DNA of 64,000 nt. Origin: Microbacteriaceae bacterium PS02344 (GTDB lineage Bacteria > Actinomycetota > Actinomycetes > Actinomycetales > Microbacteriaceae). The stretch's first letter is position 1. Each line of letters opens with the position of its first letter. The position numbers and the translations under genes were made by a program. The notes beneath the pieces are model-generated. The model saw only the letters and a list, made by a program, of their open reading frames with translations, did no database searches and was not told the origin of the DNA. The stretch lies in contig JASCNZ010000004.1 of NCBI GenBank assembly GCA_029959905.1, positions 1-64,000 of the forward strand. The letters are read 5' to 3'. Positions 1 through 64,000 of the stretch are shown piece after piece.

Positions 1-60
1 CCGCGCGCCCCCCCCCCCCCCCCCCCGCCGCGCCCCCCCGCGGCGGGGGGCCCCCCGGCG
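1..60. other. low-complexity contig edge
   Basis: Almost pure C/G runs, including some 20 C in a row, unlike anything else in the window. The frame of the following permease stays open through it but would give a meaningless Pro/Ala/Gly run. I read this as poor terminal sequence or an assembly edge rather than biology. Confidence 0.7.
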
Positions 61-1050
61 CTGGCGCGCATCACCTGGCTGCTCGTGGGCCTCGGGGTGC
101 TCGTCGTGCTCAGCATCCTGTCGATCTCGTTCGGCGTGCGAGCCGTGTCGTTCGACGACATCGTCGCGGCGCTCGGCGGCCGGACCGAGACGATCGAGCA
201 GGCGGCCATCGTCAAGCGCATCCCGCGCACGGTGCTGGCGCTGCTGGTCGGGGCGGCGCTCGCCCTCTCGGGCGCGACGATGCAGGCGGTCACTCGCAAC
301 CCGATCGCCGAGCCGGGCATCCTCGGCATCTCGAACGGCGCCTCGCTCGCCGTCGTGCTCGGCATCGCGTTCTTCGCCCTGAACGACCCGATCGGACAGA
401 TGGCGTTCGCGATTATCGGAGCGGCGGCTGCGGCGGTCTTCGTCTACACGGTCGGGTCGCTCGGCCGCGGCGGGGCGACCCCGCTCAAGCTCGCTCTCGC
501 AGGTGCGGCGACCTCGGCCGCGTTCGCCTCGCTCATCAGCGCGGTCATGCTGCCGCGGGTCGACCTGCTGCAGACCTTCCAGTCGTGGCAGGTCGGCGGG
601 GTCGGCGGCGCCGAGTGGTCGCGCATCGCCCTGACCGCGCCGGTGCTCGCGGTCGGCGCGCTCATCTGCCTCGTCAGCGCACGCGGCATGAACTCCCTCG
701 CGCTCGGCGACGACATGGCGAAGGGCCTCGGCGAGAACGTCGGCCGTACGCGCATGATCTCGGCCCTCGGCTCGGTGGTGCTCGCCGGTGCCGCCACTGC
801 GATCGCGGGTCCGATCGGCTTCGTCGGTCTCATCATCCCGCACGTGTGCCGCATGCTCGTGGGCACCGACCACCGCTGGCTGCTGCCGTTCTCGGCCCTC
901 GCCGGCGCCGCCCTCCTCACCGCGAGCGACATCGTCGGCCGGGTGATCTCGCCATCGTCGGAGGAGATTCAGGTCGGCATCATCACCGCGATCATCGGGG
1001 CCCCGTTCTTCATCTGGATCGTCCGCCGTCAGAAGGTGCGTGAGCTGTGA
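1..1050 (+). CDS. FecCD-family iron-siderophore ABC permease, 5' truncated
   Basis: Inner-membrane permease subunit of a ferric-siderophore importer (FecCD/BtuC family). Reliable sequence begins near base 61 with a hydrophobic segment (WLLVGLGVLVVLSIL); the family landmarks LVGAALALSGATMQAVTRNP and GPIGFVGLIIPHVCRML, the loop that contacts the ATPase, are intact. About nine membrane helices remain. The first in-frame start is GTG at 85, giving 321 residues, roughly 20-30 short of the usual length, so the true start is probably at or before the window edge. The stop overlaps the GTG of the next permease (GTGA), so the two are translationally coupled. The substrate-binding lipoprotein is not in the window. 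Confidence 0.88.
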   Translation, partial: PRAPPPPPPPRPPAAGGPPALARITWLLVGLGVLVVLSILSISFGVRAVSFDDIVAALGGRTETIEQAAIVKRIPRTVLALLVGAALALSGATMQAVTRNPIAEPGILGISNGASLAVVLGIAFFALNDPIGQMAFAIIGAAAAAVFVYTVGSLGRGGATPLKLALAGAATSAAFASLISAVMLPRVDLLQTFQSWQVGGVGGAEWSRIALTAPVLAVGALICLVSARGMNSLALGDDMAKGLGENVGRTRMISALGSVVLAGAATAIAGPIGFVGLIIPHVCRMLVGTDHRWLLPFSALAGAALLTASDIVGRVISPSSEEIQVGIITAIIGAPFFIWIVRRQKVREL

Positions 1051-2138
1051 GCACGACCGAGCACCCCGTGTCCGCCGAGCACACCCTCGACCGCGACGGT
1101 GAGACGGTCGCGCACCGCGTCGCGCGCATCGTCGCCGGCCGTCGGGCGCGTCACCGCCGCCACGCCGTCGCGACGATCGTCCTCGCCGTGCTCGTGTTCG
1201 CACTCTTCGCCGTGGCTCTCATGTTCGGCAACACGTTCTACACCCCCGACCAGATCGTGCGGGTGATCCTGGGTGAGACCGTGCCGGGGGCATCCTTCAC
1301 GGTCGGCGACCTGCGCCTGCCGCGCGCGCTGCTCGCGATCCTGGTGGGCGCCGGGTTCGGCATGGCGGGTGTCTCGTTCCAGACCCTGCTGCGCAACCCG
1401 CTCGCCTCGCCCGACATCATCGGCGTGTCCAGCGGGGCCGGGGCGGCGGCGGTGTTCGGCATCGTCGTGCTCTCGCTCAACGGGCCGGTCGTCTCGCTCT
1501 TCGCCCTCGGCGGCGCGGTCGTGACGGCCCTCGCCATCTACCTGCTGTCGATCAAGGGCGGCTTCGCCGGCACTCGACTGATCCTCATCGGCATCGGCAT
1601 CGCGGCGATGCTGCAGAGCCTCATCTCGTACATGCTCTCGCGGGCGGCCAACTGGGACATCCAGGTCGCCATGCAGTGGCTCACCGGAAGCCTCAACAAC
1701 GCGTCCTGGGAGCGCGTGCTGCCGATGCTGATCGCGGCCGCCGTGCTGGTGCCGCTGATGCTCTCGCAGGGGCGTGCGCTCGGAGCGCTGCAGCTCGGCG
1801 ACGACTCGGCCTCCGGTCTCGGGGTGCGGGTCACCCTCACCCGACTGCTCTTCATCCTCGGTGCGGTCGGACTCCTGGCGTTCGCGACCGCAGCCGCCGG
1901 CCCGGTCGCCTTCGTGGCCTTCATGGCCGGCCCCATCGCGGCACGCCTCACCGGCCCCGGCGCGAATCTGCTGCTGCCCAGCGCACTCGTCGGCGCGGCG
2001 CTCGTGCTCGGCAGCGACCTCATCGCGCAGTTCCTGCTCGGCACCCGCTACCCGGTCGGTGTCGTCACCGGCGTGCTCGGCGCCCCCTACCTGATCTACC
2101 TGCTCATCCGCACCAACCGCTCGGGAGGATCGCTGTGA
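1047..2138 (+). CDS. FecCD-family iron-siderophore ABC permease
   Basis: Second permease subunit, 363 residues, expected to pair with the preceding one in a heterodimeric siderophore channel. A charged cytoplasmic N-terminus of about 45 residues precedes the first helix (TIVLAVLVFALFAVALMFG). FecCD hallmarks are GAGFGMAGVSFQTLLRNPLA and GPVAFVAFMAGPIAARL. The GTG start overlaps the previous stop by four bases, and its own TGA overlaps the GTG start of the ATPase gene, so three genes read as one transcript. Which siderophore is imported cannot be told from the sequence. Confidence 0.92.
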   Translation: MSTTEHPVSAEHTLDRDGETVAHRVARIVAGRRARHRRHAVATIVLAVLVFALFAVALMFGNTFYTPDQIVRVILGETVPGASFTVGDLRLPRALLAILVGAGFGMAGVSFQTLLRNPLASPDIIGVSSGAGAAAVFGIVVLSLNGPVVSLFALGGAVVTALAIYLLSIKGGFAGTRLILIGIGIAAMLQSLISYMLSRAANWDIQVAMQWLTGSLNNASWERVLPMLIAAAVLVPLMLSQGRALGALQLGDDSASGLGVRVTLTRLLFILGAVGLLAFATAAAGPVAFVAFMAGPIAARLTGPGANLLLPSALVGAALVLGSDLIAQFLLGTRYPVGVVTGVLGAPYLIYLLIRTNRSGGSL

Positions 2139-2935
2139 CCGTCTCGCACAGCCTGTCGGCCGAGGGCGTCACCCTCGCGTACGGCGACCGCACCATCATC
2201 GACGGCCTCGATCTGTCGATCGCTCCCGGCAAGATCACGACGATCGTCGGCGCGAACGGATGCGGCAAGTCGACGCTGCTCCGGTCGCTCGCCCGACTGC
2301 TCTCCCCGAACGCGGGGCAGGTCGTGCTCGACGGCAAATCGGTGCACTCGCGGCCGACGAAGGAGGTCGCCCGCATCCTCGGCCTTCTCCCGCAGTCGCC
2401 GGTCGCACCCGAGGGCATCGCCGTCGCCGACCTCGTCGGTCGCGGTCGGCATCCGCACCAGAAGGCGCTCGCCCGCTGGACCGCCCACGACTACGAGGTC
2501 GTCGCCGACGCCCTCGACGCCACCGGTATCGCCGATCTCGCCGACCGCAGTGTCGACGAGCTGTCGGGCGGACAGCGGCAGCGCGTGTGGATCGCGATGG
2601 CGCTCGCGCAGGAGACCGACATCCTGCTGCTCGATGAGCCGACGACGTTCCTCGACGTCGCACACCAGGTCGAGGTGCTCGACCTGCTGACCGACCTGAG
2701 CGTCGCCCGCGGCACGACCATCGTGATGGTGCTGCACGACCTCAACCTGGCGGCGCGCTACGCCGACGAACTCGTGGCGATGAAGCAGGGGCGCGTGCAC
2801 GCGATCGGTGCCCCGGCCGAGGTCGTCACCGCCGAGCTCGTCGAAGAGGTCTTCGGCCTCGCCAATCAGATCACCATCGATCCCGTCTCGGGCAAGCCGA
2901 TGGTCACACCCATCGGGAGGCACCATGTCCGCTGA
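2135..2935 (+). CDS. siderophore ABC transporter ATP-binding protein
   Basis: FecE/FepC-type ATPase, 266 residues, energising the two FecCD permeases upstream. Walker A is GANGCGKST near residue 40, the ABC signature is LSGGQRQRVWIAMALA, Walker B is ILLLDEPTTFLD and the switch histidine lies in MVLHDLNLAARY. The frame is open far upstream into the permease gene, but GTG at 2135 (overlapping the permease stop as GTGA, after GGGAGG) gives the expected family N-terminus. The 3' end overlaps the start of the siderophore-interacting protein gene by 11 bases. Confidence 0.93.
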   Translation: MTVSHSLSAEGVTLAYGDRTIIDGLDLSIAPGKITTIVGANGCGKSTLLRSLARLLSPNAGQVVLDGKSVHSRPTKEVARILGLLPQSPVAPEGIAVADLVGRGRHPHQKALARWTAHDYEVVADALDATGIADLADRSVDELSGGQRQRVWIAMALAQETDILLLDEPTTFLDVAHQVEVLDLLTDLSVARGTTIVMVLHDLNLAARYADELVAMKQGRVHAIGAPAEVVTAELVEEVFGLANQITIDPVSGKPMVTPIGRHHVR

Positions 2936-3878
2936 GACCGCGACCACCGAGAAGCCGGCCTACGTGCTCGCGCGTGCCGAGGTGCGCGGCGTCGAGCGCG
3001 TGTCGCCGAACTTCGTGCGCGTCACATTCGGCGGCGATGAGCTCGACGAGTTCGCGACCCCGGGGAGCGTGTTCGACGCGCGCATCAAGCTCATCTTCCC
3101 GCCGGCCTCCGGCGTCCTCCCGCCGCTCGACCGCGACACCGACGACTGGTGGGGGTCGTACCTCGCGGTGCCCGAAGACGAGCGCGGTTCGATGCGCACC
3201 TACTCGGTGCGCGATCTGCGGGTGACGGATGCCGGCACCGAGGTCGACGTCGACTTCGTGCTGCACCTCGCGCCCGGTCTCTCGGGGCCCGCGTCACGCT
3301 GGGCCAGCACCGCATCGGTCGGCCAGGAGCTGTTCCTCATCGGACCGCGCCGCGGTCGAGTCGGCCTCGGCGGTGTCGAGTACGCGCCGGGTGGGGCATC
3401 CTCGGTGCTGCTCGTCGGCGACGAGACGGCGGCACCGGCCATCGCCCGCATCCTCGAAGACGCGCCGCGCGACCTGCGAGGATGCGCGTTCATCGAGGTG
3501 CCGGAACCGGCCGACGCTCTGTCCATCGACGCCCCTGCAGGGGTCGAGGTGCGGTGGCTGCCGCGCGCCCAGGGCGAGCCGCACGGGTTCGAGCTGATCC
3601 CCGCGGTGCTCGCCCACCTGGGCGACGACGACGCGGGCGACGAGATCCGGGTGAAGGACATCGAGGGCGAGGACCTGATGTGGGAGACGCCGGCGTACTC
3701 GGCGTCGGGGGAGGCGATCGCGGCGGCGGACGCCCCGGGCGACCGGTACTTCTGGATCGCGGGCGAGAGTGGCGTCGTGACCACGCTGCGGCGGCACCTC
3801 GTGAAGGACCTCGGCATCGACCGGGGGCAGGTGGCCTTCATGGGCTACTGGCGCCGCGGCGTCGCGATGCGCGGCTGA
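2925..3878 (+). CDS. siderophore-interacting protein (FAD-dependent ferric-siderophore reductase)
   Basis: 317-residue SIP/ViuB-type flavoprotein, predicted to reduce Fe(III)-siderophore in the cytosol and release iron. It has an N-terminal FAD-binding barrel (RAEVRGVERVSPNFVRVTFG; the flavin-contact motif RTYSVRDLR near residue 90) and a C-terminal NAD(P)H-binding domain (SSVLLVGDETAAPAIARIL), ending in the SIP-typical MGYWRRG. ATG 2925 follows CGGGAGG (2915-2921) and overlaps the end of the ATPase gene, placing it last in the iron operon. A strong hairpin follows the stop immediately. Confidence 0.9.
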   Translation: MSAETATTEKPAYVLARAEVRGVERVSPNFVRVTFGGDELDEFATPGSVFDARIKLIFPPASGVLPPLDRDTDDWWGSYLAVPEDERGSMRTYSVRDLRVTDAGTEVDVDFVLHLAPGLSGPASRWASTASVGQELFLIGPRRGRVGLGGVEYAPGGASSVLLVGDETAAPAIARILEDAPRDLRGCAFIEVPEPADALSIDAPAGVEVRWLPRAQGEPHGFELIPAVLAHLGDDDAGDEIRVKDIEGEDLMWETPAYSASGEAIAAADAPGDRYFWIAGESGVVTTLRRHLVKDLGIDRGQVAFMGYWRRGVAMRG

Positions 3879-3883
3879 CACGA

Positions 3884-3914
3884 CGAAGGGCCCGGCGTGA
3901 TGCCGGGCCCTTCG
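3884..3914. terminator. bidirectional terminator hairpin
   Basis: Perfect 13-base inverted repeat (CGAAGGGCCCGGC, loop GTGAT, GCCGGGCCCTTCG) between the convergent iron operon and the hydrolase gene. It lies 5 bases after one stop and 9 bases from the other. No clear U tract on either strand, as is common in high-GC actinobacteria. Confidence 0.8.
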
Positions 3915-3923
3915 CATGCGGGG

Positions 3924-4844
<921 letters not shown>

Positions 4845-4849
4845 TCAAG

Positions 4850-4855
4850 TAAACT
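4850..4855 (+). promoter_or_regulatory. -10 element of the TetR gene
   Basis: TAAACT sits 7 bases before ATG 4863, the spacing expected for a leaderless transcript, and supports that start over ATG 4842, which lies before the -10. Confidence 0.5.
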
Positions 4856-4862
4856 TCTGGAC

Positions 4863-5426
4863 ATGACCGAAGACGATGCTCGCGAGCGCATCCTCGCCGC
4901 CGCCGAGGAGCTCTACTACCGCAAGGGATTCGCGGCCGTCGGCATGGACGAGCTGCGACAGGCCGCCGGGGTGTCGCTGCGTCGCCTGTACGGGCTGTTC
5001 CCCGCCAAGACCGACATCGTCGCCGCGGTGCTCGCGCGCCGGCACGGCGAATGGGAGAGCGGTCTGCAGGCGGCCGTGGCGGATGCCGGTGATGACGCGC
5101 GAGCGCGGCTGCTCGCGGTCTACGGGTATCTCGAGAACTGGTTCTGCTCCGACGGATTCCGCGGCTGCGCCTTCATCAACGCGTTCGGCGAGCTCGCGGG
5201 GACCAACCCCGAGGTGGCCGAGATCGTGCGTGCGCACAAGGCGTCGTTCCAGCAGTACATGGCTGAGCTCGTCGCGCGCAGCGGCGGGTCGAGCGCGCTG
5301 GCCGCGCAGCTGTCGATCCTCGCCGAGGGGGCGCAGAGCACCGCGGCGATCTCCGGCGACTCGTCGGCCGCCACTCAAGCCCGCGCGGCGGCCGAGGTGC
5401 TGGTCGATGCCGCGACGGCCGGCTGA
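4863..5426 (+). CDS. TetR-family transcriptional regulator
   Basis: 187 residues. The N-terminal DNA-binding domain is typical: RERILAAAEELYYRKGFAAVGMDEL with the recognition helix around GVSLRRLYGLFPAKTDI. The C-terminal ligand-binding part is all helical (DGFRGCAFINAFGELA). An upstream in-frame ATG at 4842 would add seven residues, but TAAACT seven bases before 4863 favours the shorter form. Likely represses itself and the divergent hydrolase through the two operators at 4791-4841. The inducer cannot be read from sequence. Confidence 0.9.
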   Translation: MTEDDARERILAAAEELYYRKGFAAVGMDELRQAAGVSLRRLYGLFPAKTDIVAAVLARRHGEWESGLQAAVADAGDDARARLLAVYGYLENWFCSDGFRGCAFINAFGELAGTNPEVAEIVRAHKASFQQYMAELVARSGGSSALAAQLSILAEGAQSTAAISGDSSAATQARAAAEVLVDAATAG

Positions 5427-5458
5427 GGCATCCGCCCTCCGGGCTCGCTCCCCGCGGC

Positions 5459-5523
5459 GAGACACCATCTCTGCCGTGTCACACCACGCGCGACATGGTG
5501 TCTGGCGATGAGCATGGTGTCTC
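5459..5523. repeat. nested palindrome, GAGACACC type (copy 1)
   Basis: Outer arms GAGACACCAT (5459-5468) and ATGGTGTCTC (5514-5523) are perfect; between them lies an inner pair ACACCA/TGGTGT around CGCGCGACA. It sits in the 190-base gap between the TetR and TspO-like genes and shares its word with the element after the TspO-like gene. Confidence 0.75.
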
Positions 5524-5604
5524 GGTGCCCCACCCGATTGCCTAGCCAAGCTAGAGGATAGCCTGGCGAGAGTCAAGGGTGTGGGCCGCGATGCTCGACG
5601 CGCG

Positions 5605-5610
5605 TAGCGT
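5605..5610 (+). promoter_or_regulatory. leaderless -10 of the TspO-like gene
   Basis: TAGCGT, 6 bases before ATG 5617. About 55 bases upstream is a small inverted repeat CTAGC-CAA-GCTAG that could be an operator. Confidence 0.5.
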
Positions 5611-5616
5611 GCCCGC

Positions 5617-6417
5617 ATGGAGACGCAGACGAAGACCCCGACGACGGGCATCGCCCGCCAGAGCCTCATCATCGCCGCGGCCGTGTTCATGCTGATCGCG
5701 GCCGCCGTCGGTGCCGGTGCCTTCGGCGGAGCATCCGTCGACGACTTGCAGGACGGAGCTCTCTCTGCCCAGGGTTCGTACCTGGCTCCCGCCGGCCCCG
5801 CCTTCTCGATCTGGTCGCTGATCTACGTCGGGCTGCTGGCGTACACGGTCTGGCAGGCCCTGCCGGCGCAGCGGACGGATGCCCGGCAGCAGGCCGTCGG
5901 CGGATGGATCGCCCTGTCGATGGTGCTCAACGGCCTCTGGCTGGTCACCGCGCGCTATCTCACCCTGTGGCTGACCGTGCTCGTGATCGCCCTGCTGCTC
6001 GCGACCCTCGCCCGGGTGATCGTGCTGCTCGGCCGCTTTCCGGCGAAGAACCTCGCCGACCGCATCCTCACCGATGGCGCCAACGGCCTGCATTTCGGCT
6101 GGGTGACCATCGCGACCGTGGCGAACGCGGCGGCGTGGTTCACGCAGATCGCGCCCGCGAGCTGGGCCGAGGCGGCGGATGCCTGGGCGATCGGCGTGCT
6201 CGTCGTCGTGCTCGCGATCGGTGCCGCGGCGGCCTGGGCGACGAAGCGCCTCGCACCGGCTCTCGCGACGTCGTGGGGCCTGGTGTGGCTCGCCGTCGGA
6301 CGCCTCACCGGGTCCCCCGAGAGCACGCCCACCGCCGTCGCCGCGCTCATCGTGGCCGCCCTGCTCGTGCTCACCGCCGTGGTCGCCGTCGTCCGGGGCC
6401 GGGGCGCGCGTCGCTGA
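5617..6417 (+). CDS. TspO/MBR-like tryptophan-rich sensory membrane protein
   Basis: 266-residue integral membrane protein with about seven hydrophobic segments. The stretch YLAPAGPAFSIWSLIYVGLL followed by VWQALPAQR resembles the TspO/MBR family (tetrapyrrole-binding, tryptophan-rich), but the protein is about 100 residues longer than classical five-helix TspO, as in other actinobacterial members. Function is unproven: TspO proteins are linked to porphyrin transport and stress signalling. It is a single gene flanked on both sides by GAGACACC palindromes and convergent with kdpE. Confidence 0.7.
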   Translation: METQTKTPTTGIARQSLIIAAAVFMLIAAAVGAGAFGGASVDDLQDGALSAQGSYLAPAGPAFSIWSLIYVGLLAYTVWQALPAQRTDARQQAVGGWIALSMVLNGLWLVTARYLTLWLTVLVIALLLATLARVIVLLGRFPAKNLADRILTDGANGLHFGWVTIATVANAAAWFTQIAPASWAEAADAWAIGVLVVVLAIGAAAAWATKRLAPALATSWGLVWLAVGRLTGSPESTPTAVAALIVAALLVLTAVVAVVRGRGARR

Positions 6418-6433
6418 GACACCGCCCGCCGCT

Positions 6434-6498
6434 GAGACACCACGTGTCGCGTGAGACACCACGGGGCACGTGGTGTCTCACGACGCACGTGGTGTTTC
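6434..6498. repeat. nested palindrome, GAGACACC type (copy 2)
   Basis: Outer arms GAGACACCACGTG (6434-6446) and CACGTGGTGTTTC (6486-6498), 12 of 13 paired; inner arms GAGACACCACG (6453-6463) and CGTGGTGTCTC (6469-6479), perfect, with a 5-base loop. It lies between the convergent TspO-like and kdpE genes and could act as a two-way terminator. Confidence 0.85.
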
Positions 6499-6520
6499 GG
6501 CGGAGACCCCGGACGCCCCG

Positions 6521-7192
6521 TCAGACGACGAGGCGGTAGCCCATGCCCGACTCGGTCAGCAGGTGCACGGGGGTGCCGGGCTCGCGCTCCAGCTTCTTGC
6601 GCAACTGCGACATGTACAGGCGCAGATAGCCCGAGTCGGAGACCTGCTCGCTGCCCCAGATCTCCTTCAGCAGGTCTTGCCGGGTCACGAGGGCGCCCGG
6701 ATGCCGAGACAGATGCTCGAGCATCCTCCACTCCGTCGGGGTCAGGTGCACCCGCGAGCCGCCGCGCGTGACCGTCTTCGTGGCCAGGTCGACGACGACA
6801 TCGCCGAACGCGACGGTCGACTCCCCGCCCGCCGGCGCGGCGCGGCGCGAGAGAGCGCGCAGCCGCGCGAGCAGCTCGTCGACCTGGAACGGCTTGGTGA
6901 CGAAGTCGTCGGCCCCGGCGTCCAGTGCCTCGACCTTGTCGGCCGACCCCGTGCGGCCGGAGACGACGATGATCGGCACGTTGGTCCAGCCGCGCAGGGC
7001 CTGGATCACCTCGATGCCGTCGAGCCGGGGCATGCCGAGGTCGAGCATGATGAGGTCGGGGTGCGCCTGCGCGGCCGCGGCGATCGCGGCGGCACCATCG
7101 GCCGCCACCACCACGTCGTACCCGTGCGCGGCGAGCGTGATGCGCAGCGCCCGCACCATCTGCGGATCGTCGTCGGCGATGAGGAGCTTCAC
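6521..7192 (-). CDS. kdpE: KdpE, potassium-responsive response regulator
   Basis: 223-residue OmpR/PhoB-type regulator, last gene of the kdp operon. Receiver domain residues 1-115 with acidic cluster ADDD near the N-terminus, phospho-acceptor Asp51 (LIMLDLGMPRLDG) and conserved Lys in FVTKPF. Winged-helix output domain from about 125 to the end (LTPTEWRMLEHLSRHPGALV, YLRLYMSQLRKKLE, GMGYRLV). Its ATG overlaps the kdpD stop by four bases. The expected partner is KdpD and the expected target is this kdp operon. Confidence 0.95.
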   Translation of the reverse strand: MKLLIADDDPQMVRALRITLAAHGYDVVVAADGAAAIAAAAQAHPDLIMLDLGMPRLDGIEVIQALRGWTNVPIIVVSGRTGSADKVEALDAGADDFVTKPFQVDELLARLRALSRRAAPAGGESTVAFGDVVVDLATKTVTRGGSRVHLTPTEWRMLEHLSRHPGALVTRQDLLKEIWGSEQVSDSGYLRLYMSQLRKKLEREPGTPVHLLTESGMGYRLVV

Positions 7193-9699
7193 TCCGTGCC
7201 CTCCGTGTCGGCGCCGGCGAGCGGCAGCGAGATGACCATGGTGAGTCCCCCGCCCGGGGTGTCCTCGGGTGTCAGGCTACCGCCCATGCCCTCGGTGAAC
7301 CCGCGCGAGAGCGCCAGGCCCAGACCCAGGCCCGTCGTGTTGTCGGTGTCTCCGAACCGCTGGAACGGCTGGAACATGCTGTCGCGACGGTCGGCCGGAA
7401 CGCCCTGGCCGCGGTCGATGATGCGGATCTCGGCGTGGTCGGCCACCGCGCTCGTCGACACCAGCACTCGGGTGCCCTCGGGGGAGTGCCGATGCGCATT
7501 CGCGAGCACGTTCACCAGCACCCGCTGCAGCAGCACGGGATCGGCGCGCAGTGCGGGCAGCGAGGGGTCGAGCGCGAGGTCGACGTCGCCCGGTCCGAGA
7601 CCGAGCTCGTCGACCGCGGCCAGCACCGGCCCCGTGGCGTCGAGGCGCGTCGCCGACACGGCGAGCACGCCGGCCTGCACGCGGCTGACGTCGAGCAGGT
7701 CGGTGACGAGGGTCGACAACGTCGCAAGACTCTCGTCGGCGGTGGCGAGCAGCTCGGCGCGGTCGTCGGGTGACAGGTCGCGGGCGGCGCGCAGGCCGCC
7801 GATCGCCGCGACCGCCGACGCCAGCGGACGGCGCAGATCGTGGCTGAGCGCCGAGAGCAGCGCGCTGCGCACCTGATCGGTCTCGGCGAGGGCCTCGGCC
7901 TCGGCGGCGGTCGCGCGCAGGTCGGTGTGCTCGAGGGCGGCGACGAGCTGCGCGACGATCGCGTCGAGAAGGCGGCGAGCCGGGGCGTCGAGGGCGTCGC
8001 CGCTGAGTTCGAGCATCGAGCCGGTCGACCCCACCGGCAGGCGGGTGGTGCGGCCGTCGGCCAACGGTTCCCCGTCGGAGGCCAGCACGTCGCCGTCGGC
8101 CGCGAGCAGTCGCACCCCGCTCAGGCCGAACGCCTCGCGGGCCCGGCTGACGAGGGCGAGCACGGCGTTGTCGCCGCGCAGCACGTTGCCGGCGACCGCG
8201 GCCAGCAGCTCTGCTTCGGCGGTCGCGCGGGTCGCGGTGCGGGCGCGACGGGCCGCCTGGTCGACGATGATGCTGACGAGCACGGCGATCACCACATACA
8301 GGGCGAGGGCGAGCACGTGCAGCGGATGCGCGACGGTGATCGTGAACTGCGGCGCCACGAAGAGGAAGTCGAGCGTCACCCCCGAGAGCACCGCGGCGAA
8401 GACGGCCGGGCGGACACCGCCGATCAGCGCCACCACCACGACGAGCAGTTGGTACGCCAGCACCTCCGACGTGATCGACTCGGGGCTGCGGAAGGCGAAC
8501 ATCAGCCACGACAGTAGCGGGCCGAACACCAGGGCCACGGCGAAGCCCAGCGCCTGGCGCCGCCAGCCCAGCGCGCCGCCCGAGATGCGGGGGAGCGCGA
8601 GCCGCCCGCCCGCCGCCGCGTGGGTGACGATGTGCACGTCGATGTCGCCGGAGCGGCGGATGACCTCCGACCCGATCCCCGGGCCGGTGAGTGCGGCGGC
8701 GAGGCGTCCGCGCCGACTCACGCCGATCACGAGCTGCGTCGCGTCGGCGCCCTGCGCGAACTCGACGAGCGCCGCGGGGATGTCGTCTCCGATGATCTGG
8801 TGGAAGCTGCCGCCGAGCGATTCGACGAGCGCCCTCTGCGCCGCGAGAGCCCCCGGGGCCTCGTCGCGCAGGCCGTCCTGGCTCGACACGTGCACCGCCA
8901 GCAGCTCGCCGCCGGCGGCCCGAGCGGCGATGCGGGCGCCGCGGCGCAGCAGCGTCTCGCCCTCCGGGCCCCCGGTGAGGGCCACCACGACGCGCTCTCG
9001 CGCCTGCCAGGTGCTGTCGATGCCGTGGTCGGCGCGGTAGCTGCGCAGAGCGCTGTCGACCTCGTCGGCGAGCCACAGCAGCGCCAGTTCGCGCAGCGCC
9101 GTGAGGTTGCCGAGGCGGAAGTAGTTCGACAGAGCCGCGTCGATGCGCTCGGCCGGGTACACGAGCCCGGCCGACAGGCGGTCGCGCAGCGTCTGCGGCG
9201 CGAGGTCGACGACCTCGATCTCGTCGGCTGCGCGCACCACGGCATCCGGGATCGTCTCCTGCTGCGCGATGCCCGTGATCTTCTCGACCACCGCGTTGAG
9301 CGACTCGATGTGCTGCACGTTGACGGTCGTGACGACATCGATCCCGGCATCCCGCAGCGCCTCGACATCCTGCCAGCGCTTGGCATGCGTGGAACCGGGG
9401 ATGTTCGTGTGCGCGAGTTCGTCGACCAGCGCGATCTCGGGCCGCCGGGCGATCACGGCGTCGAGGTCGAGCTCGGTGAGCAGAACCCCCCGGTGCTCGT
9501 CGGTGCGCCGCGGCACCTCGGGGAGGCCGATGGTCTGGGCGAGCGTCGCGGCGCGGCCGTGGGTCTCGACGACGGCGATCACCACGTCGTGCCCGTCGTC
9601 GAGCAGCCGGCGCCCCTCGACGAGCATCTCGTAGGTCTTGCCGACGCCGGGTGCGGCGCCGAGGAGAACGCGGAGCCTGCCCCGCCGCTCTCGTGTCAT
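7189..9699 (-). CDS. kdpD: KdpD, potassium/turgor sensor histidine kinase
   Basis: 836-residue membrane histidine kinase. In order: N-terminal KdpD domain with Walker A GAAPGVGKTYEM and Walker B-like ALVDELAHTNIPG; a universal-stress-protein-like domain at about 240-360; four membrane helices at about 395-480 (LGFAVALVFGPLLSWLMFAF onward); a GAF-like region; HisKA with H-box SALSHDLRRPLA and phospho-acceptor His620; HATPase with NVLANAHRHSPEG and GLGLGLALSRG. Length and order match classical KdpD. Four-base overlaps link it to kdpC upstream and kdpE downstream. In some bacteria this domain class binds c-di-AMP; that is not demonstrable here. Confidence 0.95.
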   Translation of the reverse strand: MTRERRGRLRVLLGAAPGVGKTYEMLVEGRRLLDDGHDVVIAVVETHGRAATLAQTIGLPEVPRRTDEHRGVLLTELDLDAVIARRPEIALVDELAHTNIPGSTHAKRWQDVEALRDAGIDVVTTVNVQHIESLNAVVEKITGIAQQETIPDAVVRAADEIEVVDLAPQTLRDRLSAGLVYPAERIDAALSNYFRLGNLTALRELALLWLADEVDSALRSYRADHGIDSTWQARERVVVALTGGPEGETLLRRGARIAARAAGGELLAVHVSSQDGLRDEAPGALAAQRALVESLGGSFHQIIGDDIPAALVEFAQGADATQLVIGVSRRGRLAAALTGPGIGSEVIRRSGDIDVHIVTHAAAGGRLALPRISGGALGWRRQALGFAVALVFGPLLSWLMFAFRSPESITSEVLAYQLLVVVVALIGGVRPAVFAAVLSGVTLDFLFVAPQFTITVAHPLHVLALALYVVIAVLVSIIVDQAARRARTATRATAEAELLAAVAGNVLRGDNAVLALVSRAREAFGLSGVRLLAADGDVLASDGEPLADGRTTRLPVGSTGSMLELSGDALDAPARRLLDAIVAQLVAALEHTDLRATAAEAEALAETDQVRSALLSALSHDLRRPLASAVAAIGGLRAARDLSPDDRAELLATADESLATLSTLVTDLLDVSRVQAGVLAVSATRLDATGPVLAAVDELGLGPGDVDLALDPSLPALRADPVLLQRVLVNVLANAHRHSPEGTRVLVSTSAVADHAEIRIIDRGQGVPADRRDSMFQPFQRFGDTDNTTGLGLGLALSRGFTEGMGGSLTPEDTPGGGLTMVISLPLAGADTEGTE

Positions 9700-10298
9700 T
9701 CGCCCTCCTGCGCGTCGAGAGCGAGATTGAGTTCGGCGGCGTTGATGCGCTCCTCGCCGAGGAATCCCAGATCCCGCCCTTGAATCCTAGACTCCACGAG
9801 GGAGCGCACCGCGTCTTCGTCGAGGCCGCGCGCCGCCGCCACGCGCGGCACCTGCAGCAGGGCGTAGGCGACGCTGATGTGCGGGTCGAGACCGGAGCCC
9901 GACGCCGTGACGGCGTCGGCGGGAACGTCGGCGGGGGCGACCCCCTCGCGTTCGGCGATCGCGGTGCGTCGCTCGTCGATGGCGGCGATCAGATCGGCGT
10001 TCTCCGGGCCGAGGTTGCTGCCGCTCGATGAGGTGCCGTCGTAGCCCTCGCCCGCCGCGGACGGGCGCGACTGGAAGTACTCGGGCAGCGCCTCGCCCTC
10101 GGCATCGGTGAACGATTGGCCGATGAGCGCGCTGCCCCGGTCGTCGGGGAGTGTCGAGCCGTTCGCCTGCCAGGGCAGCAGCAGCTGACCGATGCCGGTC
10201 ACGACGACGGTGTACGCGACGCCGAGCACGAGCGTGAGCACGAGCATGGTGCGGATCGCGACGCCGGTCGTGCGCAGGGTGGTGCGGGTGGAGGACAT
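9696..10298 (-). CDS. kdpC: KdpC, potassium-transporting ATPase subunit C
   Basis: 200 residues, one N-terminal membrane helix (TMLVLTLVLGVAYTVVVTGI) and a periplasmic-side domain with the family words GSALIGQSF, YFQSRPSAA, GSGLDPHIS and the C-terminal LGFLGEERINAAELN. The frame runs far upstream antisense to kdpB, but ATG 10298 after GAAAGG gives the correct KdpC N-terminus. It lies 29 bases after kdpB. KdpC stabilises the KdpA-KdpB complex. Confidence 0.95.
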   Translation of the reverse strand: MSSTRTTLRTTGVAIRTMLVLTLVLGVAYTVVVTGIGQLLLPWQANGSTLPDDRGSALIGQSFTDAEGEALPEYFQSRPSAAGEGYDGTSSSGSNLGPENADLIAAIDERRTAIAEREGVAPADVPADAVTASGSGLDPHISVAYALLQVPRVAAARGLDEDAVRSLVESRIQGRDLGFLGEERINAAELNLALDAQEGE

Positions 10299-10327
10299 GG
10301 GACGCCTTTCAGAGGAGCCGGGCGGGC

Positions 10328-12472
10328 TCAGAAACCGGGGAGGAGGCTCACGACGAGGTCGATGAGCTTGATGCCGATGAACGGTGCGATCACGCCGCCG
10401 AGGCCGTAGACGAGCAGGTTGCGCTGCAGGATCTGCGAGGCGCTCGCCGGACGGTATTTCACCCCGCGGAGGGCCAGCGGGATGAGGAAGACGATCACGA
10501 TCGCGTTGAAGATGATCGCGCTCGTCACGGCGGATGCCGGGGAGTGCAGCTGCATGATGTTGAGCACCGCCAGTCCGGGGAACACACCCATGAACATCGC
10601 CGGGATGATGGCGAAGTACTTCGCGATGTCGTTCGCGAGCGAGAACGTCGTGAGCGCGCCGCGCGTGATGAGCAACTGCTTGCCGATGCGCACGATGTCG
10701 ATGAGCTTGGTCGGGTCGGAGTCGAGGTCGACCATGTTGCCCGCCTCCTTCGCCGCCGACGTGCCGGTGTTCATCGCGACGCCCACGTCGGCCTGTGCCA
10801 GCGCCGGGGCGTCGTTGGTGCCGTCGCCCGTCATCGCGACGAGACGGCCGCCCTCCTGCTCGCGGCGGATGAGTTCGAGCTTGTCCTCGGGAGTCGCCTC
10901 GGCGAGGAAGTCGTCGACCCCGGCCTCGGCGGCGATCGCCTTCGCCGTGAGCGGGTTGTCGCCCGTGATCATGACCGTGCGGATGCCCATGCTGCGCAGC
11001 TCGTCGAATCGTTCGCGCAGCCCCTCCTTCACGATGTCCTTGAGGTGCACGATGCCCAGGATGCGCTCGCCGGAGCGATCCTTCACCGCGACCACCAGCG
11101 GGGTGCCGCCGCTCTCCGACACCATCCCGGTGCGGCTGGACACCTCGGCATCGATCTGCGCCGAGGCCGCCGACAACCATGCGCGCACGGCGGAACCGGC
11201 ACCCTTGCGGACCTGCGTGCCGTCGGCGAGGTCGAGCCCGCTCATGCGGGTCTGCGCGGTGAACGGCACGATCACGGCATCCGCCGGCTCGTCGACGCGG
11301 ATGCCCCGCGTGGTGGCCAACTCGACGATCGACGCACCCTCGGGGGTGGGGTCGGCGAGCGACGACAGCGCGGCCAGCCGCAGCAGCTCCTCGGCGTCGA
11401 CCCCGGGCAGGGGGAGCACCTCGTGGGCGCGCCGGTTGCCGTACGTGATCGTGCCGGTCTTGTCGAGCAGGAGCGTGGTGACGTCGCCGGCGGCCTCGAC
11501 CGCGCGTCCGGACATCGCCAGCACGTTGCGCTGCACGAGACGGTCCATGCCGGCGATGCCGATGGCCGACAGCAGCGCGCCGATCGTCGTGGGGATGAGG
11601 CACACGAGCAGCGCGATGAGCACGGGGATGCTCACCGGCGACGCCGCGTACGACGCGATCGGGTTGAGGGCGAGCACCACCACCACGAACACGATCGACA
11701 GGCTCGCGAGCAGGATGTTCAGCGCGATCTCGTTGGGTGTGCGCTGGCGGCTCGCGCCCTCGACGAGCGCGATCATGCGGTCGACGAAGGTCTCGCCCGG
11801 CTTCGACGTGATGCGCACGACGATGCGGTCGGACAGCACCCGGGTGCCGCCGGTGACGGCGCTGCGATCACCGCCCGACTCGCGGATCACCGGGGCGCTC
11901 TCGCCCGTGATCGCCGACTCGTCGACCGTCGCGATGCCGGCGAGCACGTCGCCGTCGCCGGGGATCAGCTCGCCGGCCTCGACGACCACGACATCGTCGC
12001 GCTGGAGCTCGGCCGACGACACCTCCGCGGTCGCCGCCCGGTGGGCGCCGGCATCCGTCGTCGCATCGTACGCCGCGACCCGGCGTGCCATCGTGCTCGT
12101 GCGAGTCTTGCGCAGGCTCGCCGCCTGGGCCTTGCCGCGGCCCTCGGCGACCGACTCGGCCACGTTCGCGAACAGCACGGTGAGCCACAGCCACACGGCG
12201 ATGCCCGCTGTGAAGGGCGCCGGCACGGGCGTGCCGCCCGACTCGCCCGGCCCGCCGAGGAAGGGCTCGGCGATCGCGAGCAGGGTGGTGAACGCGGCGC
12301 CGACCCAGACGAGCAGCATGACGGGATTGCGCACGAGCGCCGCCGGGTTCAGCTTGCGCAGCGCACCGGGCAGGGCCGCGGCGAGCTGCGGCCACCCGAA
12401 CGTGCGGGTCTTCGGGGCGTCGGCGGGGGCGGATGCCGGGGCATCCGTCTCGGGGGTGGTGATGAGGGTCAT
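10328..12472 (-). CDS. kdpB: KdpB, potassium-transporting P-type ATPase catalytic subunit
   Basis: 714 residues. Actuator motif [15 protein letters not shown], phosphorylation site [13 protein letters not shown] with Asp337, hinge [20 protein letters not shown], nucleotide-binding region [10 protein letters not shown]; about seven membrane helices. The frame remains open for another 500 codons upstream inside kdpA, which is coincidental. ATG 12472 starts two bases after the kdpA stop and opens with a Pro/Ala-rich tail of about 25 residues. KdpB hydrolyses ATP to drive K+ through KdpA. Confidence 0.96.
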
Positions 12473-12474
12473 GG

Positions 12475-14154
12475 TCAGACGAGTCCTTCGGCGAGGGGTC
12501 CCAGGGTGAGTACCGGGAAGTAGGTCAGGGCGGTGACGATCACCGTCACGGCGAGGAGCAGGCCGACGAACTGCGGCCGATGGGTGGGCAGCGTGCCGAC
12601 GGTCTCCGGCACCTTCTCCTGCGCGGCGAACGAACCGGCGAGCGCCAGCACGAGCACGATCGGCAGGAAACGCCCCAGCAGCATCGCCACACCGAGCGCG
12701 GTGTTGAACCACGGGGTGTTCGCGGTCAGCCCGGCGAACGCGGAGCCGTTGTTGTTCGCCGCCGACGTGAACGCGTAGAGCACCTCGCCCATGCCGTGCA
12801 CCCCGGGGTTCAGGATGCTCGTCGCCTCGACATCGGCCCGGATGCCGGGGATCGCGAAGCTGAGGGCCGTGCCGCCCAGCACGAGCGCGGGCACGACGAG
12901 GATGTACAGGCTCGCGAGCTTGATCTCCTTCGGGCCGATCCGCTTGCCGAGGTACTCGGGTGTGCGGCCCACGAGCAGCCCGCCGACGAACACGGCGATG
13001 ATCGCGAGTACGAGCATCCCGTACAGCCCCGACCCGACGCCACCGGGGGCGACCTCGCCGAGCATCATGTTGAGCATCGGCATCATGCCCCCGAGCGCCG
13101 TGTACGAGTCGTGCATCGAATTGACCGCGCCGGTCGAGGTGAGGGTGCTGGCGCTGCCGAACAGGGTGGACCCGAGGATGCCGAAGCGCACCTCCTTCCC
13201 CTCCATGGCGGCCCCGGCAAGCTCGGGGGCGGTGCCGCGACCGGCGAGTTCGAGGGCCGAGAGCGCGAACGTCGAGAGCAGGAAGATCGTGCCCATGACG
13301 GCGGCGATCGCGTAGCCCTGCCGGTGGTCGCCCACCAGGCGCCCGAAAGTGCGGGGGAGGGCGAACGGGATGGCGAGGATGAGGAGGATCTCGAGCAGGT
13401 TGGTCCAGGCCGTGGGGTTCTCGAAGGGGTGGGCCGAGTTGGCGTTGAAGAATCCGCCGCCGTTCGTGCCGAGCAGCTTGATGGCCTCCTGCGAGGCGAC
13501 CGGGCCGCCCGGGATCGTCTGGGTCGTGCCGGCGACGGTCGTCACCTCGGTGAACCCGGTGACGTTCTGGATCACGCCGCCCGCGATCAGGGCGAGCGCG
13601 CCGAGGACCGCGAGGGGCAGGAGCAGGCGCCCGAGGCCGCGCACGAGGTCGACCCAGAAGTTGCCGATCGTGGTCGAGCCGCGGCGCGCGATACCGCGGA
13701 TCAGCGCCACCGCCACCGCGAGCCCGACCGCCGCCGAGACGAAGTTCTGCACCGTCAGGCCGGCGAGCTGCACGGTGTAGCCCATGGTCTGCTCGGGCGA
13801 GTACGACTGCCAGTTGGTGTTGGCCACGAACGACGCGGCGGTGTTGAAGGCGAGACCTTCGGGCACCGCGGGCAGACCGAGCGACGCCGGCAGGAAGGCC
13901 TGCAGCCGCTGCAGTCCGTAGACGAGCACGAGGCCGACGACCGAGAACACGAGCACGCTGCGGGCGTACGCGCGCCACGTCTGCTCCGATGCGGGGTCGA
14001 CGCCGATCAGCCGGTACACGCCGCGCTCGACGCGGGCGTCGCGGGCGGTGGAGTAGACGTGGGCGATGTAGTCGCCGAGGGGACGATAGAGCAGCACGAG
14101 GGCTGTGACGACCACGGCGGCCTGCAGGATTCCGAACCAGATGACCTCGCCCAT
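12475..14154 (-). CDS. kdpA: KdpA, potassium-binding channel subunit
   Basis: 559 residues, about ten membrane helices, of the superfamily of K+ transporters with four selectivity loops. Visible loops include [20 protein letters not shown] and [17 protein letters not shown] 14154 lies eight bases after GGAG; a GTG immediately before it (14157) would add one residue and overlap the kdpF stop. The high-affinity K+ pathway is in this subunit. Confidence 0.95.
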
Positions 14155-14243
14155 CACATGCGCTCCGCCGCGACGAGGGCGATCACGAGGTAGACGATGG
14201 CCGCAGCCGCGAGGGTCGCGGCGACGATCTCGAACACGATCAC
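14154..14243 (-). CDS. kdpF: KdpF, small potassium ATPase subunit
   Basis: 29 residues: a single membrane helix ([20 protein letters not shown]) ending AAERM, matching KdpF, which stabilises the Kdp complex in the membrane. GTG start at 14243 overlaps the stop of an upstream 27-residue frame (GTGA), and its TGA overlaps the kdpA start. Confidence 0.85.
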
Positions 14244-14323
14244 AGCTTCTCCACCCCCTTCGCGGCGAACGAGACGAGGGCGAACAGCGCGAGAGTCAGC
14301 GCGAGGTAGAGGATGTCGAGCAC
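14240..14323 (-). CDS. 27-residue membrane peptide heading the kdp operon
   Basis: Small frame starting at GTG 14323 with one hydrophobic helix ([20 protein letters not shown]) and a charged tail KGVEKL. It directly precedes kdpF and its TGA overlaps the kdpF GTG, the same coupling used by the other operon junctions, which is why I call it real. A TTGTAT hexamer 7 bases before the GTG could be the operon -10. The topology (one helix, basic C-terminus) suggests a second small subunit beside KdpF or a leader peptide. I do not know a named family. Confidence 0.6.
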
Positions 14324-14479
14324 GACGTCGATACAACCCGCCCGGATGCCGCGTTCCGCCGTTCCTGACGGTTCCCCTACGCCCCCGCCCGCAACCCATG
14401 CGCCTTCCTGACACCCGGCATCCCTCTCCGCCCCCTCCCGTTCCTGCCGCTCCCCGTTCCTTCCGCTCCCCGGTCTGCG

Positions 14480-14537
14480 TTCCCGTCGCACTTTCTGTCG
14501 CCTGCGGCGCGGCCGGGCGACAGGAACGCGACGGGAA
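14480..14537. repeat. nested palindrome, TTCCCGTCGC type (copy 1)
   Basis: Outer arms TTCCCGTCGC (14480-14489) and GCGACGGGAA (14528-14537), inner arms CTGTCGCC (14495-14502) and GGCGACAG (14516-14523). It lies in the 247-base gap between the divergent kdp operon and SLC13-type gene; the rest of that gap is pyrimidine-rich with repeated GTTCC and CGCTCCCC words. A related copy lies at 60488-60545. Confidence 0.8.
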
Positions 14538-14558
14538 GCGGGGAGAGAGGAGCGGGTC

Positions 14559-14564
14559 TAGGGT
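14559..14564 (+). promoter_or_regulatory. leaderless -10 of the SLC13-type gene
   Basis: TAGGGT, 6 bases before GTG 14571. Confidence 0.5.
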
Positions 14565-14570
14565 TGCGAG

Positions 14571-15740
14571 GTGGGAATCAAGAGCGTCCGGGTGGGCGTT
14601 GGCACCTGGACCGTCATCGGGCTGGTCGTCGTCGCGGGCATCTGCGTGACGACCGGGGTGCTTCCGGGGGCGGATGCCGGAGCGCTCGGCGCGCGCATCG
14701 CCCCGGTGCTGGGGTTCGTCGTCGCCATCACGATCGTCGCCGAGCTCGCCCGCGACGCCGCCGTGTTCGACGTCGTCTCGCAGCGGCTCGCCCGATGGGG
14801 TCGCGGACGCGTGATCGTGCTGTGGATGCTCGTGGTCGCGCTCGCCGTGGTGAGCACCGTGTTCCTCTCGCTCGACACGACCGCGGTGATCGTGACGCCC
14901 GTGGTGGTCGTGCTCGCGCAGAGCATCGGGCTGCCGCCGCTGCCGTTCGCGCTCGCCACCGTGTGGCTCGCGAACACGGCATCCATGGCCCTGCCGGTCT
15001 CGAATCTCACGAACCTGCTGGCCGCCTCGCGTATCGGCGAGTCGCCCGCGGCGTTCTTCGCGCTGAGCTGGGCCCCGACCCTCGTCGGCATCCTCGTGCC
15101 CGTCGCGATCCTCACGATCGCCCACCGGCGCACCGTGTTCGCCGGGTACGAGATGCCGCCCGCGCGGCGACCCGCCGATCCGGTGCTGTTCTGGACGGCG
15201 ACCGGCATCCTGCTCGCACTCATGCCCCTGCTCGCCGTCTCGCACGACGTGTGGATCCCGGCATCCGTCGCGGCCCTGGCGCTCGTCGTGCTGTTCGTCG
15301 TGCGGCGTCCACGGGCGCTGCGCATCGGCCTCGTGCCCTGGCAGGCGCTCGCGCTCGCGACGGCCCTGTTCGCGATCGTCGAGACGCTGCACGCGCAGGG
15401 ACTGCTCGACTTCCTCACCGGGCCGGGTGCCGGCGGTCTGGGCGAGCTGCTGCGCCTCGCGGGCCTCGGGGCGCTGAGTGCCAACGCGATCAACAACCTG
15501 CCGGCCTACCTCGTGCTCGAGCCCGCCGCGGGCGATCCGGTGGCGCTCATGGCGCTGCTCATCGGGGTGAATCTCGGGCCGCTCGTCACCCCGTGGGCGT
15601 CGCTCGCGACGCTGCTCTGGCACCACCGCGTCACGTCGCTCGGGGTGGAGGTGCGCTGGGGTCGCTTCATGCTCTGGGGCGTGATCGCCGCCGTGCCCAC
15701 CGTGCTCCTCGCCACCCTCGCCCTGGCGCTCGTCGCCTGA
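14571..15740 (+). CDS. SLC13/ArsB-type anion permease
   Basis: 389-residue inner-membrane protein with about ten to eleven helices, resembling the ion-transporter superfamily of ArsB, NhaD and SLC13 permeases. The two re-entrant Asn-rich segments are visible: TASMALPVSNLTNLLAA near residue 140 and LSANAINNLPAYLVLE near residue 305. The substrate cannot be assigned; candidates are arsenite, dicarboxylate or Na+/H+ exchange. GTG 14571 has TAGGGT six bases upstream, so a leaderless message is likely. Divergent from kdp, convergent with the KimA-like gene. Confidence 0.75.
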   Translation: MGIKSVRVGVGTWTVIGLVVVAGICVTTGVLPGADAGALGARIAPVLGFVVAITIVAELARDAAVFDVVSQRLARWGRGRVIVLWMLVVALAVVSTVFLSLDTTAVIVTPVVVVLAQSIGLPPLPFALATVWLANTASMALPVSNLTNLLAASRIGESPAAFFALSWAPTLVGILVPVAILTIAHRRTVFAGYEMPPARRPADPVLFWTATGILLALMPLLAVSHDVWIPASVAALALVVLFVVRRPRALRIGLVPWQALALATALFAIVETLHAQGLLDFLTGPGAGGLGELLRLAGLGALSANAINNLPAYLVLEPAAGDPVALMALLIGVNLGPLVTPWASLATLLWHHRVTSLGVEVRWGRFMLWGVIAAVPTVLLATLALALVA

Positions 15741-15774
15741 CCACCGCTGCTGCGTGAGTGTCGCGGCGCTGGGT

Positions 15775-15910
15775 AGGCCTCTCGCGCCGCGCTGCTGCGC
15801 AGGCCTCTCGCGTCGCGCTGCTGCGCAGGCCTCTCGCCGAGCGCAGGAGATCTCGCGTTGTGGAGGAGCATCCACGCGTATCGCTCCTCCGCTGCGTGCG
15901 ATCTCCTGCG
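15775..15910. repeat. 26-base direct repeats plus nested palindrome
   Basis: AGGCCTCTCGC recurs at 15775, 15801 and 15827 (period 26). It is followed by a palindrome with perfect outer arms CGCAGGAGAT (15842-15851) and ATCTCCTGCG (15901-15910) and inner arms GGAGGAGC/GCTCCTCC. It fills most of the 248-base space between the convergent SLC13-type and KimA-like genes. Confidence 0.8.
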
Positions 15911-15988
15911 GTTCGTGTGGGGTCCGAGTGACGGGAGGCACGGGAGGGGACGGGTGGTACGGGAGGAATGGGCGGAGCCGGCTCGACG

Positions 15989-18073
15989 TCAGGCGGCGGG
16001 GGGACCCTCGGGGCGGTGGGCGCGGCGGCCCGAGACGACCACGGGAGCGACGGGGCGGCCGGCGCGCTCCTGGCCGGGCAGGGGGCGTGAGCGGCGACCG
16101 TAGATGAGCTCGGACGAATCGAGCAGCCACGGCACGAGCGTGATCGAGACGCCGTGCACGAGCATGAGCTTGTTCGCGAGTCGCCGGGCGCGGCGGTTGT
16201 GCAGGAAGGTCTCCCACCAGTGGCCGACGATGTACTGCGGCAGGTAGACGGTGACCACCGATGATCCGTGCTTCTCGCGGTACTGCGAGATGAACTGGCT
16301 GATCGGCTGCGCGAACGATCGGTAGGGCGAGTCGAGGATCACGAGCGGGATCGGTACGAGGTGGTCGGCCCAGTCCCTCTGCACCGCGGCCGCCGCCTCG
16401 GCCGAGACGGCCACGTGCACCGCGAGGGTCTTGTCGTGCTTCGCGGCGATGGCGTAGTCGATGGCCTTCATCACCGGCTTCTGCAGGTGGCTCACGAGCA
16501 CGATCGCGACATCGCCGGATGCCCCGAAGCGCGTCGTGTCGTCGATCGCGATCTCGTGCTCGACGTCGCGGTAGTAGCGCTTCACTCCGAGCATGAGGAA
16601 CGCGAGGATCGGGATCGCGAAGAAGACGAGGTAGGCGCCGTGCGTGAACTTCGTGACCGTGACGATCACCAGCACGAGCACCGTGAGCGTCGCACCCGCC
16701 GAGTTGATCGCGAGACCCACCCGGGCCGAGCGGCGGTCGGTCGCCGCCGCGCCGTCGCGCCCACCCTTCTGCGGAGCATCCTGCGGGGCGCGCAGCACCC
16801 GACGCCAGTGCCGCACCATGCCGAGCTGGCCGAGCGAGAACGACACGAAGACGCCGATGATGTACAGCTGGATCAGGGTCGTCAGCCGCGCCTGGAACAC
16901 GACGAGCACGATCATCGCGCCGATGCCGAGCAGGATCATCCCATTCGAGAACACCAGGCGGTCGCCGCGGGTGTTCAGCGACTTGGGTGCATAGCCGTCG
17001 CGGGCGAGCACCGAGCCCAGCAGCGGGAAGCCGTTGAACGCGGTGTTGGCGGCGAGCAGCAGCACGCACGCGGTCGCGGCCTGCACGACGAAGAACAGGA
17101 TGCTGCCGCCGCCGAACGTCGCCGCGGCGATCTGCGCCATGAGGCTGGGCTGCGGGTTGGCGCAGTCGAAGCCGATCAGGTCGCAGGGGTTCTCGGCGTA
17201 GTGCACGCCGGTGATGAGGGCGAGCGCGGTGAGGCCCGAGAACAGGCACACCGCGATGGTGCCCATGAGCACGAGGGTCGACTGCGCGTTGCGCACCTTC
17301 GGGGTGCGGAACGCCGGCACCCCGTTCGACACGGCCTCGACGCCGGTGAGGGCGGAGCATCCGCTCGAGAACGCCCGCAGGATCAGCAGGATCACCGCGG
17401 CCTGGCTGAGGCTCTCGGCCTGCACCGAGAACGCGGCGCTCGATGCGACCGGCGCATCGCCGAGGAACGTGCGCACGAGGCCGGTGACGATCATGAGGCC
17501 GACCGACCCGATGAACACGTAGGTCGGGATCGCGAAGACCAGCGAGGCTTCGCGCACGCCGCGGAGGTTGACGATGATGATGAGCACCACGAAGCCGACG
17601 GCGAGCTCGACGCGGAACGGATCGAGACCCGGTACCGCCGAGATGATGTTGTCGACGCCCGATGCGACCGAGACGGCGACCGTCAGCACGTAGTCCACGA
17701 GCAGCGCGGCGGCCACGACGACGCCGGGCACCTCGCCCAGGTTCTTCGAGGCGACCTCGTAGTCGCCGCCGCCCGAGGGGTAGGCCTTGATGAGCTGGCG
17801 GTAGCTGAGCACCACCACTGCGAGTAGCACGACCACCGCGACCGCGACGAGCGGGGTGAACGACAGGAACGCGAGTCCGCCGATGAGCAGGATCATCACG
17901 AGCTCCTGCGGCGCGTAGGCGACCGAGCTCAGAGCATCCGACGCGAAGATCGGCAGCGCCATCTTCTTCGGCAGCAGCTGGTCGTCGACCTGGGCGCTCG
18001 TGAGCGGGTCGCCGATGAGGATGCGCTTGACGGTCTGCGGCGCATCCGTGCTGTCTCTGGTTTGCTCTGACAC
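15989..18073 (-). CDS. KimA-like potassium importer (APC superfamily)
   Basis: 694-residue membrane protein with about twelve helices and a cytosolic C-terminal domain of roughly 200 residues. The N-terminus (VKRILIGDPL, ASDALSSVAYAP, LSYRQLIKAYPSGGGDY) and the later AFSSGCSALTGVEAVSNGVP follow Bacillus KimA closely, including the Asp and Tyr (SSDALSSVAY in KimA) known to bind K+ there. It is therefore more likely a K+ symporter than an amino-acid permease, the default label for this family. The start is uncertain: GTG 18073 has TAGTGT eight bases upstream (leaderless); GTG 18085 and ATG 18121 are also in frame. It lies 1.4 kb from the kdp operon, and KimA is c-di-AMP-inhibited in Bacillus. 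Confidence 0.8.
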   Translation of the reverse strand: MSEQTRDSTDAPQTVKRILIGDPLTSAQVDDQLLPKKMALPIFASDALSSVAYAPQELVMILLIGGLAFLSFTPLVAVAVVVLLAVVVLSYRQLIKAYPSGGGDYEVASKNLGEVPGVVVAAALLVDYVLTVAVSVASGVDNIISAVPGLDPFRVELAVGFVVLIIIVNLRGVREASLVFAIPTYVFIGSVGLMIVTGLVRTFLGDAPVASSAAFSVQAESLSQAAVILLILRAFSSGCSALTGVEAVSNGVPAFRTPKVRNAQSTLVLMGTIAVCLFSGLTALALITGVHYAENPCDLIGFDCANPQPSLMAQIAAATFGGGSILFFVVQAATACVLLLAANTAFNGFPLLGSVLARDGYAPKSLNTRGDRLVFSNGMILLGIGAMIVLVVFQARLTTLIQLYIIGVFVSFSLGQLGMVRHWRRVLRAPQDAPQKGGRDGAAATDRRSARVGLAINSAGATLTVLVLVIVTVTKFTHGAYLVFFAIPILAFLMLGVKRYYRDVEHEIAIDDTTRFGASGDVAIVLVSHLQKPVMKAIDYAIAAKHDKTLAVHVAVSAEAAAAVQRDWADHLVPIPLVILDSPYRSFAQPISQFISQYREKHGSSVVTVYLPQYIVGHWWETFLHNRRARRLANKLMLVHGVSITLVPWLLDSSELIYGRRSRPLPGQERAGRPVAPVVVSGRRAHRPEGPPAA

Positions 18074-18115
18074 GTCGGGCGACACTACTCCTCGCGCACG
18101 GCGTCCTGACGCCAT

Positions 18116-18166
18116 CCTCACGGAATCCCTACGGTCGGCCCGTGCGCCCTCACGGAATCCTTACGG
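18116..18166. promoter_or_regulatory. paired direct repeats upstream of the KimA-like gene
   Basis: CCTCACGGAATCCCTACGG (18116-18134) recurs as CCTCACGGAATCCTTACGG (18148-18166), period 32. Read on the minus strand each box is GTAAGGATTCCGTGAGG or GTAGGGATTCCGTGAGG, two GTRRGG half-sites 11 bases apart, the layout of OmpR/PhoB-type regulator sites. KdpE is the nearest such regulator, but the link is only a guess. Confidence 0.6.
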
Positions 18167-18220
18167 GCCGGCGAACGGATGCTCAGCCCATTCCGATCAC
18201 GGATCGATAACGTCGGGGAT

Positions 18221-18955
18221 ATGAGCACGGTTTCCGTCGACGAGCAGGCCTTCCACGAAGCGAAGGAGCTGCGGGATCGGTTCCAGCGGTTCCTGCGCGA
18301 GTACGAGTTCGGCATGCGCGAGGTCGAGACGAAGATCTCGATCCTGCGCGACGAGTTCACGCACCACCATGCGTACAACCCGATCGAGCACGTGAAGAGC
18401 CGGGTCAAGTCGCCCGACAGCATCGTCGAGAAGCTGGCGCGCAAGGGCATCGACGAGCCCGACTTCGACCTCATCCGCCGTGAGATCACCGACATCGCCG
18501 GGGTGCGGGTCACCTGCAGTTTCGTCGCCGACGTCTACCGGCTGTTCGACCTGCTCACCGCGCAGGACGACGTGACGGTGCGCGTCGTGAAGGACTACAT
18601 CGCCACGCCCAAGGACAACGGCTACAAGAGCCTGCACGCGATCATCGAGGTGCCGGTCTTCCTGTCGACCGGTGCGCTGTCGATTCCCGTCGAGGTGCAG
18701 TTCCGCACCATCGCGATGGATTTCTGGGCGAGCCTCGAGCACAAGATCTACTACAAGTTCTCGAACCGGGTGCCCGCGCACCTCGTCGAGAGCCTCACCT
18801 CCGCGGCCGAGGCGGCATCCGAGCTCGACGCCCGCATGGAGCGCCTGCACCGCGAGGCGCACGGGGTGCCGCAGCGACGACTCGCACCGGCTCCGCCCCT
18901 GGCCCCAGCGGCGCCGCTCGCACCGCCGCCCCCGCCCGGCATCGTCGCCGTGTAG
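18221..18955 (+). CDS. small alarmone synthetase, RelQ-like (p)ppGpp synthetase
   Basis: 244-residue cytosolic GTP pyrophosphokinase with only the synthetase domain: IEHVKSRVKSPDSIVEKL, ITDIAGVRVTCSFVADVYRL, the substrate loop YIATPKDNGYKSLHAII and VEVQFRTIAMDFWASLEHKI. There is no hydrolase (HD), TGS or ACT domain, unlike full RelA/SpoT. The C-terminal 35 residues are Pro/Ala-rich and probably disordered. TAACGT lies seven bases before ATG 18221. Expected to make (p)ppGpp from ATP and GDP/GTP under stress. Confidence 0.9.
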   Translation: MSTVSVDEQAFHEAKELRDRFQRFLREYEFGMREVETKISILRDEFTHHHAYNPIEHVKSRVKSPDSIVEKLARKGIDEPDFDLIRREITDIAGVRVTCSFVADVYRLFDLLTAQDDVTVRVVKDYIATPKDNGYKSLHAIIEVPVFLSTGALSIPVEVQFRTIAMDFWASLEHKIYYKFSNRVPAHLVESLTSAAEAASELDARMERLHREAHGVPQRRLAPAPPLAPAAPLAPPPPPGIVAV

Positions 18956-19028
18956 CGTCGACGCCATCCGTTCCGGCATCCGCTCCGAACAACCGGCGAC
19001 CAATCAACGGGCGGACCAGGAGGACACC

Positions 19029-20660
19029 ATGGCCGAGCGCCGTACGGGCAAGCGATTCTTCTTCTGGGCGGCCGTCGCCGGCCTCGTCAGCGGGGCCGTG
19101 TTCCTCGCCGTGGCCGAGCTGTTCGCGCTTCTGCTCGCGCGCACGGCGAGCCCGATCCTCGCGGTCGGCGGCTTCGTGATCGACATCGTGCCCCAGCCGT
19201 TCAAGGAGTTCGCGATCGCGACCTTCGGGGAGTACGACAAGATCGCGCTGCTCGCCGGACTCGGCCTCGCCGTCGTGATCGCGTCGGCGATCGGCGGCAT
19301 CCTGCAGCTGATGCGCCCGCCGCTCGGGGTGGTCGTACTCGTCATCGCGGGGGCGCTCTCGACCGCCGCCATCGTGACCCGTGCCGGAGTGAGCCCGCTC
19401 GCCTTCGTGCCGCCCGTGCTCGGCACCGTCGCAGGCGCCGTCATCCTCGTGCTGCTCGCCCGGCGCCTGCAGCGCTGGCGGACGGCGGCGACGGCATCCG
19501 TCCCGGCGAAGAGCACTCCCGAGCCGACGACGCCGCCCATCACCAAGCCGTCGCCCACCGACATGCCGAAGAAGACGGTCGCGGACGCGCAGATGGGGCG
19601 CCGCGGATTCTTCGCCCTCACGGCCATCGCCGGTGTCTCGGCCGTCGTCGTCGGCGTCGCGTCGCGCGTGGTGAGCATGACGGTGAGCTCGGTCGAGTCG
19701 ATCCGCAAAGCCCTCACCCTTCCCTCGCCGCGCAGCACCGTGACGGTGCCCGATGGGGCCGAGCTCGACGTGCCGGGCCTCAGCCCGCTGTACACACCCA
19801 ACAAGGACTTCTACCGGGTCGACACCGCGCTCACCGTGCCCACGATCGACCCCGACACCTGGCGGCTCGTGATCGACGGCATGGTCGACCAGCGGGTCGA
19901 GATGAGCTTCCAGGACATCCTCGACATGGGTCTCGACGAGTACTCCATCACCCTCACCTGCGTGTCGAACGAGGTCGGCGGCGAGCTGGTCGGCAGCGCG
20001 AAGTGGCTCGGCGTGCCGATCCGCGACGTGCTGAAGAAGGCCGGCGTGAAGTCCGATGCCGACATGGTGCTGTCGCGCAGCGTCGACGGGTACACCGCGA
20101 GCACGCCCCTCTCGTCGCTGACCGACGAGAACCTCGACGCGATCCTCGCGGTCGCGATGAACGGCGAACCGCTGCCGCTCGAGCACGGATTCCCGGTGCG
20201 CATGGTCGTGCCCGGCCTCTACGGCTACGTGTCGGCCACCAAGTGGCTCACCGAGCTGAAGGTCACCACCTTCGATCAGGACGAGGCGTACTGGACCCCG
20301 CGCGGCTACAGCGCCGAGGCGCCGATCAAGTTCTCGTCGCGCGTCGACACCCCCAAGCTCGGGTCGGCCATCGAAGCCGGTCGCACCCCCATCGCGGGCG
20401 TCGCCTGGGCGCAGTCGGTCGGCATCGAGCGGGTCGAGGTCAGCATCGACGACGGCGAGTGGATGCCCGCGACGCTGTCGACGCCCGTCAACGACGACAC
20501 GTGGGTGCAGTGGTTCGTCGACTGGGATGCCACCCCCGGCACTCACTACGTGGCCGTGCGCGCCGTGAACAAGAACGGCGACCTGCAGATCGAGGAGCGC
20601 GCGCCGATCGCGCCGGACGGGTCGTCGGGATGGCAGCGCTCGCTGATCCGGGTGAACTGA
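19029..20660 (+). CDS. membrane-anchored molybdopterin oxidoreductase (sulfite-oxidase fold)
   Basis: 543 residues. Residues 10-150 carry about four to five membrane helices, then a Pro/Thr/Lys linker (about 155-190), another hydrophobic segment preceded by RRGFFALTAIAG, and an extracytoplasmic Mo-cofactor domain. The likely Mo-ligand cysteine is Cys311 in SITLTCVSNEVGGE; WLGVPIRDVLKKAGV and HGFPVRMVVPGLYGY are family landmarks. A C-terminal Mo-co dimerisation domain runs from about 445. ATG 19029 follows CCAGGAGG. It opens the molybdenum block and is the only Mo enzyme in the window, so it is probably a user of the cofactor made by its neighbours. Substrate unknown. Confidence 0.87.
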   Translation: MAERRTGKRFFFWAAVAGLVSGAVFLAVAELFALLLARTASPILAVGGFVIDIVPQPFKEFAIATFGEYDKIALLAGLGLAVVIASAIGGILQLMRPPLGVVVLVIAGALSTAAIVTRAGVSPLAFVPPVLGTVAGAVILVLLARRLQRWRTAATASVPAKSTPEPTTPPITKPSPTDMPKKTVADAQMGRRGFFALTAIAGVSAVVVGVASRVVSMTVSSVESIRKALTLPSPRSTVTVPDGAELDVPGLSPLYTPNKDFYRVDTALTVPTIDPDTWRLVIDGMVDQRVEMSFQDILDMGLDEYSITLTCVSNEVGGELVGSAKWLGVPIRDVLKKAGVKSDADMVLSRSVDGYTASTPLSSLTDENLDAILAVAMNGEPLPLEHGFPVRMVVPGLYGYVSATKWLTELKVTTFDQDEAYWTPRGYSAEAPIKFSSRVDTPKLGSAIEAGRTPIAGVAWAQSVGIERVEVSIDDGEWMPATLSTPVNDDTWVQWFVDWDATPGTHYVAVRAVNKNGDLQIEERAPIAPDGSSGWQRSLIRVN

Positions 20661-20674
20661 CGGGTCGCCGCCCC

Positions 20675-20680
20675 TAGGGT
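20675..20680 (+). promoter_or_regulatory. leaderless -10 of the moaB/mogA-type gene
   Basis: TAGGGT, 6 bases before ATG 20687. Confidence 0.5.
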
Positions 20681-20686
20681 GGACCC

Positions 20687-21175
20687 ATGACCTCGACCCC
20701 CGCGTGCGTGATCACCGTCTCCGATCGATCGGCTGCAGGGGAGCGTGAGGACCGCGGCGGACCCATCGCAGTGGCCCTGCTGCGCGAGGCCGGGTGGCAT
20801 TGCCCAGACGCCGAGGTCATCGCCGATGGCGCCGAATCGGTGGCGGATGCTCTGCGCCGCGCGGCCGCGCGCGGCATCAAGCTCATCGTCACCACGGGCG
20901 GAACCGGCGTGGCACCGCGCGACGAGACCCCCGAAGGCACCCGTCGGGTGATCACGCGGGAGGTGCCGGGCATCGCGGAGGAGCTGCGACGACAGGGACT
21001 CGCCGACACTCCCAAGTCGGTGCTGTCGCGCGGACTCGCCGGCATCATCGACCCCTACGGCGCGCTGGTGGTCAACCTCCCCGGCTCGACGAACGCCGTG
21101 TCGTCGGGGGTGCCGATCGTGCTCACGGTCGCCGCGCACATCGTCGACCAGCTCGCCGGCGGTGACCACCGATGA
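20687..21175 (+). CDS. MoaB/MogA-type molybdopterin adenylyltransferase
   Basis: 162 residues, MoCF-binding fold. The N-terminal CVITVSDRSAAGEREDRGG and the nucleotide/pterin loop VTTGGTGVAPRDETPEGTR are diagnostic, with VNLPGSTNAV near residue 128. It adenylates molybdopterin before Mo insertion by MoeA. Members are named MoaB or MogA without a clean boundary, so I leave the symbol blank. The 3' end overlaps moaE by four bases. Confidence 0.9.
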   Translation: MTSTPACVITVSDRSAAGEREDRGGPIAVALLREAGWHCPDAEVIADGAESVADALRRAAARGIKLIVTTGGTGVAPRDETPEGTRRVITREVPGIAEELRRQGLADTPKSVLSRGLAGIIDPYGALVVNLPGSTNAVSSGVPIVLTVAAHIVDQLAGGDHR

Positions 21176-21645
21176 ACGACGTGCGCATCGCCGCGATCGT
21201 CGAGCACGCCCTCGACCTCGACGCGCATGTGGCGGCCGTCGACGACCCCCGGCTCGGGGCGGTCACGACGTTCGTCGGGCGCGTGCGCAACAACGACCCG
21301 GACGCCGGGTCGCCGGTCGTCGGGCTCGAGTACAGTGCGCACCCGGACGCCACCGCGACGCTGCGCCGCATCGCGGCCGAGGCCGAGGGTGACGGGGGCG
21401 GTCGGGTCGACGGGGGTGGCGCGGCTGTCGGACGGGACGCCGGCACTCTCGTCGCGGTCAGTCACCGCGTCGGTCAGTTGGCCGTCGGAGACGCCGCGGT
21501 GGTGATCGCCGTCGCCTCAGCGCATCGCGCGGAGGCCTTCGCCGTGTGCCGCGAGATCATCGAGGCGATCAAGCGCGACCTCCCGGTGTGGAAGCGCCAG
21601 CACGAGTCGGACGGGTCGTCGTCGTGGAAGGGCATCGGCGGCTGA
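21172..21645 (+). CDS. moaE: MoaE, molybdopterin synthase large subunit
   Basis: 157 residues. Family features: GAVTTFVGRVRNND, GLEYSAHPDA, VSHRVGQLAVGDAAVVIAV, HRAEAFAVCREIIEAIKRD and the C-terminal PVWKRQ lysine region that reacts with the MoaD thiocarboxylate. Residues about 72-91 form a Gly/Ala-rich insertion (DGGGRVDGGGAAVGRD) absent from typical MoaE, probably a disordered loop. It works with MoaD, encoded in the convergent operon 0.7 kb away. Confidence 0.9.
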   Translation: MNDVRIAAIVEHALDLDAHVAAVDDPRLGAVTTFVGRVRNNDPDAGSPVVGLEYSAHPDATATLRRIAAEAEGDGGGRVDGGGAAVGRDAGTLVAVSHRVGQLAVGDAAVVIAVASAHRAEAFAVCREIIEAIKRDLPVWKRQHESDGSSSWKGIGG

Positions 21646-21721
21646 TCGCTTCGTGCCCCGGGGGCGGTTGTCGTCTGCTCGCGGTGCGTGTGAGCGGCGC
21701 GGGCGTGCGGTACGGGCGCGC

Positions 21722-22237
21722 GGTATGCAGGCGAACTCGCGTTGTGCAGGAGGGATTCGGCGAAAGCATCCTGCAGATCGTGTGATCGCCTGCATTTCAT
21801 GCGCCGCCGGTGGGGCGTGCCGAGAACCAGGCGAGGCGCGAGGCCGGCCGGTGGCGGCCCGGAGCCGTGCGGTATGCAGGCGAACTCGCGTTGTGCAGGA
21901 GGGATTCGGCGAAAGCATCCTGCAGATCGTGTGATCGCCTGCATTTCGGGTGCCGGTGGGGCAGTGCTCGGGCCCCGCACGGCGACAGGCTGGCGGGTGG
22001 CGGCCCGGAGCCGTGCGGTATGCAGGCGAACTCGCGTTGTGCAGGAGGGATTCGGCGAAAGCATCCTGCAGATCGTGTGATCACCTGCATTTCGGGTGCC
22101 GGCGGGGCGTGCCGAGAACCAGGCGAGGCGCGAGGCCGGCGAGTAGCGGCGCGGGCGTGCGGTATGCAGGCGAACTCGCGTTGTGCAGGAGGGATTCGGC
22201 GAAAGCATCCTGCAGATCGTGTGATCGCCTGCAATTC
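21722..22237. repeat. four tandem 77-base palindromes
   Basis: Near-identical units begin at 21722, 21871, 22017 and 22161 (periods 149, 146, 144). Each has perfect outer arms ATGCAGGCGA/TCGCCTGCAT (TCACCTGCAT in unit 3, TCGCCTGCAA in unit 4), a partly paired segment, and inner arms TGCAGGA/TCCTGCA. The spacers of about 70 bases are also related (AGCCGTGC, GGCGTGCCGAGAACCAGGCG). The array fills the 662-base gap between convergent moaE and moaD; I see no gene in it. Confidence 0.9.
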
Positions 22238-22307
22238 ATGCGCCGCCGGTGGGCTGTGTCCCGCCGGTGGGCGGTGTGCCGCCGCGGGGCGTGAGGAGAC
22301 GCGGTGC

Positions 22308-22541
22308 TCAGCCGCCGGCGAAGGGCGGGAGAACGTCGATCAGCTCGGCGTCGGCGAGGGGGCGGTCGTCGTCGGAACGCACGCCGTCGACCATGACGGC
22401 GCAGCGGGGCAGGATGTCGGCGAGCGCGGGGTGCTCGCGCACCACCGCCTCACGCAGCGCACTCAGGGTCGCCTCGTCGCGGTCTTCGGCGTCGGTGCCG
22501 GCGGCCTCCGCCGCGGCGGCGAAGTAGCGCACGCGCGTCAT
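22308..22541 (-). CDS. moaD: MoaD, molybdopterin synthase sulfur carrier
   Basis: 77-residue ubiquitin-like protein, MTRVRYFAAAAEAAG at the start and LPPFAGG at the end; the terminal Gly-Gly is where MoeB-type enzymes adenylate it and sulfur is attached. It is last in the moeB-moeA-moaC-moaD operon; its ATG overlaps the moaC stop by four bases. Confidence 0.92.
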   Translation of the reverse strand: MTRVRYFAAAAEAAGTDAEDRDEATLSALREAVVREHPALADILPRCAVMVDGVRSDDDRPLADAELIDVLPPFAGG

Positions 22542-23068
22542 GCGGATGCTCCGTCGGTGGTGCGGGTGGCGTCTGTGTCGGATGCTCCGGCGGCGTCTTC
22601 GCCGGGTCGAACCCAGTCGCCCGACCGCCCGCCGGACTTCGCCGTGATGCGCACGTTCTCGATCACGACTGCGCGGTCGACGCCTTTGATCATGTCGACC
22701 ACGGCGAGGGCGGTGACGGAGACGGCGGTGAGGGCCTCCATCTCGACGCCGGTGCGGTCTGCTGTGCCGACGGTCGCCTCGATACGGACGCCCTCGTCGA
22801 CGATCTCGAGGTCGACGCTCGCACGGTGCACCCCGATCACGTGCGCGAGGGGGAGCAGTGCGGGGGTCGACTTGGCGGCCTGGATGCCGGCGATCCGTGC
22901 CACGGCGAGCACGTCGCCCTTCGGCATGGTGCCGTCGCGCAGCGCCGCGATGACCTCGGCGCTGCATCGCACGAAGCCGCGAGCGGTGGCGGTGCGCACG
23001 GTCGGCTGCTTGAGGGTGACGTCGACCATGTGCGCGTGGCCGGCGGCGTCGAGGTGGGGGAAGCTCAT
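22538..23068 (-). CDS. moaC: MoaC, cyclic pyranopterin monophosphate synthase
   Basis: 176 residues. LDAAGHAHMVDVTLKQPTVR, MPKGDVLAVARIAGIQAAK, LLPLAHVIGVH and VGTADRTGVEMEALTAVSV are family motifs; the active-site lysines and histidines are present. It acts with MoaA in the first step of molybdopterin synthesis. About 20 C-terminal residues (GEDAAGASDTDATRTTD) extend past the usual end. Four-base overlaps on both sides. Confidence 0.93.
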   Translation of the reverse strand: MSFPHLDAAGHAHMVDVTLKQPTVRTATARGFVRCSAEVIAALRDGTMPKGDVLAVARIAGIQAAKSTPALLPLAHVIGVHRASVDLEIVDEGVRIEATVGTADRTGVEMEALTAVSVTALAVVDMIKGVDRAVVIENVRITAKSGGRSGDWVRPGEDAAGASDTDATRTTDGASA

Positions 23069-24306
23069 CCGACCAGCATGACATCGATCCGATCGCCGAC
23101 GGCGACCGCGTCGACCTCGGCCGGAACGATGGCGAACGCCTCGGCGCGAGCCAGCCCGCCGACGAGGTGCGAGCCCGATCCGCCGGCCGTGGCGGGGCGC
23201 ACCGTGCCCGCGGCGAGGTCGACGACGGCGGGCAGGTACTGGCGCCGCCCCGGGGGCGTCGTCCACGCGGCGTCGGCCGCGAGCCGCACGAGCGGACGGT
23301 GCAGCTGCGCCCGGCCCTGCAGGGCGAGAAGCGCGGGGCGCACGAACACCTCGAACGACACCGCGACGCTCACGGGGTTGCCCGGCAGGCCGAACACGAG
23401 CGCTCCCGAAGGAAGCATCCCGAACGCCTGCGGCTTGCCGGGCTGCATCGCCACGGGCGTGAACTCGACCTCCCCGCCACCGTCGAAGGCGCCGCGCACC
23501 GGCTCGTACGCCCCCGCGCTCACGCCCCCCGTGAAGACGATCACGTCGGCACCGAGCGCTTCGGCCTCTGCCGTCACCCGGCGTACGGCGTCGGCGTCGT
23601 CGGCGACCCGCGCGACGTGCACCACGTCGGCGTCGGCGTCGGTGACGAGTCGCGTCAGCAGCGGGCCGTTCGAGTCGGGGATGCGCCCGCGCGCCGGGGG
23701 CTCGCCGGGGCCGAGCAACTCACTGCCCGTCGAGACCACCGCAACGCGCGGCGCACGCGTCACGTGCACCTCGGTGATGCCGGCGGCCACCGCGGCCGCG
23801 ACCTGGAACGCGCCCAGACGCTCGCCCGCGCGCACCACCTCGTCGCCGCGGCGCAGGTCGGCCCCGCGCTGCCGCACGAATGCTCCGGGCTTCGACGGCG
23901 CGCGCAGCACCCGCACGTCACCGAGGGAGTCGGCGAGGCCGCCCTCGGTGTCTTCGAAGGGAACGATCGCGTCGGCGTCGGTCGGGGTCGGTGATCCCGT
24001 CATGATGCGCGCCGCCTCACCGAGCGCGAGGGCGGGGTCGTCGGAGACTCCGGCGGGGAGGTCGGCCACGACGCGCAGCGTGACCGGATGCTCGGCGCTG
24101 GCGCGCGCCACGTCGGCGGCCCGCACGGCGAACCCGTCCATGGCCGAGTTGTCGAAGAGCGGGATGTCGTGCGCGGCGGTCGCCGACCGCGCGAGGGTGC
24201 GTCCGGCGGCGGCCTCCACAGGACGCGTCTCGGACTCGAGCACGCGGACCGCGTCGAGCACGCGACGCAGCTGCTCCTCGACCGTGCGGGGCGTCGCGGC
24301 GGTCAT
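23065..24306 (-). CDS. moeA: MoeA, molybdopterin molybdenumtransferase
   Basis: 413 residues. Domain order as in MoeA: N-terminal part with the conserved PLFDNSAMDGFAVRAADV near residue 50 and RIMTGSPTPTDADAIVPFED; central MoCF-binding fold with VVSTGSELLGPGEPP and FTGGVSAGAYEPVR; C-terminal beta domain. It inserts molybdate into adenylated molybdopterin. ATG 24306 overlaps the upstream MoeB-type stop by four bases. Confidence 0.94.
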   Translation of the reverse strand: MTAATPRTVEEQLRRVLDAVRVLESETRPVEAAAGRTLARSATAAHDIPLFDNSAMDGFAVRAADVARASAEHPVTLRVVADLPAGVSDDPALALGEAARIMTGSPTPTDADAIVPFEDTEGGLADSLGDVRVLRAPSKPGAFVRQRGADLRRGDEVVRAGERLGAFQVAAAVAAGITEVHVTRAPRVAVVSTGSELLGPGEPPARGRIPDSNGPLLTRLVTDADADVVHVARVADDADAVRRVTAEAEALGADVIVFTGGVSAGAYEPVRGAFDGGGEVEFTPVAMQPGKPQAFGMLPSGALVFGLPGNPVSVAVSFEVFVRPALLALQGRAQLHRPLVRLAADAAWTTPPGRRQYLPAVVDLAAGTVRPATAGGSGSHLVGGLARAEAFAIVPAEVDAVAVGDRIDVMLVG

Positions 24307-25088
24307 GCGTGCACCTCCCGCGGCCCGATGGACGCCGGACGGATCGCGACCTCGTGCTGCCGACCGCCGAGCGCGTCGATCACGGCGAGGCGGCCGAGCA
24401 GGGGTGTGCCGGCGCCCGTGATGAGCTTGACGACCTCGGCCGCGAGCATGCCGCCCACCTGTACGCAGAGAGCGCCCAGCACGCCCACCTGCGCGCAGCT
24501 CGGCGGTTCGCCCTCGGTGCCCGGGGGGAACAGATCGGCGAGCACGACGGCCTCGCCTTCGGGTGGTGCCGACCAGAACACGGTCGCCTGGGCGTGCCAT
24601 TCCTGCACGGCTCCCCACACCAGCGGGCGGCCCAGGTTCTCGGCGGCCGCGGCGACCGCCCGCCGCGTCGCGAACGAGTCGCTCGTGTCGACGACGATGT
24701 CGGCATCGGCGAGCAGGCTCTCAGCATTCGTCGCGTCGAGGCGTTCGGCGGTTTCGATCACGACGGTCTGCGGGGCGAGTGCGGTGATGGCGCGGCCGGC
24801 CGAGGCGGTCTTCGCGATGCCGATGTCGTCGACGCGATGCGCGAGCTGGCGCTGCAGGTTCGTCAGCTCCACGACGTCGTCGTCGATGACCGTGAGGGTG
24901 CCCACGCCCGCCGCCGCGAGAGCGAGCAGCACGGGCGACCCCAGCCCGCCGGCGCCGACGACGGCCACGTGCGCCGCGCTCAGTCGACGTTGGCCCTCCT
25001 CGCCGATGCCGGAGAGGACCGCGTGCCGCGCCGTGCGCACGAGCTCGGCGGGAGCGAGGGCGGATGCGGGTGCGACGAGGGGCTGCAT
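24303..25088 (-). CDS. moeB: MoeB/ThiF-type E1-like adenylyltransferase
   Basis: 261 residues, Rossmann-type E1 domain: AVVGAGGLGSPVLLALAAAGVGTLTVIDDDVVE, LQRQLAHRVDDIGIAK and DTSDSFATRRAVAAAA; PSCAQVGVLGALCVQVGG near residue 185. It is expected to activate the MoaD C-terminus with ATP. There is no C-terminal rhodanese domain, so it is MoeB rather than MoeZ, and the sulfur donor must come from elsewhere. TAGCCT lies six bases before ATG 25088, so this is the leaderless first gene of the operon. Confidence 0.88.
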   Translation of the reverse strand: MQPLVAPASALAPAELVRTARHAVLSGIGEEGQRRLSAAHVAVVGAGGLGSPVLLALAAAGVGTLTVIDDDVVELTNLQRQLAHRVDDIGIAKTASAGRAITALAPQTVVIETAERLDATNAESLLADADIVVDTSDSFATRRAVAAAAENLGRPLVWGAVQEWHAQATVFWSAPPEGEAVVLADLFPPGTEGEPPSCAQVGVLGALCVQVGGMLAAEVVKLITGAGTPLLGRLAVIDALGGRQHEVAIRPASIGPREVHA

Positions 25089-25094
25089 GGACTC

Positions 25095-25256
25095 AGGCTA
25101 AGCGGTGGACCGGCCGGGGTGCGCGACACGACGGAGGAGAACGCGGCATCGGGAATCGACTCACCATGTCCGTGTGGTGTGGAGGATGGCTCGCCCACCA
25201 TCGAACCCCGCAGAAACGGATCCACAGCCCTCGATCACCCGCATCTGCGGTACTCT
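25095..25256. promoter_or_regulatory. divergent leaderless promoters, moeB and the TOBE regulator
   Basis: On the minus strand TAGCCT (25095-25100) lies 6 bases before the moeB ATG; on the plus strand TACTCT (25251-25256) lies 6 bases before ATG 25263. The remaining spacer has no gene. Confidence 0.5.
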
Positions 25257-25262
25257 CTGCCC

Positions 25263-25655
25263 ATGCATACCTATCGCGTCGCCCGCGCCGCGCACCTCCT
25301 CGGCGTCAGCGACGACACCGTGCGACGGTGGATCGAGCAGGGACTGCTGCCGACCACCGACTCGTCGCCCGCCGAGATCCCCGGCGACGCCCTCGCCGCA
25401 CACACCCTCGCGATGGCCGCCGCCGCCGAGGCGTCGGGAGAGGCACGCACGAGCGCGCGCAACCGCTTCACGGGTCTCGTCACCCGGGTGCAGATCGACG
25501 GCCTCATGGCGCAGGTCGACATCCAGGCGGGTCCGCATCGTGTGGTCTCGCTCATGTCGGCCGAGGCGGCGCGCGAGCTGCAGCTCGAGGTCGGCGCGCT
25601 CGCCACCGCATCCGTCAAGGCGACCCAGGTCGTCGTCGAGACCCCGAAGGACTGA
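25263..25655 (+). CDS. HTH-TOBE molybdate-responsive regulator
   Basis: 130 residues in two parts: an excisionase/MerR-like DNA-binding domain (YRVARAAHLLGVSDDTVRRW, then IEQGLLPTT) and a Mop/TOBE molybdate-binding domain from about 65 (SARNRFTGLVTRVQIDGLMA, VSLMSAEAARELQLEVG, ASVKATQVVVE). Its place at the head of modABC and divergent from moeB suggests control of Mo uptake and cofactor genes. It is not classical ModE, which has a different DNA-binding domain. Confidence 0.85.
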   Translation: MHTYRVARAAHLLGVSDDTVRRWIEQGLLPTTDSSPAEIPGDALAAHTLAMAAAAEASGEARTSARNRFTGLVTRVQIDGLMAQVDIQAGPHRVVSLMSAEAARELQLEVGALATASVKATQVVVETPKD

Positions 25656-25656
25656 C

Positions 25657-26433
25657 ATGCGCACCGTCACGCGCCGTGCCCGGGTCGTCGTCGTCGTCGC
25701 CGCGCTGCTGGCGCTCAGCGGGTGCGCGTCGTCGGCGTCCGGCCCGACGGCGGCCGGCGAGACCGAGGGAAACGTCACGGGCGAGCTCACGGTCTACGCC
25801 GCGGCATCCCTGCAGGGGGCGTTCGATTCGATGGCGGATGCCTTCGTCGCCGAGCATCCCGACCTGACCGTCGTGCCGGTCTACGACGGGTCGTCGACGC
25901 TCGTCACCCAGCTGCTCGCCGGCGCGCCCGCCGATGTGTTCGCGTCGGCCGACGAGGCCACCATGCAGAAGGCGACCGAACTGACCGGCGACCCCGATCT
26001 GTTCGCCACGAACACGCTCGTGATCGCGGTGCCCGCGGGCAATCCGGCGGGCGTGGAGACCCTCGACGACCTCGCCGACGCGGTCACCGTGCTCTGCGCG
26101 CCCGAGGTTCCGTGCGGTGCGGCATCCGCCGCTCTTCTCGGCGAGGCGGGCGTCGCGGTCGACCCGGCGAGCGTCGAGCAGAACGTCACCGCCGTGCTCA
26201 CCAAGGTCGCGGCGGGTGAAGCCGACGCGGGCCTCGTCTACGCGACCGACGTGGTGGGCCGCGACGACGTCGAGGCGATCGTGCCAGACGAGGCGGCCGA
26301 CGTCGTCAACCGCTACCCCGTCGCCACGCTGCGCGACGCCGAGAACCCCGATGCGGCGGCGGCGTTCGTCGCCTTCGTGCTGTCCGATGCCGGACAGGAG
26401 ATCCTCGCCGACTTCGGATTCGGGGCGCCGTGA
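25657..26433 (+). CDS. modA: ModA, molybdate-binding lipoprotein
   Basis: 258 residues. Lipoprotein signal ending LLALSGC with Cys23, so anchored outside the membrane. The mature part follows ModA: ELTVYAAASLQGAFDSMADA, PVYDGSSTLVTQLLAGAPAD, ADEATMQKA, GLVYATDV and the C-terminal AAAFVAFVLSDAGQEILADF. ATG 25657 begins one base after the TOBE gene stop. The 3' end overlaps modB by four bases. Confidence 0.94.
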   Translation: MRTVTRRARVVVVVAALLALSGCASSASGPTAAGETEGNVTGELTVYAAASLQGAFDSMADAFVAEHPDLTVVPVYDGSSTLVTQLLAGAPADVFASADEATMQKATELTGDPDLFATNTLVIAVPAGNPAGVETLDDLADAVTVLCAPEVPCGAASAALLGEAGVAVDPASVEQNVTAVLTKVAAGEADAGLVYATDVVGRDDVEAIVPDEAADVVNRYPVATLRDAENPDAAAAFVAFVLSDAGQEILADFGFGAP

Positions 26434-27218
26434 CCTCGGCGCGGCTCACCGGCTACGTGCCGCGCGCCCTCGCGATCCCCGCGGCGATCGGGCTCGCATT
26501 CCTCCTGGTTCCGCTCGCCGCGCTCATCGCGCGGGTGGAATGGGCGACGTTCGTCGCCGACGTGACGTCCGACGCCGCACGTACCGCCCTCGGCCTCTCG
26601 CTCGGCACCGGACTGGTCGCCACCCTGGTGTGCATCGTGGTGGGCGTGCCGCTCGCGCTCCTCATCGCCCGCTCGGGGCCCCGGCTCGCCGCCGTGCTGC
26701 GCGCCGCGGTCACCGTGCCGCTCGTGCTCCCCCCGATGGTGGGCGGCGTCGCACTGCTGTACCTCTTCGGGCGCGCGGGGTGGCTCGGCGGCCTCGGTCT
26801 CTCGTTCAGTACGCCCGCGGTCGTGCTCGCGCAGACGTTCGTCGCGCTGCCGTTCCTCGTTCTCGCCGTCGAAGGCGCCGTGCGCGCCGCGGGCGTCGAT
26901 CATGAACGCACCGCGGCCGCCCTCGGCGCCGGGCGATGGACCATCCTGCGTCGCATCACTCTGCCCCTCGCCGCACCGGGGATCGTCGCCGGAGTGGTGC
27001 TCTGCTTCGCGCGGGCGATCGGCGAGTTCGGGGCGACCGCGCTGTTCGCCGGCAACCGCCCCGGCGTCACGCAGACCATGCCGCTGGCGATCTACACCGC
27101 GTTCAACGGCGCCGGGGTGTCACAGGGCGCCGCGGTGGCCCTCGCCCTCCTGCTGCTCGCCACCGCGGTCGCGGTGCTGCTGCTCGTGCGCGGATGGCGT
27201 CCCGGAGCGGCGCGATGA
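26430..27218 (+). CDS. modB: ModB, molybdate ABC permease
   Basis: 262 residues, about five to six membrane helices, with the permease-ATPase contact loop EHERTAAALGAGRWTILRRI variant (HERTAAALGAGRW) and the ModB word AIGEFGATALFAGNRPG. GTG start overlaps modA; the stop overlaps modC. Confidence 0.93.
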   Translation: MTSARLTGYVPRALAIPAAIGLAFLLVPLAALIARVEWATFVADVTSDAARTALGLSLGTGLVATLVCIVVGVPLALLIARSGPRLAAVLRAAVTVPLVLPPMVGGVALLYLFGRAGWLGGLGLSFSTPAVVLAQTFVALPFLVLAVEGAVRAAGVDHERTAAALGAGRWTILRRITLPLAAPGIVAGVVLCFARAIGEFGATALFAGNRPGVTQTMPLAIYTAFNGAGVSQGAAVALALLLLATAVAVLLLVRGWRPGAAR

Positions 27219-28270
27219 CCGGTCTGCGCGCCCGCGTCGTCGTGCCGCGCGAGCACTTCGTCGTCGACGTCTCGCTCGAGGTGGGCGAAGGTGAGACGGT
27301 CGCGGTGATGGGTCCGAGCGGGGCGGGCAAGTCGACGCTGCTGCAGGCCCTCGCCGGGCTGGTGCCGCTGTCGGACGGGCAGATCTCGGTGGGCGGGACG
27401 GTCGTCGACCGGGTGGGGTCGTCGCCCGTGCGCACCGCTCCGATGCGCCGCGGGATGGTGCTGCTCGGGCAGGACGCCCGACTGTTCCCGCACCTCTCGG
27501 TGCGCGAGAACGTCGCCTTCGGACCGCGGGCAACCGGCGTCGCGGCACGCGACGCACGAGACGCGGCCGATGCTCTGCTCGCCCGCGTCGGGCTGCCCGG
27601 AAGCGGCGACCGCTCCCCCCGAGAGCTCTCCGGCGGCGAAGCGCAGCGCGTCGCGGTCGCCCGCGCGCTCGCCGCGGCTCCCCGCGCCGTGCTCCTCGAC
27701 GAGCCGCTCGTCGCTCTCGATCCGTCGACGGCATCCGACATCCGGCGGATGCTCCGCGAACAGCTCGCCGGCGCCACCACCGTCGCGGTGACCCACGACG
27801 CCGCCGACGCCGTCGCCCTCGCCGATCGGCTCGTGGTGATCGAAGAGGGGCGCGTGACGCAGGCCGGTCGCGTGCGCGAGGTGCTCGCCGCCCCGGCATC
27901 CGCCTTCGTCGCGGCGATCGCAGGCGTGAACCGCGTCGAGGGGGTGGCGGATGCCGGGGGCTGGCGTCGCGCCGACCTGCGGCTGACGAGCACGGATGCC
28001 GCGTCGCGGGCGCTCGCCGCGCGCGACGGGCAGCCGCTCGCGGCGGTGTTCCGGCCGGCCGACGCGCGCATCGTCGGCGCGGGGGAGCGGGATGCCGACG
28101 CGTGGCGCACCGCGGTCGTCCACGTCGAACCGACGCTCGACGGGGAGCGGGTGCACACCGAGCTGTGCGCGATCGATGTTCCCCTCGCCGAGCGTCGGCG
28201 CGTCGGGGTGGGCGACACGGTGCACCTGCGGATCGACCCGCGCGGCGTGCGGTTCGTGCCGGCGGAGTAG
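27215..28270 (+). CDS. modC: ModC, molybdate ABC ATP-binding protein
   Basis: 351 residues. ATPase domain 1-230 with Walker A GPSGAGKST, signature LSGGEAQRVAVARALA, Walker B AVLLDEPLVALDP and VTHDAADAVALAD. Residues about 240-350 form a C-terminal regulatory domain of the TOBE type. ATG 27215 overlaps the modB stop (ATGA), though the frame is open further upstream. Confidence 0.93.
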   Translation: MTGLRARVVVPREHFVVDVSLEVGEGETVAVMGPSGAGKSTLLQALAGLVPLSDGQISVGGTVVDRVGSSPVRTAPMRRGMVLLGQDARLFPHLSVRENVAFGPRATGVAARDARDAADALLARVGLPGSGDRSPRELSGGEAQRVAVARALAAAPRAVLLDEPLVALDPSTASDIRRMLREQLAGATTVAVTHDAADAVALADRLVVIEEGRVTQAGRVREVLAAPASAFVAAIAGVNRVEGVADAGGWRRADLRLTSTDAASRALAARDGQPLAAVFRPADARIVGAGERDADAWRTAVVHVEPTLDGERVHTELCAIDVPLAERRRVGVGDTVHLRIDPRGVRFVPAE

Positions 28271-28311
28271 TGGATGTCCGTGAACCCGCCCTCCGCCCGC
28301 GCGGGGCGGGT

Positions 28312-28317
28312 TAGTCT
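28312..28317 (+). promoter_or_regulatory. leaderless -10 upstream of moaA
   Basis: TAGTCT, 6 bases before ATG 28324, which opens an 8-codon frame rather than moaA itself. Confidence 0.45.
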
Positions 28318-28323
28318 CGGAAG

Positions 28324-28350
28324 ATGATGGGGATCGAGGGGACGCGATGA
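28324..28350 (+). CDS. 8-residue leader peptide coupled to moaA
   Basis: ATG ATG GGG ... CGA TGA encodes MMGIEGTR; its TGA overlaps the moaA ATG as ATGA. The first ATG sits at exactly the leaderless distance from TAGTCT, so ribosomes could load here and reinitiate at moaA. The internal GAGGGGA also serves as a Shine-Dalgarno for moaA, so the frame might be incidental. Confidence 0.4.
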   Translation: MMGIEGTR

Positions 28351-29441
28351 CGGCCGTGCCGGTCGTGATCGGCCGTCGCCCCGCCTCCGGAGCCGGTGGC
28401 GACACGGCGCGCACGGTGACCGATCCGTCGGTCCGGGGACTCGTCGACACGCACGGCCGCGTGCACCGCGACCTGCGCATCTCGCTGACCGATCGCTGCT
28501 CCCTGCGCTGCACCTACTGCATGCCGGAGCAGGGGAACGAATGGCTCGCCCGCACGAGCATCCTCTCCACCGACGAGATCGTCGAGGTGGCGAGGGTCGC
28601 AGCGTCGCTCGGCATCCGCACGTTCCGACTCACCGGTGGCGAGCCGCTGCTGCGCCCCGACATCGTCGACGTCGTGCGGCGCATCGCCCTCATCGAGGGT
28701 GACGACGGCCCCGTCGAGGTCGCCATGACGACCAACGGCATCTCCCTCGCGCAGAAGCTCCCCGCGCTCATCGATGCGGGGCTGACCCGCCTCAACATCA
28801 GCATCGACACGATCGACCGCCAGAAGTTCGCCGACCTCACCCGCCGCGACCGGCTCGACGACGTGTTCGAGGGCATCGCGGCCGCCGCGGCATCCGCCCT
28901 GCGCCCGCTCAAGCTCAATGCCGTCGCGATGCGGGGTGTGAACGACGACGAGCTCGCCGACCTCGTGGCCTTCGCGATGGAAGCCGGCGCGCAGCTGCGC
29001 TTCATCGAGCAGATGCCCCTCGACGCCGGCCACACGTGGGACCGCGAGACGATGGTCACGCGGGAGGAGATCCTCGCCGCACTGGAGGAGCGGTGGACGC
29101 TCGAACCCGTTCCCGGTCGCGGCGGCGCGCCGGCCGAGAAGTGGCGCATCGATGGCGGCCCGCACGAGGTCGGCGTGATCGCCTCGGTCACCGCACCGTT
29201 CTGCGGCGCCTGCGACCGGTTGCGGCTGACCGCCGACGGGCAGCTGCGCAACTGCCTCTTCTCGAACGACGAGTACGACCTCACCGGCCTGCTGCGGGGC
29301 GAGGCATCCGTGCCGGGCCAGCGCGACGACGCGATCGCCGACCTGCTGCGGTCGTGCATCCTCGGCAAGCTGCCCGGTCACGCGATCGACGACCCGTCCT
29401 TCCTCCAGCCGGCCCGCGGGATGAACGCCATCGGCGGCTGA
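28347..29441 (+). CDS. moaA: MoaA, GTP 3',8-cyclase (radical SAM)
   Basis: 364 residues. Radical-SAM cluster CSLRCTYC with Cys51, Cys55 and Cys58; FRLTGGEPLLRPD for SAM binding; second C-terminal cluster CGACDRLRLTADGQLRNCLF; ends GMNAIGG, the Gly-Gly tail needed in MoaA. It converts GTP to the 3',8-cyclo intermediate used by MoaC. An N-terminal extension of about 30 residues precedes the core. Confidence 0.95.
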   Translation: MTAVPVVIGRRPASGAGGDTARTVTDPSVRGLVDTHGRVHRDLRISLTDRCSLRCTYCMPEQGNEWLARTSILSTDEIVEVARVAASLGIRTFRLTGGEPLLRPDIVDVVRRIALIEGDDGPVEVAMTTNGISLAQKLPALIDAGLTRLNISIDTIDRQKFADLTRRDRLDDVFEGIAAAAASALRPLKLNAVAMRGVNDDELADLVAFAMEAGAQLRFIEQMPLDAGHTWDRETMVTREEILAALEERWTLEPVPGRGGAPAEKWRIDGGPHEVGVIASVTAPFCGACDRLRLTADGQLRNCLFSNDEYDLTGLLRGEASVPGQRDDAIADLLRSCILGKLPGHAIDDPSFLQPARGMNAIGG

Positions 29442-29512
29442 CCCGGACCCTCTACCGGCGGTCGTCCCGAGTCATGGCCGGGCGCGCGTCGACGAGCCGC
29501 GGGCGCTGCGGC

Positions 29513-30727
29513 TCAGGCGAGGAACTCGCGGGCGGCGGCCGACATCGCGGTGACGCCGACCTCGATGGTGGGGTGGATCACCGGGGCGAAGTAGGGGGAG
29601 TGGTTCGTCGGCACGTCGCGGTCGATCGTGCCGGCCTCGAGTGCGGCGGCGAACGCGGAGGGGTCGACGCCGCCCCAGAACCAGAACACGAGCGGGGCGC
29701 CGGTGTCGCGCGCGAACCACGACACGTCCTCGCTGCCGGTGAACATGCCGGGGTCGACGACCGATCCCTCGCCGACCGCGGCCTGGATGGCGCGCGTCAC
29801 GCGGGTCGTCGCCTCGACGTCGTTGATGGTGGGCGGCAGGGTGTGCACGGTGTGGAACTCGGGCTCGCGCTCCGCACCGGATGCCGCGGCCTCGGCCCGC
29901 ACGATCCGCTCCACGCTCGCCAGCACGCGGGCGCGCATCTCGTCGTTCGGATACCGCAGGCTGAGTTCGAGCTTCGCCTCGGCGGGGATGATGTTGTTCT
30001 TCAACCCGGCGTGGATCGATCCGACGGTGACGACCGCGACATCGCGCGGGTCTACCTCGCGCGACGCGATCGTCTGCAGGCGCATCACGGTCGCCGCCGC
30101 CATCACGATCGGGTCGACGGTCGAGTGCGGGCGCGAGCCGTGGCCGCCGCGTCCGTGCAGGGTCACGGTGATGCCGTCGGAGGCGGCCATCTGCGTTCCG
30201 GAGCGCACGCCGATCGTGCCAGCAGGCAGCGGAGTGACGTGCTGGCCGAGCACGATGTCGGGCTTCGGCGCGAGGTCGAGCAGGCCGCCGTCGAGCATGG
30301 CGCGCGAGCCGGCTCCGTACTCCTCAGCGGGCTGGATGAGCACGACGAGAGTGCCCGCCCAGTCGGCGCGCTCGTTCACGAGCTTCTCGACGGCGCCGAT
30401 CATCGCGGTCACGTGCATGTCGTGACCGCACGCGTGCATGACCGGCACGGTGTTGCCCGCCGGGTCGATCCCGGTGGCGGTGCTGGCGTACGGCAGACCG
30501 GTCAGCTCGCCCACGGGCAGGGCATCCATGTCGGCCCGCACCCACACGACCGGACCGTCTCCGTTGCGCAGGATGCCGACGACCCCGGTGACTCCGATGC
30601 CCTCGTGCACGTCGAGCCCGAGGTCGCGCAGGTGGCCGGCGGCGATGCCGGCGGTGCGGGTCTCCTGGAAGGAGAGTTCGGGGTGCTGGTGCAGGTCGAC
30701 GTAGAGCGCTTCGAGATCGATCGTCAT
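29513..30727 (-). CDS. M20-family metallo-amidohydrolase
   Basis: 404 residues, family of hippurate hydrolase/N-acyl-amino-acid deacylases. Metal-binding motifs: HACGHDMHVTAMIGAVEKL near residue 100 and EEYGAGSRAMLDGG near 135; GRGGHGSRPHSTVDPI belongs to the lid domain; SEDVSWFARDTGAPLVFWFWG near the C-terminus. Substrate unknown (N-acyl or indole-acetyl amino acids are typical). TAGGCT lies six bases before ATG 30727. Confidence 0.9.
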   Translation of the reverse strand: MTIDLEALYVDLHQHPELSFQETRTAGIAAGHLRDLGLDVHEGIGVTGVVGILRNGDGPVVWVRADMDALPVGELTGLPYASTATGIDPAGNTVPVMHACGHDMHVTAMIGAVEKLVNERADWAGTLVVLIQPAEEYGAGSRAMLDGGLLDLAPKPDIVLGQHVTPLPAGTIGVRSGTQMAASDGITVTLHGRGGHGSRPHSTVDPIVMAAATVMRLQTIASREVDPRDVAVVTVGSIHAGLKNNIIPAEAKLELSLRYPNDEMRARVLASVERIVRAEAAASGAEREPEFHTVHTLPPTINDVEATTRVTRAIQAAVGEGSVVDPGMFTGSEDVSWFARDTGAPLVFWFWGGVDPSAFAAALEAGTIDRDVPTNHSPYFAPVIHPTIEVGVTAMSAAAREFLA

Positions 30728-30799
30728 GGCCCGAGCCTATCCGGCGGGCCGGCGGGGGAGGCCGCCGGCCCGGCGGCGTGCAGAGGTCGGGCGGCGGAA

Positions 30800-30966
30800 T
30801 GCAGGCGCAGAGGCGGGGTGCGGGCCGCATCCGCTGAATCCTGCCTGCACGTCGCCGCGGTGCCTGCAGTTCGCGCAGCCTAGATCGCGCACACGTCGCC
30901 GCGGTGCTTGCAGTTCGCGCAGCCTAGATCGCGCACTCGTCGCCGCGGTGCCTGCAGTTCGCGCGG
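30800..30966. repeat. palindrome followed by 44-base tandem repeat
   Basis: Arms TGCAGGC (30800-30806) and GCCTGCA (30843-30849) enclose an inner GCGGGGTGC/GCATCCGC pair. Then CGTCGCCGCGGTG begins three units at 30850, 30894 and 30938 (period 44, about 2.7 copies), each containing CTGCAGTTCGCGC. It occupies the 374-base divergent gap between the M20 and LuxR genes. Confidence 0.85.
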
Positions 30967-31101
30967 TTCATCCCGCGCCGAGGCGATGACCGCACCCGAA
31001 CGACGGTGCGGCGGCGGCGAACGATCGCGTGCCGGGCGCCCTCCCCGCGCGCACGTCTGCGACACTGGACGCGTCGACGCTCGAGGGAGAGGGAGGCGGC
31101 G

Positions 31102-32649
31102 ATGTCGGAGGCGAGCCTGCGCGACCTCATCGGGCTGTTCGGCGCTGCGCGCGACGACGGTGACTGGCCGCGCTTCCTCGATCTGCTGCGCGCGCACTGG
31201 AGCGAGTTGTTCCAGAAGCATCCCGACGACCTCCTCGATCTGCTCGTCTCGATCCCCCCGGACGTTCTCGAGGCGAACTCCCGCCTCCGGTTCGCGGAGG
31301 AGTACCTGCGGCGCATCCTGCACCGACCGGCTGCCGACCGCACCGACGACGTCGGCGACACGCCCCCGCAGGATCCGCTCGACCTGCTCGCCGAGGTCAC
31401 GAACGAGGTGCGGGTCGCGCGCGTGGAGGGCCGGTACCTCGAAGCCGTCGCCGCCGCCGAGCGGGCCGTGGCGCTGCTGCGCGACACTCCGCCGCACATC
31501 GTGCCGACCTTCGACACCGCGCTGCCCGAATTCCACTACCACTGGGCGCTGGCCTTCCAGCTGGTCAACCGCTTCGAGACGGCCGCCGAGCAGTTCACGC
31601 TGAGCTACGACTGGGCGGGCACCGTGGGCAACCACATGGCCGCCGCGCGGGCGGCCGGTGGGGTCGCGCTCATCCACGCCCTGCACGGTCGCGGGCGCGA
31701 GGCCACGGCGTGGCTGCTCAAGCGCCCGCGCATCCCCGACGATGCCTGGTGGGCCGCCACCGCCCGCACTCCGGGCACCCTGGCCGAGGCCATCCTGTAC
31801 GTCGAGCGTCTCGAGGTCGACGCGGCGCGGGTCGTGCTGCTCGGCGTCGACATCCGCGAAGGCCTCGATTACTGGGCCGCGTACTTCGCCGTGCGCGCCT
31901 ACATCACGCCCGACGACGAGGCGACGGCGCGTGCGCTGCTCGCCGAGTTCGACGCGTTCGTCGGCACGCTCACCGACGAGCACGCCTACAACCCGCTCGG
32001 CGCGGAACTCTCGGTCGTCATCCGCGCGCTGCTGCTGCGTTCCCTGGGCAGGGCCGACGAGGCGGAGCGGATGCTCGGCGCGACACCCGTCGACGCCGGG
32101 TCGAGCCTCGTGCGGCAGATGCAGGCCGTGCTGCATGCGCGGATGCTGGCGCGCCGCGGCCGGACGGTTGACGCGACGGAGCTCGTCACGCCGCTGCTGC
32201 ATGTGTCGAGCTCCCGACCGCGCATCCTCATCGCTGCTCTGCTGATCGCCGCCGACGGCGTCGAGGGCGAGGAGCGCGCCGAGCTCCTCCGCAGGGTGGC
32301 CGATCTCTCGGCATGGAACCTCTGCCATCAGTCGTGGGCGTTCGCATCGGCCGAGGTGCGGGCGATGCTCGCGACGGATGCACGCGAACGCGGTGACGGC
32401 GAGGTGGCCGACCGTCTGGCGGCGATGGCGGGCGGCGCGACGATCGCCGGCGCCGATGCGCTCACCCACCGGGAGGCCGCGGTCGTGCAGGCCGCGCTCG
32501 CGGGTCTCACGAACTCCGAGATCTCGGAGGCGCATCACGTGAGCATCAACACCGTCAAGACCCACATGCGCCATGCGTACGCAAAGCTCGGGGTCACGAG
32601 TCGGGAGGAGTTGCAGTGGCACTTCCAGATCGACAGGCTGCGGCGCTGA
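31102..32649 (+). CDS. large LuxR-type transcriptional regulator
   Basis: 515 residues. The C-terminal 65 residues are a LuxR helix-turn-helix (LTHREAAVVQAALAGLTNSE, then VSINTVKTHMRHAYAKLGV). The preceding 430 residues are all alpha-helical with TPR-like character (YLEAVAAAERAVALL, ALAFQLVNRFETAAEQF); I see no Walker motifs, so it is not a full MalT/LAL ATPase. ATG 31102 follows GGGAGG. No obvious target nearby. Confidence 0.82.
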   Translation: MSEASLRDLIGLFGAARDDGDWPRFLDLLRAHWSELFQKHPDDLLDLLVSIPPDVLEANSRLRFAEEYLRRILHRPAADRTDDVGDTPPQDPLDLLAEVTNEVRVARVEGRYLEAVAAAERAVALLRDTPPHIVPTFDTALPEFHYHWALAFQLVNRFETAAEQFTLSYDWAGTVGNHMAAARAAGGVALIHALHGRGREATAWLLKRPRIPDDAWWAATARTPGTLAEAILYVERLEVDAARVVLLGVDIREGLDYWAAYFAVRAYITPDDEATARALLAEFDAFVGTLTDEHAYNPLGAELSVVIRALLLRSLGRADEAERMLGATPVDAGSSLVRQMQAVLHARMLARRGRTVDATELVTPLLHVSSSRPRILIAALLIAADGVEGEERAELLRRVADLSAWNLCHQSWAFASAEVRAMLATDARERGDGEVADRLAAMAGGATIAGADALTHREAAVVQAALAGLTNSEISEAHHVSINTVKTHMRHAYAKLGVTSREELQWHFQIDRLRR

Positions 32650-32722
32650 CCGACGGATGCTCCGCATTACGCTGCATCTCGGCGGCGGCCCGTGCGTCGG
32701 CACGCTGTTCTAGCGTGAAGGG

Positions 32723-33676
32723 ATGACTGCCGAGCCCCGCGTGTACGTGATCCACGAGAACGCCGAATGGTTCCCGCCCTTCGCCGCCGCCTTCGAGGCA
32801 GAGGGGGTGCCGGCGCAGGAGTGGCTGCTCACGGAGGGAGCGATCGACCTCACCGCAGAACCCCCGCAGGGCGTGTTCTGGTCGCGGCTCAGCGCGTCGG
32901 CGCACACGCGCGACCACGCGCACTCGAAGGAGTACGGGCGCGCGGTGCTGCGGTGGCTCGAAGCCGCCGGACGGACGGTCGTCAACGGCAGCGGGGTGCT
33001 CGAGCTCGAGGTCAGCAAGGCGGCGCAGCACGCCGCCCTGCAGCGCGCCGGCATCGACGTTCCGCGCACGGTCGCCGTATTCGGCACCGCGGCGTTGACG
33101 GAGCGCGCCCGGGAGTTCACCGCGCCCTTCATCAGCAAGCACAACCAGGGAGGCAAGGGGCTCGGGGTGCGTCGTCACGAGAGCCACGAGGACTTCGACG
33201 CCTGGGTCGACGGCCCGGAGTTCGAGCCCTCGCCCGACGGCATCACGCTGCTGCAGGAGAACCTGTTCGCCGCGGCGCCCTTCGTCACACGGGTCGAGTT
33301 CGCCGGCGGCGAGTTCGTCTACGCGGTGCGGGTCGACACGAGCGCGGGCAGCTTCGAGCTGTGCCCCGCCGAGGCCTGCGCGCTGCCCGGCGCCGACGGC
33401 ATCGAGCCCGAGCCGCTGTTCCGGGTGCGCGACGAGGTCACGGCGCAGCATCCGCTCGTGCAGCAGTACCGGGCGTTCCTCGACGACGCGGGCATCGCCA
33501 TCGCCGGCATCGAGTTCATCGAGACGGTCGACGGGCGTCTGGTGACGTACGACGTCAACACGAACACGAACTACAACCCCGACGTCGAGGCCGGAGCGGC
33601 GGTCTCGGGTCCGCGGCAGATCGCACGGCACCTCGGCGGACTGCTGGCCCGCGCGACGGAGCCCGCGGCCGTCTGA
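32723..33676 (+). CDS. ATP-grasp protein, RimK-like ligase
   Basis: 317 residues. N-terminal part without a clear match (VYVIHENAEWFPPF), then an ATP-grasp fold: FISKHNQGGKGLGVRRH as nucleotide loop, LLQENLFAAAPFVTRVEFAG and the metal-binding end VTYDVNTNTNYNP. Similar to peptide-type carboxylate-amine ligases, but the substrate is unknown. TAGCGT lies six bases before ATG 32723. Apparently monocistronic. Confidence 0.7.
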   Translation: MTAEPRVYVIHENAEWFPPFAAAFEAEGVPAQEWLLTEGAIDLTAEPPQGVFWSRLSASAHTRDHAHSKEYGRAVLRWLEAAGRTVVNGSGVLELEVSKAAQHAALQRAGIDVPRTVAVFGTAALTERAREFTAPFISKHNQGGKGLGVRRHESHEDFDAWVDGPEFEPSPDGITLLQENLFAAAPFVTRVEFAGGEFVYAVRVDTSAGSFELCPAEACALPGADGIEPEPLFRVRDEVTAQHPLVQQYRAFLDDAGIAIAGIEFIETVDGRLVTYDVNTNTNYNPDVEAGAAVSGPRQIARHLGGLLARATEPAAV

Positions 33677-33740
33677 GGCGGGGCGCCGCGCGGCCGGTGG
33701 CCGGGCGCAGGCGCGGTCGCCGTCGCCATAGGATCGAGCC

Positions 33741-34316
33741 ATGGCCGGCGGTCCCCCCACTCCTCGCAGTGCCCGCCGGTCGACCACCCGTGCGCTGCTC
33801 CAGGTGGCCGCGTTCGCGGCGCTGCAGGTCATCGTCATCGTCGTGCTCACGCCCGTCCTCGGACGTCTCGCGGCCTGGTTCCCCCCGGTCTACGCGCTCG
33901 TCGCCTGCACCCAGACGTTCCTCCTCTTCGCGGCCCGCCGGTTCACGGGTCTGACTTGGGGGGCGACGCTGGCGGCAGGCATCACGGCACTGGTGTGCGC
34001 GCCGTTCACCCCGCTCGGCTGGCTGCTCGCGGTGCCCCTGCTGACCGCCGGCGTGCTGTTCGACCTGGTGCGTCGCGCGGCGCAGCGCCGGCGCTGGACC
34101 GAGCGCCGCGACAGCCTCGTGAGCGGTGTCGTGGTGGGCGGGGCGCTCTTCGCGGTCTCGCTTCCCGTGATGTCGGCCGAGCACCTCGGCCCGGTGATCC
34201 TCGGGCTCACGCTGCTCGCCCGCGTGGTCGCGACGGCGGCGGGAGCACTGCTGTCGGCCCGGCTCGTGCGCCAGCTGGAGCGCGTCGGCGTGAGTCGGTC
34301 GGTCTCGGCCCGCTGA
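33741..34316 (+). CDS. small membrane protein, ECF S-component-like
   Basis: 191 residues, about five to six hydrophobic helices, with basic residues at both ends. The pattern (VAAFAALQVIVIVVLTPVLG, FAARRFTGLTWGATLAAGI) resembles substrate-binding S components of energy-coupling-factor importers such as YkoE-like proteins. No ECF ATPase or T component is nearby, so this is only a structural guess. TAGGAT lies six bases before ATG 33741. Confidence 0.5.
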   Translation: MAGGPPTPRSARRSTTRALLQVAAFAALQVIVIVVLTPVLGRLAAWFPPVYALVACTQTFLLFAARRFTGLTWGATLAAGITALVCAPFTPLGWLLAVPLLTAGVLFDLVRRAAQRRRWTERRDSLVSGVVVGGALFAVSLPVMSAEHLGPVILGLTLLARVVATAAGALLSARLVRQLERVGVSRSVSAR

Positions 34317-34405
34317 GTCGCCGCCGGACGGTGCCGCCGCCGGACTGTGACCTCTCGTGACGGGCGACCGCGCGCGCGAGCGGAGCAGTCTCTACCGTCG
34401 GGAGC

Positions 34406-35770
34406 ATGAGCGAAGGCATCCGTTCCGAATCCGTGCCGCACGACGTGCTCCCTCCCGTCTACGACTGGACAGGGTTCGGGTTCGACACGCGGCAGGTGCA
34501 CGCCGGGGAGGTCGAGGAGCCCGCCTACGGCTCGCGCGTCGCCCCCATCCACCTGAGCGCGGCCTTCCGTTTCGACTCATTCGATGAGAGCACGCGCCGG
34601 TTCGGGGGCGAGGACGGTCAGATCTACTCGCGCAACCTCAACCCGACGAACGGCGTCGCCGAGCGGCGCATCGCCGCGCTCGAGGGCGGAGTGGGGGCGA
34701 TCGTCGTGGCCTCCGGGCAGGCGGCGATCAGCGCGGCGCTGCTGTCGATCGTCGGCAACGGCGACCGGTTCGTCTCGACCGCCAGCATCTACAGCGGCAC
34801 GCGCATCCTGTTCGGGCGCTCGTTCGCGCGGTTCGGGGTCGGCGTCGACTACGTGTTCGATCCCAGCGACGAGGCGCAGTGGGAGGCGGCGATCGGCCCC
34901 GACACGAAGGCGATCTTCACCGAGACGATCCCGAACCCGAAGAACGACGTGGTCGATATCGCCGCGGTGGCCCGCATCGCCGAGCGCCACGGCCTGCCGC
35001 TCATCGTGGACAACACGATCGGCACCCCGTATCTCGTGCGTCCGATCGAGCAGGGCGCGCACATCGTCGTGCACTCCGGCACCAAGTTCCTCACCGGGCA
35101 TGGGGCGGCGATCTCGGGCGTCATCGTCGACGGCGGCACGTTCGACTGGGCGGGCAGCCCCCGCTCCTACGCCGGCATCACCGGATCGCCGGCGCCCGGC
35201 GTGCCCAGCGCGCTCGCGACGCATGGGCGACGCGCCTACGAGCAGTTCGTGCGCGGCGGCATCGTCAACGACCTCGGGCCGGCCCTCTCCCCGCTGCATT
35301 CATTCCTGTTGCAGCAGGGCATCGAGACGCTGTCGCTGCGCATGGAACGCCATGTCGCCAACTCGCAGGCCATCGCCGAGTTCCTTGCGGGGCATCCGGC
35401 GGTGGAGTACGTCGACTACGCCGGCCTGCCGGGGCATCCGCAGCACGAGATCGCTCAGCGCGCGCTCGGCGGACGCAGCGGATCGGTCTTCGCGGTGACG
35501 GTGCGCGGCGGGCGGGCGGGGGCCGAGGTCTTCATCGACAGCCTGCGGGTGTTCAGCCGTATGACGAACATCGGAGACGTGCGGTCGATGGTGCTGCACC
35601 CGGCGACGACCACGCACCTGTCGTTCACACCCGAGCTGCGGGCGCAGTTGGGGATCGACGATGGGCTCGTGCGGTTGTCGGTGGGGATCGAGACGGTCGA
35701 CGATCTGATCGCCGACCTCGACTCCGCGCTCGCCGCGGTGCTCCGGCACCTGGAGTCGGTCCCCGCCTGA
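34406..35770 (+). CDS. metY: O-acetylhomoserine sulfhydrylase (MetY-type)
   Basis: 454 residues, PLP-dependent Cys/Met-metabolism family. Schiff-base lysine is Lys227 in HSGTKFLTGHGAAI; YSRNLNPTNGVAERR near residue 75, GGVGAIVVASGQAAISAALL near 100 and GDVRSMVLHPATTTHLSF near 395 are MetY hallmarks; length is also right. It makes homocysteine from O-acetylhomoserine and sulfide, so it can assimilate sulfide or sulfite-derived sulfur. TACCGT lies seven bases before ATG 34406. It directly precedes the flavin monooxygenase region. Confidence 0.9.
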   Translation: MSEGIRSESVPHDVLPPVYDWTGFGFDTRQVHAGEVEEPAYGSRVAPIHLSAAFRFDSFDESTRRFGGEDGQIYSRNLNPTNGVAERRIAALEGGVGAIVVASGQAAISAALLSIVGNGDRFVSTASIYSGTRILFGRSFARFGVGVDYVFDPSDEAQWEAAIGPDTKAIFTETIPNPKNDVVDIAAVARIAERHGLPLIVDNTIGTPYLVRPIEQGAHIVVHSGTKFLTGHGAAISGVIVDGGTFDWAGSPRSYAGITGSPAPGVPSALATHGRRAYEQFVRGGIVNDLGPALSPLHSFLLQQGIETLSLRMERHVANSQAIAEFLAGHPAVEYVDYAGLPGHPQHEIAQRALGGRSGSVFAVTVRGGRAGAEVFIDSLRVFSRMTNIGDVRSMVLHPATTTHLSFTPELRAQLGIDDGLVRLSVGIETVDDLIADLDSALAAVLRHLESVPA

Positions 35771-35788
35771 TCCTGCGCCGCGCGCATC

Positions 35789-35852
35789 TCGCAGATCTGC
35801 AGAATGTCGCAGGTGCTCACTGCCGGGGGTGCGAGATCGTGCCGATCTGCGA
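35789..35852. repeat. nested palindrome, CGCAGATCTGC type (copy 1)
   Basis: TCGCAGATC (35789-35797) pairs with GATCTGCGA (35844-35852); the full 24-base arms pair at 19 positions. It lies between convergent metY and the 151-residue gene. Confidence 0.85.
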
Positions 35853-35877
35853 AAAGGCCGCCGCCGGGGAAGCGGGG

Positions 35878-36333
35878 CTAGCGCGCCTCGAGGGCGTGGA
35901 GGCGGGTCCAGAAGTGGTGCAGGCCGTGCTCCGACAGCGTCGCCGAGGCGCCCAGGGTCTCGAAGAGGGAGCGCACGGCCTCCGACGCCAGCGGGGCGAG
36001 ACCCGCGGCGAGCAGCTCGGCCTCGTCGACGGATGCCGTGCCCTCCGCGGCGCGCCGCAGCAGAGAGTCGGCGACCGCGGTCGCGACGGCCGAGCGGGCC
36101 GCGGCATCGGCGAGCACGCGCAGGAACTGGGGGTCGTCGGCCGCACGCTCGGTGTTGCCGTGCTGCTGCCGCCGGGTGCGCGCGGCGGTCTGCGCGGCTC
36201 CCGTCTCGGTGACCTCGGCGATCAGCGCGGCCCGGTCGATGACGAGACCCAGCGCGCGGGCGCCGGCACCCTCGGTCCATGGCGCGCCGAGATCGGCGGT
36301 GCGGGATCGATCGGTCGGAGCGGCGGCGGTCAT
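35878..36333 (-). CDS. stand-alone acyl-CoA-dehydrogenase-like C-terminal domain
   Basis: 151 residues, all helical. It aligns by eye with the C-terminal helical domain of the flavoenzyme at 41924-43267: AARTRRQQHGNTERAADDPQ against RTRTRTFSHASHALPADDPQ, and LFETLGASATLSEHGLHHFW against the FDLGGGSLVDARLGLDRHW region. The N-terminal and middle (flavin-binding) domains are absent. ATG 36333 follows GAGGAGG, so it is set up for expression rather than being simple debris. It could be a subunit of the neighbouring enzymes or a decaying remnant. Confidence 0.6.
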   Translation of the reverse strand: MTAAAPTDRSRTADLGAPWTEGAGARALGLVIDRAALIAEVTETGAAQTAARTRRQQHGNTERAADDPQFLRVLADAAARSAVATAVADSLLRRAAEGTASVDEAELLAAGLAPLASEAVRSLFETLGASATLSEHGLHHFWTRLHALEAR

Positions 36334-36465
36334 GGTCCTCCTCGGCGGGTGTGCGCGGGGCGGGGGCACGTCTCCCTCGGGGCCGCGGGATTCCGACTGT
36401 AGCGAACGGCATCCGCCCCGGCGTCATGCGCGTTAACAGGAGCATGCAGGGGCGCCGGCGCTGGA

Positions 36466-36471
36466 TACGCT
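36466..36471 (+). promoter_or_regulatory. leaderless -10 of the fusion gene
   Basis: TACGCT, 6 bases before ATG 36478, in the 144-base divergent gap with the 151-residue gene. Confidence 0.4.
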
Positions 36472-36477
36472 GACCCC

Positions 36478-38511
36478 ATGACCTCCCGTCCGTTCGGCTC
36501 CCTGGATTGGGCGCGGAGGACTCCCGGTGTTCCGGGGCTCCTCGATGAGATCCGCCAGGCGAGCGTCTCCGACGCCCCCGAGCTTCCGCAGAGCTTCTTC
36601 ACCCGTCTCGCCGCCGCGGGTTTCGGCCGCCTCCGCGTGCCCGTGGCCGAGGGCGGTCTGGGCGGCGATGTCCTCGACCTGCTCGACGCCCTCACCGCCG
36701 TCGCCGCCGCCGACTCGAACCTCGCTCAGGCCTGGCGCACCCACGTGCTGGCCACCGAACGGCATGTCAAGACCCCCGCCGGTCCCCTGCGGGATCGCTG
36801 GATCGGGCGCATCGCGGCGGGGGCGATCATCGGCGGCGGATGGACCGAGGCCGACGGCTCCGGCCCCCGCGTGTTCACGACCCGCCTCTCGACCGAGACG
36901 GGCATCCCCCGCCTGACCGGCCGCAAGTTCTACTCGACGGGCAGCCGTTACGCCGACTGGCTGGAGTACAGCGCGGTCGACGACGCGGACAAGCTGGTGA
37001 TCGCGGCGCTCCCGAAGGACTCGCCGGGGGTCGCGCTGCTCGACGACTGGACCGGCTTCGGTCAGCGCGCCACCGCGAGCGGCACCACCGTGCTCGACGG
37101 CGCCCCGGTCGACCCCCACGACGTCGCCCCCTGGCAGACGCAGCACCTCGGCACCCCGGGCTGGCAGCAGATGATCCTGCTCGCCGTGCTCGTCGGCATC
37201 GGCGAGGGCGCGCGCGCCGCGGCCGCCGATCTCGTCGACCGCATCGATGGCTCCCACGGGGGCTCGCCGATCCTCGTGCTCGAGGGGTACGGGCGCATCA
37301 GCGCGCTCGTCGCCTCGGCGCGCGCCTCGCTCGGCGAGATCGGCCGCCTCAGCGAGGTCGCGCATCAGGCCATCATCGGTCGGCAGCAGGATGCCGAGAC
37401 CCTCGCCGACGACGCCGTGAACGCGGTGTTCCAGGCGCAGGCCACCATCGTTCCGCAGGTGATCGAGGCCGCCGACCGGCTCATGACCCTGCCGGCACTG
37501 CTCGACGACACGGCCGAGGCGCAGAACCTGCGCAGCACGCTGCGGCTCGACCGGTTCTGGCGCAATGCGCAGACGCTCTCGACGCACAACCCGGTGCTGC
37601 ACCGCCTCCGCGCGATCGCCGACCGCGAGATCTACGCGATCGATCGCATCGCCGAGCCGACCGAGCGCGAGGCCGCCGTGTCGCGCGCGATCGCCGAGAG
37701 CATCCGTCCGCTGAGCGTCGTGCGGATCGACGCCGCGCTCGCCGGCCGCCTCACCGCCGATCCGCGGTCGCTCGACACCGTGGCCGATGCGTTCGCGGGG
37801 CGCGAGCCGGTGCTGTTCCAGTTCGACGAGCGCGCGGGGGCGCACTTCGACCCCGCTGTCGCCGTCGCCACGCTGCTGCACCGCCTGCCCTCGGCATGGT
37901 TCGCGGTCGGCACCGGAGACCTCGACGACACTGGGCACCCCTACAACCTCGCCCGCCGCATCGCCTCGCTCGAGCAGTTGTCCGGCGGACGCACGGCCTG
38001 GGTGCTGAACGACGGCGACACCGAGACCGAAGAGCAGCGCGACCGCATCCGCGTGGTGCAGCAATTGCTGCGCACGTGGCCGCGCGAGTCCATCGCCGCG
38101 GATGCCGACGCCCCGCACTTCGCGCAGACCGAGAGCATCCGTCGCATCAACGCCGACGGCGCCTTCCCCTCGGCCGGCCCGCTGAACGTGCCCAGCAGTC
38201 CGCAGCACCTGCCGGTGTTCGTGTCGTCGCGTCGGTTCGACGACGTGCACCGCTACGTCGACCTGCTCGTGCGCGACGGCGCATGGGTGCTGCCGTATGC
38301 GGATGCCGGCGGGTACCCGCTCGCGACGGCGCACGCGGCGTCCGACATCGACGAGGTGCTCGCGATCGCCGGCGGGCTGCCGGTCGATAGCGATGCAAAT
38401 GCCGCGCCGCAGACCCTGCGCGCCCGGCTGCGGCTGCCCGCGCCGGCCCTGTACGAGCTCCCCGGAGCATCCGCCCGCTTCGAGCGAGGCAGCGAGACGG
38501 AGGCGTCATGA
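36478..38511 (+). CDS. fusion: acyl-CoA-dehydrogenase-like monooxygenase plus reduced luciferase-like domain
   Basis: 677 residues, about 270 longer than the family norm. Residues 1-395 are a DszC/SfnB-like acyl-CoA-dehydrogenase fold: GFGRLRVPVAEGGLGGDVLD, ADSNLAQAWRTH, GRKFYSTGSRYADWLEY and the C-terminal LRLDRFWRNAQTLSTHNPV. Residues about 405-660 match the separate 259-residue protein at 39880-40659: HPYNLARRIASLEQLSGGR (from residue 487) against HPINLARTIATLSNLHARR, and FPSAGPLNVP against FPSIGGPLTVP. So a luciferase-like half has joined a flavin monooxygenase. Relatives use FMNH2 and O2 to oxidise sulfur compounds. The stop overlaps the next monooxygenase by four bases. Confidence 0.82.
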   Translation: MTSRPFGSLDWARRTPGVPGLLDEIRQASVSDAPELPQSFFTRLAAAGFGRLRVPVAEGGLGGDVLDLLDALTAVAAADSNLAQAWRTHVLATERHVKTPAGPLRDRWIGRIAAGAIIGGGWTEADGSGPRVFTTRLSTETGIPRLTGRKFYSTGSRYADWLEYSAVDDADKLVIAALPKDSPGVALLDDWTGFGQRATASGTTVLDGAPVDPHDVAPWQTQHLGTPGWQQMILLAVLVGIGEGARAAAADLVDRIDGSHGGSPILVLEGYGRISALVASARASLGEIGRLSEVAHQAIIGRQQDAETLADDAVNAVFQAQATIVPQVIEAADRLMTLPALLDDTAEAQNLRSTLRLDRFWRNAQTLSTHNPVLHRLRAIADREIYAIDRIAEPTEREAAVSRAIAESIRPLSVVRIDAALAGRLTADPRSLDTVADAFAGREPVLFQFDERAGAHFDPAVAVATLLHRLPSAWFAVGTGDLDDTGHPYNLARRIASLEQLSGGRTAWVLNDGDTETEEQRDRIRVVQQLLRTWPRESIAADADAPHFAQTESIRRINADGAFPSAGPLNVPSSPQHLPVFVSSRRFDDVHRYVDLLVRDGAWVLPYADAGGYPLATAHAASDIDEVLAIAGGLPVDSDANAAPQTLRARLRLPAPALYELPGASARFERGSETEAS

Positions 38512-39761
38512 GCGACGAGAACCGCCTGCTCACGGTCAACATCAACGTGCTCGGAGTCGGTCAGCGGCCGGCGGCCTGGCGCGCGCCCGACATCCGTCCC
38601 GACGCGATCGTCGACCTCGCCCACTGGCAGAACGTGGCGCGCATCGCCGAGCGCGGGCTGGTCGATGCGATCTTCCTCGCCGACCGCCCCGCGATCACCG
38701 ATCCGCGCAGCCGTCCGGTGCAGTACCTCGACCCGGGGGTGCTCGTGCCGGCGATGGCGGCGGCGACTGAGCACCTGGGCTTCGTGGCGACCGCGTCCAC
38801 CACGCTCAACGAACCGGTCGAGCTCGCGCGCCGGCTGTGGGCATTGCACACCGCGACGCAGGGGCGTTTCGCCTGGAACGCCGTCACCAGCTGGGACGTC
38901 GAGGCCATGCGCAACTTCGGCCTCACCGAGGTGCCCGAGCGCGAGGTGCGGTACGCCCGCGCCGAGGAGTTCGTGTCGGTCGTGAAGCGGCTGTGGGCGA
39001 CCGCCGGCACCTCGGAGGTCGTGGAGCACGACGGGTCGTTCGCGGTGCACGCCGGGCTCGAGATGGAGGCGCTCGTCCCCGAGCGCCCGGCGATCGTGCA
39101 GGCCGGCGGGTCGGAGCCGGGCTGGCGCCTGGCGGGACTCGTCGCCGACGGCGTGTACTCGGTCGACCACGATCCCGCCTCGGCGGCGGAGCACCGGCAG
39201 AAGATCCGCTCGTACGCGGTGGAGGCGGGGCGGTCGGCCGACGACGTGCGCGTCTTCCCCGGACTCGCGGTCGTGATCGGCAGCACCGAGCAGGAGGCGT
39301 GGGAGCGGTTCGACCACTGGGAGCACCTCGCGCCCGCCACCTACAGCCTCAACGAGCTGTCGAAGGCGCTCGGCGCCGACTTCTCGGGGCTCGACCTCGA
39401 CGCGCCGGTGCCCGCGCAGATCCTCGCGGATGCCGAGGCGCAGGATGCCGGATGGTCGGCGGCGTATCGTCGGGTGCTGATCGAGCGGATCCGGACGGAG
39501 CAGCCGACGATCCGCCGCCTGCTGCGCGACTTCGGCGGCTACGGGCAGCGATTCCTCGCCGGGACGCCCGAGCAGATCGCCGACACGATGGAGGAGTGGT
39601 TCCGGTCGGGATCGGCCGACGGCTTCAACATCATGCTCGACCTCTTCCCCTCCGGGCTCGAGGACTTCGTCGACCAGGTCGTGCCCGAGCTGCAGCGCCG
39701 GGGCATCTTCCGGCGCGAGTACGGGCAGGGTGGGGTGCTGGAGCGCTTCCGGCAGCCGTAG
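38508..39761 (+). CDS. luciferase-like flavin monooxygenase (NtaA/SnaA/DszA type)
   Basis: 417 residues, TIM-barrel FMNH2-dependent oxygenase. HWQNVARIAERGLVDAIFLA near residue 45, ATASTTLNEPVELARRLW, GRFAWNAVTSWDVEAMRNFG with the following RYARAEEFV, and VQAGGSEPGWRLA are typical of the NtaA/SnaA/DszA subgroup; DGFNIMLDLFPSGLEDFVD closes the barrel. It must receive reduced FMN from a separate reductase; a candidate is at 44709. Overlaps the fusion gene (ATGA). Exact substrate unknown. Confidence 0.88.
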   Translation: MSDENRLLTVNINVLGVGQRPAAWRAPDIRPDAIVDLAHWQNVARIAERGLVDAIFLADRPAITDPRSRPVQYLDPGVLVPAMAAATEHLGFVATASTTLNEPVELARRLWALHTATQGRFAWNAVTSWDVEAMRNFGLTEVPEREVRYARAEEFVSVVKRLWATAGTSEVVEHDGSFAVHAGLEMEALVPERPAIVQAGGSEPGWRLAGLVADGVYSVDHDPASAAEHRQKIRSYAVEAGRSADDVRVFPGLAVVIGSTEQEAWERFDHWEHLAPATYSLNELSKALGADFSGLDLDAPVPAQILADAEAQDAGWSAAYRRVLIERIRTEQPTIRRLLRDFGGYGQRFLAGTPEQIADTMEEWFRSGSADGFNIMLDLFPSGLEDFVDQVVPELQRRGIFRREYGQGGVLERFRQP

Positions 39762-39799
39762 CGGTGCGTGGGGGGTTCGCGGAACCTCCCGTCACAGCG

Positions 39800-39865
39800 C
39801 TCGCAGATCTGCACGATCTCGCAGGCACTGAGGGCGAAGCATCCGAGATCCTGCAGAACTGCGAG
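39800..39865. repeat. nested palindrome, CGCAGATCTGC type (copy 2)
   Basis: 22-base arms (39800-39821 and 39844-39865) pair at 20 positions around a 22-base loop; the left arm opens CTCGCAGATCTGCACG. It lies between the two convergent monooxygenase modules. Confidence 0.88.
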
Positions 39866-39879
39866 ATGGTGCGGCGGCG

Positions 39880-40659
39880 TCAGACCCGGGTGAGGCGTCC
39901 CGGGCCGGCGAAGGCGGGCGTGCCGGTAGAGAAGGCGACGGATGCCCCGAGACCGAAGGCCGCTCGTGCGCCGACGGCATCCGTGTGGCGGTCATCGCCG
40001 AGCACCGGCACCGCACGCGCTGACGCCGGTACGGTGTCTCCCGCCGCAGCGGCGTCGCCGGCGTCGACGGCGGCCTCGACACGCGTCGTCGCGCCCCAGA
40101 CGGGGAGGGCGGCGGCATCGAGCACCACGTCGACGCCCGGCGCCACCAACCCCGTCGATGAGAGAAGCACTGTCACCGGCTTGTCCGACACATCGACCGG
40201 TACGGTCAACGGCCCGCCGATCGACGGGAACTCCGGGTCGTCGATCCGCACGATGCGCGCGTCGTCGACGAACGCCCCGACATCGGCGTCGCGCGCCACC
40301 GCATCCAGAGGCCACGTCTCGAAGAGCCGCGAGATCAGCGCCAGCAGCGCCCCCGATGTCGCGGCCAGCCCGACGCGCCGCGCGTGCAGGTTCGACAGCG
40401 TCGCGATCGTGCGGGCCAGGTTGATCGGATGCTGTCGCGCACCGACGATCGGCACCACGACGACCCGCCGGGTGATCGCGAGCAGCGCGGCCGCGGCGGC
40501 CGTGCGGTCAGGCCCGGGTCCGTCGAGGTCGCCGAGCAGCAGCACGTCGGCCGTCGCGTCGAGTTCGGCGCCGAGAGCAGCGCGCTCCGCTCGGCCGGAA
40601 CCGGCTCGTACCGCGAAGGCGGCAAGGGTCGCGTCGTCGACGCGCAGAAGACGGGTCAT
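39880..40659 (-). CDS. reduced luciferase-like subunit
   Basis: 259 residues, about 60% of a luciferase-family barrel. VDVLLLGDL-type strands (TADVLLLGDLDGPGPDR), ITRRVVVVPIVGARQHPINL and ALISRLFETWPLDAVARDAD match the C-terminal half of the fusion at 36478. The usual flavin-site pattern GRFAWNxVT of the full-length neighbours is missing, so it may be a non-catalytic partner, comparable in idea to LuxB. Its ATG overlaps the stop of the full-length monooxygenase by four bases, as expected for a stoichiometric partner. Confidence 0.6.
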   Translation of the reverse strand: MTRLLRVDDATLAAFAVRAGSGRAERAALGAELDATADVLLLGDLDGPGPDRTAAAAALLAITRRVVVVPIVGARQHPINLARTIATLSNLHARRVGLAATSGALLALISRLFETWPLDAVARDADVGAFVDDARIVRIDDPEFPSIGGPLTVPVDVSDKPVTVLLSSTGLVAPGVDVVLDAAALPVWGATTRVEAAVDAGDAAAAGDTVPASARAVPVLGDDRHTDAVGARAAFGLGASVAFSTGTPAFAGPGRLTRV

Positions 40660-41924
40660 CGGCGCAGTCCTCTCAGCCAGGCGGTGAACGGTTCGTCGCC
40701 CGGGCCCGTGAGCAGCCCGCGCGAGCGCAGCACCGGAGTGACGTGCTCGGCGAACTCGCGCAGCCCCCAGGGGTTGGTGTCGAAGAGCAGGTTGAACCCG
40801 TCGGCGGCGCCGGCATCCACCCAGTCGGTCATGATGTCGACCAATCGCTCGGGCGAGCCGACGAAGAGCTGGTGCCCGAACCCCGCGAAGTACCGCAGCA
40901 GCTCGCGCACCGTGAGATCGCCCGCCGCGCCGTACGCCGCGATCGCCTTCCGGAATCCGATCGGCGCCGCGGAGGGGTCGCCGGACAGGCGCTGGATCTC
41001 GCCCTCGGCGGGGGCGTCGAGGTCGAGCCGTGAGCCGTCGATGCCGAACATCGCCGTGAACCTCCGGAGCACATAGCCCTCGGGTCCGCGCTCGTGGATG
41101 AGCGCGAAGCGTCGCTCGGCCTCCTCCTCCGTCGAGCCGACGACGAGGTGGATGCCGGGCAGCACGAGCGGGGCGGGGCGACCGAGTCCGGCCGCGCGCT
41201 GCCGTAGATCTCGACGGTTCTCGGCCGCCGTCTCCTTCACGGTCTCGGCGGCGAACACCGCCTCGGCGCTCGCGGCGGCGAGCTGGCGGCCGCGCGGCGA
41301 ACCGCCCGCCTGCACCACGAGCGGGGCGACCTCGGGCAGGAGGCGGCGGATGGCCGGGTCGACGCCGAGGTCGCCACGGCCGATGCCGTCGCCGAAGTAC
41401 TCCCCCTCGTGCACGTAGTCGGTTCCGGCCTGCACCGCGGCCAGGAACGCGGTGTACGCGGCGACGAACTCCTCGGCCCGGGCGTAGCGCTCCTCGCGGC
41501 CGGGGTCGGCGTCGTAGCCGAAGTCGGTGACGGCCGGACCGGTCACCCCGGTCACCACGTTCCATCCGAAGCGCGAGCCGCTGAACGCACTCGTCGTCAA
41601 CAGGCGGCGGGCGAGCTCGACGGGATCGTTCGTGCTCGACGACACGGTCGAGATGATGCCGAGTCTCTCGGTCTCGGCGGCGACGGTCGCGAGCGCGGCG
41701 AGCGGCTCCAGCAATCGGCTCGGACGGATCGCGGGGTTCGCGGCGAGACCCGGGGTATCGGCGAGGAAGATGGCGTGGAGCCCGGCATCCTCCGCGGTGC
41801 GGGCGGCATCACGCCAGAAGTCGGCACCGAACACGCGCAAGGGATCTTCGCCCGGCGTGCGCCAGGCCCCGGCATCCGTGCCGTAGTCGTACACGTTCGC
41901 GCCGAGCACCAGGGGACGGGGCAT
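40656..41924 (-). CDS. luciferase-like flavin monooxygenase (NtaA/SnaA/DszA type)
   Basis: 422 residues, paralogue of the enzyme at 38508. MPRPLVLGANVYDYG start, FWRDAARTAEDAGLHAIFLA, ISTVSSSTNDPVELARRLL, SRFGWNVVTGVTGPAVTDFG, VVQAGGSPRGRQLAA and DGFNLLFDTNPWGLREFAE. ATG 41924 shares its A with the stop of the upstream dehydrogenase-like gene (TGATG); GAGGAGACC lies upstream, although the frame stays open further. Works with reduced FMN; substrate unknown. Confidence 0.87.
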   Translation of the reverse strand: MPRPLVLGANVYDYGTDAGAWRTPGEDPLRVFGADFWRDAARTAEDAGLHAIFLADTPGLAANPAIRPSRLLEPLAALATVAAETERLGIISTVSSSTNDPVELARRLLTTSAFSGSRFGWNVVTGVTGPAVTDFGYDADPGREERYARAEEFVAAYTAFLAAVQAGTDYVHEGEYFGDGIGRGDLGVDPAIRRLLPEVAPLVVQAGGSPRGRQLAAASAEAVFAAETVKETAAENRRDLRQRAAGLGRPAPLVLPGIHLVVGSTEEEAERRFALIHERGPEGYVLRRFTAMFGIDGSRLDLDAPAEGEIQRLSGDPSAAPIGFRKAIAAYGAAGDLTVRELLRYFAGFGHQLFVGSPERLVDIMTDWVDAGAADGFNLLFDTNPWGLREFAEHVTPVLRSRGLLTGPGDEPFTAWLRGLRR

Positions 41925-43267
41925 CAGAGGGTCTCCTCGTGATCTCGCAGATCTGCAGAATCCCGCAGCTGCTCGGGGCGGGGCGTTCGAGATTCGGCAG
42001 AACTGCGACGTTCTGCCGCCTCCGGGGTCGGCCCCGCGGTGCCGACGTACCAGATCGCGGGCAGGTCGCCGCCCCCCAGAGCACGCTCGCCGAGCGCCCG
42101 TGCCTTGAGATGCACGGGGTTGTGGTTGCTGAGCGTGCGGGCGTTGCGCCAATGCCGGTCGAGGCCGAGGCGCGCATCGACGAGCGATCCGCCGCCGAGG
42201 TCGAACACGCTCTGCGCGGCCTGCATCACGAGCGCGGGTACCGTGACCTGCGCGCGGGTGACGGCGAGGTGTCCGTCGCCGGTCTGCGCGTCGCGAGGGC
42301 GATCGAGGTCGGCGCCGAGCACCGCGGCCGCGGCACGCACCGAGGCGACGACCGCCTGCGCAAGGCCCTCGAGAGTGCCGATGCGCTCCTGCAACTGGGG
42401 GTCGTCGGCGGGCAGCGCGTGCGACGCGTGGCTGAACGTACGGGTGCGGGTGCGCAGCCAGGCCACGGCGTCGTCTCGCACCCGCAGCGCGATCCCCGCG
42501 AGGGTCGCGAGATGCGCGAGCTGCAGCACGGCGTCGACCGACCCCGGCCGGTCGGCCCCCGGCGCTTCACCGACGCGCACGCGCGCGGGATCGACGGCGA
42601 CATCGACGAACTCGACGGTGCCGGAGGTGGTGAGCCTCTGGCCCACGCCGCGCCAGTCGTCGTGCCGGGTGATGCCGTCGGCATCCGCCCGCACGACGGC
42701 GACGAGATGCCGGCCGTCGTCATCGGAGGCGAGCACCTGTATCCAGTCGGCATAGCCGGTACCGGTCGCGTAGACCTTGCGGCCGTTCAGGCGCAGGATG
42801 CCCTCGCCATCGCGACGCAGCGTCGTCCCCACCGTGCCGACCTCCCCGGCGCCCTCCGTGGTGGCTCCGGCGAAGAGGCGACCGGCGGCGATCTCGGCCG
42901 CGAGCTCATCGGTCGCGACATGCGCCTCACCGCGGGCGATCGCCCGAGCGGCGCGGTCGCTCGCGGTGAAGTGCGTGCGCAGGCTCTGGGTCACGTTCGC
43001 ATCGGCGCGCGCCAGGAGGATCTGCAGGTCGACGAGCTGCGGGTAGCTCAGCCCCGCGCCGCCGACCTCGACCGGAAGACGGGCGGCGGTCAGGCCCAGC
43101 GATGCGAGCGCGCGCACATCGGCGCGCAGGCCGCCATCGGGGTCGCCGTCGCGGTCGCGGGCGGCCGATGCGGCGGCGATCCGGGCGATCACGTCGTCGA
43201 TCGCGGCGTTCCTGCCGCCGATGCCGACGTCGCTGACCGTCGTGAGCGCGAGCAGATCGTCGGACAT
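41924..43267 (-). CDS. acyl-CoA-dehydrogenase-like flavin monooxygenase (DszC/SfnB type)
   Basis: 447 residues. N-terminal helical part (LGLTAARLPVEVGGAGLSYP, ANVTQSLRTHF), middle beta part (GRKVYATGTGYADWIQVLAS) and C-terminal helices ending FDLGGGSLVDARLGLDRHWR, then ARTLSNHNP. This resembles the FMNH2-dependent sulfur oxygenases DszC and SfnB. About 25 residues near the end (420-442, with SAESRTPRPEQLRDSADLRD) are encoded by a palindromic repeat, so the C-terminus has been extended by the repeat. The start after an AhpD-like gene (10-base gap) and overlap with the monooxygenase downstream make a four-gene operon. Confidence 0.87.
   Translation of the reverse strand: MSDDLLALTTVSDVGIGGRNAAIDDVIARIAAASAARDRDGDPDGGLRADVRALASLGLTAARLPVEVGGAGLSYPQLVDLQILLARADANVTQSLRTHFTASDRAARAIARGEAHVATDELAAEIAAGRLFAGATTEGAGEVGTVGTTLRRDGEGILRLNGRKVYATGTGYADWIQVLASDDDGRHLVAVVRADADGITRHDDWRGVGQRLTTSGTVEFVDVAVDPARVRVGEAPGADRPGSVDAVLQLAHLATLAGIALRVRDDAVAWLRTRTRTFSHASHALPADDPQLQERIGTLEGLAQAVVASVRAAAAVLGADLDRPRDAQTGDGHLAVTRAQVTVPALVMQAAQSVFDLGGGSLVDARLGLDRHWRNARTLSNHNPVHLKARALGERALGGGDLPAIWYVGTAGPTPEAAERRSSAESRTPRPEQLRDSADLRDHEETL
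41944..42009. repeat. nested palindrome, CGCAGATCTGC type (copy 3, inside a gene)
   Basis: 22-base arms (41944-41965, 41988-42009) pair at 18 positions around a 22-base loop. Unlike other copies it lies within a reading frame, forming the tail of the dehydrogenase-like protein. Confidence 0.85.
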
Positions 43268-43277
43268 GCGCGTCGGA

Positions 43278-43622
43278 TCAGTGCTGGTGGTCGTCGGCGA
43301 GCTTGAACGCGAGGCGCCCGTGAGCGAACCCGCCGCCGGCACGGATGGCCGTCGCGACCCACGCGGCCTCCGCCAGCTCGGCCTCGTCGGCACCGGCTGC
43401 GACAGCCTTCTGGGAGTGCGCGTCGATGCAGTAGACGCACTGCGTGGTGATGCCGACCGCGAGCGCGATCAGCTCGCGGTACTTGAGCGGGATCGCCCGC
43501 GACTCGTCGGGAGCGAACACCGCGCTGTCGAATGCCGCGAACGCCGCGAGGATGTCGGGGGTCTGCTCCTTGTAGACCTTCGTGTAGGTCTTGTCGGCTT
43601 CGCTGTCGAAGTAGGGGCTCAT
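43278..43622 (-). CDS. AhpD/carboxymuconolactone-decarboxylase-like protein
   Basis: 114 residues, all helical, with the redox motif CVYCIDAHSQKA (CxxC plus His) near residue 65 and YRELIALAVGITTQ before it. Members are thiol peroxidases or reductases. First gene of the operon leading into the dehydrogenase-like and monooxygenase genes; may remove peroxide leaked by flavin oxygenases (inference). Confidence 0.85.
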   Translation of the reverse strand: MSPYFDSEADKTYTKVYKEQTPDILAAFAAFDSAVFAPDESRAIPLKYRELIALAVGITTQCVYCIDAHSQKAVAAGADEAELAEAAWVATAIRAGGGFAHGRLAFKLADDHQH

Positions 43623-43757
43623 GCTCTGCTCTCTGCTCGCGGATGGGAGGGGCTCGGACGCGACGGCGCCCGGGGTTCTTCCGCGACGCTATGGCCCGGG
43701 GCATCCGCCCTGCACGTCGGTCTGCAACACGGGGTCATGCGGGGGCGCCCGCAGACG

Positions 43758-44270
43758 TCACTCGGCGAGCGGATCGCCCTGCAGCCGCTGCGGACCCGCG
43801 CCCTTGCTGCCCAGCGCATCGTCGGGGTTGAGCAGACGGCACGCCTTCATCGACAGGCAGCCGCAGCCGATGCATCCGGTCAGCTCGCGCTCCAGACGCT
43901 CGATGCCCTCGCGGCGCTTCTCGAGCTCGCGCTTCCACCGCCGCGAGGCGCGCTGCCATTCGTCGTGGGTGGGGGTCTCGGTGAGGGGCACGTCGGCGAA
44001 GGCGCTCTGCACGTCGGACAGCGGGATGCCCAGGCGCTTCGCCACCGCGATCAGCGACACCCGGCGGATCATGTGGCGCGGATACCGCCGCTGGTTGCCC
44101 GGGGTGCGGGTCGAGGCGATGAGACCGAGAGATTCGTAGAAGTGCAGGGCGGATGCCGCGACCCCCGTGCGGCGCGTCATCTCGCCGATCGTGAGAGGTT
44201 CGTCGGGAGTGGCCGCGTCGGGAGTGGCCGCGTCGGGCAGCGTGCGGGATGCGTCGTCGGGCGAGACCAT
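43758..44270 (-). CDS. soxR: SoxR, redox-sensing MerR-family regulator
   Basis: 170 residues. MerR DNA-binding domain LTIGEMTRRTGVAASALHFY with GNQRRYPRHMIRR; dimerisation helix (RASRRWKRELEKRREGIERL); then the SoxR [2Fe-2S] site CIGCGCLSMKAC with Cys133, 136, 138 and 144. ATG 44270 chosen; an upstream ATG at 44309 gives 13 more residues. Residues 10-25 have a short duplicated DAATP. It is divergent from the ferredoxin gene with a SoxR-type box between them; actinobacterial SoxR typically responds to redox-active compounds. Confidence 0.92.
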   Translation of the reverse strand: MVSPDDASRTLPDAATPDAATPDEPLTIGEMTRRTGVAASALHFYESLGLIASTRTPGNQRRYPRHMIRRVSLIAVAKRLGIPLSDVQSAFADVPLTETPTHDEWQRASRRWKRELEKRREGIERLERELTGCIGCGCLSMKACRLLNPDDALGSKGAGPQRLQGDPLAE

Positions 44271-44325
44271 CGGCGCCCTCCCTGTTCCCTGCGGATGCTC
44301 GGACCGCAAGCCCCCGTCTGCGGAT

Positions 44326-44356
44326 TTGACCTAAAGTGTACTTGAGGTTTTAGCGT
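44326..44356 (+). promoter_or_regulatory. SoxR-box promoter with 19-base spacer
   Basis: The imperfect palindrome CCTAAAGTGTACTTGAGG (44330-44347) closely matches the known SoxR site CCTCAAGTTAACTTGAGG. It lies between TTGACC (44326-44331) and TAGCGT (44351-44356), 19 bases apart, the over-long spacer typical of MerR-family activated promoters. Directed at the ferredoxin gene. Confidence 0.8.
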
Positions 44357-44382
44357 GAGACGCTGACCCGAAGGAAGCCCCC

Positions 44383-44712
44383 ATGACCTATGTGATCGCT
44401 CTGCCCTGTGTCGATGTGAAGGATCGTGCGTGCATCGACGAGTGTCCCGTCGACTGCATCTACGAGGGGGAGCGGTCGTTGTACATCCACCCGGACGAGT
44501 GCGTGGACTGCGGCGCGTGCGAGCCGGTGTGCCCGGTCGAGGCGATCTACTACGAGGATGATCTGCCCGATGAGTGGCAGGACTACTACAAGGCGAACGT
44601 GGAGTTCTTCGACGAGATCGGCTCGCCCGGCGGTGCGGCGAAGGTGGGCGTGATCGCGCACGACCATCCGATCATCGCCGCCCTCCCGCCGCAGGCCGAG
44701 GGCGCCGAGTGA
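44383..44712 (+). CDS. fdxA: 7Fe ferredoxin (FdxA-type)
   Basis: 109 residues. [13 protein letters not shown] and [18 protein letters not shown] give the seven/eight-iron pattern of FdxA, with the acidic C-terminal [20 protein letters not shown] common in actinobacteria. Small cytosolic electron carrier. Lies behind the SoxR-box promoter; the stop overlaps the GTG of the flavin reductase (GTGA), so the two are co-expressed. Confidence 0.93.
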
Positions 44713-45221
44713 CCGTCGCGTCCGGCGCCCCTGTGCCGAGTGCGGTCGGCGAGGGGCTCAAGGCGGCCTTCCGCACCCACCCCGCCGGGGTGGCCATCAT
44801 CACGGCCTCGACCCCCGACGGGCCGGTGGGGCTGACCGCGTCGAGCGTGGCATCCGTCGCCGTCGACCCCGCGGCGATCGTGTTCTCGGTCACGCGAGCG
44901 ACCGGCAGCGCCGGCGGACTCCTCTCGGCCGACTCGTTCGTCGTGCATCTCATCGACGACGACCACTCCGAACTCGCCCAGCGCTTCGCCGTCAGCGGGT
45001 CGGAGCGCTTCACCCCCGAGCAGGGCTGGAGCAGCCTGCCCACCGGCGAGCCCTACCTGCCGGCCGCCCGGTTCGCGCTGCGCAGCCGCGCCCTGCAGAT
45101 CGTGCCCGTCGGCACGTCGAGCGTCGTGATCGCCGAGGTGCTCGACGTTCTCGCGGGCCCGCAGGGTCGCCCGCTCGTCTACGTCGACCGCCGCTTCCAC
45201 TCCCTTCCGCCGCAGCCCTGA
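44709..45221 (+). CDS. flavin reductase domain protein (FMN reductase)
   Basis: 170 residues. [59 protein letters not shown] and [10 protein letters not shown] match the HpaC/DszD-like flavin-reductase fold. It would supply FMNH2 from NAD(P)H to the two-component monooxygenases 3-8 kb upstream; proximity makes the link plausible, not proven. GTG 44709 overlaps the ferredoxin stop, so ferredoxin might feed it or share its SoxR control. Confidence 0.85.
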
Positions 45222-45321
45222 CCGGGCGGGGCGCGCCGACTCGCGCGGTCGTCCGCCACGACTCAGGACGCCCCGGTCGGGAACGGCTCCGATCGGGCTC
45301 GGGCCCGCGGGGCGGACGGAC

Positions 45322-46335
45322 TCAGGCGGACGGGCGCTCAGCAGCAGCCGTCGAGCCGCGCTCGGTGAGCACGAAGGGCGACGCGGCGGCGGGCGGCTCG
45401 GCCTCGCCCAGACGTGCGAGTACGGCGGCGGCGGCGCGCTCCCCCTGCTGCAACGGGAACTGGTCGACCGTCGTGAGGTCGAAGATCGCGCCCAGCTCGT
45501 GTCCGTCGATACCGATGACCGCGAGGTCCTCGGGCACGCGGATGCCCAGCTCCCGCGCAGCGAGGATCGCCCCGATCGCCATCTCATCGGATGCCGCGAA
45601 GATCGCCGTCGGACGCGGCCCCTCGGCGCTCAGCAGCGCGGTCGCCGCCCGGTGCCCGCCCTGGATCGTGAAGTCGGCGACCAGCACCCGCGCCGGATCG
45701 AGGGGGATGCCGGCGGCCGCGAGCACCTGCTCGAAACCGCGACGCCGGTTGGTGGGCACGTGGAAGTCGGTGTCGAACTCGGCCCCCGCGCCGATGTAGG
45801 CGATGTCGCGGTGACCGCGCGCGACGAGATGCTCGGTCGCGAGGCGCGCGATGCCGATCTCGTCGACGGTGAGGGTGTCGAGCCCGGGATGCGGACCGCC
45901 GATCGCGATGACCGGCAGACCGAGGTCGAGCAGGCGTCGCGTCTCGTCGTCGTCGAGCTCGATCGACACGGCGATCACCGCATCCACCCCCTGGCGGCGC
46001 AGGAACGTGTCGAACACGTGCCGCCGCACCTCGCGGTCGGGGGTGATGTTGTAGAGGCTGATGTCGTAGCCGGCGCGCATGAGGGCGGTCGAGACACCCG
46101 ACAGCACCGTGCTGAAGAACCATCGGTCGAGGTAGGGCACGATCACGCCGACCGTGCGGGTGCGTCCCGACGCCAGGCTCGATGCCCGCGACGACACCAC
46201 GTAGCCCAGGGCGTCGGCCGCCTCGATCACGCGCGCGCGAGTGGCGGGAGACACCGCGGCCCCTCCGCTCAGCGTGCGCGACACGGTCGCCGTCGACACG
46301 CCCGCGCGGCGGGCCACGTCGTCGATGCTCGTCAT
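45322..46335 (-). CDS. LacI-family transcriptional regulator
   Basis: 337 residues. HTH and hinge: SIDDVARRAGVSTATVSRTL then VIEAADALGYVVSSRASSLA; periplasmic-binding-like sensor domain from about 60 (TVGVIVPYLDRWFFSTVLSG, AIFAASDEMAIGAILAARE). It follows the GH13 gene on the same strand by 70 bases, so likely its specific repressor, acting at 48081-48094. Confidence 0.92.
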   Translation of the reverse strand: MTSIDDVARRAGVSTATVSRTLSGGAAVSPATRARVIEAADALGYVVSSRASSLASGRTRTVGVIVPYLDRWFFSTVLSGVSTALMRAGYDISLYNITPDREVRRHVFDTFLRRQGVDAVIAVSIELDDDETRRLLDLGLPVIAIGGPHPGLDTLTVDEIGIARLATEHLVARGHRDIAYIGAGAEFDTDFHVPTNRRRGFEQVLAAAGIPLDPARVLVADFTIQGGHRAATALLSAEGPRPTAIFAASDEMAIGAILAARELGIRVPEDLAVIGIDGHELGAIFDLTTVDQFPLQQGERAAAAVLARLGEAEPPAAASPFVLTERGSTAAAERPSA

Positions 46336-46405
46336 GCCGTGCCTCTCGGGTTCGGGTGCGGGGCGCGGATGCCGGGACGACGCGCGCGCCGCCCCGGCAT
46401 CTGCG

Positions 46406-48067
46406 TCAGCCCCGGGTGTACCAGACGGTGGTGTCGACCGGCAGTTCCGAACCCTCGACGGGCTGGCTGGCCAGCACGATCGTCGCGTCGGCCGGCAGCG
46501 GGAGCGGCGCCGAACCCAGATTCACGAGCACGTGCACGTCACCCCGGCGGAAGGCGACCGCATCCACGCCGGCGTCCTCCCACACGAGCGATCCGGTCGC
46601 GAAGCCGAACTCGCGGCGCTTCACCAGCAGCTCCTTGTAGAGCGCGAGGGTCGAGGTCGGGTCGGCCTCCTCGGTCGAGCGGGCGAACTGCGCCCACTCC
46701 GACGGCTGGGGCAGCCACGACCGGCCGGTCTCGTTGAAGCCGTAGGCGGGGGCATCCGCGTCCCAGGGGAGCGGCACGCGGCATCCGTCGCGGCCGTACC
46801 GTTCGCCGTTCGTGCGGAACCAGGTGGGGTCCTGGCGGTACTCGTCGGGGATCTCCATCGCCTCGGGCAGGCCGAGTTCCTCGCCCTGATAGATGTACGC
46901 CGACCCCGGGAGGGCGAGCATGAGCGCCGTCGCGGCGCGACCACGGGCGAGGCCGACGACCGGGTCGGGCTTGCCTGCGGTGTTCGGTCCGATGCCCTCG
47001 CCCTGGGGGTTGTCGACCGTGAGCGCCAGGCGCGTCGCGTGACGCACGACGTCGTGGTTCGACAGCACCCAGGTGCTGGGGGCGCCGACGTTGCCGAACG
47101 CGTCGAGCGACTCGCGGATGACCGAGCGCAGCTTCTCGGCGTCCCACGGGGTCATGAGGTACGGGAAGTTGAAGGTCTGGTGCATCTCGTCGGGGCGCAC
47201 CCATTCGGCGGTGCGCTCGAGCGTGGGCAGCCAGGCCTCGCCGCAGAGGGCGCGGTCGCCGTCGTACTCGGCGAGCACCTTGTGCCAGTCGCGGTAGATC
47301 TCGTGCACGCCGTCCTGGCCCCAGTACGGCACGTCGGCCTGTCCGCCGCCCATCGAGTCGGCATCCGCCGGCGGCACGTAGTCGGGCAGGCCCTCGGTCT
47401 TGATCATGCCGTGGGCCACGTCGACGCGGAATCCGTCGACGCCGCGATCGAGCCAGAAGCGCAGGATCGAGCGGAACTCCTCCTGCACCTCCTCGTTGTT
47501 CCAGTCGAAGTCGGGCTGGGTCGCGTCGAAGATGTGCAGGTACCACTGGCCGGGGGTGCCGTCCGACTCGGTCACTCGCTGCCACATGCCGCCGCCGAAC
47601 ACCGACTCCCAGTTGTTGGGCGGAAGCTCGCCGTTCTCGCCGCGGCCGTCGCGGAAGATGTAGCGCGCGCGCTCGGGGCTGCCGGGGCCGGCCTTCAGCG
47701 CCTGCTGGAACCACTCGTGCTGGTCGGAGGAGTGGTTGGGCACGAGGTCGACGATCACGCGGATGCCCCGGGCGTGCGCCTCGGCGAGCATGGTGTCGAA
47801 GTCGGCGAGGGTGCCGAACAGGGGGTCGACGTCGCGGTAGTCGGCGACGTCGTAGCCCGCGTCGCGCTGCGGGCTGGTCATGAACGGGCTCAGCCAGATC
47901 GCGTCGACGCCGAGGTCCTTCAGCGCGTCGAGGCGGGCGGTGATCCCGGGGAGGTCGCCGATGCCGTCGCCCGAGGCGTCGGCGAACGAGCGCGGGTAGA
48001 TCTGATAGATGACGGCGCTGCGCCACCACTCGGAACCGGGCGCGGCGAACTGTTCGAGCTGAGTCAT
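46406..48067 (-). CDS. GH13 alpha-glucosidase
   Basis: 553 residues, cytosolic (no signal peptide). GH13 regions in order: DAIWLSPFMTSPQRDAGYDV, VDLVPNHSSDQHEWF, GFRVDVAHGM with nucleophile Asp216, CGEAWLP with acid/base Glu277, and LSNHDVVRH with Asp339. YQIYPRSFADASGDGIGDLP at the start places it near oligo-1,6-glucosidases and alpha-glucosidases. Hydrolyses imported maltose- or isomaltose-type sugars; exact bond preference uncertain. Confidence 0.92.
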   Translation of the reverse strand: MTQLEQFAAPGSEWWRSAVIYQIYPRSFADASGDGIGDLPGITARLDALKDLGVDAIWLSPFMTSPQRDAGYDVADYRDVDPLFGTLADFDTMLAEAHARGIRVIVDLVPNHSSDQHEWFQQALKAGPGSPERARYIFRDGRGENGELPPNNWESVFGGGMWQRVTESDGTPGQWYLHIFDATQPDFDWNNEEVQEEFRSILRFWLDRGVDGFRVDVAHGMIKTEGLPDYVPPADADSMGGGQADVPYWGQDGVHEIYRDWHKVLAEYDGDRALCGEAWLPTLERTAEWVRPDEMHQTFNFPYLMTPWDAEKLRSVIRESLDAFGNVGAPSTWVLSNHDVVRHATRLALTVDNPQGEGIGPNTAGKPDPVVGLARGRAATALMLALPGSAYIYQGEELGLPEAMEIPDEYRQDPTWFRTNGERYGRDGCRVPLPWDADAPAYGFNETGRSWLPQPSEWAQFARSTEEADPTSTLALYKELLVKRREFGFATGSLVWEDAGVDAVAFRRGDVHVLVNLGSAPLPLPADATIVLASQPVEGSELPVDTTVWYTRG

Positions 48068-48080
48068 GCCCCCACCCTAT

Positions 48081-48094
48081 TGCAAACGCTTACA
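48081..48094. promoter_or_regulatory. LacI-family operator
   Basis: TGCAAACGCTTACA (minus strand TGTAAGCGTTTGCA), a quasi-palindrome centred on CG as in LacI/GalR sites, 13 bases upstream of the GH13 start. Confidence 0.75.
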
Positions 48095-48149
48095 TCGCTC
48101 CGCGCCTCCCCACCCCGCCCCGCCCCCCCGCCCCTCCCCCCCGCCCCCG

Positions 48150-48205
48150 TGCGGGATCAAAATTCCACCTCCGAGGGCCGTTCTCGGTGCGAAAGTGATC
48201 CCGCA
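48150..48205. repeat. nested palindrome, TGCGGGATCA type
   Basis: Perfect outer arms TGCGGGATCA (48150-48159) and TGATCCCGCA (48196-48205); inner CCGAG/CTCGG. It is in the 272-base divergent space between GH13 and the secreted protein; the first part of that space (48098-48149) is a C-rich run without visible signals. Confidence 0.75.
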
Positions 48206-48339
48206 GCGCGAACGACTCGTAAACGAGGGGAAATATCCTTCACAAGAGTCTTCCGCTGACCGGGTTCGGGATGGGAGGATCGTGGCACGACCGGGGGGCG
48301 GCGCCGTCTGCCGACCTCCCACATCCCTGCGAGGTTGCC

Positions 48340-49605
48340 ATGTCCCGTTCTCCGCGCCGTGCCGCCGGATGGGCCGTCGCTGCCGTCCTCGTGGCTTCTG
48401 CGGTGTTCGCCGGCAGCGCCGCGACGGCCTCGATCAGCGCCGAAGCCGCCGACGATCCGGTTCCGACGACCGGGGTGCCCGACCGTACGGTGTCGATCGC
48501 CCTGGCCTACGAGTTCCTCGACGCGCGCACCGACCAGTTCTGCGACGGCGACGGCATGTGCCTGCCGCGCAGCTACGAGGGCGGCTTCTTCACCACCCCG
48601 ACGTGGGACTTCACTCCGTCGTTCGTCTACGACGACGCGCTCGTCGTGATCGCGTACACGGCGCGCGGTCTGCCCGATGACATCCGCCGTGCCGAGTCGA
48701 TCGGCGAGGCGCTGCTGTTCGTGCAGGACAACGACCCGATCGGCGACGGTCGCGTGCGCACCCACTACGAGCCGCACGGCATCCGCGAGGGGCGCATGGT
48801 GATCACCGGGCCCGGCACCTTCACCGGCAACCAGGCCTGGGCCGGCCTCGCCCTGACCCGGCTCTTCCACGCGACCGGCGACCAGCGCTACCTCGACGGG
48901 GCGCTGCGCATCGCGAACTGGATCCAGACGAACACCGCCGACATGGTGCGGGCGCCCTACGGGTATACCGGCGGACAAACGGATGCCGGTGTCTCGCTCG
49001 AGTGGAAGTCCACCGAGCACAACAGCGACATCGCCGGCTTCTTCACGCAGCTCGCCCAGCTCACCGGCGACCAGGTCTGGGCGGAACGTGCCGCGGTCGC
49101 GGCCGACTTCGTCACCGCGATGCAGAGCGCCGACGGACACGTCGACACCGGCACCCTCAACGACGGCAGCACGGTGAACACGCGCCCGATCCCGCTCGAT
49201 GCGCAGACGTGGAGCGCGCTCGCCACGGGCGACCCCCGGTACTCCACGGCGCTCGACTGGACCCTCGCGCACCTCATCGCCACCGACGGCCCGTACCGCG
49301 GCCCCGGAATCAGCGATGTCGACGTCTCGAAGGTCTGGTTCGAGGGTGCGGGGCACCTCGCCCTCGCCCTCAAGCTGCGCGCCCAGCCCGGCGACGCCGA
49401 CGAGGCCGAGTCGCTGCTGGCGAGCATCCGTCTCGGGCAGCGCGACGAGCCGAACGGCGATGGCAAGGGCATCACGGCCACCTCGACCGACGGTCTCGAC
49501 TCGGGGTTCGGCGACCTCTACTACGCCAGCCTGCACACCGGCGCGACCGCCTGGTACCTGCTCGCCGAGGCCGGCGACAACCCCTTCACGCTGCCGGCCG
49601 ACTGA
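48340..49605 (+). CDS. secreted helical-barrel protein, possible glycoside hydrolase
   Basis: 421 residues. N-terminal signal peptide with RSPRRAAGWAVAAVLVASAV and a likely cut after about residue 35. The mature part has repeated helical hairpins (NQAWAGLALTRLFHATGDQR, TWSALATGDPRYSTALDWTL, LKLRAQPGDADEAESLLASI), as in six-hairpin (alpha/alpha) glycosidases and lyases. I cannot name a family or catalytic pair. GAGG precedes ATG 48340. It sits between sugar-degradation genes, so an exported carbohydrate-active role is likely but unproven. Confidence 0.6.
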   Translation: MSRSPRRAAGWAVAAVLVASAVFAGSAATASISAEAADDPVPTTGVPDRTVSIALAYEFLDARTDQFCDGDGMCLPRSYEGGFFTTPTWDFTPSFVYDDALVVIAYTARGLPDDIRRAESIGEALLFVQDNDPIGDGRVRTHYEPHGIREGRMVITGPGTFTGNQAWAGLALTRLFHATGDQRYLDGALRIANWIQTNTADMVRAPYGYTGGQTDAGVSLEWKSTEHNSDIAGFFTQLAQLTGDQVWAERAAVAADFVTAMQSADGHVDTGTLNDGSTVNTRPIPLDAQTWSALATGDPRYSTALDWTLAHLIATDGPYRGPGISDVDVSKVWFEGAGHLALALKLRAQPGDADEAESLLASIRLGQRDEPNGDGKGITATSTDGLDSGFGDLYYASLHTGATAWYLLAEAGDNPFTLPAD

Positions 49606-49613
49606 CCGCGCCT

Positions 49614-49693
49614 GCGGGATCTCGCAGATCTGCACGATCTCGCAGGGAACGGTGGCATTCCCTGCGAGATGCGGTAGATCTGCGAGATCCCGC
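49614..49693. repeat. nested palindrome, CGCAGATCTGC type (copy 4)
   Basis: The best copy: 36-base arms (49614-49649 and 49658-49693) pair at 32 positions around an 8-base loop; the four mismatches cluster in the middle. It sits between the convergent secreted-protein and GH20 genes, 9 bases from one stop and 15 from the other. Confidence 0.92.
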
Positions 49694-49707
49694 GCCGGCG
49701 GCTCCCG

Positions 49708-51354
49708 TCAGCTGATGTTCGCGGTGATCCGGGCGAGGTGCGCCGCAGCCTCTTCCACGGATCGGGTGCGTCCGCTGACTCCCGGGCGCTCCTGCCACGG
49801 ACGCGGCCCATCGGCGCGCCGGTACTCGACCCCGGCGGCGTCGAGACGGGCGAGGTGCGCGGTCAGACGAGGGGCGAACTCGGCGTAGTCGCGTTCCCCG
49901 CGCGTCCACAGGGCTTCGGCGACCGCGGCCAGACGGGGGAACGCGCGGTAGTCGAGTACCCGCATCGAGTCGATGTGCTCGGTCCAGAGGTTGGCCTGGC
50001 CGCCCAGCACGTGCCGCGCTTCGTCGGCGTCGAGCTCGGCCGGAACGGGATCGAATGAGTACGCCTTCTCGAGCGTCGTCACTGTGCCGGTCGGGATCGG
50101 CTCGGTGGCGAGGTCCGACTCGCGGTAGTCGAGGTAGACCGTGTCTTCGGGGCAGGCCACGACGTCGTGCCCGGCGCGGGCGGCCCCCAGTGCTCCGACC
50201 CGCCCGCGCCAGGAGAGCACCGACGCCCCGTCGGCGAGACCTCCCTCGAGGATCTCGTCCCAACCGAGCAGTTTGCGCCCGCGCGAGGCGAGATGCTGCC
50301 CGATGCGACCGACGAACCAGCTCTGCAGCTCCTCCTCGTCGTGCACGCCGAGCTCGCGCATGCGCTCCTGCGTGCGCTCGTCTTCGACCCACTGCACTTT
50401 CGGGCATTCATCGCCGCCGATGCAGATGTACTCGGAGGGGAACAGCTCGATCACCTCGTCGAGCACCCCGCAGAGGAAGTCGATGGTCGACTCCTCGACG
50501 TTGAAGATGACGGGGTTCACGCCCCACAGGGTCCACGGGGTCGTCGGGGCGGCGTGGCCCACGCCGAGTTCCGGGTAGGCGGCGACGGCGGCCTGCGCAT
50601 GGCCGGGCAGTTCGATCTCGGGCACGACCGTGATGCCCCGGGCGGCGGCGTACGCGACGATCTCGCGGATGTCGTCCTGCGTGTAGAAGCCACCGTGCGG
50701 ACGGCCGTCGGCGGCGGAGCCGTGGGCCGCTCCCAGTTGGGTCTCGGGTCGCCAACCGCCCACCTCGGTCAGTCGCGGGTATCGGGTGATCTCGACGCGC
50801 CACCCCTGGTCGTCGGTGAGGTGCAGGTGCAGCGTGTTGAGGCGATGCATGGCCAGCAGGTCGATGAAGCGCAGCACGTCGCGGGTGGGAGCGAAGTGAC
50901 GGACGACGTCGAGCATCGCGCCGCGCCACGGGAACTTCGGTTCGTCGTCGACCTGTACGAGCGGCGCCGTCCAGCGTGTGTCGCCGACAGGGGAGCGACG
51001 GTGCACCGCGGCGGGGAACAGCTGCAGCAGGGCTTGGGCCGCCCAGTGCCCGCCGCGCGGAGTGGAGGCCGTCAGCATCGCGGAGCGCCGTGTCGTCTCG
51101 AGCGTGAACCCTTCGGGCGCGAGTGTCGCATCGACGTCGAAGCGGATGCGCGGGGCGTCTCCCTCGGTGTCTGGCACGTCGGTCCCGTCGACCGAGATCG
51201 GCAGGACGAAGCCCGTCGAGGCGCGCAGTCGCTCTTGCAGCCTGAGCACTGGTTCGAGCAGGTCGGGGTGGGTCGAGAGGCGGGCGTCGGGGGATAGCGC
51301 GAATTCCCCGGGCGAGATTGTCGAGGTCTGAGGTCGGGGCAGAAGCGTGGGCAT
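49708..51354 (-). CDS. GH20 beta-N-acetylhexosaminidase
   Basis: 548 residues, no signal peptide visible. The N-terminal GH20b-type domain (ISPGEFALSPDARLSTH) is followed by a TIM barrel: MLDVVRHFAPTRDVLRFIDL, LHLTDDQGWRVEITRYP, IELPGHAQAAVAAYPELG and the catalytic pair Asp315-Glu316 in ICIGGDECPKVQW; WTEHIDSMRVLDYRAFPRLA near the end. Removes terminal GlcNAc or GalNAc, probably from chito-oligosaccharides brought in by the divergent importer. AGGAGA precedes ATG 51354. Confidence 0.93.
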   Translation of the reverse strand: MPTLLPRPQTSTISPGEFALSPDARLSTHPDLLEPVLRLQERLRASTGFVLPISVDGTDVPDTEGDAPRIRFDVDATLAPEGFTLETTRRSAMLTASTPRGGHWAAQALLQLFPAAVHRRSPVGDTRWTAPLVQVDDEPKFPWRGAMLDVVRHFAPTRDVLRFIDLLAMHRLNTLHLHLTDDQGWRVEITRYPRLTEVGGWRPETQLGAAHGSAADGRPHGGFYTQDDIREIVAYAAARGITVVPEIELPGHAQAAVAAYPELGVGHAAPTTPWTLWGVNPVIFNVEESTIDFLCGVLDEVIELFPSEYICIGGDECPKVQWVEDERTQERMRELGVHDEEELQSWFVGRIGQHLASRGRKLLGWDEILEGGLADGASVLSWRGRVGALGAARAGHDVVACPEDTVYLDYRESDLATEPIPTGTVTTLEKAYSFDPVPAELDADEARHVLGGQANLWTEHIDSMRVLDYRAFPRLAAVAEALWTRGERDYAEFAPRLTAHLARLDAAGVEYRRADGPRPWQERPGVSGRTRSVEEAAAHLARITANIS

Positions 51355-51614
51355 TTTCGTGTGTTCTCCTGGGCTATTCGGAAGGGCGCGAATTAGTTGG
51401 TTTCATGACCTAATAGTTAGTAAACAAAGTGACCTAATTTTCAGATCAGAAGGGTGGTACACCCGGCAACAGCGCCGTCATCACGCGGAAATATAACAGT
51501 TGTACATTTGCCAACATAAACATTGACAAGCGATATGCAACAGATGTGTACTAACTTCGGCGAACGACACATCGAGGTATCGTTCGCGGTAATCCACCTA
51601 CCAAGGAGAGTTAA
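51355..51614. promoter_or_regulatory. A+T-rich divergent regulatory region, GH20 / ABC importer
   Basis: About half A+T, the lowest-GC stretch in the window. Direct repeat TGACCTAAT at 51406 and 51430 (24 apart). Promoter TTGACA (51523-51528) with TGTACT at 51547 (18-base spacing). GTTGTACA (51499-51506) and TGTACTAAC (51547-51555) form an inverted pair around that promoter, and GCGAACGA/TCGTTCGC (51560-51567, 51580-51587) lie in the leader. The likely binders are the ROK regulators downstream. No gene seen. Confidence 0.65.
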
Positions 51615-52934
51615 GTGGCAATCAGGAAAATGACGGCGATCGGGGCGATGGGCATTGCCACGGCTCTCGCGCTGACCGCGTGCTCGGGATCGGCCGGCGG
51701 CAACGCGGCAGCACCCAGCGATGGCAAGGTGCCCGAGGTCGATGGGGCGGGTGAGAAGATCACCGTCTGGGTGATGCAGAACGACTACAGCGCCGAGACC
51801 CTCGACGCGATCAACGCCAAGTTCACCGAGCTCACCGGGGCCGAGGTCAGCGTGCAGTCGCAGACCTGGGACGGCATCACCACCAAGATCACCACGGCGC
51901 TCGCCACCGACACCCCGCCCGACGTGCTCGACGTCGGCAACACCCAGATCGCCAGCTACGCGGCGAACGGCGGACTGCTCGACCTCACGCCGTACCAGGA
52001 CGATCTCGCCCAGGACCAGACCTGGCTCGACGGCCTGGTCGACCCTGCGACGGTCGACGGCAGCCTCTACGGTGTGCCCGGCTTCGCCGGGGCCAGGGCG
52101 GTCATCTACAACAAGAAGATGTGGGCGGATGCCGGCGTCACCGAAGCCCCGAAGACCTACGACGAGCTGACGGCTGCACTCGACAAGGTGAAGGCCGCCA
52201 ACGCGCAGACTCCCGACTTCTCGGCGTTCTACCTGCCGGGACAGTACTTCTACGCCGGCATGCAGTTCGTCTGGGATGCGGGCGGCGACATCGCCTCGCA
52301 GAAGGACGGGGAGTGGGCGTCGGGATTCTCCTCCGATGAGGCGCAGGAGGGACTCGAGGCGTTCCAGACGTTCCAGAACTCGTACTCGACCGCGGCCTCG
52401 GCGACGCTCGACGTCTTCGAGCCGAACCAGAGCCAACTCTTCGCCGACGGCAAGACGTCTGCGATCCTGAACACCAACACCGCCGCGATCCTGAAGGTCA
52501 ACCCGGCGCTCGAGGCCGATCTCGGCACCTTCCCCTTCCCCGGCATCTCCGGCGACCTGCAGCCGGTCATGCTCGGGGGATCCGATTGGGCGGTGCCCGC
52601 CAAGTCGAAGCACGCCGACCTGGCCCTGAACTGGGTGAAGATCGCGGCGAGCCCCGAGATCCAGCGCGAGTTCGTCGTGGGCGTCGACAAGTGGATCCCG
52701 AACAGCGTCGAGGGGATCGAGTTCGCCCAGGAGACGCTCGACGACGTGCGGTCGAGCTTCTTCACCGCGGCCCTCACGTCGAAGGCCACGCCGGCCAACG
52801 CCAACTGGACCACGATCGAGAGCAACAAGGACATCAACAGCCTGTTCTCGGCCGTGGCCTCCGGATCGAAGAGCATCGAAGACGCGGCCGCCGACTACGA
52901 CGACGCCGCCGACAAGACGCTCAACACCCCGTGA
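51615..52934 (+). CDS. ABC sugar-binding lipoprotein, probably amino-sugar/chito-oligosaccharide
   Basis: 439 residues, family 1 extracellular solute-binding protein. Lipoprotein signal ending LALTACSG with Cys23. ITVWVMQNDYSAETLDAINA, TALATDTPPDVLDVGNTQIA, YGVPGFAGARAVIYNKKMWA and LALNWVKIAASPEIQREF are typical. The GTG start follows AAGGAG. First gene of an SBP-permease-permease-ROK-ROK operon opposite a GH20 gene, hence the substrate guess. Confidence 0.88.
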   Translation: MAIRKMTAIGAMGIATALALTACSGSAGGNAAAPSDGKVPEVDGAGEKITVWVMQNDYSAETLDAINAKFTELTGAEVSVQSQTWDGITTKITTALATDTPPDVLDVGNTQIASYAANGGLLDLTPYQDDLAQDQTWLDGLVDPATVDGSLYGVPGFAGARAVIYNKKMWADAGVTEAPKTYDELTAALDKVKAANAQTPDFSAFYLPGQYFYAGMQFVWDAGGDIASQKDGEWASGFSSDEAQEGLEAFQTFQNSYSTAASATLDVFEPNQSQLFADGKTSAILNTNTAAILKVNPALEADLGTFPFPGISGDLQPVMLGGSDWAVPAKSKHADLALNWVKIAASPEIQREFVVGVDKWIPNSVEGIEFAQETLDDVRSSFFTAALTSKATPANANWTTIESNKDINSLFSAVASGSKSIEDAAADYDDAADKTLNTP

Positions 52935-53032
52935 TACCAGGGGATGCCGCGCGGACGACCCGCGCGGCATCCCCGCCTCCGACCCCGACTGCCGCCGCGC
53001 GGCACGCCGCCGACCCGACGAAAGGCGAGTCC

Positions 53033-54016
53033 TTGGTCACCACCTCCGTGGAGTCCCCGCCGACGCCTCCCACCCGCACCGCCCGCCCCGTGCGCCCCGC
53101 GCCGAGGCCCCGCTCCCGCAGCCTCACCCGCTCGGCGGCCCCCTTCTGGCTGCTGACCCCGGCCGGCCTGATGATCGTGTTCGTCACGCTGCTGCCGATC
53201 GGGTTCCTCGTGTTCACGTCGTTCACGAACTACAACCAGCGCACGCTCTTCACCGGCGCCTTCGACATCGTGGGCTTCGACCAGTACGCCGCCGTGCTGA
53301 CCGATCGGGAGTTCTGGCTCTCGCTCCTGCGCACGCTCGTCTTCACCGCCGCCCTCGTGATCGGCAGCGTCGCCATCGGCGCCGGCATGTCGCACCTCAT
53401 GACTCGGTTGCCCTCGGCCCTGCGCCACGTGACCACGGTCGTGCTCATCCTCGCGTGGGCCATGCCGAACGTCGCCTCGTCGATCGTCTGGTCGTGGCTG
53501 TTCCAGCCCCAGTACGGGGTGATCAACTGGATGCTGACGCAACTCGGCATCTTCGGTGACATGACCAGTCGCGACTGGGCCTCCGACCCCGTCCTCGCCT
53601 GGGTGTGCATCTGGCTGCTCGTCGTGTGGGGCGCGGTGCCGTTCATCGCTCTGACGCTGTACGCGGCCGAGACCCAGGTCGCGGTCGAGTTGAAAGAGGC
53701 GGCGCGTCTCGATGGAGCATCCGAATGGCGCATCTACCGCGTCGTCGTGCTGCCGTCGATCGCCCCCACGATCCTGCTCGTCACCATGCTGTCGATCATC
53801 TGGGACTTCAACGTCTTCAACCAGATCTGGCTCATCTCCGAGGGTGGTCCAAACGGAGCGACGTCGACCCTCGGCGTGTTCACATACACGACGGCGTTCT
53901 CGGGCAACCTGCAGATCGGCGCGGGCTCGGCCATCGCCGTCGCATCGACCATCATCCTCGCGGTGCTCAGCGCCGTGTACATCCGTCAGCTCGTGCGCAC
54001 GGGAGAGGACCTCTGA
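53033..54016 (+). CDS. ABC sugar permease, MalF-type
   Basis: 327 residues, six membrane helices after a Pro/Arg-rich tail of 45. EAARLDGASEWRIYRVVVLP is the EAA loop that contacts the ATPase. No ATG lies in a sensible place; TTG 53033, seven bases after AAAGG, is the best start. No ATPase gene is near, so a shared MsiK-type ATPase elsewhere is expected, as is usual in actinobacteria. Confidence 0.9.
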   Translation: MVTTSVESPPTPPTRTARPVRPAPRPRSRSLTRSAAPFWLLTPAGLMIVFVTLLPIGFLVFTSFTNYNQRTLFTGAFDIVGFDQYAAVLTDREFWLSLLRTLVFTAALVIGSVAIGAGMSHLMTRLPSALRHVTTVVLILAWAMPNVASSIVWSWLFQPQYGVINWMLTQLGIFGDMTSRDWASDPVLAWVCIWLLVVWGAVPFIALTLYAAETQVAVELKEAARLDGASEWRIYRVVVLPSIAPTILLVTMLSIIWDFNVFNQIWLISEGGPNGATSTLGVFTYTTAFSGNLQIGAGSAIAVASTIILAVLSAVYIRQLVRTGEDL

Positions 54017-54017
54017 C

Positions 54018-54872
54018 ATGACCACCCGAACCCGCCGCCTGCGGCGTCTTCCCTGGATCAGCAGCAGCATCGCCATCGTCTTCTGCATCGTGTGGGCGTT
54101 CCCCGTCTACTGGATGGTCAATACGGCGTTCAAGCCCCGCTCCGAGATGCTCAGCAGCACCCCGCACTTCTTCCCCGAGGCCCCCACGTTCGACAACTTC
54201 GTCACCGCGATCGGCAGCGGCCAGTTCCTCGTCTACCTGCAGAACTCGGTGATCGTCGTCGCCGGTGCCGTGATCCTCGCGATCGTGCTCAGCATCTTCG
54301 CCGCCGCGGCGCTGTCGCGCTTCCGGTTCCGCGGGCGCCGGGCCATCCTCGTGCTCATCCTCATCGTGCAGATGCTTCCCGGCACCGCCCTGCTCATCCC
54401 GCAGTTCCTCATCTTCAACTCGATGGGTCTGCTCGGCACGTACTGGGGCCTGATCTTCGCCTACGTCGCCAGCGTGCTGCCGTTCTCGATCTGGGTGATG
54501 CGCGGCTTCTTCCTCGCCATCCCGATCGAGATCGATGAGGCCGCCCGCATCGACGGAGCCTCCACGTGGCAGGTGCTCACGAAGGTGCTGTTCCCGCTCG
54601 TCATGCCGGGCATCGTGTCGAGCAGCGTCTTCGCGTTCATCGCCGCGTGGAACGACTACATCGTCGCGTTCACGTTCATGAAGGACCAGGCGAACTACAC
54701 CCTCCCGGTGTGGCTGAACTCGTTCACCGTGTCGGTGGGCGGCGAACTCGGCACCGACTACGGCGGGCAGATGGCCGCCGCGACGCTGTTCTCGCTGCCC
54801 GTGGTCGTGTTCTTCATGATCATCCAGCGCAACCTCGTCACCGGCATGTCAGCCGGCGCCGTCAAGGGCTGA
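54018..54872 (+). CDS. ABC sugar permease, MalG-type
   Basis: 284 residues, six helices; EAA loop EIDEAARIDGASTWQVLTKV; C-terminal NLVTGMSAGAVKG as in MalG-like subunits. ATG 54018 follows GGGAGAGGAC and starts one base after the previous stop. Confidence 0.92.
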   Translation: MTTRTRRLRRLPWISSSIAIVFCIVWAFPVYWMVNTAFKPRSEMLSSTPHFFPEAPTFDNFVTAIGSGQFLVYLQNSVIVVAGAVILAIVLSIFAAAALSRFRFRGRRAILVLILIVQMLPGTALLIPQFLIFNSMGLLGTYWGLIFAYVASVLPFSIWVMRGFFLAIPIEIDEAARIDGASTWQVLTKVLFPLVMPGIVSSSVFAFIAAWNDYIVAFTFMKDQANYTLPVWLNSFTVSVGGELGTDYGGQMAAATLFSLPVVVFFMIIQRNLVTGMSAGAVKG

Positions 54873-54881
54873 GCGCGACCG

Positions 54882-56060
54882 ATGACCCAGGCACTCCCCG
54901 GCGAGGAACCGGGCTCGACGCCGGAGCCCGCCGGGGGACAATGGGCTGTGGCCGATCTCCGCATCACGACCAAGGCGCTCCCCGAGCACAATCGCGTGCG
55001 CAACAGGGCGATGCTGCTGCAGACGCTCTTCCACGAGGGTCCGCGCAGCCGCGCCGACATCGCTCGGGGGTCTGGGCTCAACAAGGTCACCGTCTCGACG
55101 ATCGTGGGCGAACTCATCGCGCAGGGCATCCTGGTCGAGGCCGGGCAGTCGGCCGACGTGCGCGTCGGCAAACCCGCGACTCTCGTGGCGATCGACGACG
55201 ATTCCCGATCGGTGATCAGCCTCGACCTCAGCGACGCCCTGTCGTTCCGCGGCGCGGTGATGAACCTGCGCGGCCAGGTGTCGCACCAGCGCGACGTCGC
55301 GATGATCACGGAACGGGGCGATGCCGCGGTCGCACGCGTCGTGGAACTGGCCGGTGAGCTCCTCTCCGAAGCGCCCGCCGCCGTTCTCGGGATCGGCGTC
55401 GGCAGCCCGGGCATGGTGGATCGTGCGGGTGTCGTGCGCTTCGCGCCGCACCTCGGATGGTTCGACACCGACCTGCGCGGGGCGCTGGCCGAGCGCTTCG
55501 GAGTTCCCGTGCATGTCGTCAACGACGCGAACGGCATGGCGCTCGCGGTGCACACCTTCCGCGACAACGACGGGCGGAGCATCCTGGTCGTCACCATCCA
55601 GCGCGGTGCGGGCGCCGGGCTCATCGTCGGCGAGACCCTGGTCGACGGGGTCGATTTCGCTGCCGGGGAGATCGGCCATGTCGTGGTCGATCCGCGCCGT
55701 GAGACGAGCTGCCTGTGCGGTCGATCCGGATGCCTCGACTCCATCGTCGCGGTGCCGCAGATGCGGCGACGTCTCGGCGCGGGGGAGGACCGCGACGTCG
55801 TCATCGCGGACGCCGCGGAGGCGCTCGGCGCGGCCCTGGCGCCGATCATCTCGGTGCTCGGCGCGACGCACGTCGTGCTCGTCGGGCCGGAGGACATCCT
55901 CGACGAGGGGTTCGCGGCCGGCACCCGCGCACATCTCACCGAGCGCACCCTGCCCACCACGACCAGCACCATCAGCGTCGACATCGGATCGGACGGCGGA
56001 CTGCTCGCCCTGCAGGGACCCCTCGTCGCCGTGCTCTCGGCAGAGCTGGGCATCTCGTGA
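54882..56060 (+). CDS. ROK-family regulator (first of a tandem pair)
   Basis: 392 residues. N-terminal winged helix (RNRAMLLQTLFHEGPRSRAD, GLNKVTVSTIVGELIAQGI), then a sugar-kinase-like ROK fold: GVGSPGMVDRAG, VVNDANGMALA, AAGEIGHVVVDP and the zinc site CLCGRSGCLDS. Ten bases after the permease gene, so part of the operon. Likely senses N-acetylglucosamine or its phosphate like NagC (inference). About 30 extra N-terminal residues compared with its neighbour. Confidence 0.88.
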   Translation: MTQALPGEEPGSTPEPAGGQWAVADLRITTKALPEHNRVRNRAMLLQTLFHEGPRSRADIARGSGLNKVTVSTIVGELIAQGILVEAGQSADVRVGKPATLVAIDDDSRSVISLDLSDALSFRGAVMNLRGQVSHQRDVAMITERGDAAVARVVELAGELLSEAPAAVLGIGVGSPGMVDRAGVVRFAPHLGWFDTDLRGALAERFGVPVHVVNDANGMALAVHTFRDNDGRSILVVTIQRGAGAGLIVGETLVDGVDFAAGEIGHVVVDPRRETSCLCGRSGCLDSIVAVPQMRRRLGAGEDRDVVIADAAEALGAALAPIISVLGATHVVLVGPEDILDEGFAAGTRAHLTERTLPTTTSTISVDIGSDGGLLALQGPLVAVLSAELGIS

Positions 56061-57154
56061 GCGAGAAGGCGCTGCCCGAGCATGCGCGACAGGTGAACCG
56101 GTCGTTGATCCTCCGCACGCTGTTCCGCTGCGAGGCGATGAGCCGCGCCGACCTCGCGCGCGCCACCGGCCTCACCCGCGTCAGCGTGTCGCGCATCGTC
56201 GACGACCTCGGTGCCGAGGGACTCGTGCGCGAGACGGGGCCGAGTCCCGAGGGCAGGGTGGGTAAGCCGAGCACTCTCATCGCGCTCAACCCGGATGCCT
56301 ACCACGTCGTCAGCCTCGATCTCTCGGCCTACGCCGAGCTGACCGGCGCCATCATGAACCTCGATGGTGACGTCGTGCACACCATGACGGTGCCCACCCG
56401 CGGAGCGCGGGGCACCGCTCTGCTCGACAAGGTGTGCGATCTCGCGGCGGCACTCGTGAAGCGCTCGACCGTTCGAGTGCTCGGGGTGGGTATCGGCTCG
56501 CCCGGCGTCGTCGGAGCCGATGGCGTGGTGCGCGAGGCCGTCGCCTTCCACTGGCACGACCTCGACGTCGCCGCGGCCGTGTCGGCGATCGTCCCGGTGC
56601 CCGTGCACATCGCCAACGACGCCAACGCCGCGGCGCTCGCCGCCCGCACGTACGGGCAGCCCAGCGCCGAGGATCTCGCGCTCGTGCGCATCGGCCAGGG
56701 CATCGGCAGCGGGGTGATCGTCGGCGGGATGCTGGTCACCGGGCCCCGGTACACGGCCGGGGAGATCGGCCACGTGCTCGTCGAACCGGGGGGCGAGGTG
56801 TGTCGCTGCGGACGGCGCGGATGTCTCGAGGTCGTCGCGGCCGTGCCCTACGTGCGGCAGCGTCTGGCCGACGACCCGTCCTCGGCGTCGGAGGTGCTCT
56901 CGAGGGCGGGGCGCGCGCTGGGCGAGGTGATGAGCCCCGTGGTCGCCGCCCTGGGCCTCGAACAGGTCGTCGTGTCGGGGCCGCTCGACATCGTGGGCGG
57001 CGTGTTCCTCGACGAGATGCGGGCTGCCATCGACCTGCATTCCCTCGCGATCGTCACAGACGACCTCGAGGTACGGGTGGCCGTGCGCGGTGATGACATC
57101 GTGCTGCTCGGCGGCACGGCGCTCGTGATCGCCGAGGAGCTCGGCATCCGCTGA
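56057..57154 (+). CDS. ROK-family regulator (second of a tandem pair)
   Basis: 365 residues, clear paralogue of the preceding protein: ALPEHARQVNRSLILRTLF against ALPEHNRVRNRAMLLQTLF, and RVGKPSTLIALN against RVGKPATLVAID. Winged helix GLTRVSVSRIVDDLGAEGLV; IANDANAAALAA; GEIGHVLVEPGG; zinc site CRCGRRGCLEV. GTG 56057 overlaps the previous stop (GTGA). Confidence 0.88.
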   Translation: MSEKALPEHARQVNRSLILRTLFRCEAMSRADLARATGLTRVSVSRIVDDLGAEGLVRETGPSPEGRVGKPSTLIALNPDAYHVVSLDLSAYAELTGAIMNLDGDVVHTMTVPTRGARGTALLDKVCDLAAALVKRSTVRVLGVGIGSPGVVGADGVVREAVAFHWHDLDVAAAVSAIVPVPVHIANDANAAALAARTYGQPSAEDLALVRIGQGIGSGVIVGGMLVTGPRYTAGEIGHVLVEPGGEVCRCGRRGCLEVVAAVPYVRQRLADDPSSASEVLSRAGRALGEVMSPVVAALGLEQVVVSGPLDIVGGVFLDEMRAAIDLHSLAIVTDDLEVRVAVRGDDIVLLGGTALVIAEELGIR

Positions 57155-57189
57155 TCCGGCTCCGCGCCGACTGACCCCGCGCCCGAGTC

Positions 57190-57255
57190 CTCGCAGATCT
57201 GCACGATCACGCAGGACCAGGACGGTATCGCTGCGTGAATCTGCAGATCTGCGAG
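57190..57255. repeat. nested palindrome, CGCAGATCTGC type (copy 5)
   Basis: 25-base arms (57190-57214 and 57231-57255) pair at 22 positions, starting CTCGCAGATCTGCA; loop of 16. Between the convergent ROK and purQ genes. Confidence 0.88.
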
Positions 57256-57278
57256 ATTCTGCGGGAGGTCCCGCGCGC

Positions 57279-57986
57279 TTACGCGGCGACGCGGGCGACC
57301 GCGGCGATCGCGCTCGCGAAGAAGCCGACGCCGTCGATGCCGGAGCGCATCGCGGCGGAGGTGTTCGGGCCGAAGCCGGCCTCGGTGGCGTGCTCGGGGT
57401 GCGGCATGAGCCCCACGACGTTGCCCGCCTCGTTCGTGATGCCGGCGATGTCGCGCAGCGAGCCGTTCGGGTTGACGCCCGCGTAGCGGAAGGCCACGAG
57501 CCCTTCGCCCTCGATGCGGTCGAGGGTCTGCTCGTCGGCGATGTACCCGCCGTCGGCGTTCTTCAACGGGATGACGATCTCCTGCCCGCGGCGGAACTCG
57601 TTCGTCCACGCGGTGTCGGAGTTCTCGACGACCAGGCGCTGGTCGCGACGGATGAAGTGCTGGTGGCTGTTGCGGATGAGTCCGCCGGGCAGCAGGTGCG
57701 ACTCGACGAGCATCTGGAAGCCGTTGCAGATGCCGAGCACGGGCATGCCCTTCGCCGCCGCATCCTTGACCTCGGCCATGATCGGCGAGAGCGCTGCGAT
57801 GGCACCCGCACGCAGGTAGTCGCCGTAACTGAAGCCACCGGGCAGCACGAGCGCGTCGACCCCGTCGAGATCGTGCGAGCCGTGCCACAGGGCGACGGGC
57901 TCGGCGCCGGCGATGCGCACGGCGCGCTGCGCGTCGCGATCGTCGAGCGAGCCCGGGAAGGTGACGACGCCGATGCGGACGGTCAC
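57279..57986 (-). CDS. purQ: PurQ, FGAM synthase glutaminase subunit
   Basis: 235 residues. Class I glutamine amidotransferase: [34 protein letters not shown], nucleophile Cys87 in [10 protein letters not shown] and MPHPEHA for the His/Glu pair. Releases ammonia for PurL in purine synthesis. Its start overlaps the purS stop by four bases; PurL is not in the window. Confidence 0.95.
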
Positions 57987-58231
57987 TCGACGACCTCGAT
58001 GCCCACGACGTCTTCGATCACCTGGTTCGAGAGCACCTCGTCGGCGATGCGGCGGGTCTCGGCGAGCAGCTCGTCGGTGACCTCGCCTTCGACCGTGAGC
58101 TCGAAGCGCTTGCCGATGCGCACATCGGTGAAGCCCTCGACGCCGAGTCGGGCGAATGCGCCGGTGACGGCCTTCCCCTGCGGGTCGAGCAGTTCGGACT
58201 TGGGCATGACGTCGACGACGATGGTGGGCAT
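57983..58231 (-). CDS. purS: PurS, FGAM synthase small subunit
   Basis: 82 residues: [40 protein letters not shown] and the C-terminal [14 protein letters not shown]. It bridges PurQ and PurL. ATG 58231 follows GGAG. Confidence 0.95.
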
Positions 58232-58324
58232 GAACGGCTCCAGAAGTCGCGGGAGGGCTGGCGCGATCAGTCTACCGTCCCGGGCGGGTCGCCCCGCCGC
58301 GGGCTGCGGCGTCGATCGCGCGGC

Positions 58325-58855
58325 TCAGGCGTGGAAGACGGTGTGCAGGTCGCCGATCAGGTCGCGGCCGCCGAGGCCGTCGATCTCGAACAGCACCGAG
58401 ATGCCGGTGACGTGGCTGCCGAGGCGCTCGACGAGCTGCCGGCCCGCAGCCAGCGTTCCTCCGGTCGCAAGTACGTCGTCGATCAGCAGCACGCGCGAGC
58501 CCGCGGGCAGGTCGTCGTGCATCTCGATCGTCGCGGTGCCGTACTCGAGCGCGTAGTCGACGGATGCCGCGGGGCGGGGCAGCTTACCGGCCTTGCGGAT
58601 CGGGACGAGCCCCACGCCGGCGGCGATCGCGGCGGCGCTCGCGAGGATGAACCCGCGGGCCTCGATCCCCGCGATGACGTCGAACTGCCCGGCGAACGGT
58701 TCGATGATCGCCTCGGTGGTGACGCGCAGCGCCTCGGCGTCGGCGAGCAGGGGCGTGATGTCGCGGAAGACGATCCCGGGCTCGGGGTAGTCGGGCACGC
58801 TCCGGATCAGGGCTTCGGCGCGGCGGAGGGCGGGGGAGAGTTCGGCTTCGGGCAC
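58325..58855 (-). CDS. apt: adenine phosphoribosyltransferase
   Basis: 176 residues. PEPGIVFRDITPLLADAEAL, GIEARGFILASAAAIAAGVG, PRPP loop VLLIDDVLATGGTLAAG. Salvages adenine to AMP. GTG 58855 has TACCCT six bases upstream, so leaderless. On the same strand as purS/purQ with a 93-base gap, possibly one transcript. Confidence 0.93.
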   Translation of the reverse strand: MPEAELSPALRRAEALIRSVPDYPEPGIVFRDITPLLADAEALRVTTEAIIEPFAGQFDVIAGIEARGFILASAAAIAAGVGLVPIRKAGKLPRPAASVDYALEYGTATIEMHDDLPAGSRVLLIDDVLATGGTLAAGRQLVERLGSHVTGISVLFEIDGLGGRDLIGDLHTVFHA

Positions 58856-59005
58856 CGAGCAAGGGTACCCCTCGGTGCCGCCGCGACCCGAACTCAGGAC
58901 AACCGGCGCCCTGAGCCGCGTTCCGGAACTGGACGGGCCGATCAGCGCTCGTCAGTCGCGAGTTCGCGTCGGAGCGGGGCGGTGCCTCGGTGCGGAGAGT
59001 GGCTC

Positions 59006-59062
59006 TTGACACGTTTGGGAGCGCTCCCATACAGTGGCCGAAACGTCGTGGGAGCGCTCCCA
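59006..59062 (+). promoter_or_regulatory. cellobiose operon promoter with two CebR operators
   Basis: TGGGAGCGCTCCCA occurs perfectly at 59016-59029 and 59049-59062, 33 bases apart (three helical turns). This is the CebR site known from Streptomyces. The first lies between TTGACA (59006-59011) and a -10 TACAGT (59030-59035, 18-base spacing); the second just downstream. The remaining spacer to 59168 and the 58868-59005 stretch hold no gene; the latter has a small CTCAGG/CCTGAG hairpin. Confidence 0.92.
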
Positions 59063-59168
59063 CCGAAGGGCTTCGCACCATCGGTCATCGGGACGCACCG
59101 CCTCTGCACGACCCTCTGCACGACCTCCCGCGCCACCCACCCCGCACCACCTCACAAAGGAGTGAACA

Positions 59169-60476
59169 GTGAACGCACGCGCCCGCCACCGGGTACTCAT
59201 CACCGCCGCCGTGGCATCCGCCTCGGCCCTCGCCCTCGCCGGCTGCGCCGGAGGGACCAGCGACGGTCAGGCCGGAGCCGACGAGAAGATCACCCTGACC
59301 GTCACCACATTCGGCACCTTCGGCTACGACGACCTGTACGACGAGTACGAGCAAGCGCACCCGAACATCACCATCGAGGCGACGAACATCGACACGGGCG
59401 GCAACGCCCGCACCGACGCCTTCACCAAGATCGCCGCCGGCTCGGGCCTCAGCGACATCGTCGCGATCGAGGAGGGATGGCTCGGCGCCGTCATGGACGT
59501 CTCCGACACCTTCGTCGACCTGCGCGACTACGGCATCGAGGACCGCAAGGACGACTGGGTCGACTGGAAGTACGGACAGGCGACGGATGCCGAGGGCCGG
59601 GTCATCGGTTACGGCACCGACATCGGCCCCTCGGGCATCTGCTACAACGGCGCCGCGTTCGAGGCAGCGGGTCTGCCGAGCGACCGTGAATCTGTCGCAG
59701 CTCTGCTCGAGGGCGACTGGGAGAACTACTTCCAGGTCGGCGCCGACTACACCGCGGCGACCGGCAAGGCCTGGTACGACCACTCCGGCTTCGTCTGGAA
59801 CGCGATGGTGAACCAGCTCGAAGAGGGCTACTACACCTCCGACGGCGAGCTGAACGTCGAGGGCAACGCCGAGCTGCAGGAGCGCTTCGAGCTTCTCGGT
59901 GCGGCGACCGAGGGCGGCCAGTCGGCCGCGCAGACCGCCTGGGACTGGAACGGCGGCAAGTCGTTCGTCGACGGCACCTTCGCCACGTTCGTGTGCCCGG
60001 GGTGGATGCTCGGCGTCGTGCAGGGTCAGGTCGAGGCCGGCGGCGGCGACGCGTCGACGGGCTGGGACTTCGCCGACGTCTTCCCGGGTGGCGCGGCCAA
60101 CTGGGGCGGTGCGTTCCTGTCGATCCCCGAGAGCTCGCAGCACAAGGAGGCGGCGGCCGACCTCGCCGACTGGCTGACGCAGCCCGAGCAGCAGGTGAAG
60201 CAGTCGGCCGCGGCCGGCAACTTCCCCTCGACCGTCGAGGCCCAGGAGTCGCTGGCCTCCGATGCGACCCCGAACGCCTTCTTCAACGACGCCCCGACGG
60301 GCGCGATCCTCGCCGCGCGGGCGAAGGGCGTGGTCGCGCAGTTCAAGGGTGCGGACGACTCGGTCATCCAGGAGAACGTCTTCGGCCCGGCACTCACCGC
60401 TCTCGACCGCGGCGAGACCGACACCGAGGGCGCCTGGAAGCAGGCCCTGTCCCTCCTCGACGAACTGGTCGGCTGA
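59169..60476 (+). CDS. cebE: CebE-like cellobiose-binding lipoprotein
   Basis: 435 residues, family 1 solute-binding protein with lipoprotein signal LALAGCAGG (Cys26). LTVTTFGTFGYDDLYDEYEQ, FTKIAAGSGLSDIVAIEEGW, GPSGICYNGAAFEAAGLP and TFVCPGWMLGVVQGQ. GTG start follows AAAGGAG. The twin CebR operators and downstream GH1 beta-glucosidase support cellobiose or cello-oligosaccharide as ligand. Confidence 0.88.
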   Translation: MNARARHRVLITAAVASASALALAGCAGGTSDGQAGADEKITLTVTTFGTFGYDDLYDEYEQAHPNITIEATNIDTGGNARTDAFTKIAAGSGLSDIVAIEEGWLGAVMDVSDTFVDLRDYGIEDRKDDWVDWKYGQATDAEGRVIGYGTDIGPSGICYNGAAFEAAGLPSDRESVAALLEGDWENYFQVGADYTAATGKAWYDHSGFVWNAMVNQLEEGYYTSDGELNVEGNAELQERFELLGAATEGGQSAAQTAWDWNGGKSFVDGTFATFVCPGWMLGVVQGQVEAGGGDASTGWDFADVFPGGAANWGGAFLSIPESSQHKEAAADLADWLTQPEQQVKQSAAAGNFPSTVEAQESLASDATPNAFFNDAPTGAILAARAKGVVAQFKGADDSVIQENVFGPALTALDRGETDTEGAWKQALSLLDELVG

Positions 60477-60487
60477 CCCCGGCCCCC

Positions 60488-60545
60488 TTCCCGTCGCAGT
60501 TTCCATCGGTCGCGCCCGCGCGCGCCGACGGGAACCGCGACGGGA
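60488..60545. repeat. nested palindrome, TTCCCGTCGC type (copy 2)
   Basis: 22-base arms from TTCCCGTCGC (60488) and ending GCGACGGGA (60545) pair at 18 positions; loop of 15. It is in the gap between the binding-protein and permease genes, where a stem-loop could stabilise the 5' message or reduce read-through. Confidence 0.8.
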
Positions 60546-60573
60546 GCACCGGATCCTGGATGAGGACAGCACC

Positions 60574-61623
60574 ATGACTCTCACTGCACCGCCTGCGCAG
60601 GCGCAGACGGCGACGGCATCGGAGACCACCCCGGATGCCCGCCCCCGGCGCTCCTGGCGCCACCGGGCCTCGCGGTTCGACCAGCGGGCCTCGCCGTACC
60701 TCTACATCTCGCCGTTCTTCCTGCTGTTCGGTCTCGTCGGCCTCTTCCCGCTGCTGTACACGGTCTACGTCGCCGTGCACGAGTGGGACCTGCTGAAGGG
60801 CGAGGGCGGCTTCGTCGGCCTCGGCAACTTCGTCGAGATCCTCGGCGACGGCATGTTCTGGAACTCGATCCGCAACACGCTGAGCATCTTCCTGCTCTCC
60901 GCCATTCCCCAGCTCGGCGTCGCCCTCGCGATCGCCGCGCTGCTCGACCGCGGGCTGCGGGCCCCGACGTTCTGGCGCATGAGCGTGCTCATCCCGTTCG
61001 TGGTGACCCCGGTGGCGGTCGCGATCATCTTCTCGAGCGTCTTCAATGAGGCCGACGGGCTGGCCAACAACCTGCTCAACCTCGTCGGCATCGCCCATCA
61101 GCAGTGGAAGCACGACACCCTGCTGTCGCACCTCGCCATCGCGATCATGGTGAACTTCCGCTGGACGGGATACAACGCGCTCATCCTGCTCGCGGCGATG
61201 CAGTCCGTACCACGTGACCTCTACGAGTCGGCGGCTCTCGACGGCGCGGGTGCCGTGCGCCGCTTCTTCTCGATCACGATCCCGACGATCCGCCCCACGC
61301 TCATCTTCGTCGTCATCACGGCGACGATCGGCGGGCTGCAGATCTTCGCCGAGCCCCGGCTCTTCGACGTGTCGACCGCCGGCGGCATCGGCGGCAGCGA
61401 TCGGCAGTTCCAGACGACGGTCCTGTTCCTGTGGGAGCTCGCCTTCTTCCGTCGGGACCTCGGCGAGGCATCCGCCGTCGCGATCCTGTTGTTCCTGCTG
61501 ATCGTCGGCATCGGCGTGATCAACTTCCTCATCTCGCGGCGCATCGCCACGGGGGATGCCGCCACCAGCCGTCGCGCGCGCCGTCGTGCCGCGCGCACCC
61601 GCGTCGAGGAGGACGCCCGATGA
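60574..61623 (+). CDS. cebF: CebF-like ABC sugar permease
   Basis: 349 residues, six helices; EAA loop LYESAALDGAGAVRRFFSIT; long Ala/Arg-rich N-terminal tail and basic C-terminus. ATG 60574 after GAGGAC. Four-base overlap with the next permease. Confidence 0.9.
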   Translation: MTLTAPPAQAQTATASETTPDARPRRSWRHRASRFDQRASPYLYISPFFLLFGLVGLFPLLYTVYVAVHEWDLLKGEGGFVGLGNFVEILGDGMFWNSIRNTLSIFLLSAIPQLGVALAIAALLDRGLRAPTFWRMSVLIPFVVTPVAVAIIFSSVFNEADGLANNLLNLVGIAHQQWKHDTLLSHLAIAIMVNFRWTGYNALILLAAMQSVPRDLYESAALDGAGAVRRFFSITIPTIRPTLIFVVITATIGGLQIFAEPRLFDVSTAGGIGGSDRQFQTTVLFLWELAFFRRDLGEASAVAILLFLLIVGIGVINFLISRRIATGDAATSRRARRRAARTRVEEDAR

Positions 61624-62510
61624 CCGCGACCATGGCGCTCAGCGTCCCCGAGAAGATCCGTCGCCGCCGCGCGGCATCCGGCGGCACCGCCGGCATCGGC
61701 AGCCGCCCCGGATTCCTCACCTACGGATTGCTCACCGCCTTCGTGCTCGGCAGCGCCTACCCGCTGTGGTGGTCGTTCGTCGTCGCGAGCGGCACGAACG
61801 CGACCCGCGGTGAGACGGTGCCGCTGATCCCCGGCGGCAACTTCGTCGCCAACGCGGCGAAGGTGCTCGACGCGATCCCGTTCTGGCTGGCCCTGGGCAA
61901 TTCGTTCCTCATCTCGGGCATCATCACGCTGTCGGTGGTGACGTTCTCGACGCTCGCGGGATATGCGTTCGCGAAGCTCCGGTTCCGCGGGCGCGACGGC
62001 CTCATGGTGTTCGTGATCGCCACCATGGCGATCCCCACGCAGCTCGGCATCATCCCGTTGTTCATGCTCATGCGTGAGCTGGGCTGGACCGGATCGATCG
62101 GCGCGGTGATCGTGCCGACGCTCGTCACCGCGTTCGGTGTGTTCTTCATGCGTCAGTACCTCGTGGACGTCATCCCCGACGAGCTCATCGAGGCGGCGCG
62201 CATGGACGGTGCGAACCAGCTCCGCACCTTCCTCACCGTCGGGCTCCCCGCCGCCCGCCCGGCGATGGCCATCCTCGGCCTGTTCACGTTCATGACCGCG
62301 TGGACCGACTACCTGTGGCCCCTCATCGTGCTCTCCCCGCAGAACCCGACCCTCCAGACCGCACTCAGCCAACTGCAGTCCGGTTACTACATCGACTACT
62401 CGATCGTGCTCGCCGGCGCGGTGCTCGCGACCCTCCCCCTGCTCGTGCTCTTCGTGGCCGCGGGCAGGCAGCTGGTCAGTGGCATCATGGCGGGCGCGGT
62501 GAAAGGATGA
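61620..62510 (+). CDS. cebG: CebG-like ABC sugar permease
   Basis: 296 residues, six helices; EAA loop ELIEAARMDGANQLRTFLTV; ends LVSGIMAGAVKG like MalG/CebG. ATG overlaps cebF. No ATPase in the operon, as in the Streptomyces ceb locus, which borrows MsiK. Confidence 0.92.
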   Translation: MTATMALSVPEKIRRRRAASGGTAGIGSRPGFLTYGLLTAFVLGSAYPLWWSFVVASGTNATRGETVPLIPGGNFVANAAKVLDAIPFWLALGNSFLISGIITLSVVTFSTLAGYAFAKLRFRGRDGLMVFVIATMAIPTQLGIIPLFMLMRELGWTGSIGAVIVPTLVTAFGVFFMRQYLVDVIPDELIEAARMDGANQLRTFLTVGLPAARPAMAILGLFTFMTAWTDYLWPLIVLSPQNPTLQTALSQLQSGYYIDYSIVLAGAVLATLPLLVLFVAAGRQLVSGIMAGAVKG

Positions 62511-62515
62511 CCTCT

Positions 62516-63946
62516 ATGACCCGTGCTTTCCCCCGGAATTTCCTGTTCGGAGCCGCCACGGCGGCCTATCAGATCGAGGGGGCGGCGTTCGACGACGGGC
62601 GTACGGCGTCGATCTGGGATGCCTTCTCCCGGGTGCCCGGAGCGGTGATCAACGGCGACAACGGCGACGTGGCGTGCGACCACTACCACCGCTACCGCGA
62701 CGACGTCGCTCTCATGAAGGACCTCGGGCTGCAGACCTACCGCTTCTCGACGTCGTGGTCGCGCGTGCGCCCCGACGGCGGCGCCGTGAACCCCGCGGGC
62801 GTCGACTTCTACAGCCGCCTCGTCGACGAGCTGCTCGCCGCCGACATCCTGCCCTGGCTCACCCTGTACCACTGGGACATGCCGCAGGCGCTGCAGGAGA
62901 AGGGCGGATGGACGAACCGCGAGGTCGTCGACCGGTTCCTGGAGTACGCCGGCACCATGCACGACGCGCTCGGCGACCGGGTGAACGTGTGGACGACGCT
63001 CAACGAGCCGTGGTGCTCGTCGTTCCTGTCGTACACCAGCGGTGAGCACGCGCCCGGTCACACGAGCATCGCCGAGGGGCTGCTCGCCTCGCACCACCTG
63101 CTGCTCGCCCACGGCGAGACGGTGCGTGAACTGCGCTCGCGTGACTCGTCGCTGAACCTGGGCATCACGCTCAACCACACGGTGGCCGACCCGGCGAACC
63201 CCGACGACCCGGCCGACGTCGACGCCGCGCGTCGCGTCGACGGCCAGTTCAACCGCTGGTTCCTCGACCCCATCTACCGCGGCGAGTACCCCGCCGACAT
63301 CGTCGAAGACATCCGGGCGGTGGATGCCGAGGCCGTCGCCGCCTTCGAGGCGGCGATCCACGACGGCGACCTCGCGACCATCGCGCAGCCGATCGACACG
63401 CAGGGCGTGAACTACTACCACGGCGACCTGCTGTCGGGAACGGCCCCGGCCGAGGCGGCGGTCGACTTCGTGCCCGATACCGAACGCAAGACCCGCAGCC
63501 CCTATCCGTCGCACGAGAACATCTTCAACGTGGAGCGCGGCCTGCCCCGCACCGCGCAGAACTGGGAGGTGCAGCCCGAGGGCCTCACGCGCCTGCTGCA
63601 GCGCGTGTGGACCGAGTACGCGCAGCCCGCGGGCACCGTGCTCTACATGACCGAGAACGGCGCGGCATACGACGACGAGGCCGTGGTCGAAGACGGCGAG
63701 ACCCGCGTGCACGACGCCGATCGCACCGAGTTCCTGCGCCTGCACCTGGGGGCGGTGCTCGACGCCGCCGAGGCGGGGGTCGACGTGCGCGGCTACTTCT
63801 ACTGGTCGCTGTTCGACAACTACGAGTGGGCGTGGGGCTACGACAAGCGCTTCGGCATCGTGCGGGTCGACTACGACACCCAGGAGCGGAGTCTGAAGGA
63901 CTCGGCGCGGGAGTACGCTCGCATCATCGCCGCTCGTTCCCTCTGA
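62516..63946 (+). CDS. bglC: GH1 beta-glucosidase
   Basis: 476 residues, cytosolic. FLFGAATAAYQIEGAAFDDG at the N-terminus, acid/base Glu164 in TLNEPW, nucleophile Glu380 in YMTENGAAYDD, and FYWSLFDNYEWAWGYDKRFG at the aglycone side. Splits imported cellobiose to glucose. Two starts are possible: ATG 62507 overlapping the cebG stop, or ATG 62516, nine bases after AAAGGA, preferred. A cebR gene would be expected just beyond the window. Confidence 0.94.
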   Translation: MTRAFPRNFLFGAATAAYQIEGAAFDDGRTASIWDAFSRVPGAVINGDNGDVACDHYHRYRDDVALMKDLGLQTYRFSTSWSRVRPDGGAVNPAGVDFYSRLVDELLAADILPWLTLYHWDMPQALQEKGGWTNREVVDRFLEYAGTMHDALGDRVNVWTTLNEPWCSSFLSYTSGEHAPGHTSIAEGLLASHHLLLAHGETVRELRSRDSSLNLGITLNHTVADPANPDDPADVDAARRVDGQFNRWFLDPIYRGEYPADIVEDIRAVDAEAVAAFEAAIHDGDLATIAQPIDTQGVNYYHGDLLSGTAPAEAAVDFVPDTERKTRSPYPSHENIFNVERGLPRTAQNWEVQPEGLTRLLQRVWTEYAQPAGTVLYMTENGAAYDDEAVVEDGETRVHDADRTEFLRLHLGAVLDAAEAGVDVRGYFYWSLFDNYEWAWGYDKRFGIVRVDYDTQERSLKDSAREYARIIAARSL

Positions 63947-64000
63947 GTCCGCGGGCTCGACCTTCGAGCACGGGCGGCGACGGCGGGTCGGGCATCCGAT

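Follow-up and report, generated by a model that had tools for sequence, protein, structure and literature searches.

In the dsz system, an acyl-CoA dehydrogenase (ACAD)-type monooxygenase adjoins an NtaA/DszA-like luciferase-like monooxygenase (LLM), as at the locus described here. Two segments of the C-terminal domain of ACAD-fold enzymes probably provide flavin contacts from the neighbouring subunit. The ACADs of the FadE28–FadE29 type, found in steroid-degrading actinobacteria, combine two unlike chains, both full-length, and have fewer flavin sites than chains. A heteromeric LLM is described in the accessible portion of PMC8027225, the sole relevant paper on NtfO1 that we found: NtfO2 lacks a conserved side loop that NtfO1 carries, the two form a heterodimer both in the crystal and in solution, and the pair hydroxylates a polyketide intermediate and serves macrolide biosynthesis. 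No published ACAD–LLM fusion and no free ACAD C-domain subunit was found in the literature searched, which was mostly that available without subscription.

We analyzed the first 64,000 nucleotides of contig JASCNZ010000004.1 of Microbacteriaceae bacterium PS02344 (this whole stretch is hereafter called the window). The source of the locus is a soil-type bacterium. We consider it reasonably probable that two flavin monooxygenase systems of the two-component kind, with heterodimeric LLMs, are encoded here, that the ACAD of the plus-strand module is split, and that the chemistry concerns organosulfur compounds.

Gene layout of the two modules

The first-pass annotation of the window, whose interpretation was partly supported overall, had reported two oxygenase modules, with a reduced LLM domain fused to an ACAD in the plus-strand module and encoded by a separate gene in the minus-strand module. 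This observation was confirmed, and all genes were present in the order given. The plus-strand module begins with the fusion gene P0001 (36478..38511, +; 677 aa), in which a DszC/MsuC-like ACAD monooxygenase (approximately residues 1–390) is followed by a reduced O1-type LLM (approximately 410–660). The fusion gene overlaps by ATGA with P0002 (38508..39761, +), a full O2-type LLM with a short side loop. The minus-strand module comprises, in order, P0006, a CMD/AhpD-like protein and the first gene of the operon (43278..43622, −; PF02627, 4.6e-19; TIGR00778); P0005, an ACAD-type monooxygenase with a complete C-terminal domain (41924..43267, −; SfnB model, 216 bits; DszC model, 92 bits); P0004, a full O2-type LLM with a shortened side loop (40656..41924, −); and P0003, a reduced O1-type LLM with a gene of its own (39880..40659, −; 259 aa). 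Start and stop codons overlap among the ACAD, LLM and reduced LLM genes of this module. In family profile searches, both full LLMs were of the NtaA/DmoA type and the ACADs of both modules were SfnB/DszC-like, and the reduced LLM domains (the C-terminal part of P0001, and P0003) matched just part of the NtaA family. The modules are paralogues, as first suggested, but ancient ones: P0002 and P0004 fall in separate deep lineages of the tree, so a recent tandem duplication was rejected.

P0008, a MetY-type O-acetylhomoserine sulfhydrylase, is the upstream neighbour, lying beside the modules as annotated (34406..35770, +; PF01053, 9.8e-122; TIGR01326, 471 bits against a cut-off of 495). Divergent from the fusion gene lies P0007 (35878..36333, −), a sixth oxygenase-type gene missed by the earlier parts list, encoding a reduced ACAD of 151 aa that corresponds to the ACAD C-terminal helical domain alone (Acyl-CoA_dh_2, 1.9e-4). 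The flavin reductase P0009 (44709..45221, +; PF01613, 2.3e-29), a possible FMNH2 supplier, sits behind a ferredoxin gene only 1.4 kb from the P0005 gene, not 3–8 kb away as first described, and is not a conserved neighbour, being absent at the matching place in all three relatives with a long enough flank (L048, L049 and L133). FMNH2 from a separate reductase would feed both monooxygenase systems.

Gene neighbourhood and substrate class

Judging from gene neighbourhoods, organosulfur scavenging is the favoured role of the locus, because unfused relative triads of ACAD, reduced LLM and full LLM occur, some of them beside ABC transporters, MetQNI, TauD or MetY genes. A related triad on pRB98 lies beside MetQNI-type genes and TauD, and in L191 MetY belongs to a separate operon that holds a reduced/full LLM pair. 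MetY was next to the module in 6 of 8 fusion genomes, and the flanking sequence retrieved for L134 and L050 showed none; the window's genome encodes two further full-length MetY homologues (48–51% identity). The CMD/AhpD-like gene was likewise found in 6 of the 8. The earlier remark that no transporter is visible holds for the window, although some related triads do adjoin ABC transporters. Three neighbouring binding proteins were compared with the KPN_01854 transporter family (TIGR04028), and membership was rejected at 102–161 bits against a cut-off of 468.5. We also considered seuABC of Corynebacterium glutamicum as a possible identity of the triad.

The likely chemistry would be stepwise organosulfur oxidation, with the ACAD responsible for S-oxidation (as DszC or Dms2), the LLM for C–S cleavage (as DszA or DmoA), and MetY-type enzymes for uptake of the freed sulfur. 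Group D enzymes of Acinetobacter convert DMS to DMSO and DMSO2, according to the accessible text of PMC13352529. The induced Gordonia NB4-1Y genes RS14155–RS14165 and RS14725–RS14730 (PMC7661421) and the G. alkanivorans 135 ACADs (PMC11852219), as far as the accessible parts of these papers describe them, are leads only for the triads.

Sulfur release, the hypothesis of the first-pass annotation, thus remains a good one, yet it leaves the nucleoside hydrolase of five relatives unaccounted for. This gene is present in the minus operon of 5 of 7 two-module genomes (absent from the window and L050) and also adjoins the fusion in L134, which, like L191, carries aldo-keto reductases as well. Together with the NTA and EDTA monooxygenases among the PDB relatives, these neighbours would suit assemblies that are correctly described and act on something other than organosulfur, for example an N-heterocycle, a nucleoside-derived compound or a secondary metabolite that is hydroxylated or cleaved. 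Since NtfO1–NtfO2 acts on a polyketide intermediate, as the accessible part of PMC8027225 reports, sulfur is not necessarily the target of a heterodimeric LLM. We nevertheless regard a non-sulfur substrate as rather unlikely, given the presence of MetY at 6 of the 8 loci as well as in L191, the MetQNI-type genes and TauD on pRB98, the closest ACAD structures (DszC, TdsC and MsuC), and the finding that the window's genome contains no PF01156 nucleoside hydrolase homologue.

Reciprocal segment loss in the LLMs and ACADs

The side loop comprises 43 residues in P0002 and 52 in P0004. An HMM-based count retained 147 distinct LLM segments (48 rows, fragments or low scorers, were dropped), in which the loop measured 43–52 residues in all 30 segments that have a reduced LLM no more than 2.5 kb away and 59–67 residues in all 117 without a neighbouring reduced LLM; the loci were fetched via these same families, near orthologues included, so the 30 and the 117 do not represent independent events. 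In a 45-row tree, the 29 short-loop rows formed one group against 16 long-loop rows (support 100/98), a tree that does not settle the branching order among the short-loop lineages. Conversely, the side-loop segment was kept in the reduced-LLM rows of the alignment, and the motif WN.VT was absent from all 23 reduced rows compared. The reduced LLM, to which the first-pass annotation gave no specific role, is thus no degenerate copy: it keeps the side loop that is shortened in the full LLMs beside it.

The best PDB match of both P0002 (2.4e-67) and P0004 (7.9e-46) was NtfO2 (7e36_B). NTA and EDTA monooxygenases were also among the PDB relatives. Of the eight FMN-site residues of NtfO2 named in the accessible text of PMC8027225, six were identical in all 24 O2-type LLMs, H151 was replaced by R in all 24, and F222 was F or Y. 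Among reduced LLMs, that of Gordonia L075 matched NtfO1 (7e36_A) at 9.2e-8, third in its PDB match list. The same chain was not among the PDB matches of P0003, whose sole matches were 3sdo, 5tlc and 1rhc (E up to 1), nor among those of P0001, which matched 7e36_B at 0.0018. Sequence matches to NtaA-family chains suggest that the reduced domain, whose fold was predicted as part of the fusion, is related to the luciferase-like family, as the first-pass annotation had assumed; the refuting outcome named there, a domain with no relation to such folds, did not arise. Against TIGR03860 (curated cut-off, 279.7 bits), P0002 scored 375.2 bits and exceeded the cut-off, which was missed by P0004 (276.3 bits, 3.4 under), P0001 (53.1 bits) and P0003 (22.6 bits). 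The reduced-LLM profile, which includes the P0003 row, gave P0003 241 bits; searched across the phylum, it matched 33 of 396 genomes, mostly via ordinary LLMs, and real reduced LLMs were found in G1059, G826 and G368 among the places examined further.

Among relatives, the triad occurs in three gene orders (ACAD-RED-LLM, RED-ACAD-LLM and ACAD-LLM-RED), which, along with co-occurrence and the reciprocal loop loss, upholds the claim that its three parts work together. Each active LLM would be an obligate heterodimer of a full and a reduced LLM: the O2-type chains (P0002 and P0004) would bind FMN, having lost the side loop for subunit contact, and the O1-type chains (the C-terminal part of P0001, and P0003) would provide that loop while lacking an FMN-site segment.

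A corresponding division was found in the ACADs. All seven fused ACADs counted lacked both C-domain segments and kept WRN..HN (the L050 fusion is outside these seven, and its segments were judged by eye), whereas in the other ACADs segment 2 was at normal length in 142 of 143 and segment 1 was present in 132 of 143 (150 distinct sequences kept, 36 dropped). All eight P0007 orthologues in the alignment kept both segments and lacked RNART..HNP; P0005 carries segments 1 and 2 in one chain. In the P0001 model (pLDDT 83), residues 8–391 superposed on DszC (3x0y) with Z 40.5 and rmsd 2.6 over 370 aligned residues, and DszC, TdsC and MsuC (MsuC, Z 39.1) were the structures closest to the ACAD portion of the fusion; ACAD chains occupied this listing, in which the absence of LLMs is uninformative on the LLM part. 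Membership of the SfnB family (TIGR04022; cut-off 430.9 bits) was rejected for P0005 (215.8) and P0001 (159.8), as was that of DszC (NF043015; cut-off 850 bits; 92.0 and 47.5, respectively). The P0007 model (pLDDT 87, pTM 0.82) has the fold of the ACAD C-terminal helical bundle according to the 50 structure matches listed: the best match had Z 14.8 (rmsd 3.7, 138 aligned), a Z value to be read cautiously for a helical bundle, and Foldseek gave probability 1.00 with E-values of 0.024 or worse. These 50 matches (listed by VIA) are acyl-CoA dehydrogenases or other enzymes with that fold.

The fusion was present over its length in eight genomes of three genera, with dN/dS of 0.17–0.23 within genus, and is therefore more than a chance joining. 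P0007 and the fusion occurred in the identical 6 of 366 congeneric genomes, a co-occurrence that may partly reflect inheritance as a single block; four of the six strong P0007 matches in the genus extend across a single stop codon that precedes the start used, and the frames are open from that start. A rival reading is improbable, in which the reduced domains would be mere remnants or structural helpers, with P0007 a decaying ACAD fragment, the modules independent homo-oligomeric enzymes of conventional type and the fusion accidental: P0007 does score poorly against general families (Pfam Acyl-CoA_dh_2, 22.2 bits, just below the cut-off of 22.7; NCBIfam, 14.9 bits), was not seen next to unfused triads in the relative loci fetched and has a dN/dS of 0.82 versus Mycetocola, but it is found at all eight fusion loci, has 22 invariant columns in the alignment of its eight orthologues and a dN/dS of 0.20–0.30 versus three congeners, is predicted to fold and shares its six genomes with the fusion, and both the clean loop split of the 147 LLM segments and the solved heterodimer in the accessible part of PMC8027225 speak against homodimers.

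We propose a pairing in which P0007 supplies the C-terminal partner of the fused ACAD, such that the plus-module ACAD would also be divided: the fused chain keeps WRN..HN, and P0007 keeps the two segments lost from it, which may act as a flavin clamp. In the minus module, P0005, with all C-domain segments, could act without a reduced ACAD. By linking the ACAD assembly with the heterodimeric LLM, in what would be a physical complex, the fusion may allow substrate to be handed from one oxygenation to the next, presumably in the order given above. That the shortened partners keep pieces lost from the full-size enzymes suggests, at the level of sequence, obligatory multi-part machines, one of them joined by gene fusion. 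We are evenly divided on whether the plus module represents a new architecture, a four-part, three-gene assembly for two successive oxygenations, in which reciprocal loss has divided each of two different flavin monooxygenases into one chain that is catalytic and a reduced partner that is not, and the catalytic chain of one is fused to the partner of the other.

Significance and comparison with known systems

The locus would offer a concrete case of two flavin enzymes that lost complementary domains, so turning into obligate heteromers, and were then joined by gene fusion. Side-loop length is a simple sequence rule by which a single NtaA-family monooxygenase gene may show whether its product depends on a reduced partner. 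On two plasmids, reduced partners are annotated as "hypothetical protein" or "LLM class flavin-dependent oxidoreductase", and partners so annotated could easily be omitted from activity assays. Should the sulfur interpretation hold, the locus represents an unrecognised actinobacterial route of organosulfur use; a lone ACAD C-terminal domain that clamps the flavin in trans, if real, would constitute a novel type of subunit.

The full LLMs resemble the NtaA/DmoA family (TIGR03860), with P0002 over the cut-off and P0004 3.4 bits below it, but their side loop is approximately 9–19 residues shorter and an obligate partner is proposed for them. Unlike the FadE28–FadE29 type, the proposed ACAD partner here is a C-terminal domain alone. 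DszC/TdsC, MsuC and SfnB (group D) include the structures most similar to the ACAD portion of the fusion, which differs from them in lacking two C-domain segments and in being accompanied by a separate C-domain protein. NtfO1–NtfO2 differs in that the reduced chain here shares either a polypeptide or a gene cluster with an ACAD monooxygenase, a partner that the accessible text of PMC8027225 does not mention, and in that H151 of the NtfO2 FMN site named there is R in all 24 O2-type LLMs. The arrangement is otherwise like that of NtfO1–NtfO2, StmO1–StmO2 and NgnO1–NgnO2 (PDB 7E36), as described in the same portion of that paper: a loop-less, FMN-binding full LLM combined with a loop-bearing reduced LLM.

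Organization and distribution of the two modules

All genes named in the first-pass annotation are present in the window at the correct coordinates, although its list overlooked a small gene, P0007, between MetY and the fusion. On the plus strand, the fusion P0001 (677 residues; 36478-38511) comprises an acyl-CoA-dehydrogenase-like (ACAD-type) monooxygenase (residues 1-390) and a last part matching a piece of an NtaA-family luciferase-like monooxygenase (LLM); the start of the full LLM gene P0002 (38508-39761, plus) overlaps its end by ATGA. The minus-strand module consists of a CMD/AhpD gene (P0006, 43278-43622), an ACAD (P0005, 41924-43267), a full LLM (P0004, 40656-41924), and a reduced LLM (P0003, 39880-40659); start and stop codons overlap among the last three. 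The nearest named relatives of the fusion are from Microbacterium galbinum (87%) and M. oxydans (81%); the window's own genome comprises 3.19 Mb in 139 contigs.

Unfused triads of ACAD, reduced LLM (RED), and full LLM were found in Gordonia, Williamsia, Dactylosporangium, Amycolatopsis, Nonomuraea, Nocardia, and Rhodococcus, in the orders ACAD-RED-LLM, RED-ACAD-LLM, and ACAD-LLM-RED, with an additional LLM between ACAD and RED in Dactylosporangium. The fusion, taken to be the derived form, is rare: it occurs in 6 of the 366 genomes of the genus, and outside the genus its full-length form was found in a Mycetocola genome (G444) alone in a family sample of 398. Both modules are present and convergent in seven of the eight fusion genomes, the other (L134) having the fusion module only. 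The two modules are deep paralogues.

A palindromic element of approximately 68 bp (ends ctcgcagatctgc) has five copies in the window (35787-35852, 39799-39866, 41943-42010, 49620-49687, and 57189-57256), four between convergent genes and one forming the C-terminal coding tail of P0005. Its 13-base core occurs exactly nine times genome-wide, six of them within the window, and each of the five copies folds better than its shuffled versions (z −3.0 to −10.5). Separately, 25105-29441 encodes a solute-binding protein and a permease (SBP_bac_11/BPD_transp_1 type) close to a gene for a MoaA-like radical SAM protein; these may form a molybdate transport and cofactor cluster.

A probably divided ACAD C-terminal domain

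P0007 (151 residues; 35878-36333, minus) shows sequence similarity solely to the ACAD C-terminal domain (Acyl-CoA_dh_2, 1.9e-4), and adjoins the fusion in all eight genomes (window, L047, L132, L048, L133, L049, L134, and L050; L048 and L138 are one contig, counted once). Its profile exceeded 230 bits in 6 of the 366 genus genomes, exactly the six with a full-length fusion; four of these matches cross a stop codon upstream of the adopted start, from which the frames are open. In seventeen other genus genomes the scores were 44-63 bits, in open frames 413-1383 residues long; we read these matches as C-domains of complete ACADs. Compared with three congeners, P0007 has a dN/dS of 0.20-0.30; compared with Mycetocola, the value is 0.82. 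Its AlphaFold2 model (mean pLDDT 87, pTM 0.82) matched ACAD chains in Foldseek (probability 1.00, best E 0.024), with Z up to 14.8 in VIA structure comparison.

The group D ACAD C-domain contains three segments: R.R..HG...ADDPQ-like (1), F(D/E)..G(A/G)S-like (2), and WRNART..HNP (3). Segments 1 and 2 are absent and segment 3 is kept in 7/7 fused ACADs counted and, judged by eye, in the eighth (L050); P0007 and its seven orthologues have segments 1 and 2 and lack segment 3. Among 143 distinct non-fused ACADs (36 rows dropped), segment 2 has its normal length in 142 and segment 1 is kept in 132; ten have E in place of D at normal segment length, and one distant protein (L055, 13677-14960) lacks all three. 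P0005 and the aligned ACADs of unfused triads carry all three; at the loci inspected, unfused triads had no P0007 homologue next to them. In ACADs, segments 1 and 2 probably reach across to the adjacent subunit's flavin. On the simplest reading, P0007 and the fused chain would form a heteromer in which P0007 provides the flavin clamp, and the free domain may thus be the ACAD counterpart of the reduced LLM.

LLM pairs probably of the NtfO1-NtfO2 kind

The top PDB match of both full LLMs (P0002, 2.4e-67; P0004, 7.9e-46) is chain B of 7E36, the structure of NtfO1-NtfO2 (PMC8027225). In that paper NtfO2 is reported to be without the conserved side loop that NtfO1 has, and the two to form a heterodimer both in the crystal and in solution. 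Chain A was matched by a Gordonia reduced LLM (L075; 9.2e-8, third in the list), and was absent from the PDB matches of the window's own reduced domains (P0003 and the C-terminal part of P0001). Across all fetched loci, the side loop, counted between two fixed anchors, spans 43-52 residues wherever a reduced LLM, separate or fused, lies within 2.5 kb (30/30 distinct LLM segments), and 59-67 residues where none does (117/117; 48 rows, fragments or low scorers, dropped). These counts are not independent events, since the loci were retrieved through the very families compared and some are near orthologues of one another. In a tree of 45 hand-picked rows, the 29 short-loop rows formed one group (100/98), apart from 16 long-loop rows. 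Six of the eight FMN-site residues named for NtfO2 in PMC8027225 are identical in 24/24 short-loop LLMs. Of the other two, H151 is replaced by arginine throughout, while position F222 holds either F or Y.

The reduced chains retain the segment around SWP..S/DA..D...G and lack WN.VT. In P0001, the retained loop segment is residues 536-575, with 19 of 40 columns identical across six fused rows; it is among the lowest-confidence stretches of the model, which would fit ordering by the partner alone. The reduced/full LLM pairs probably belong, as new members, to the NtfO1-NtfO2 kind and would work in the same way.

Evidence for and against a sulfur substrate

Several observations favor sulfur. MetY adjoins the locus in six of the eight fusion genomes (it was not seen in the stretches fetched around L134 and L050), and a separate large operon in the window's genus (G368, L191:3-14750) contains MetY, an ACAD, an aldo-keto reductase, an oligopeptide-type ABC transporter, several LLMs, and a reduced/full LLM pair; this is an independent link between MetY and such pairs. 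Rhodococcus oxybenzonivorans plasmid pRB98 (L140:3838-13236) has two divergent reduced/full pairs. In one, MetQNI-type transporter genes separate the two halves; the other comes with an ACAD and precedes a TauD/TfdA gene. The plasmid's annotation names its reduced LLMs LLM class flavin-dependent oxidoreductases. Binding-protein ABC transporters lie upstream of RED-ACAD-LLM in R. rhodochrous pGD02.2.1 (by annotation) and Nocardia carnea (L053; SBP_bac_5), and an SBP_bac_5 protein lies near the fusion in L134. The nearest structures to the ACAD part are DszC, TdsC, and MsuC, and Acinetobacter group D enzymes convert DMS to DMSO and DMSO2, according to PMC13352529.

Other features are unexplained or point elsewhere. 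Five relatives have a nucleoside hydrolase gene in the minus operon, and in L134 one stands next to the fusion (L047:15508-16572, L049:14642-15640, and L134:4922-7600; PF01156 tested in L047 and L049), but no PF01156 member was found in the window's genome. L047, L132, L048, and L133 carry a further ACAD, P0011, at the MetY end (L047:5240-6448, L048:5706-6914), overlapping MetY by 4 bases, whereas in the window the palindromic element alone occupies that position. L048, L049, and L133 have no counterpart of the flavin reductase (44709) at the corresponding position, and thus any cellular reductase may serve.

The recurrent linkage of NtfO1-NtfO2-kind pairs with ACAD monooxygenases in actinobacteria is new, as are the ACAD/reduced-LLM fusion and the free ACAD C-terminal domain; a literature search, mostly outside subscription journals, found no published ACAD-LLM fusion or free ACAD C-domain. 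NtfO1-NtfO2 itself is a polyketide hydroxylase, and a pair of this kind need not act on organosulfur compounds, the candidate substrate class here.
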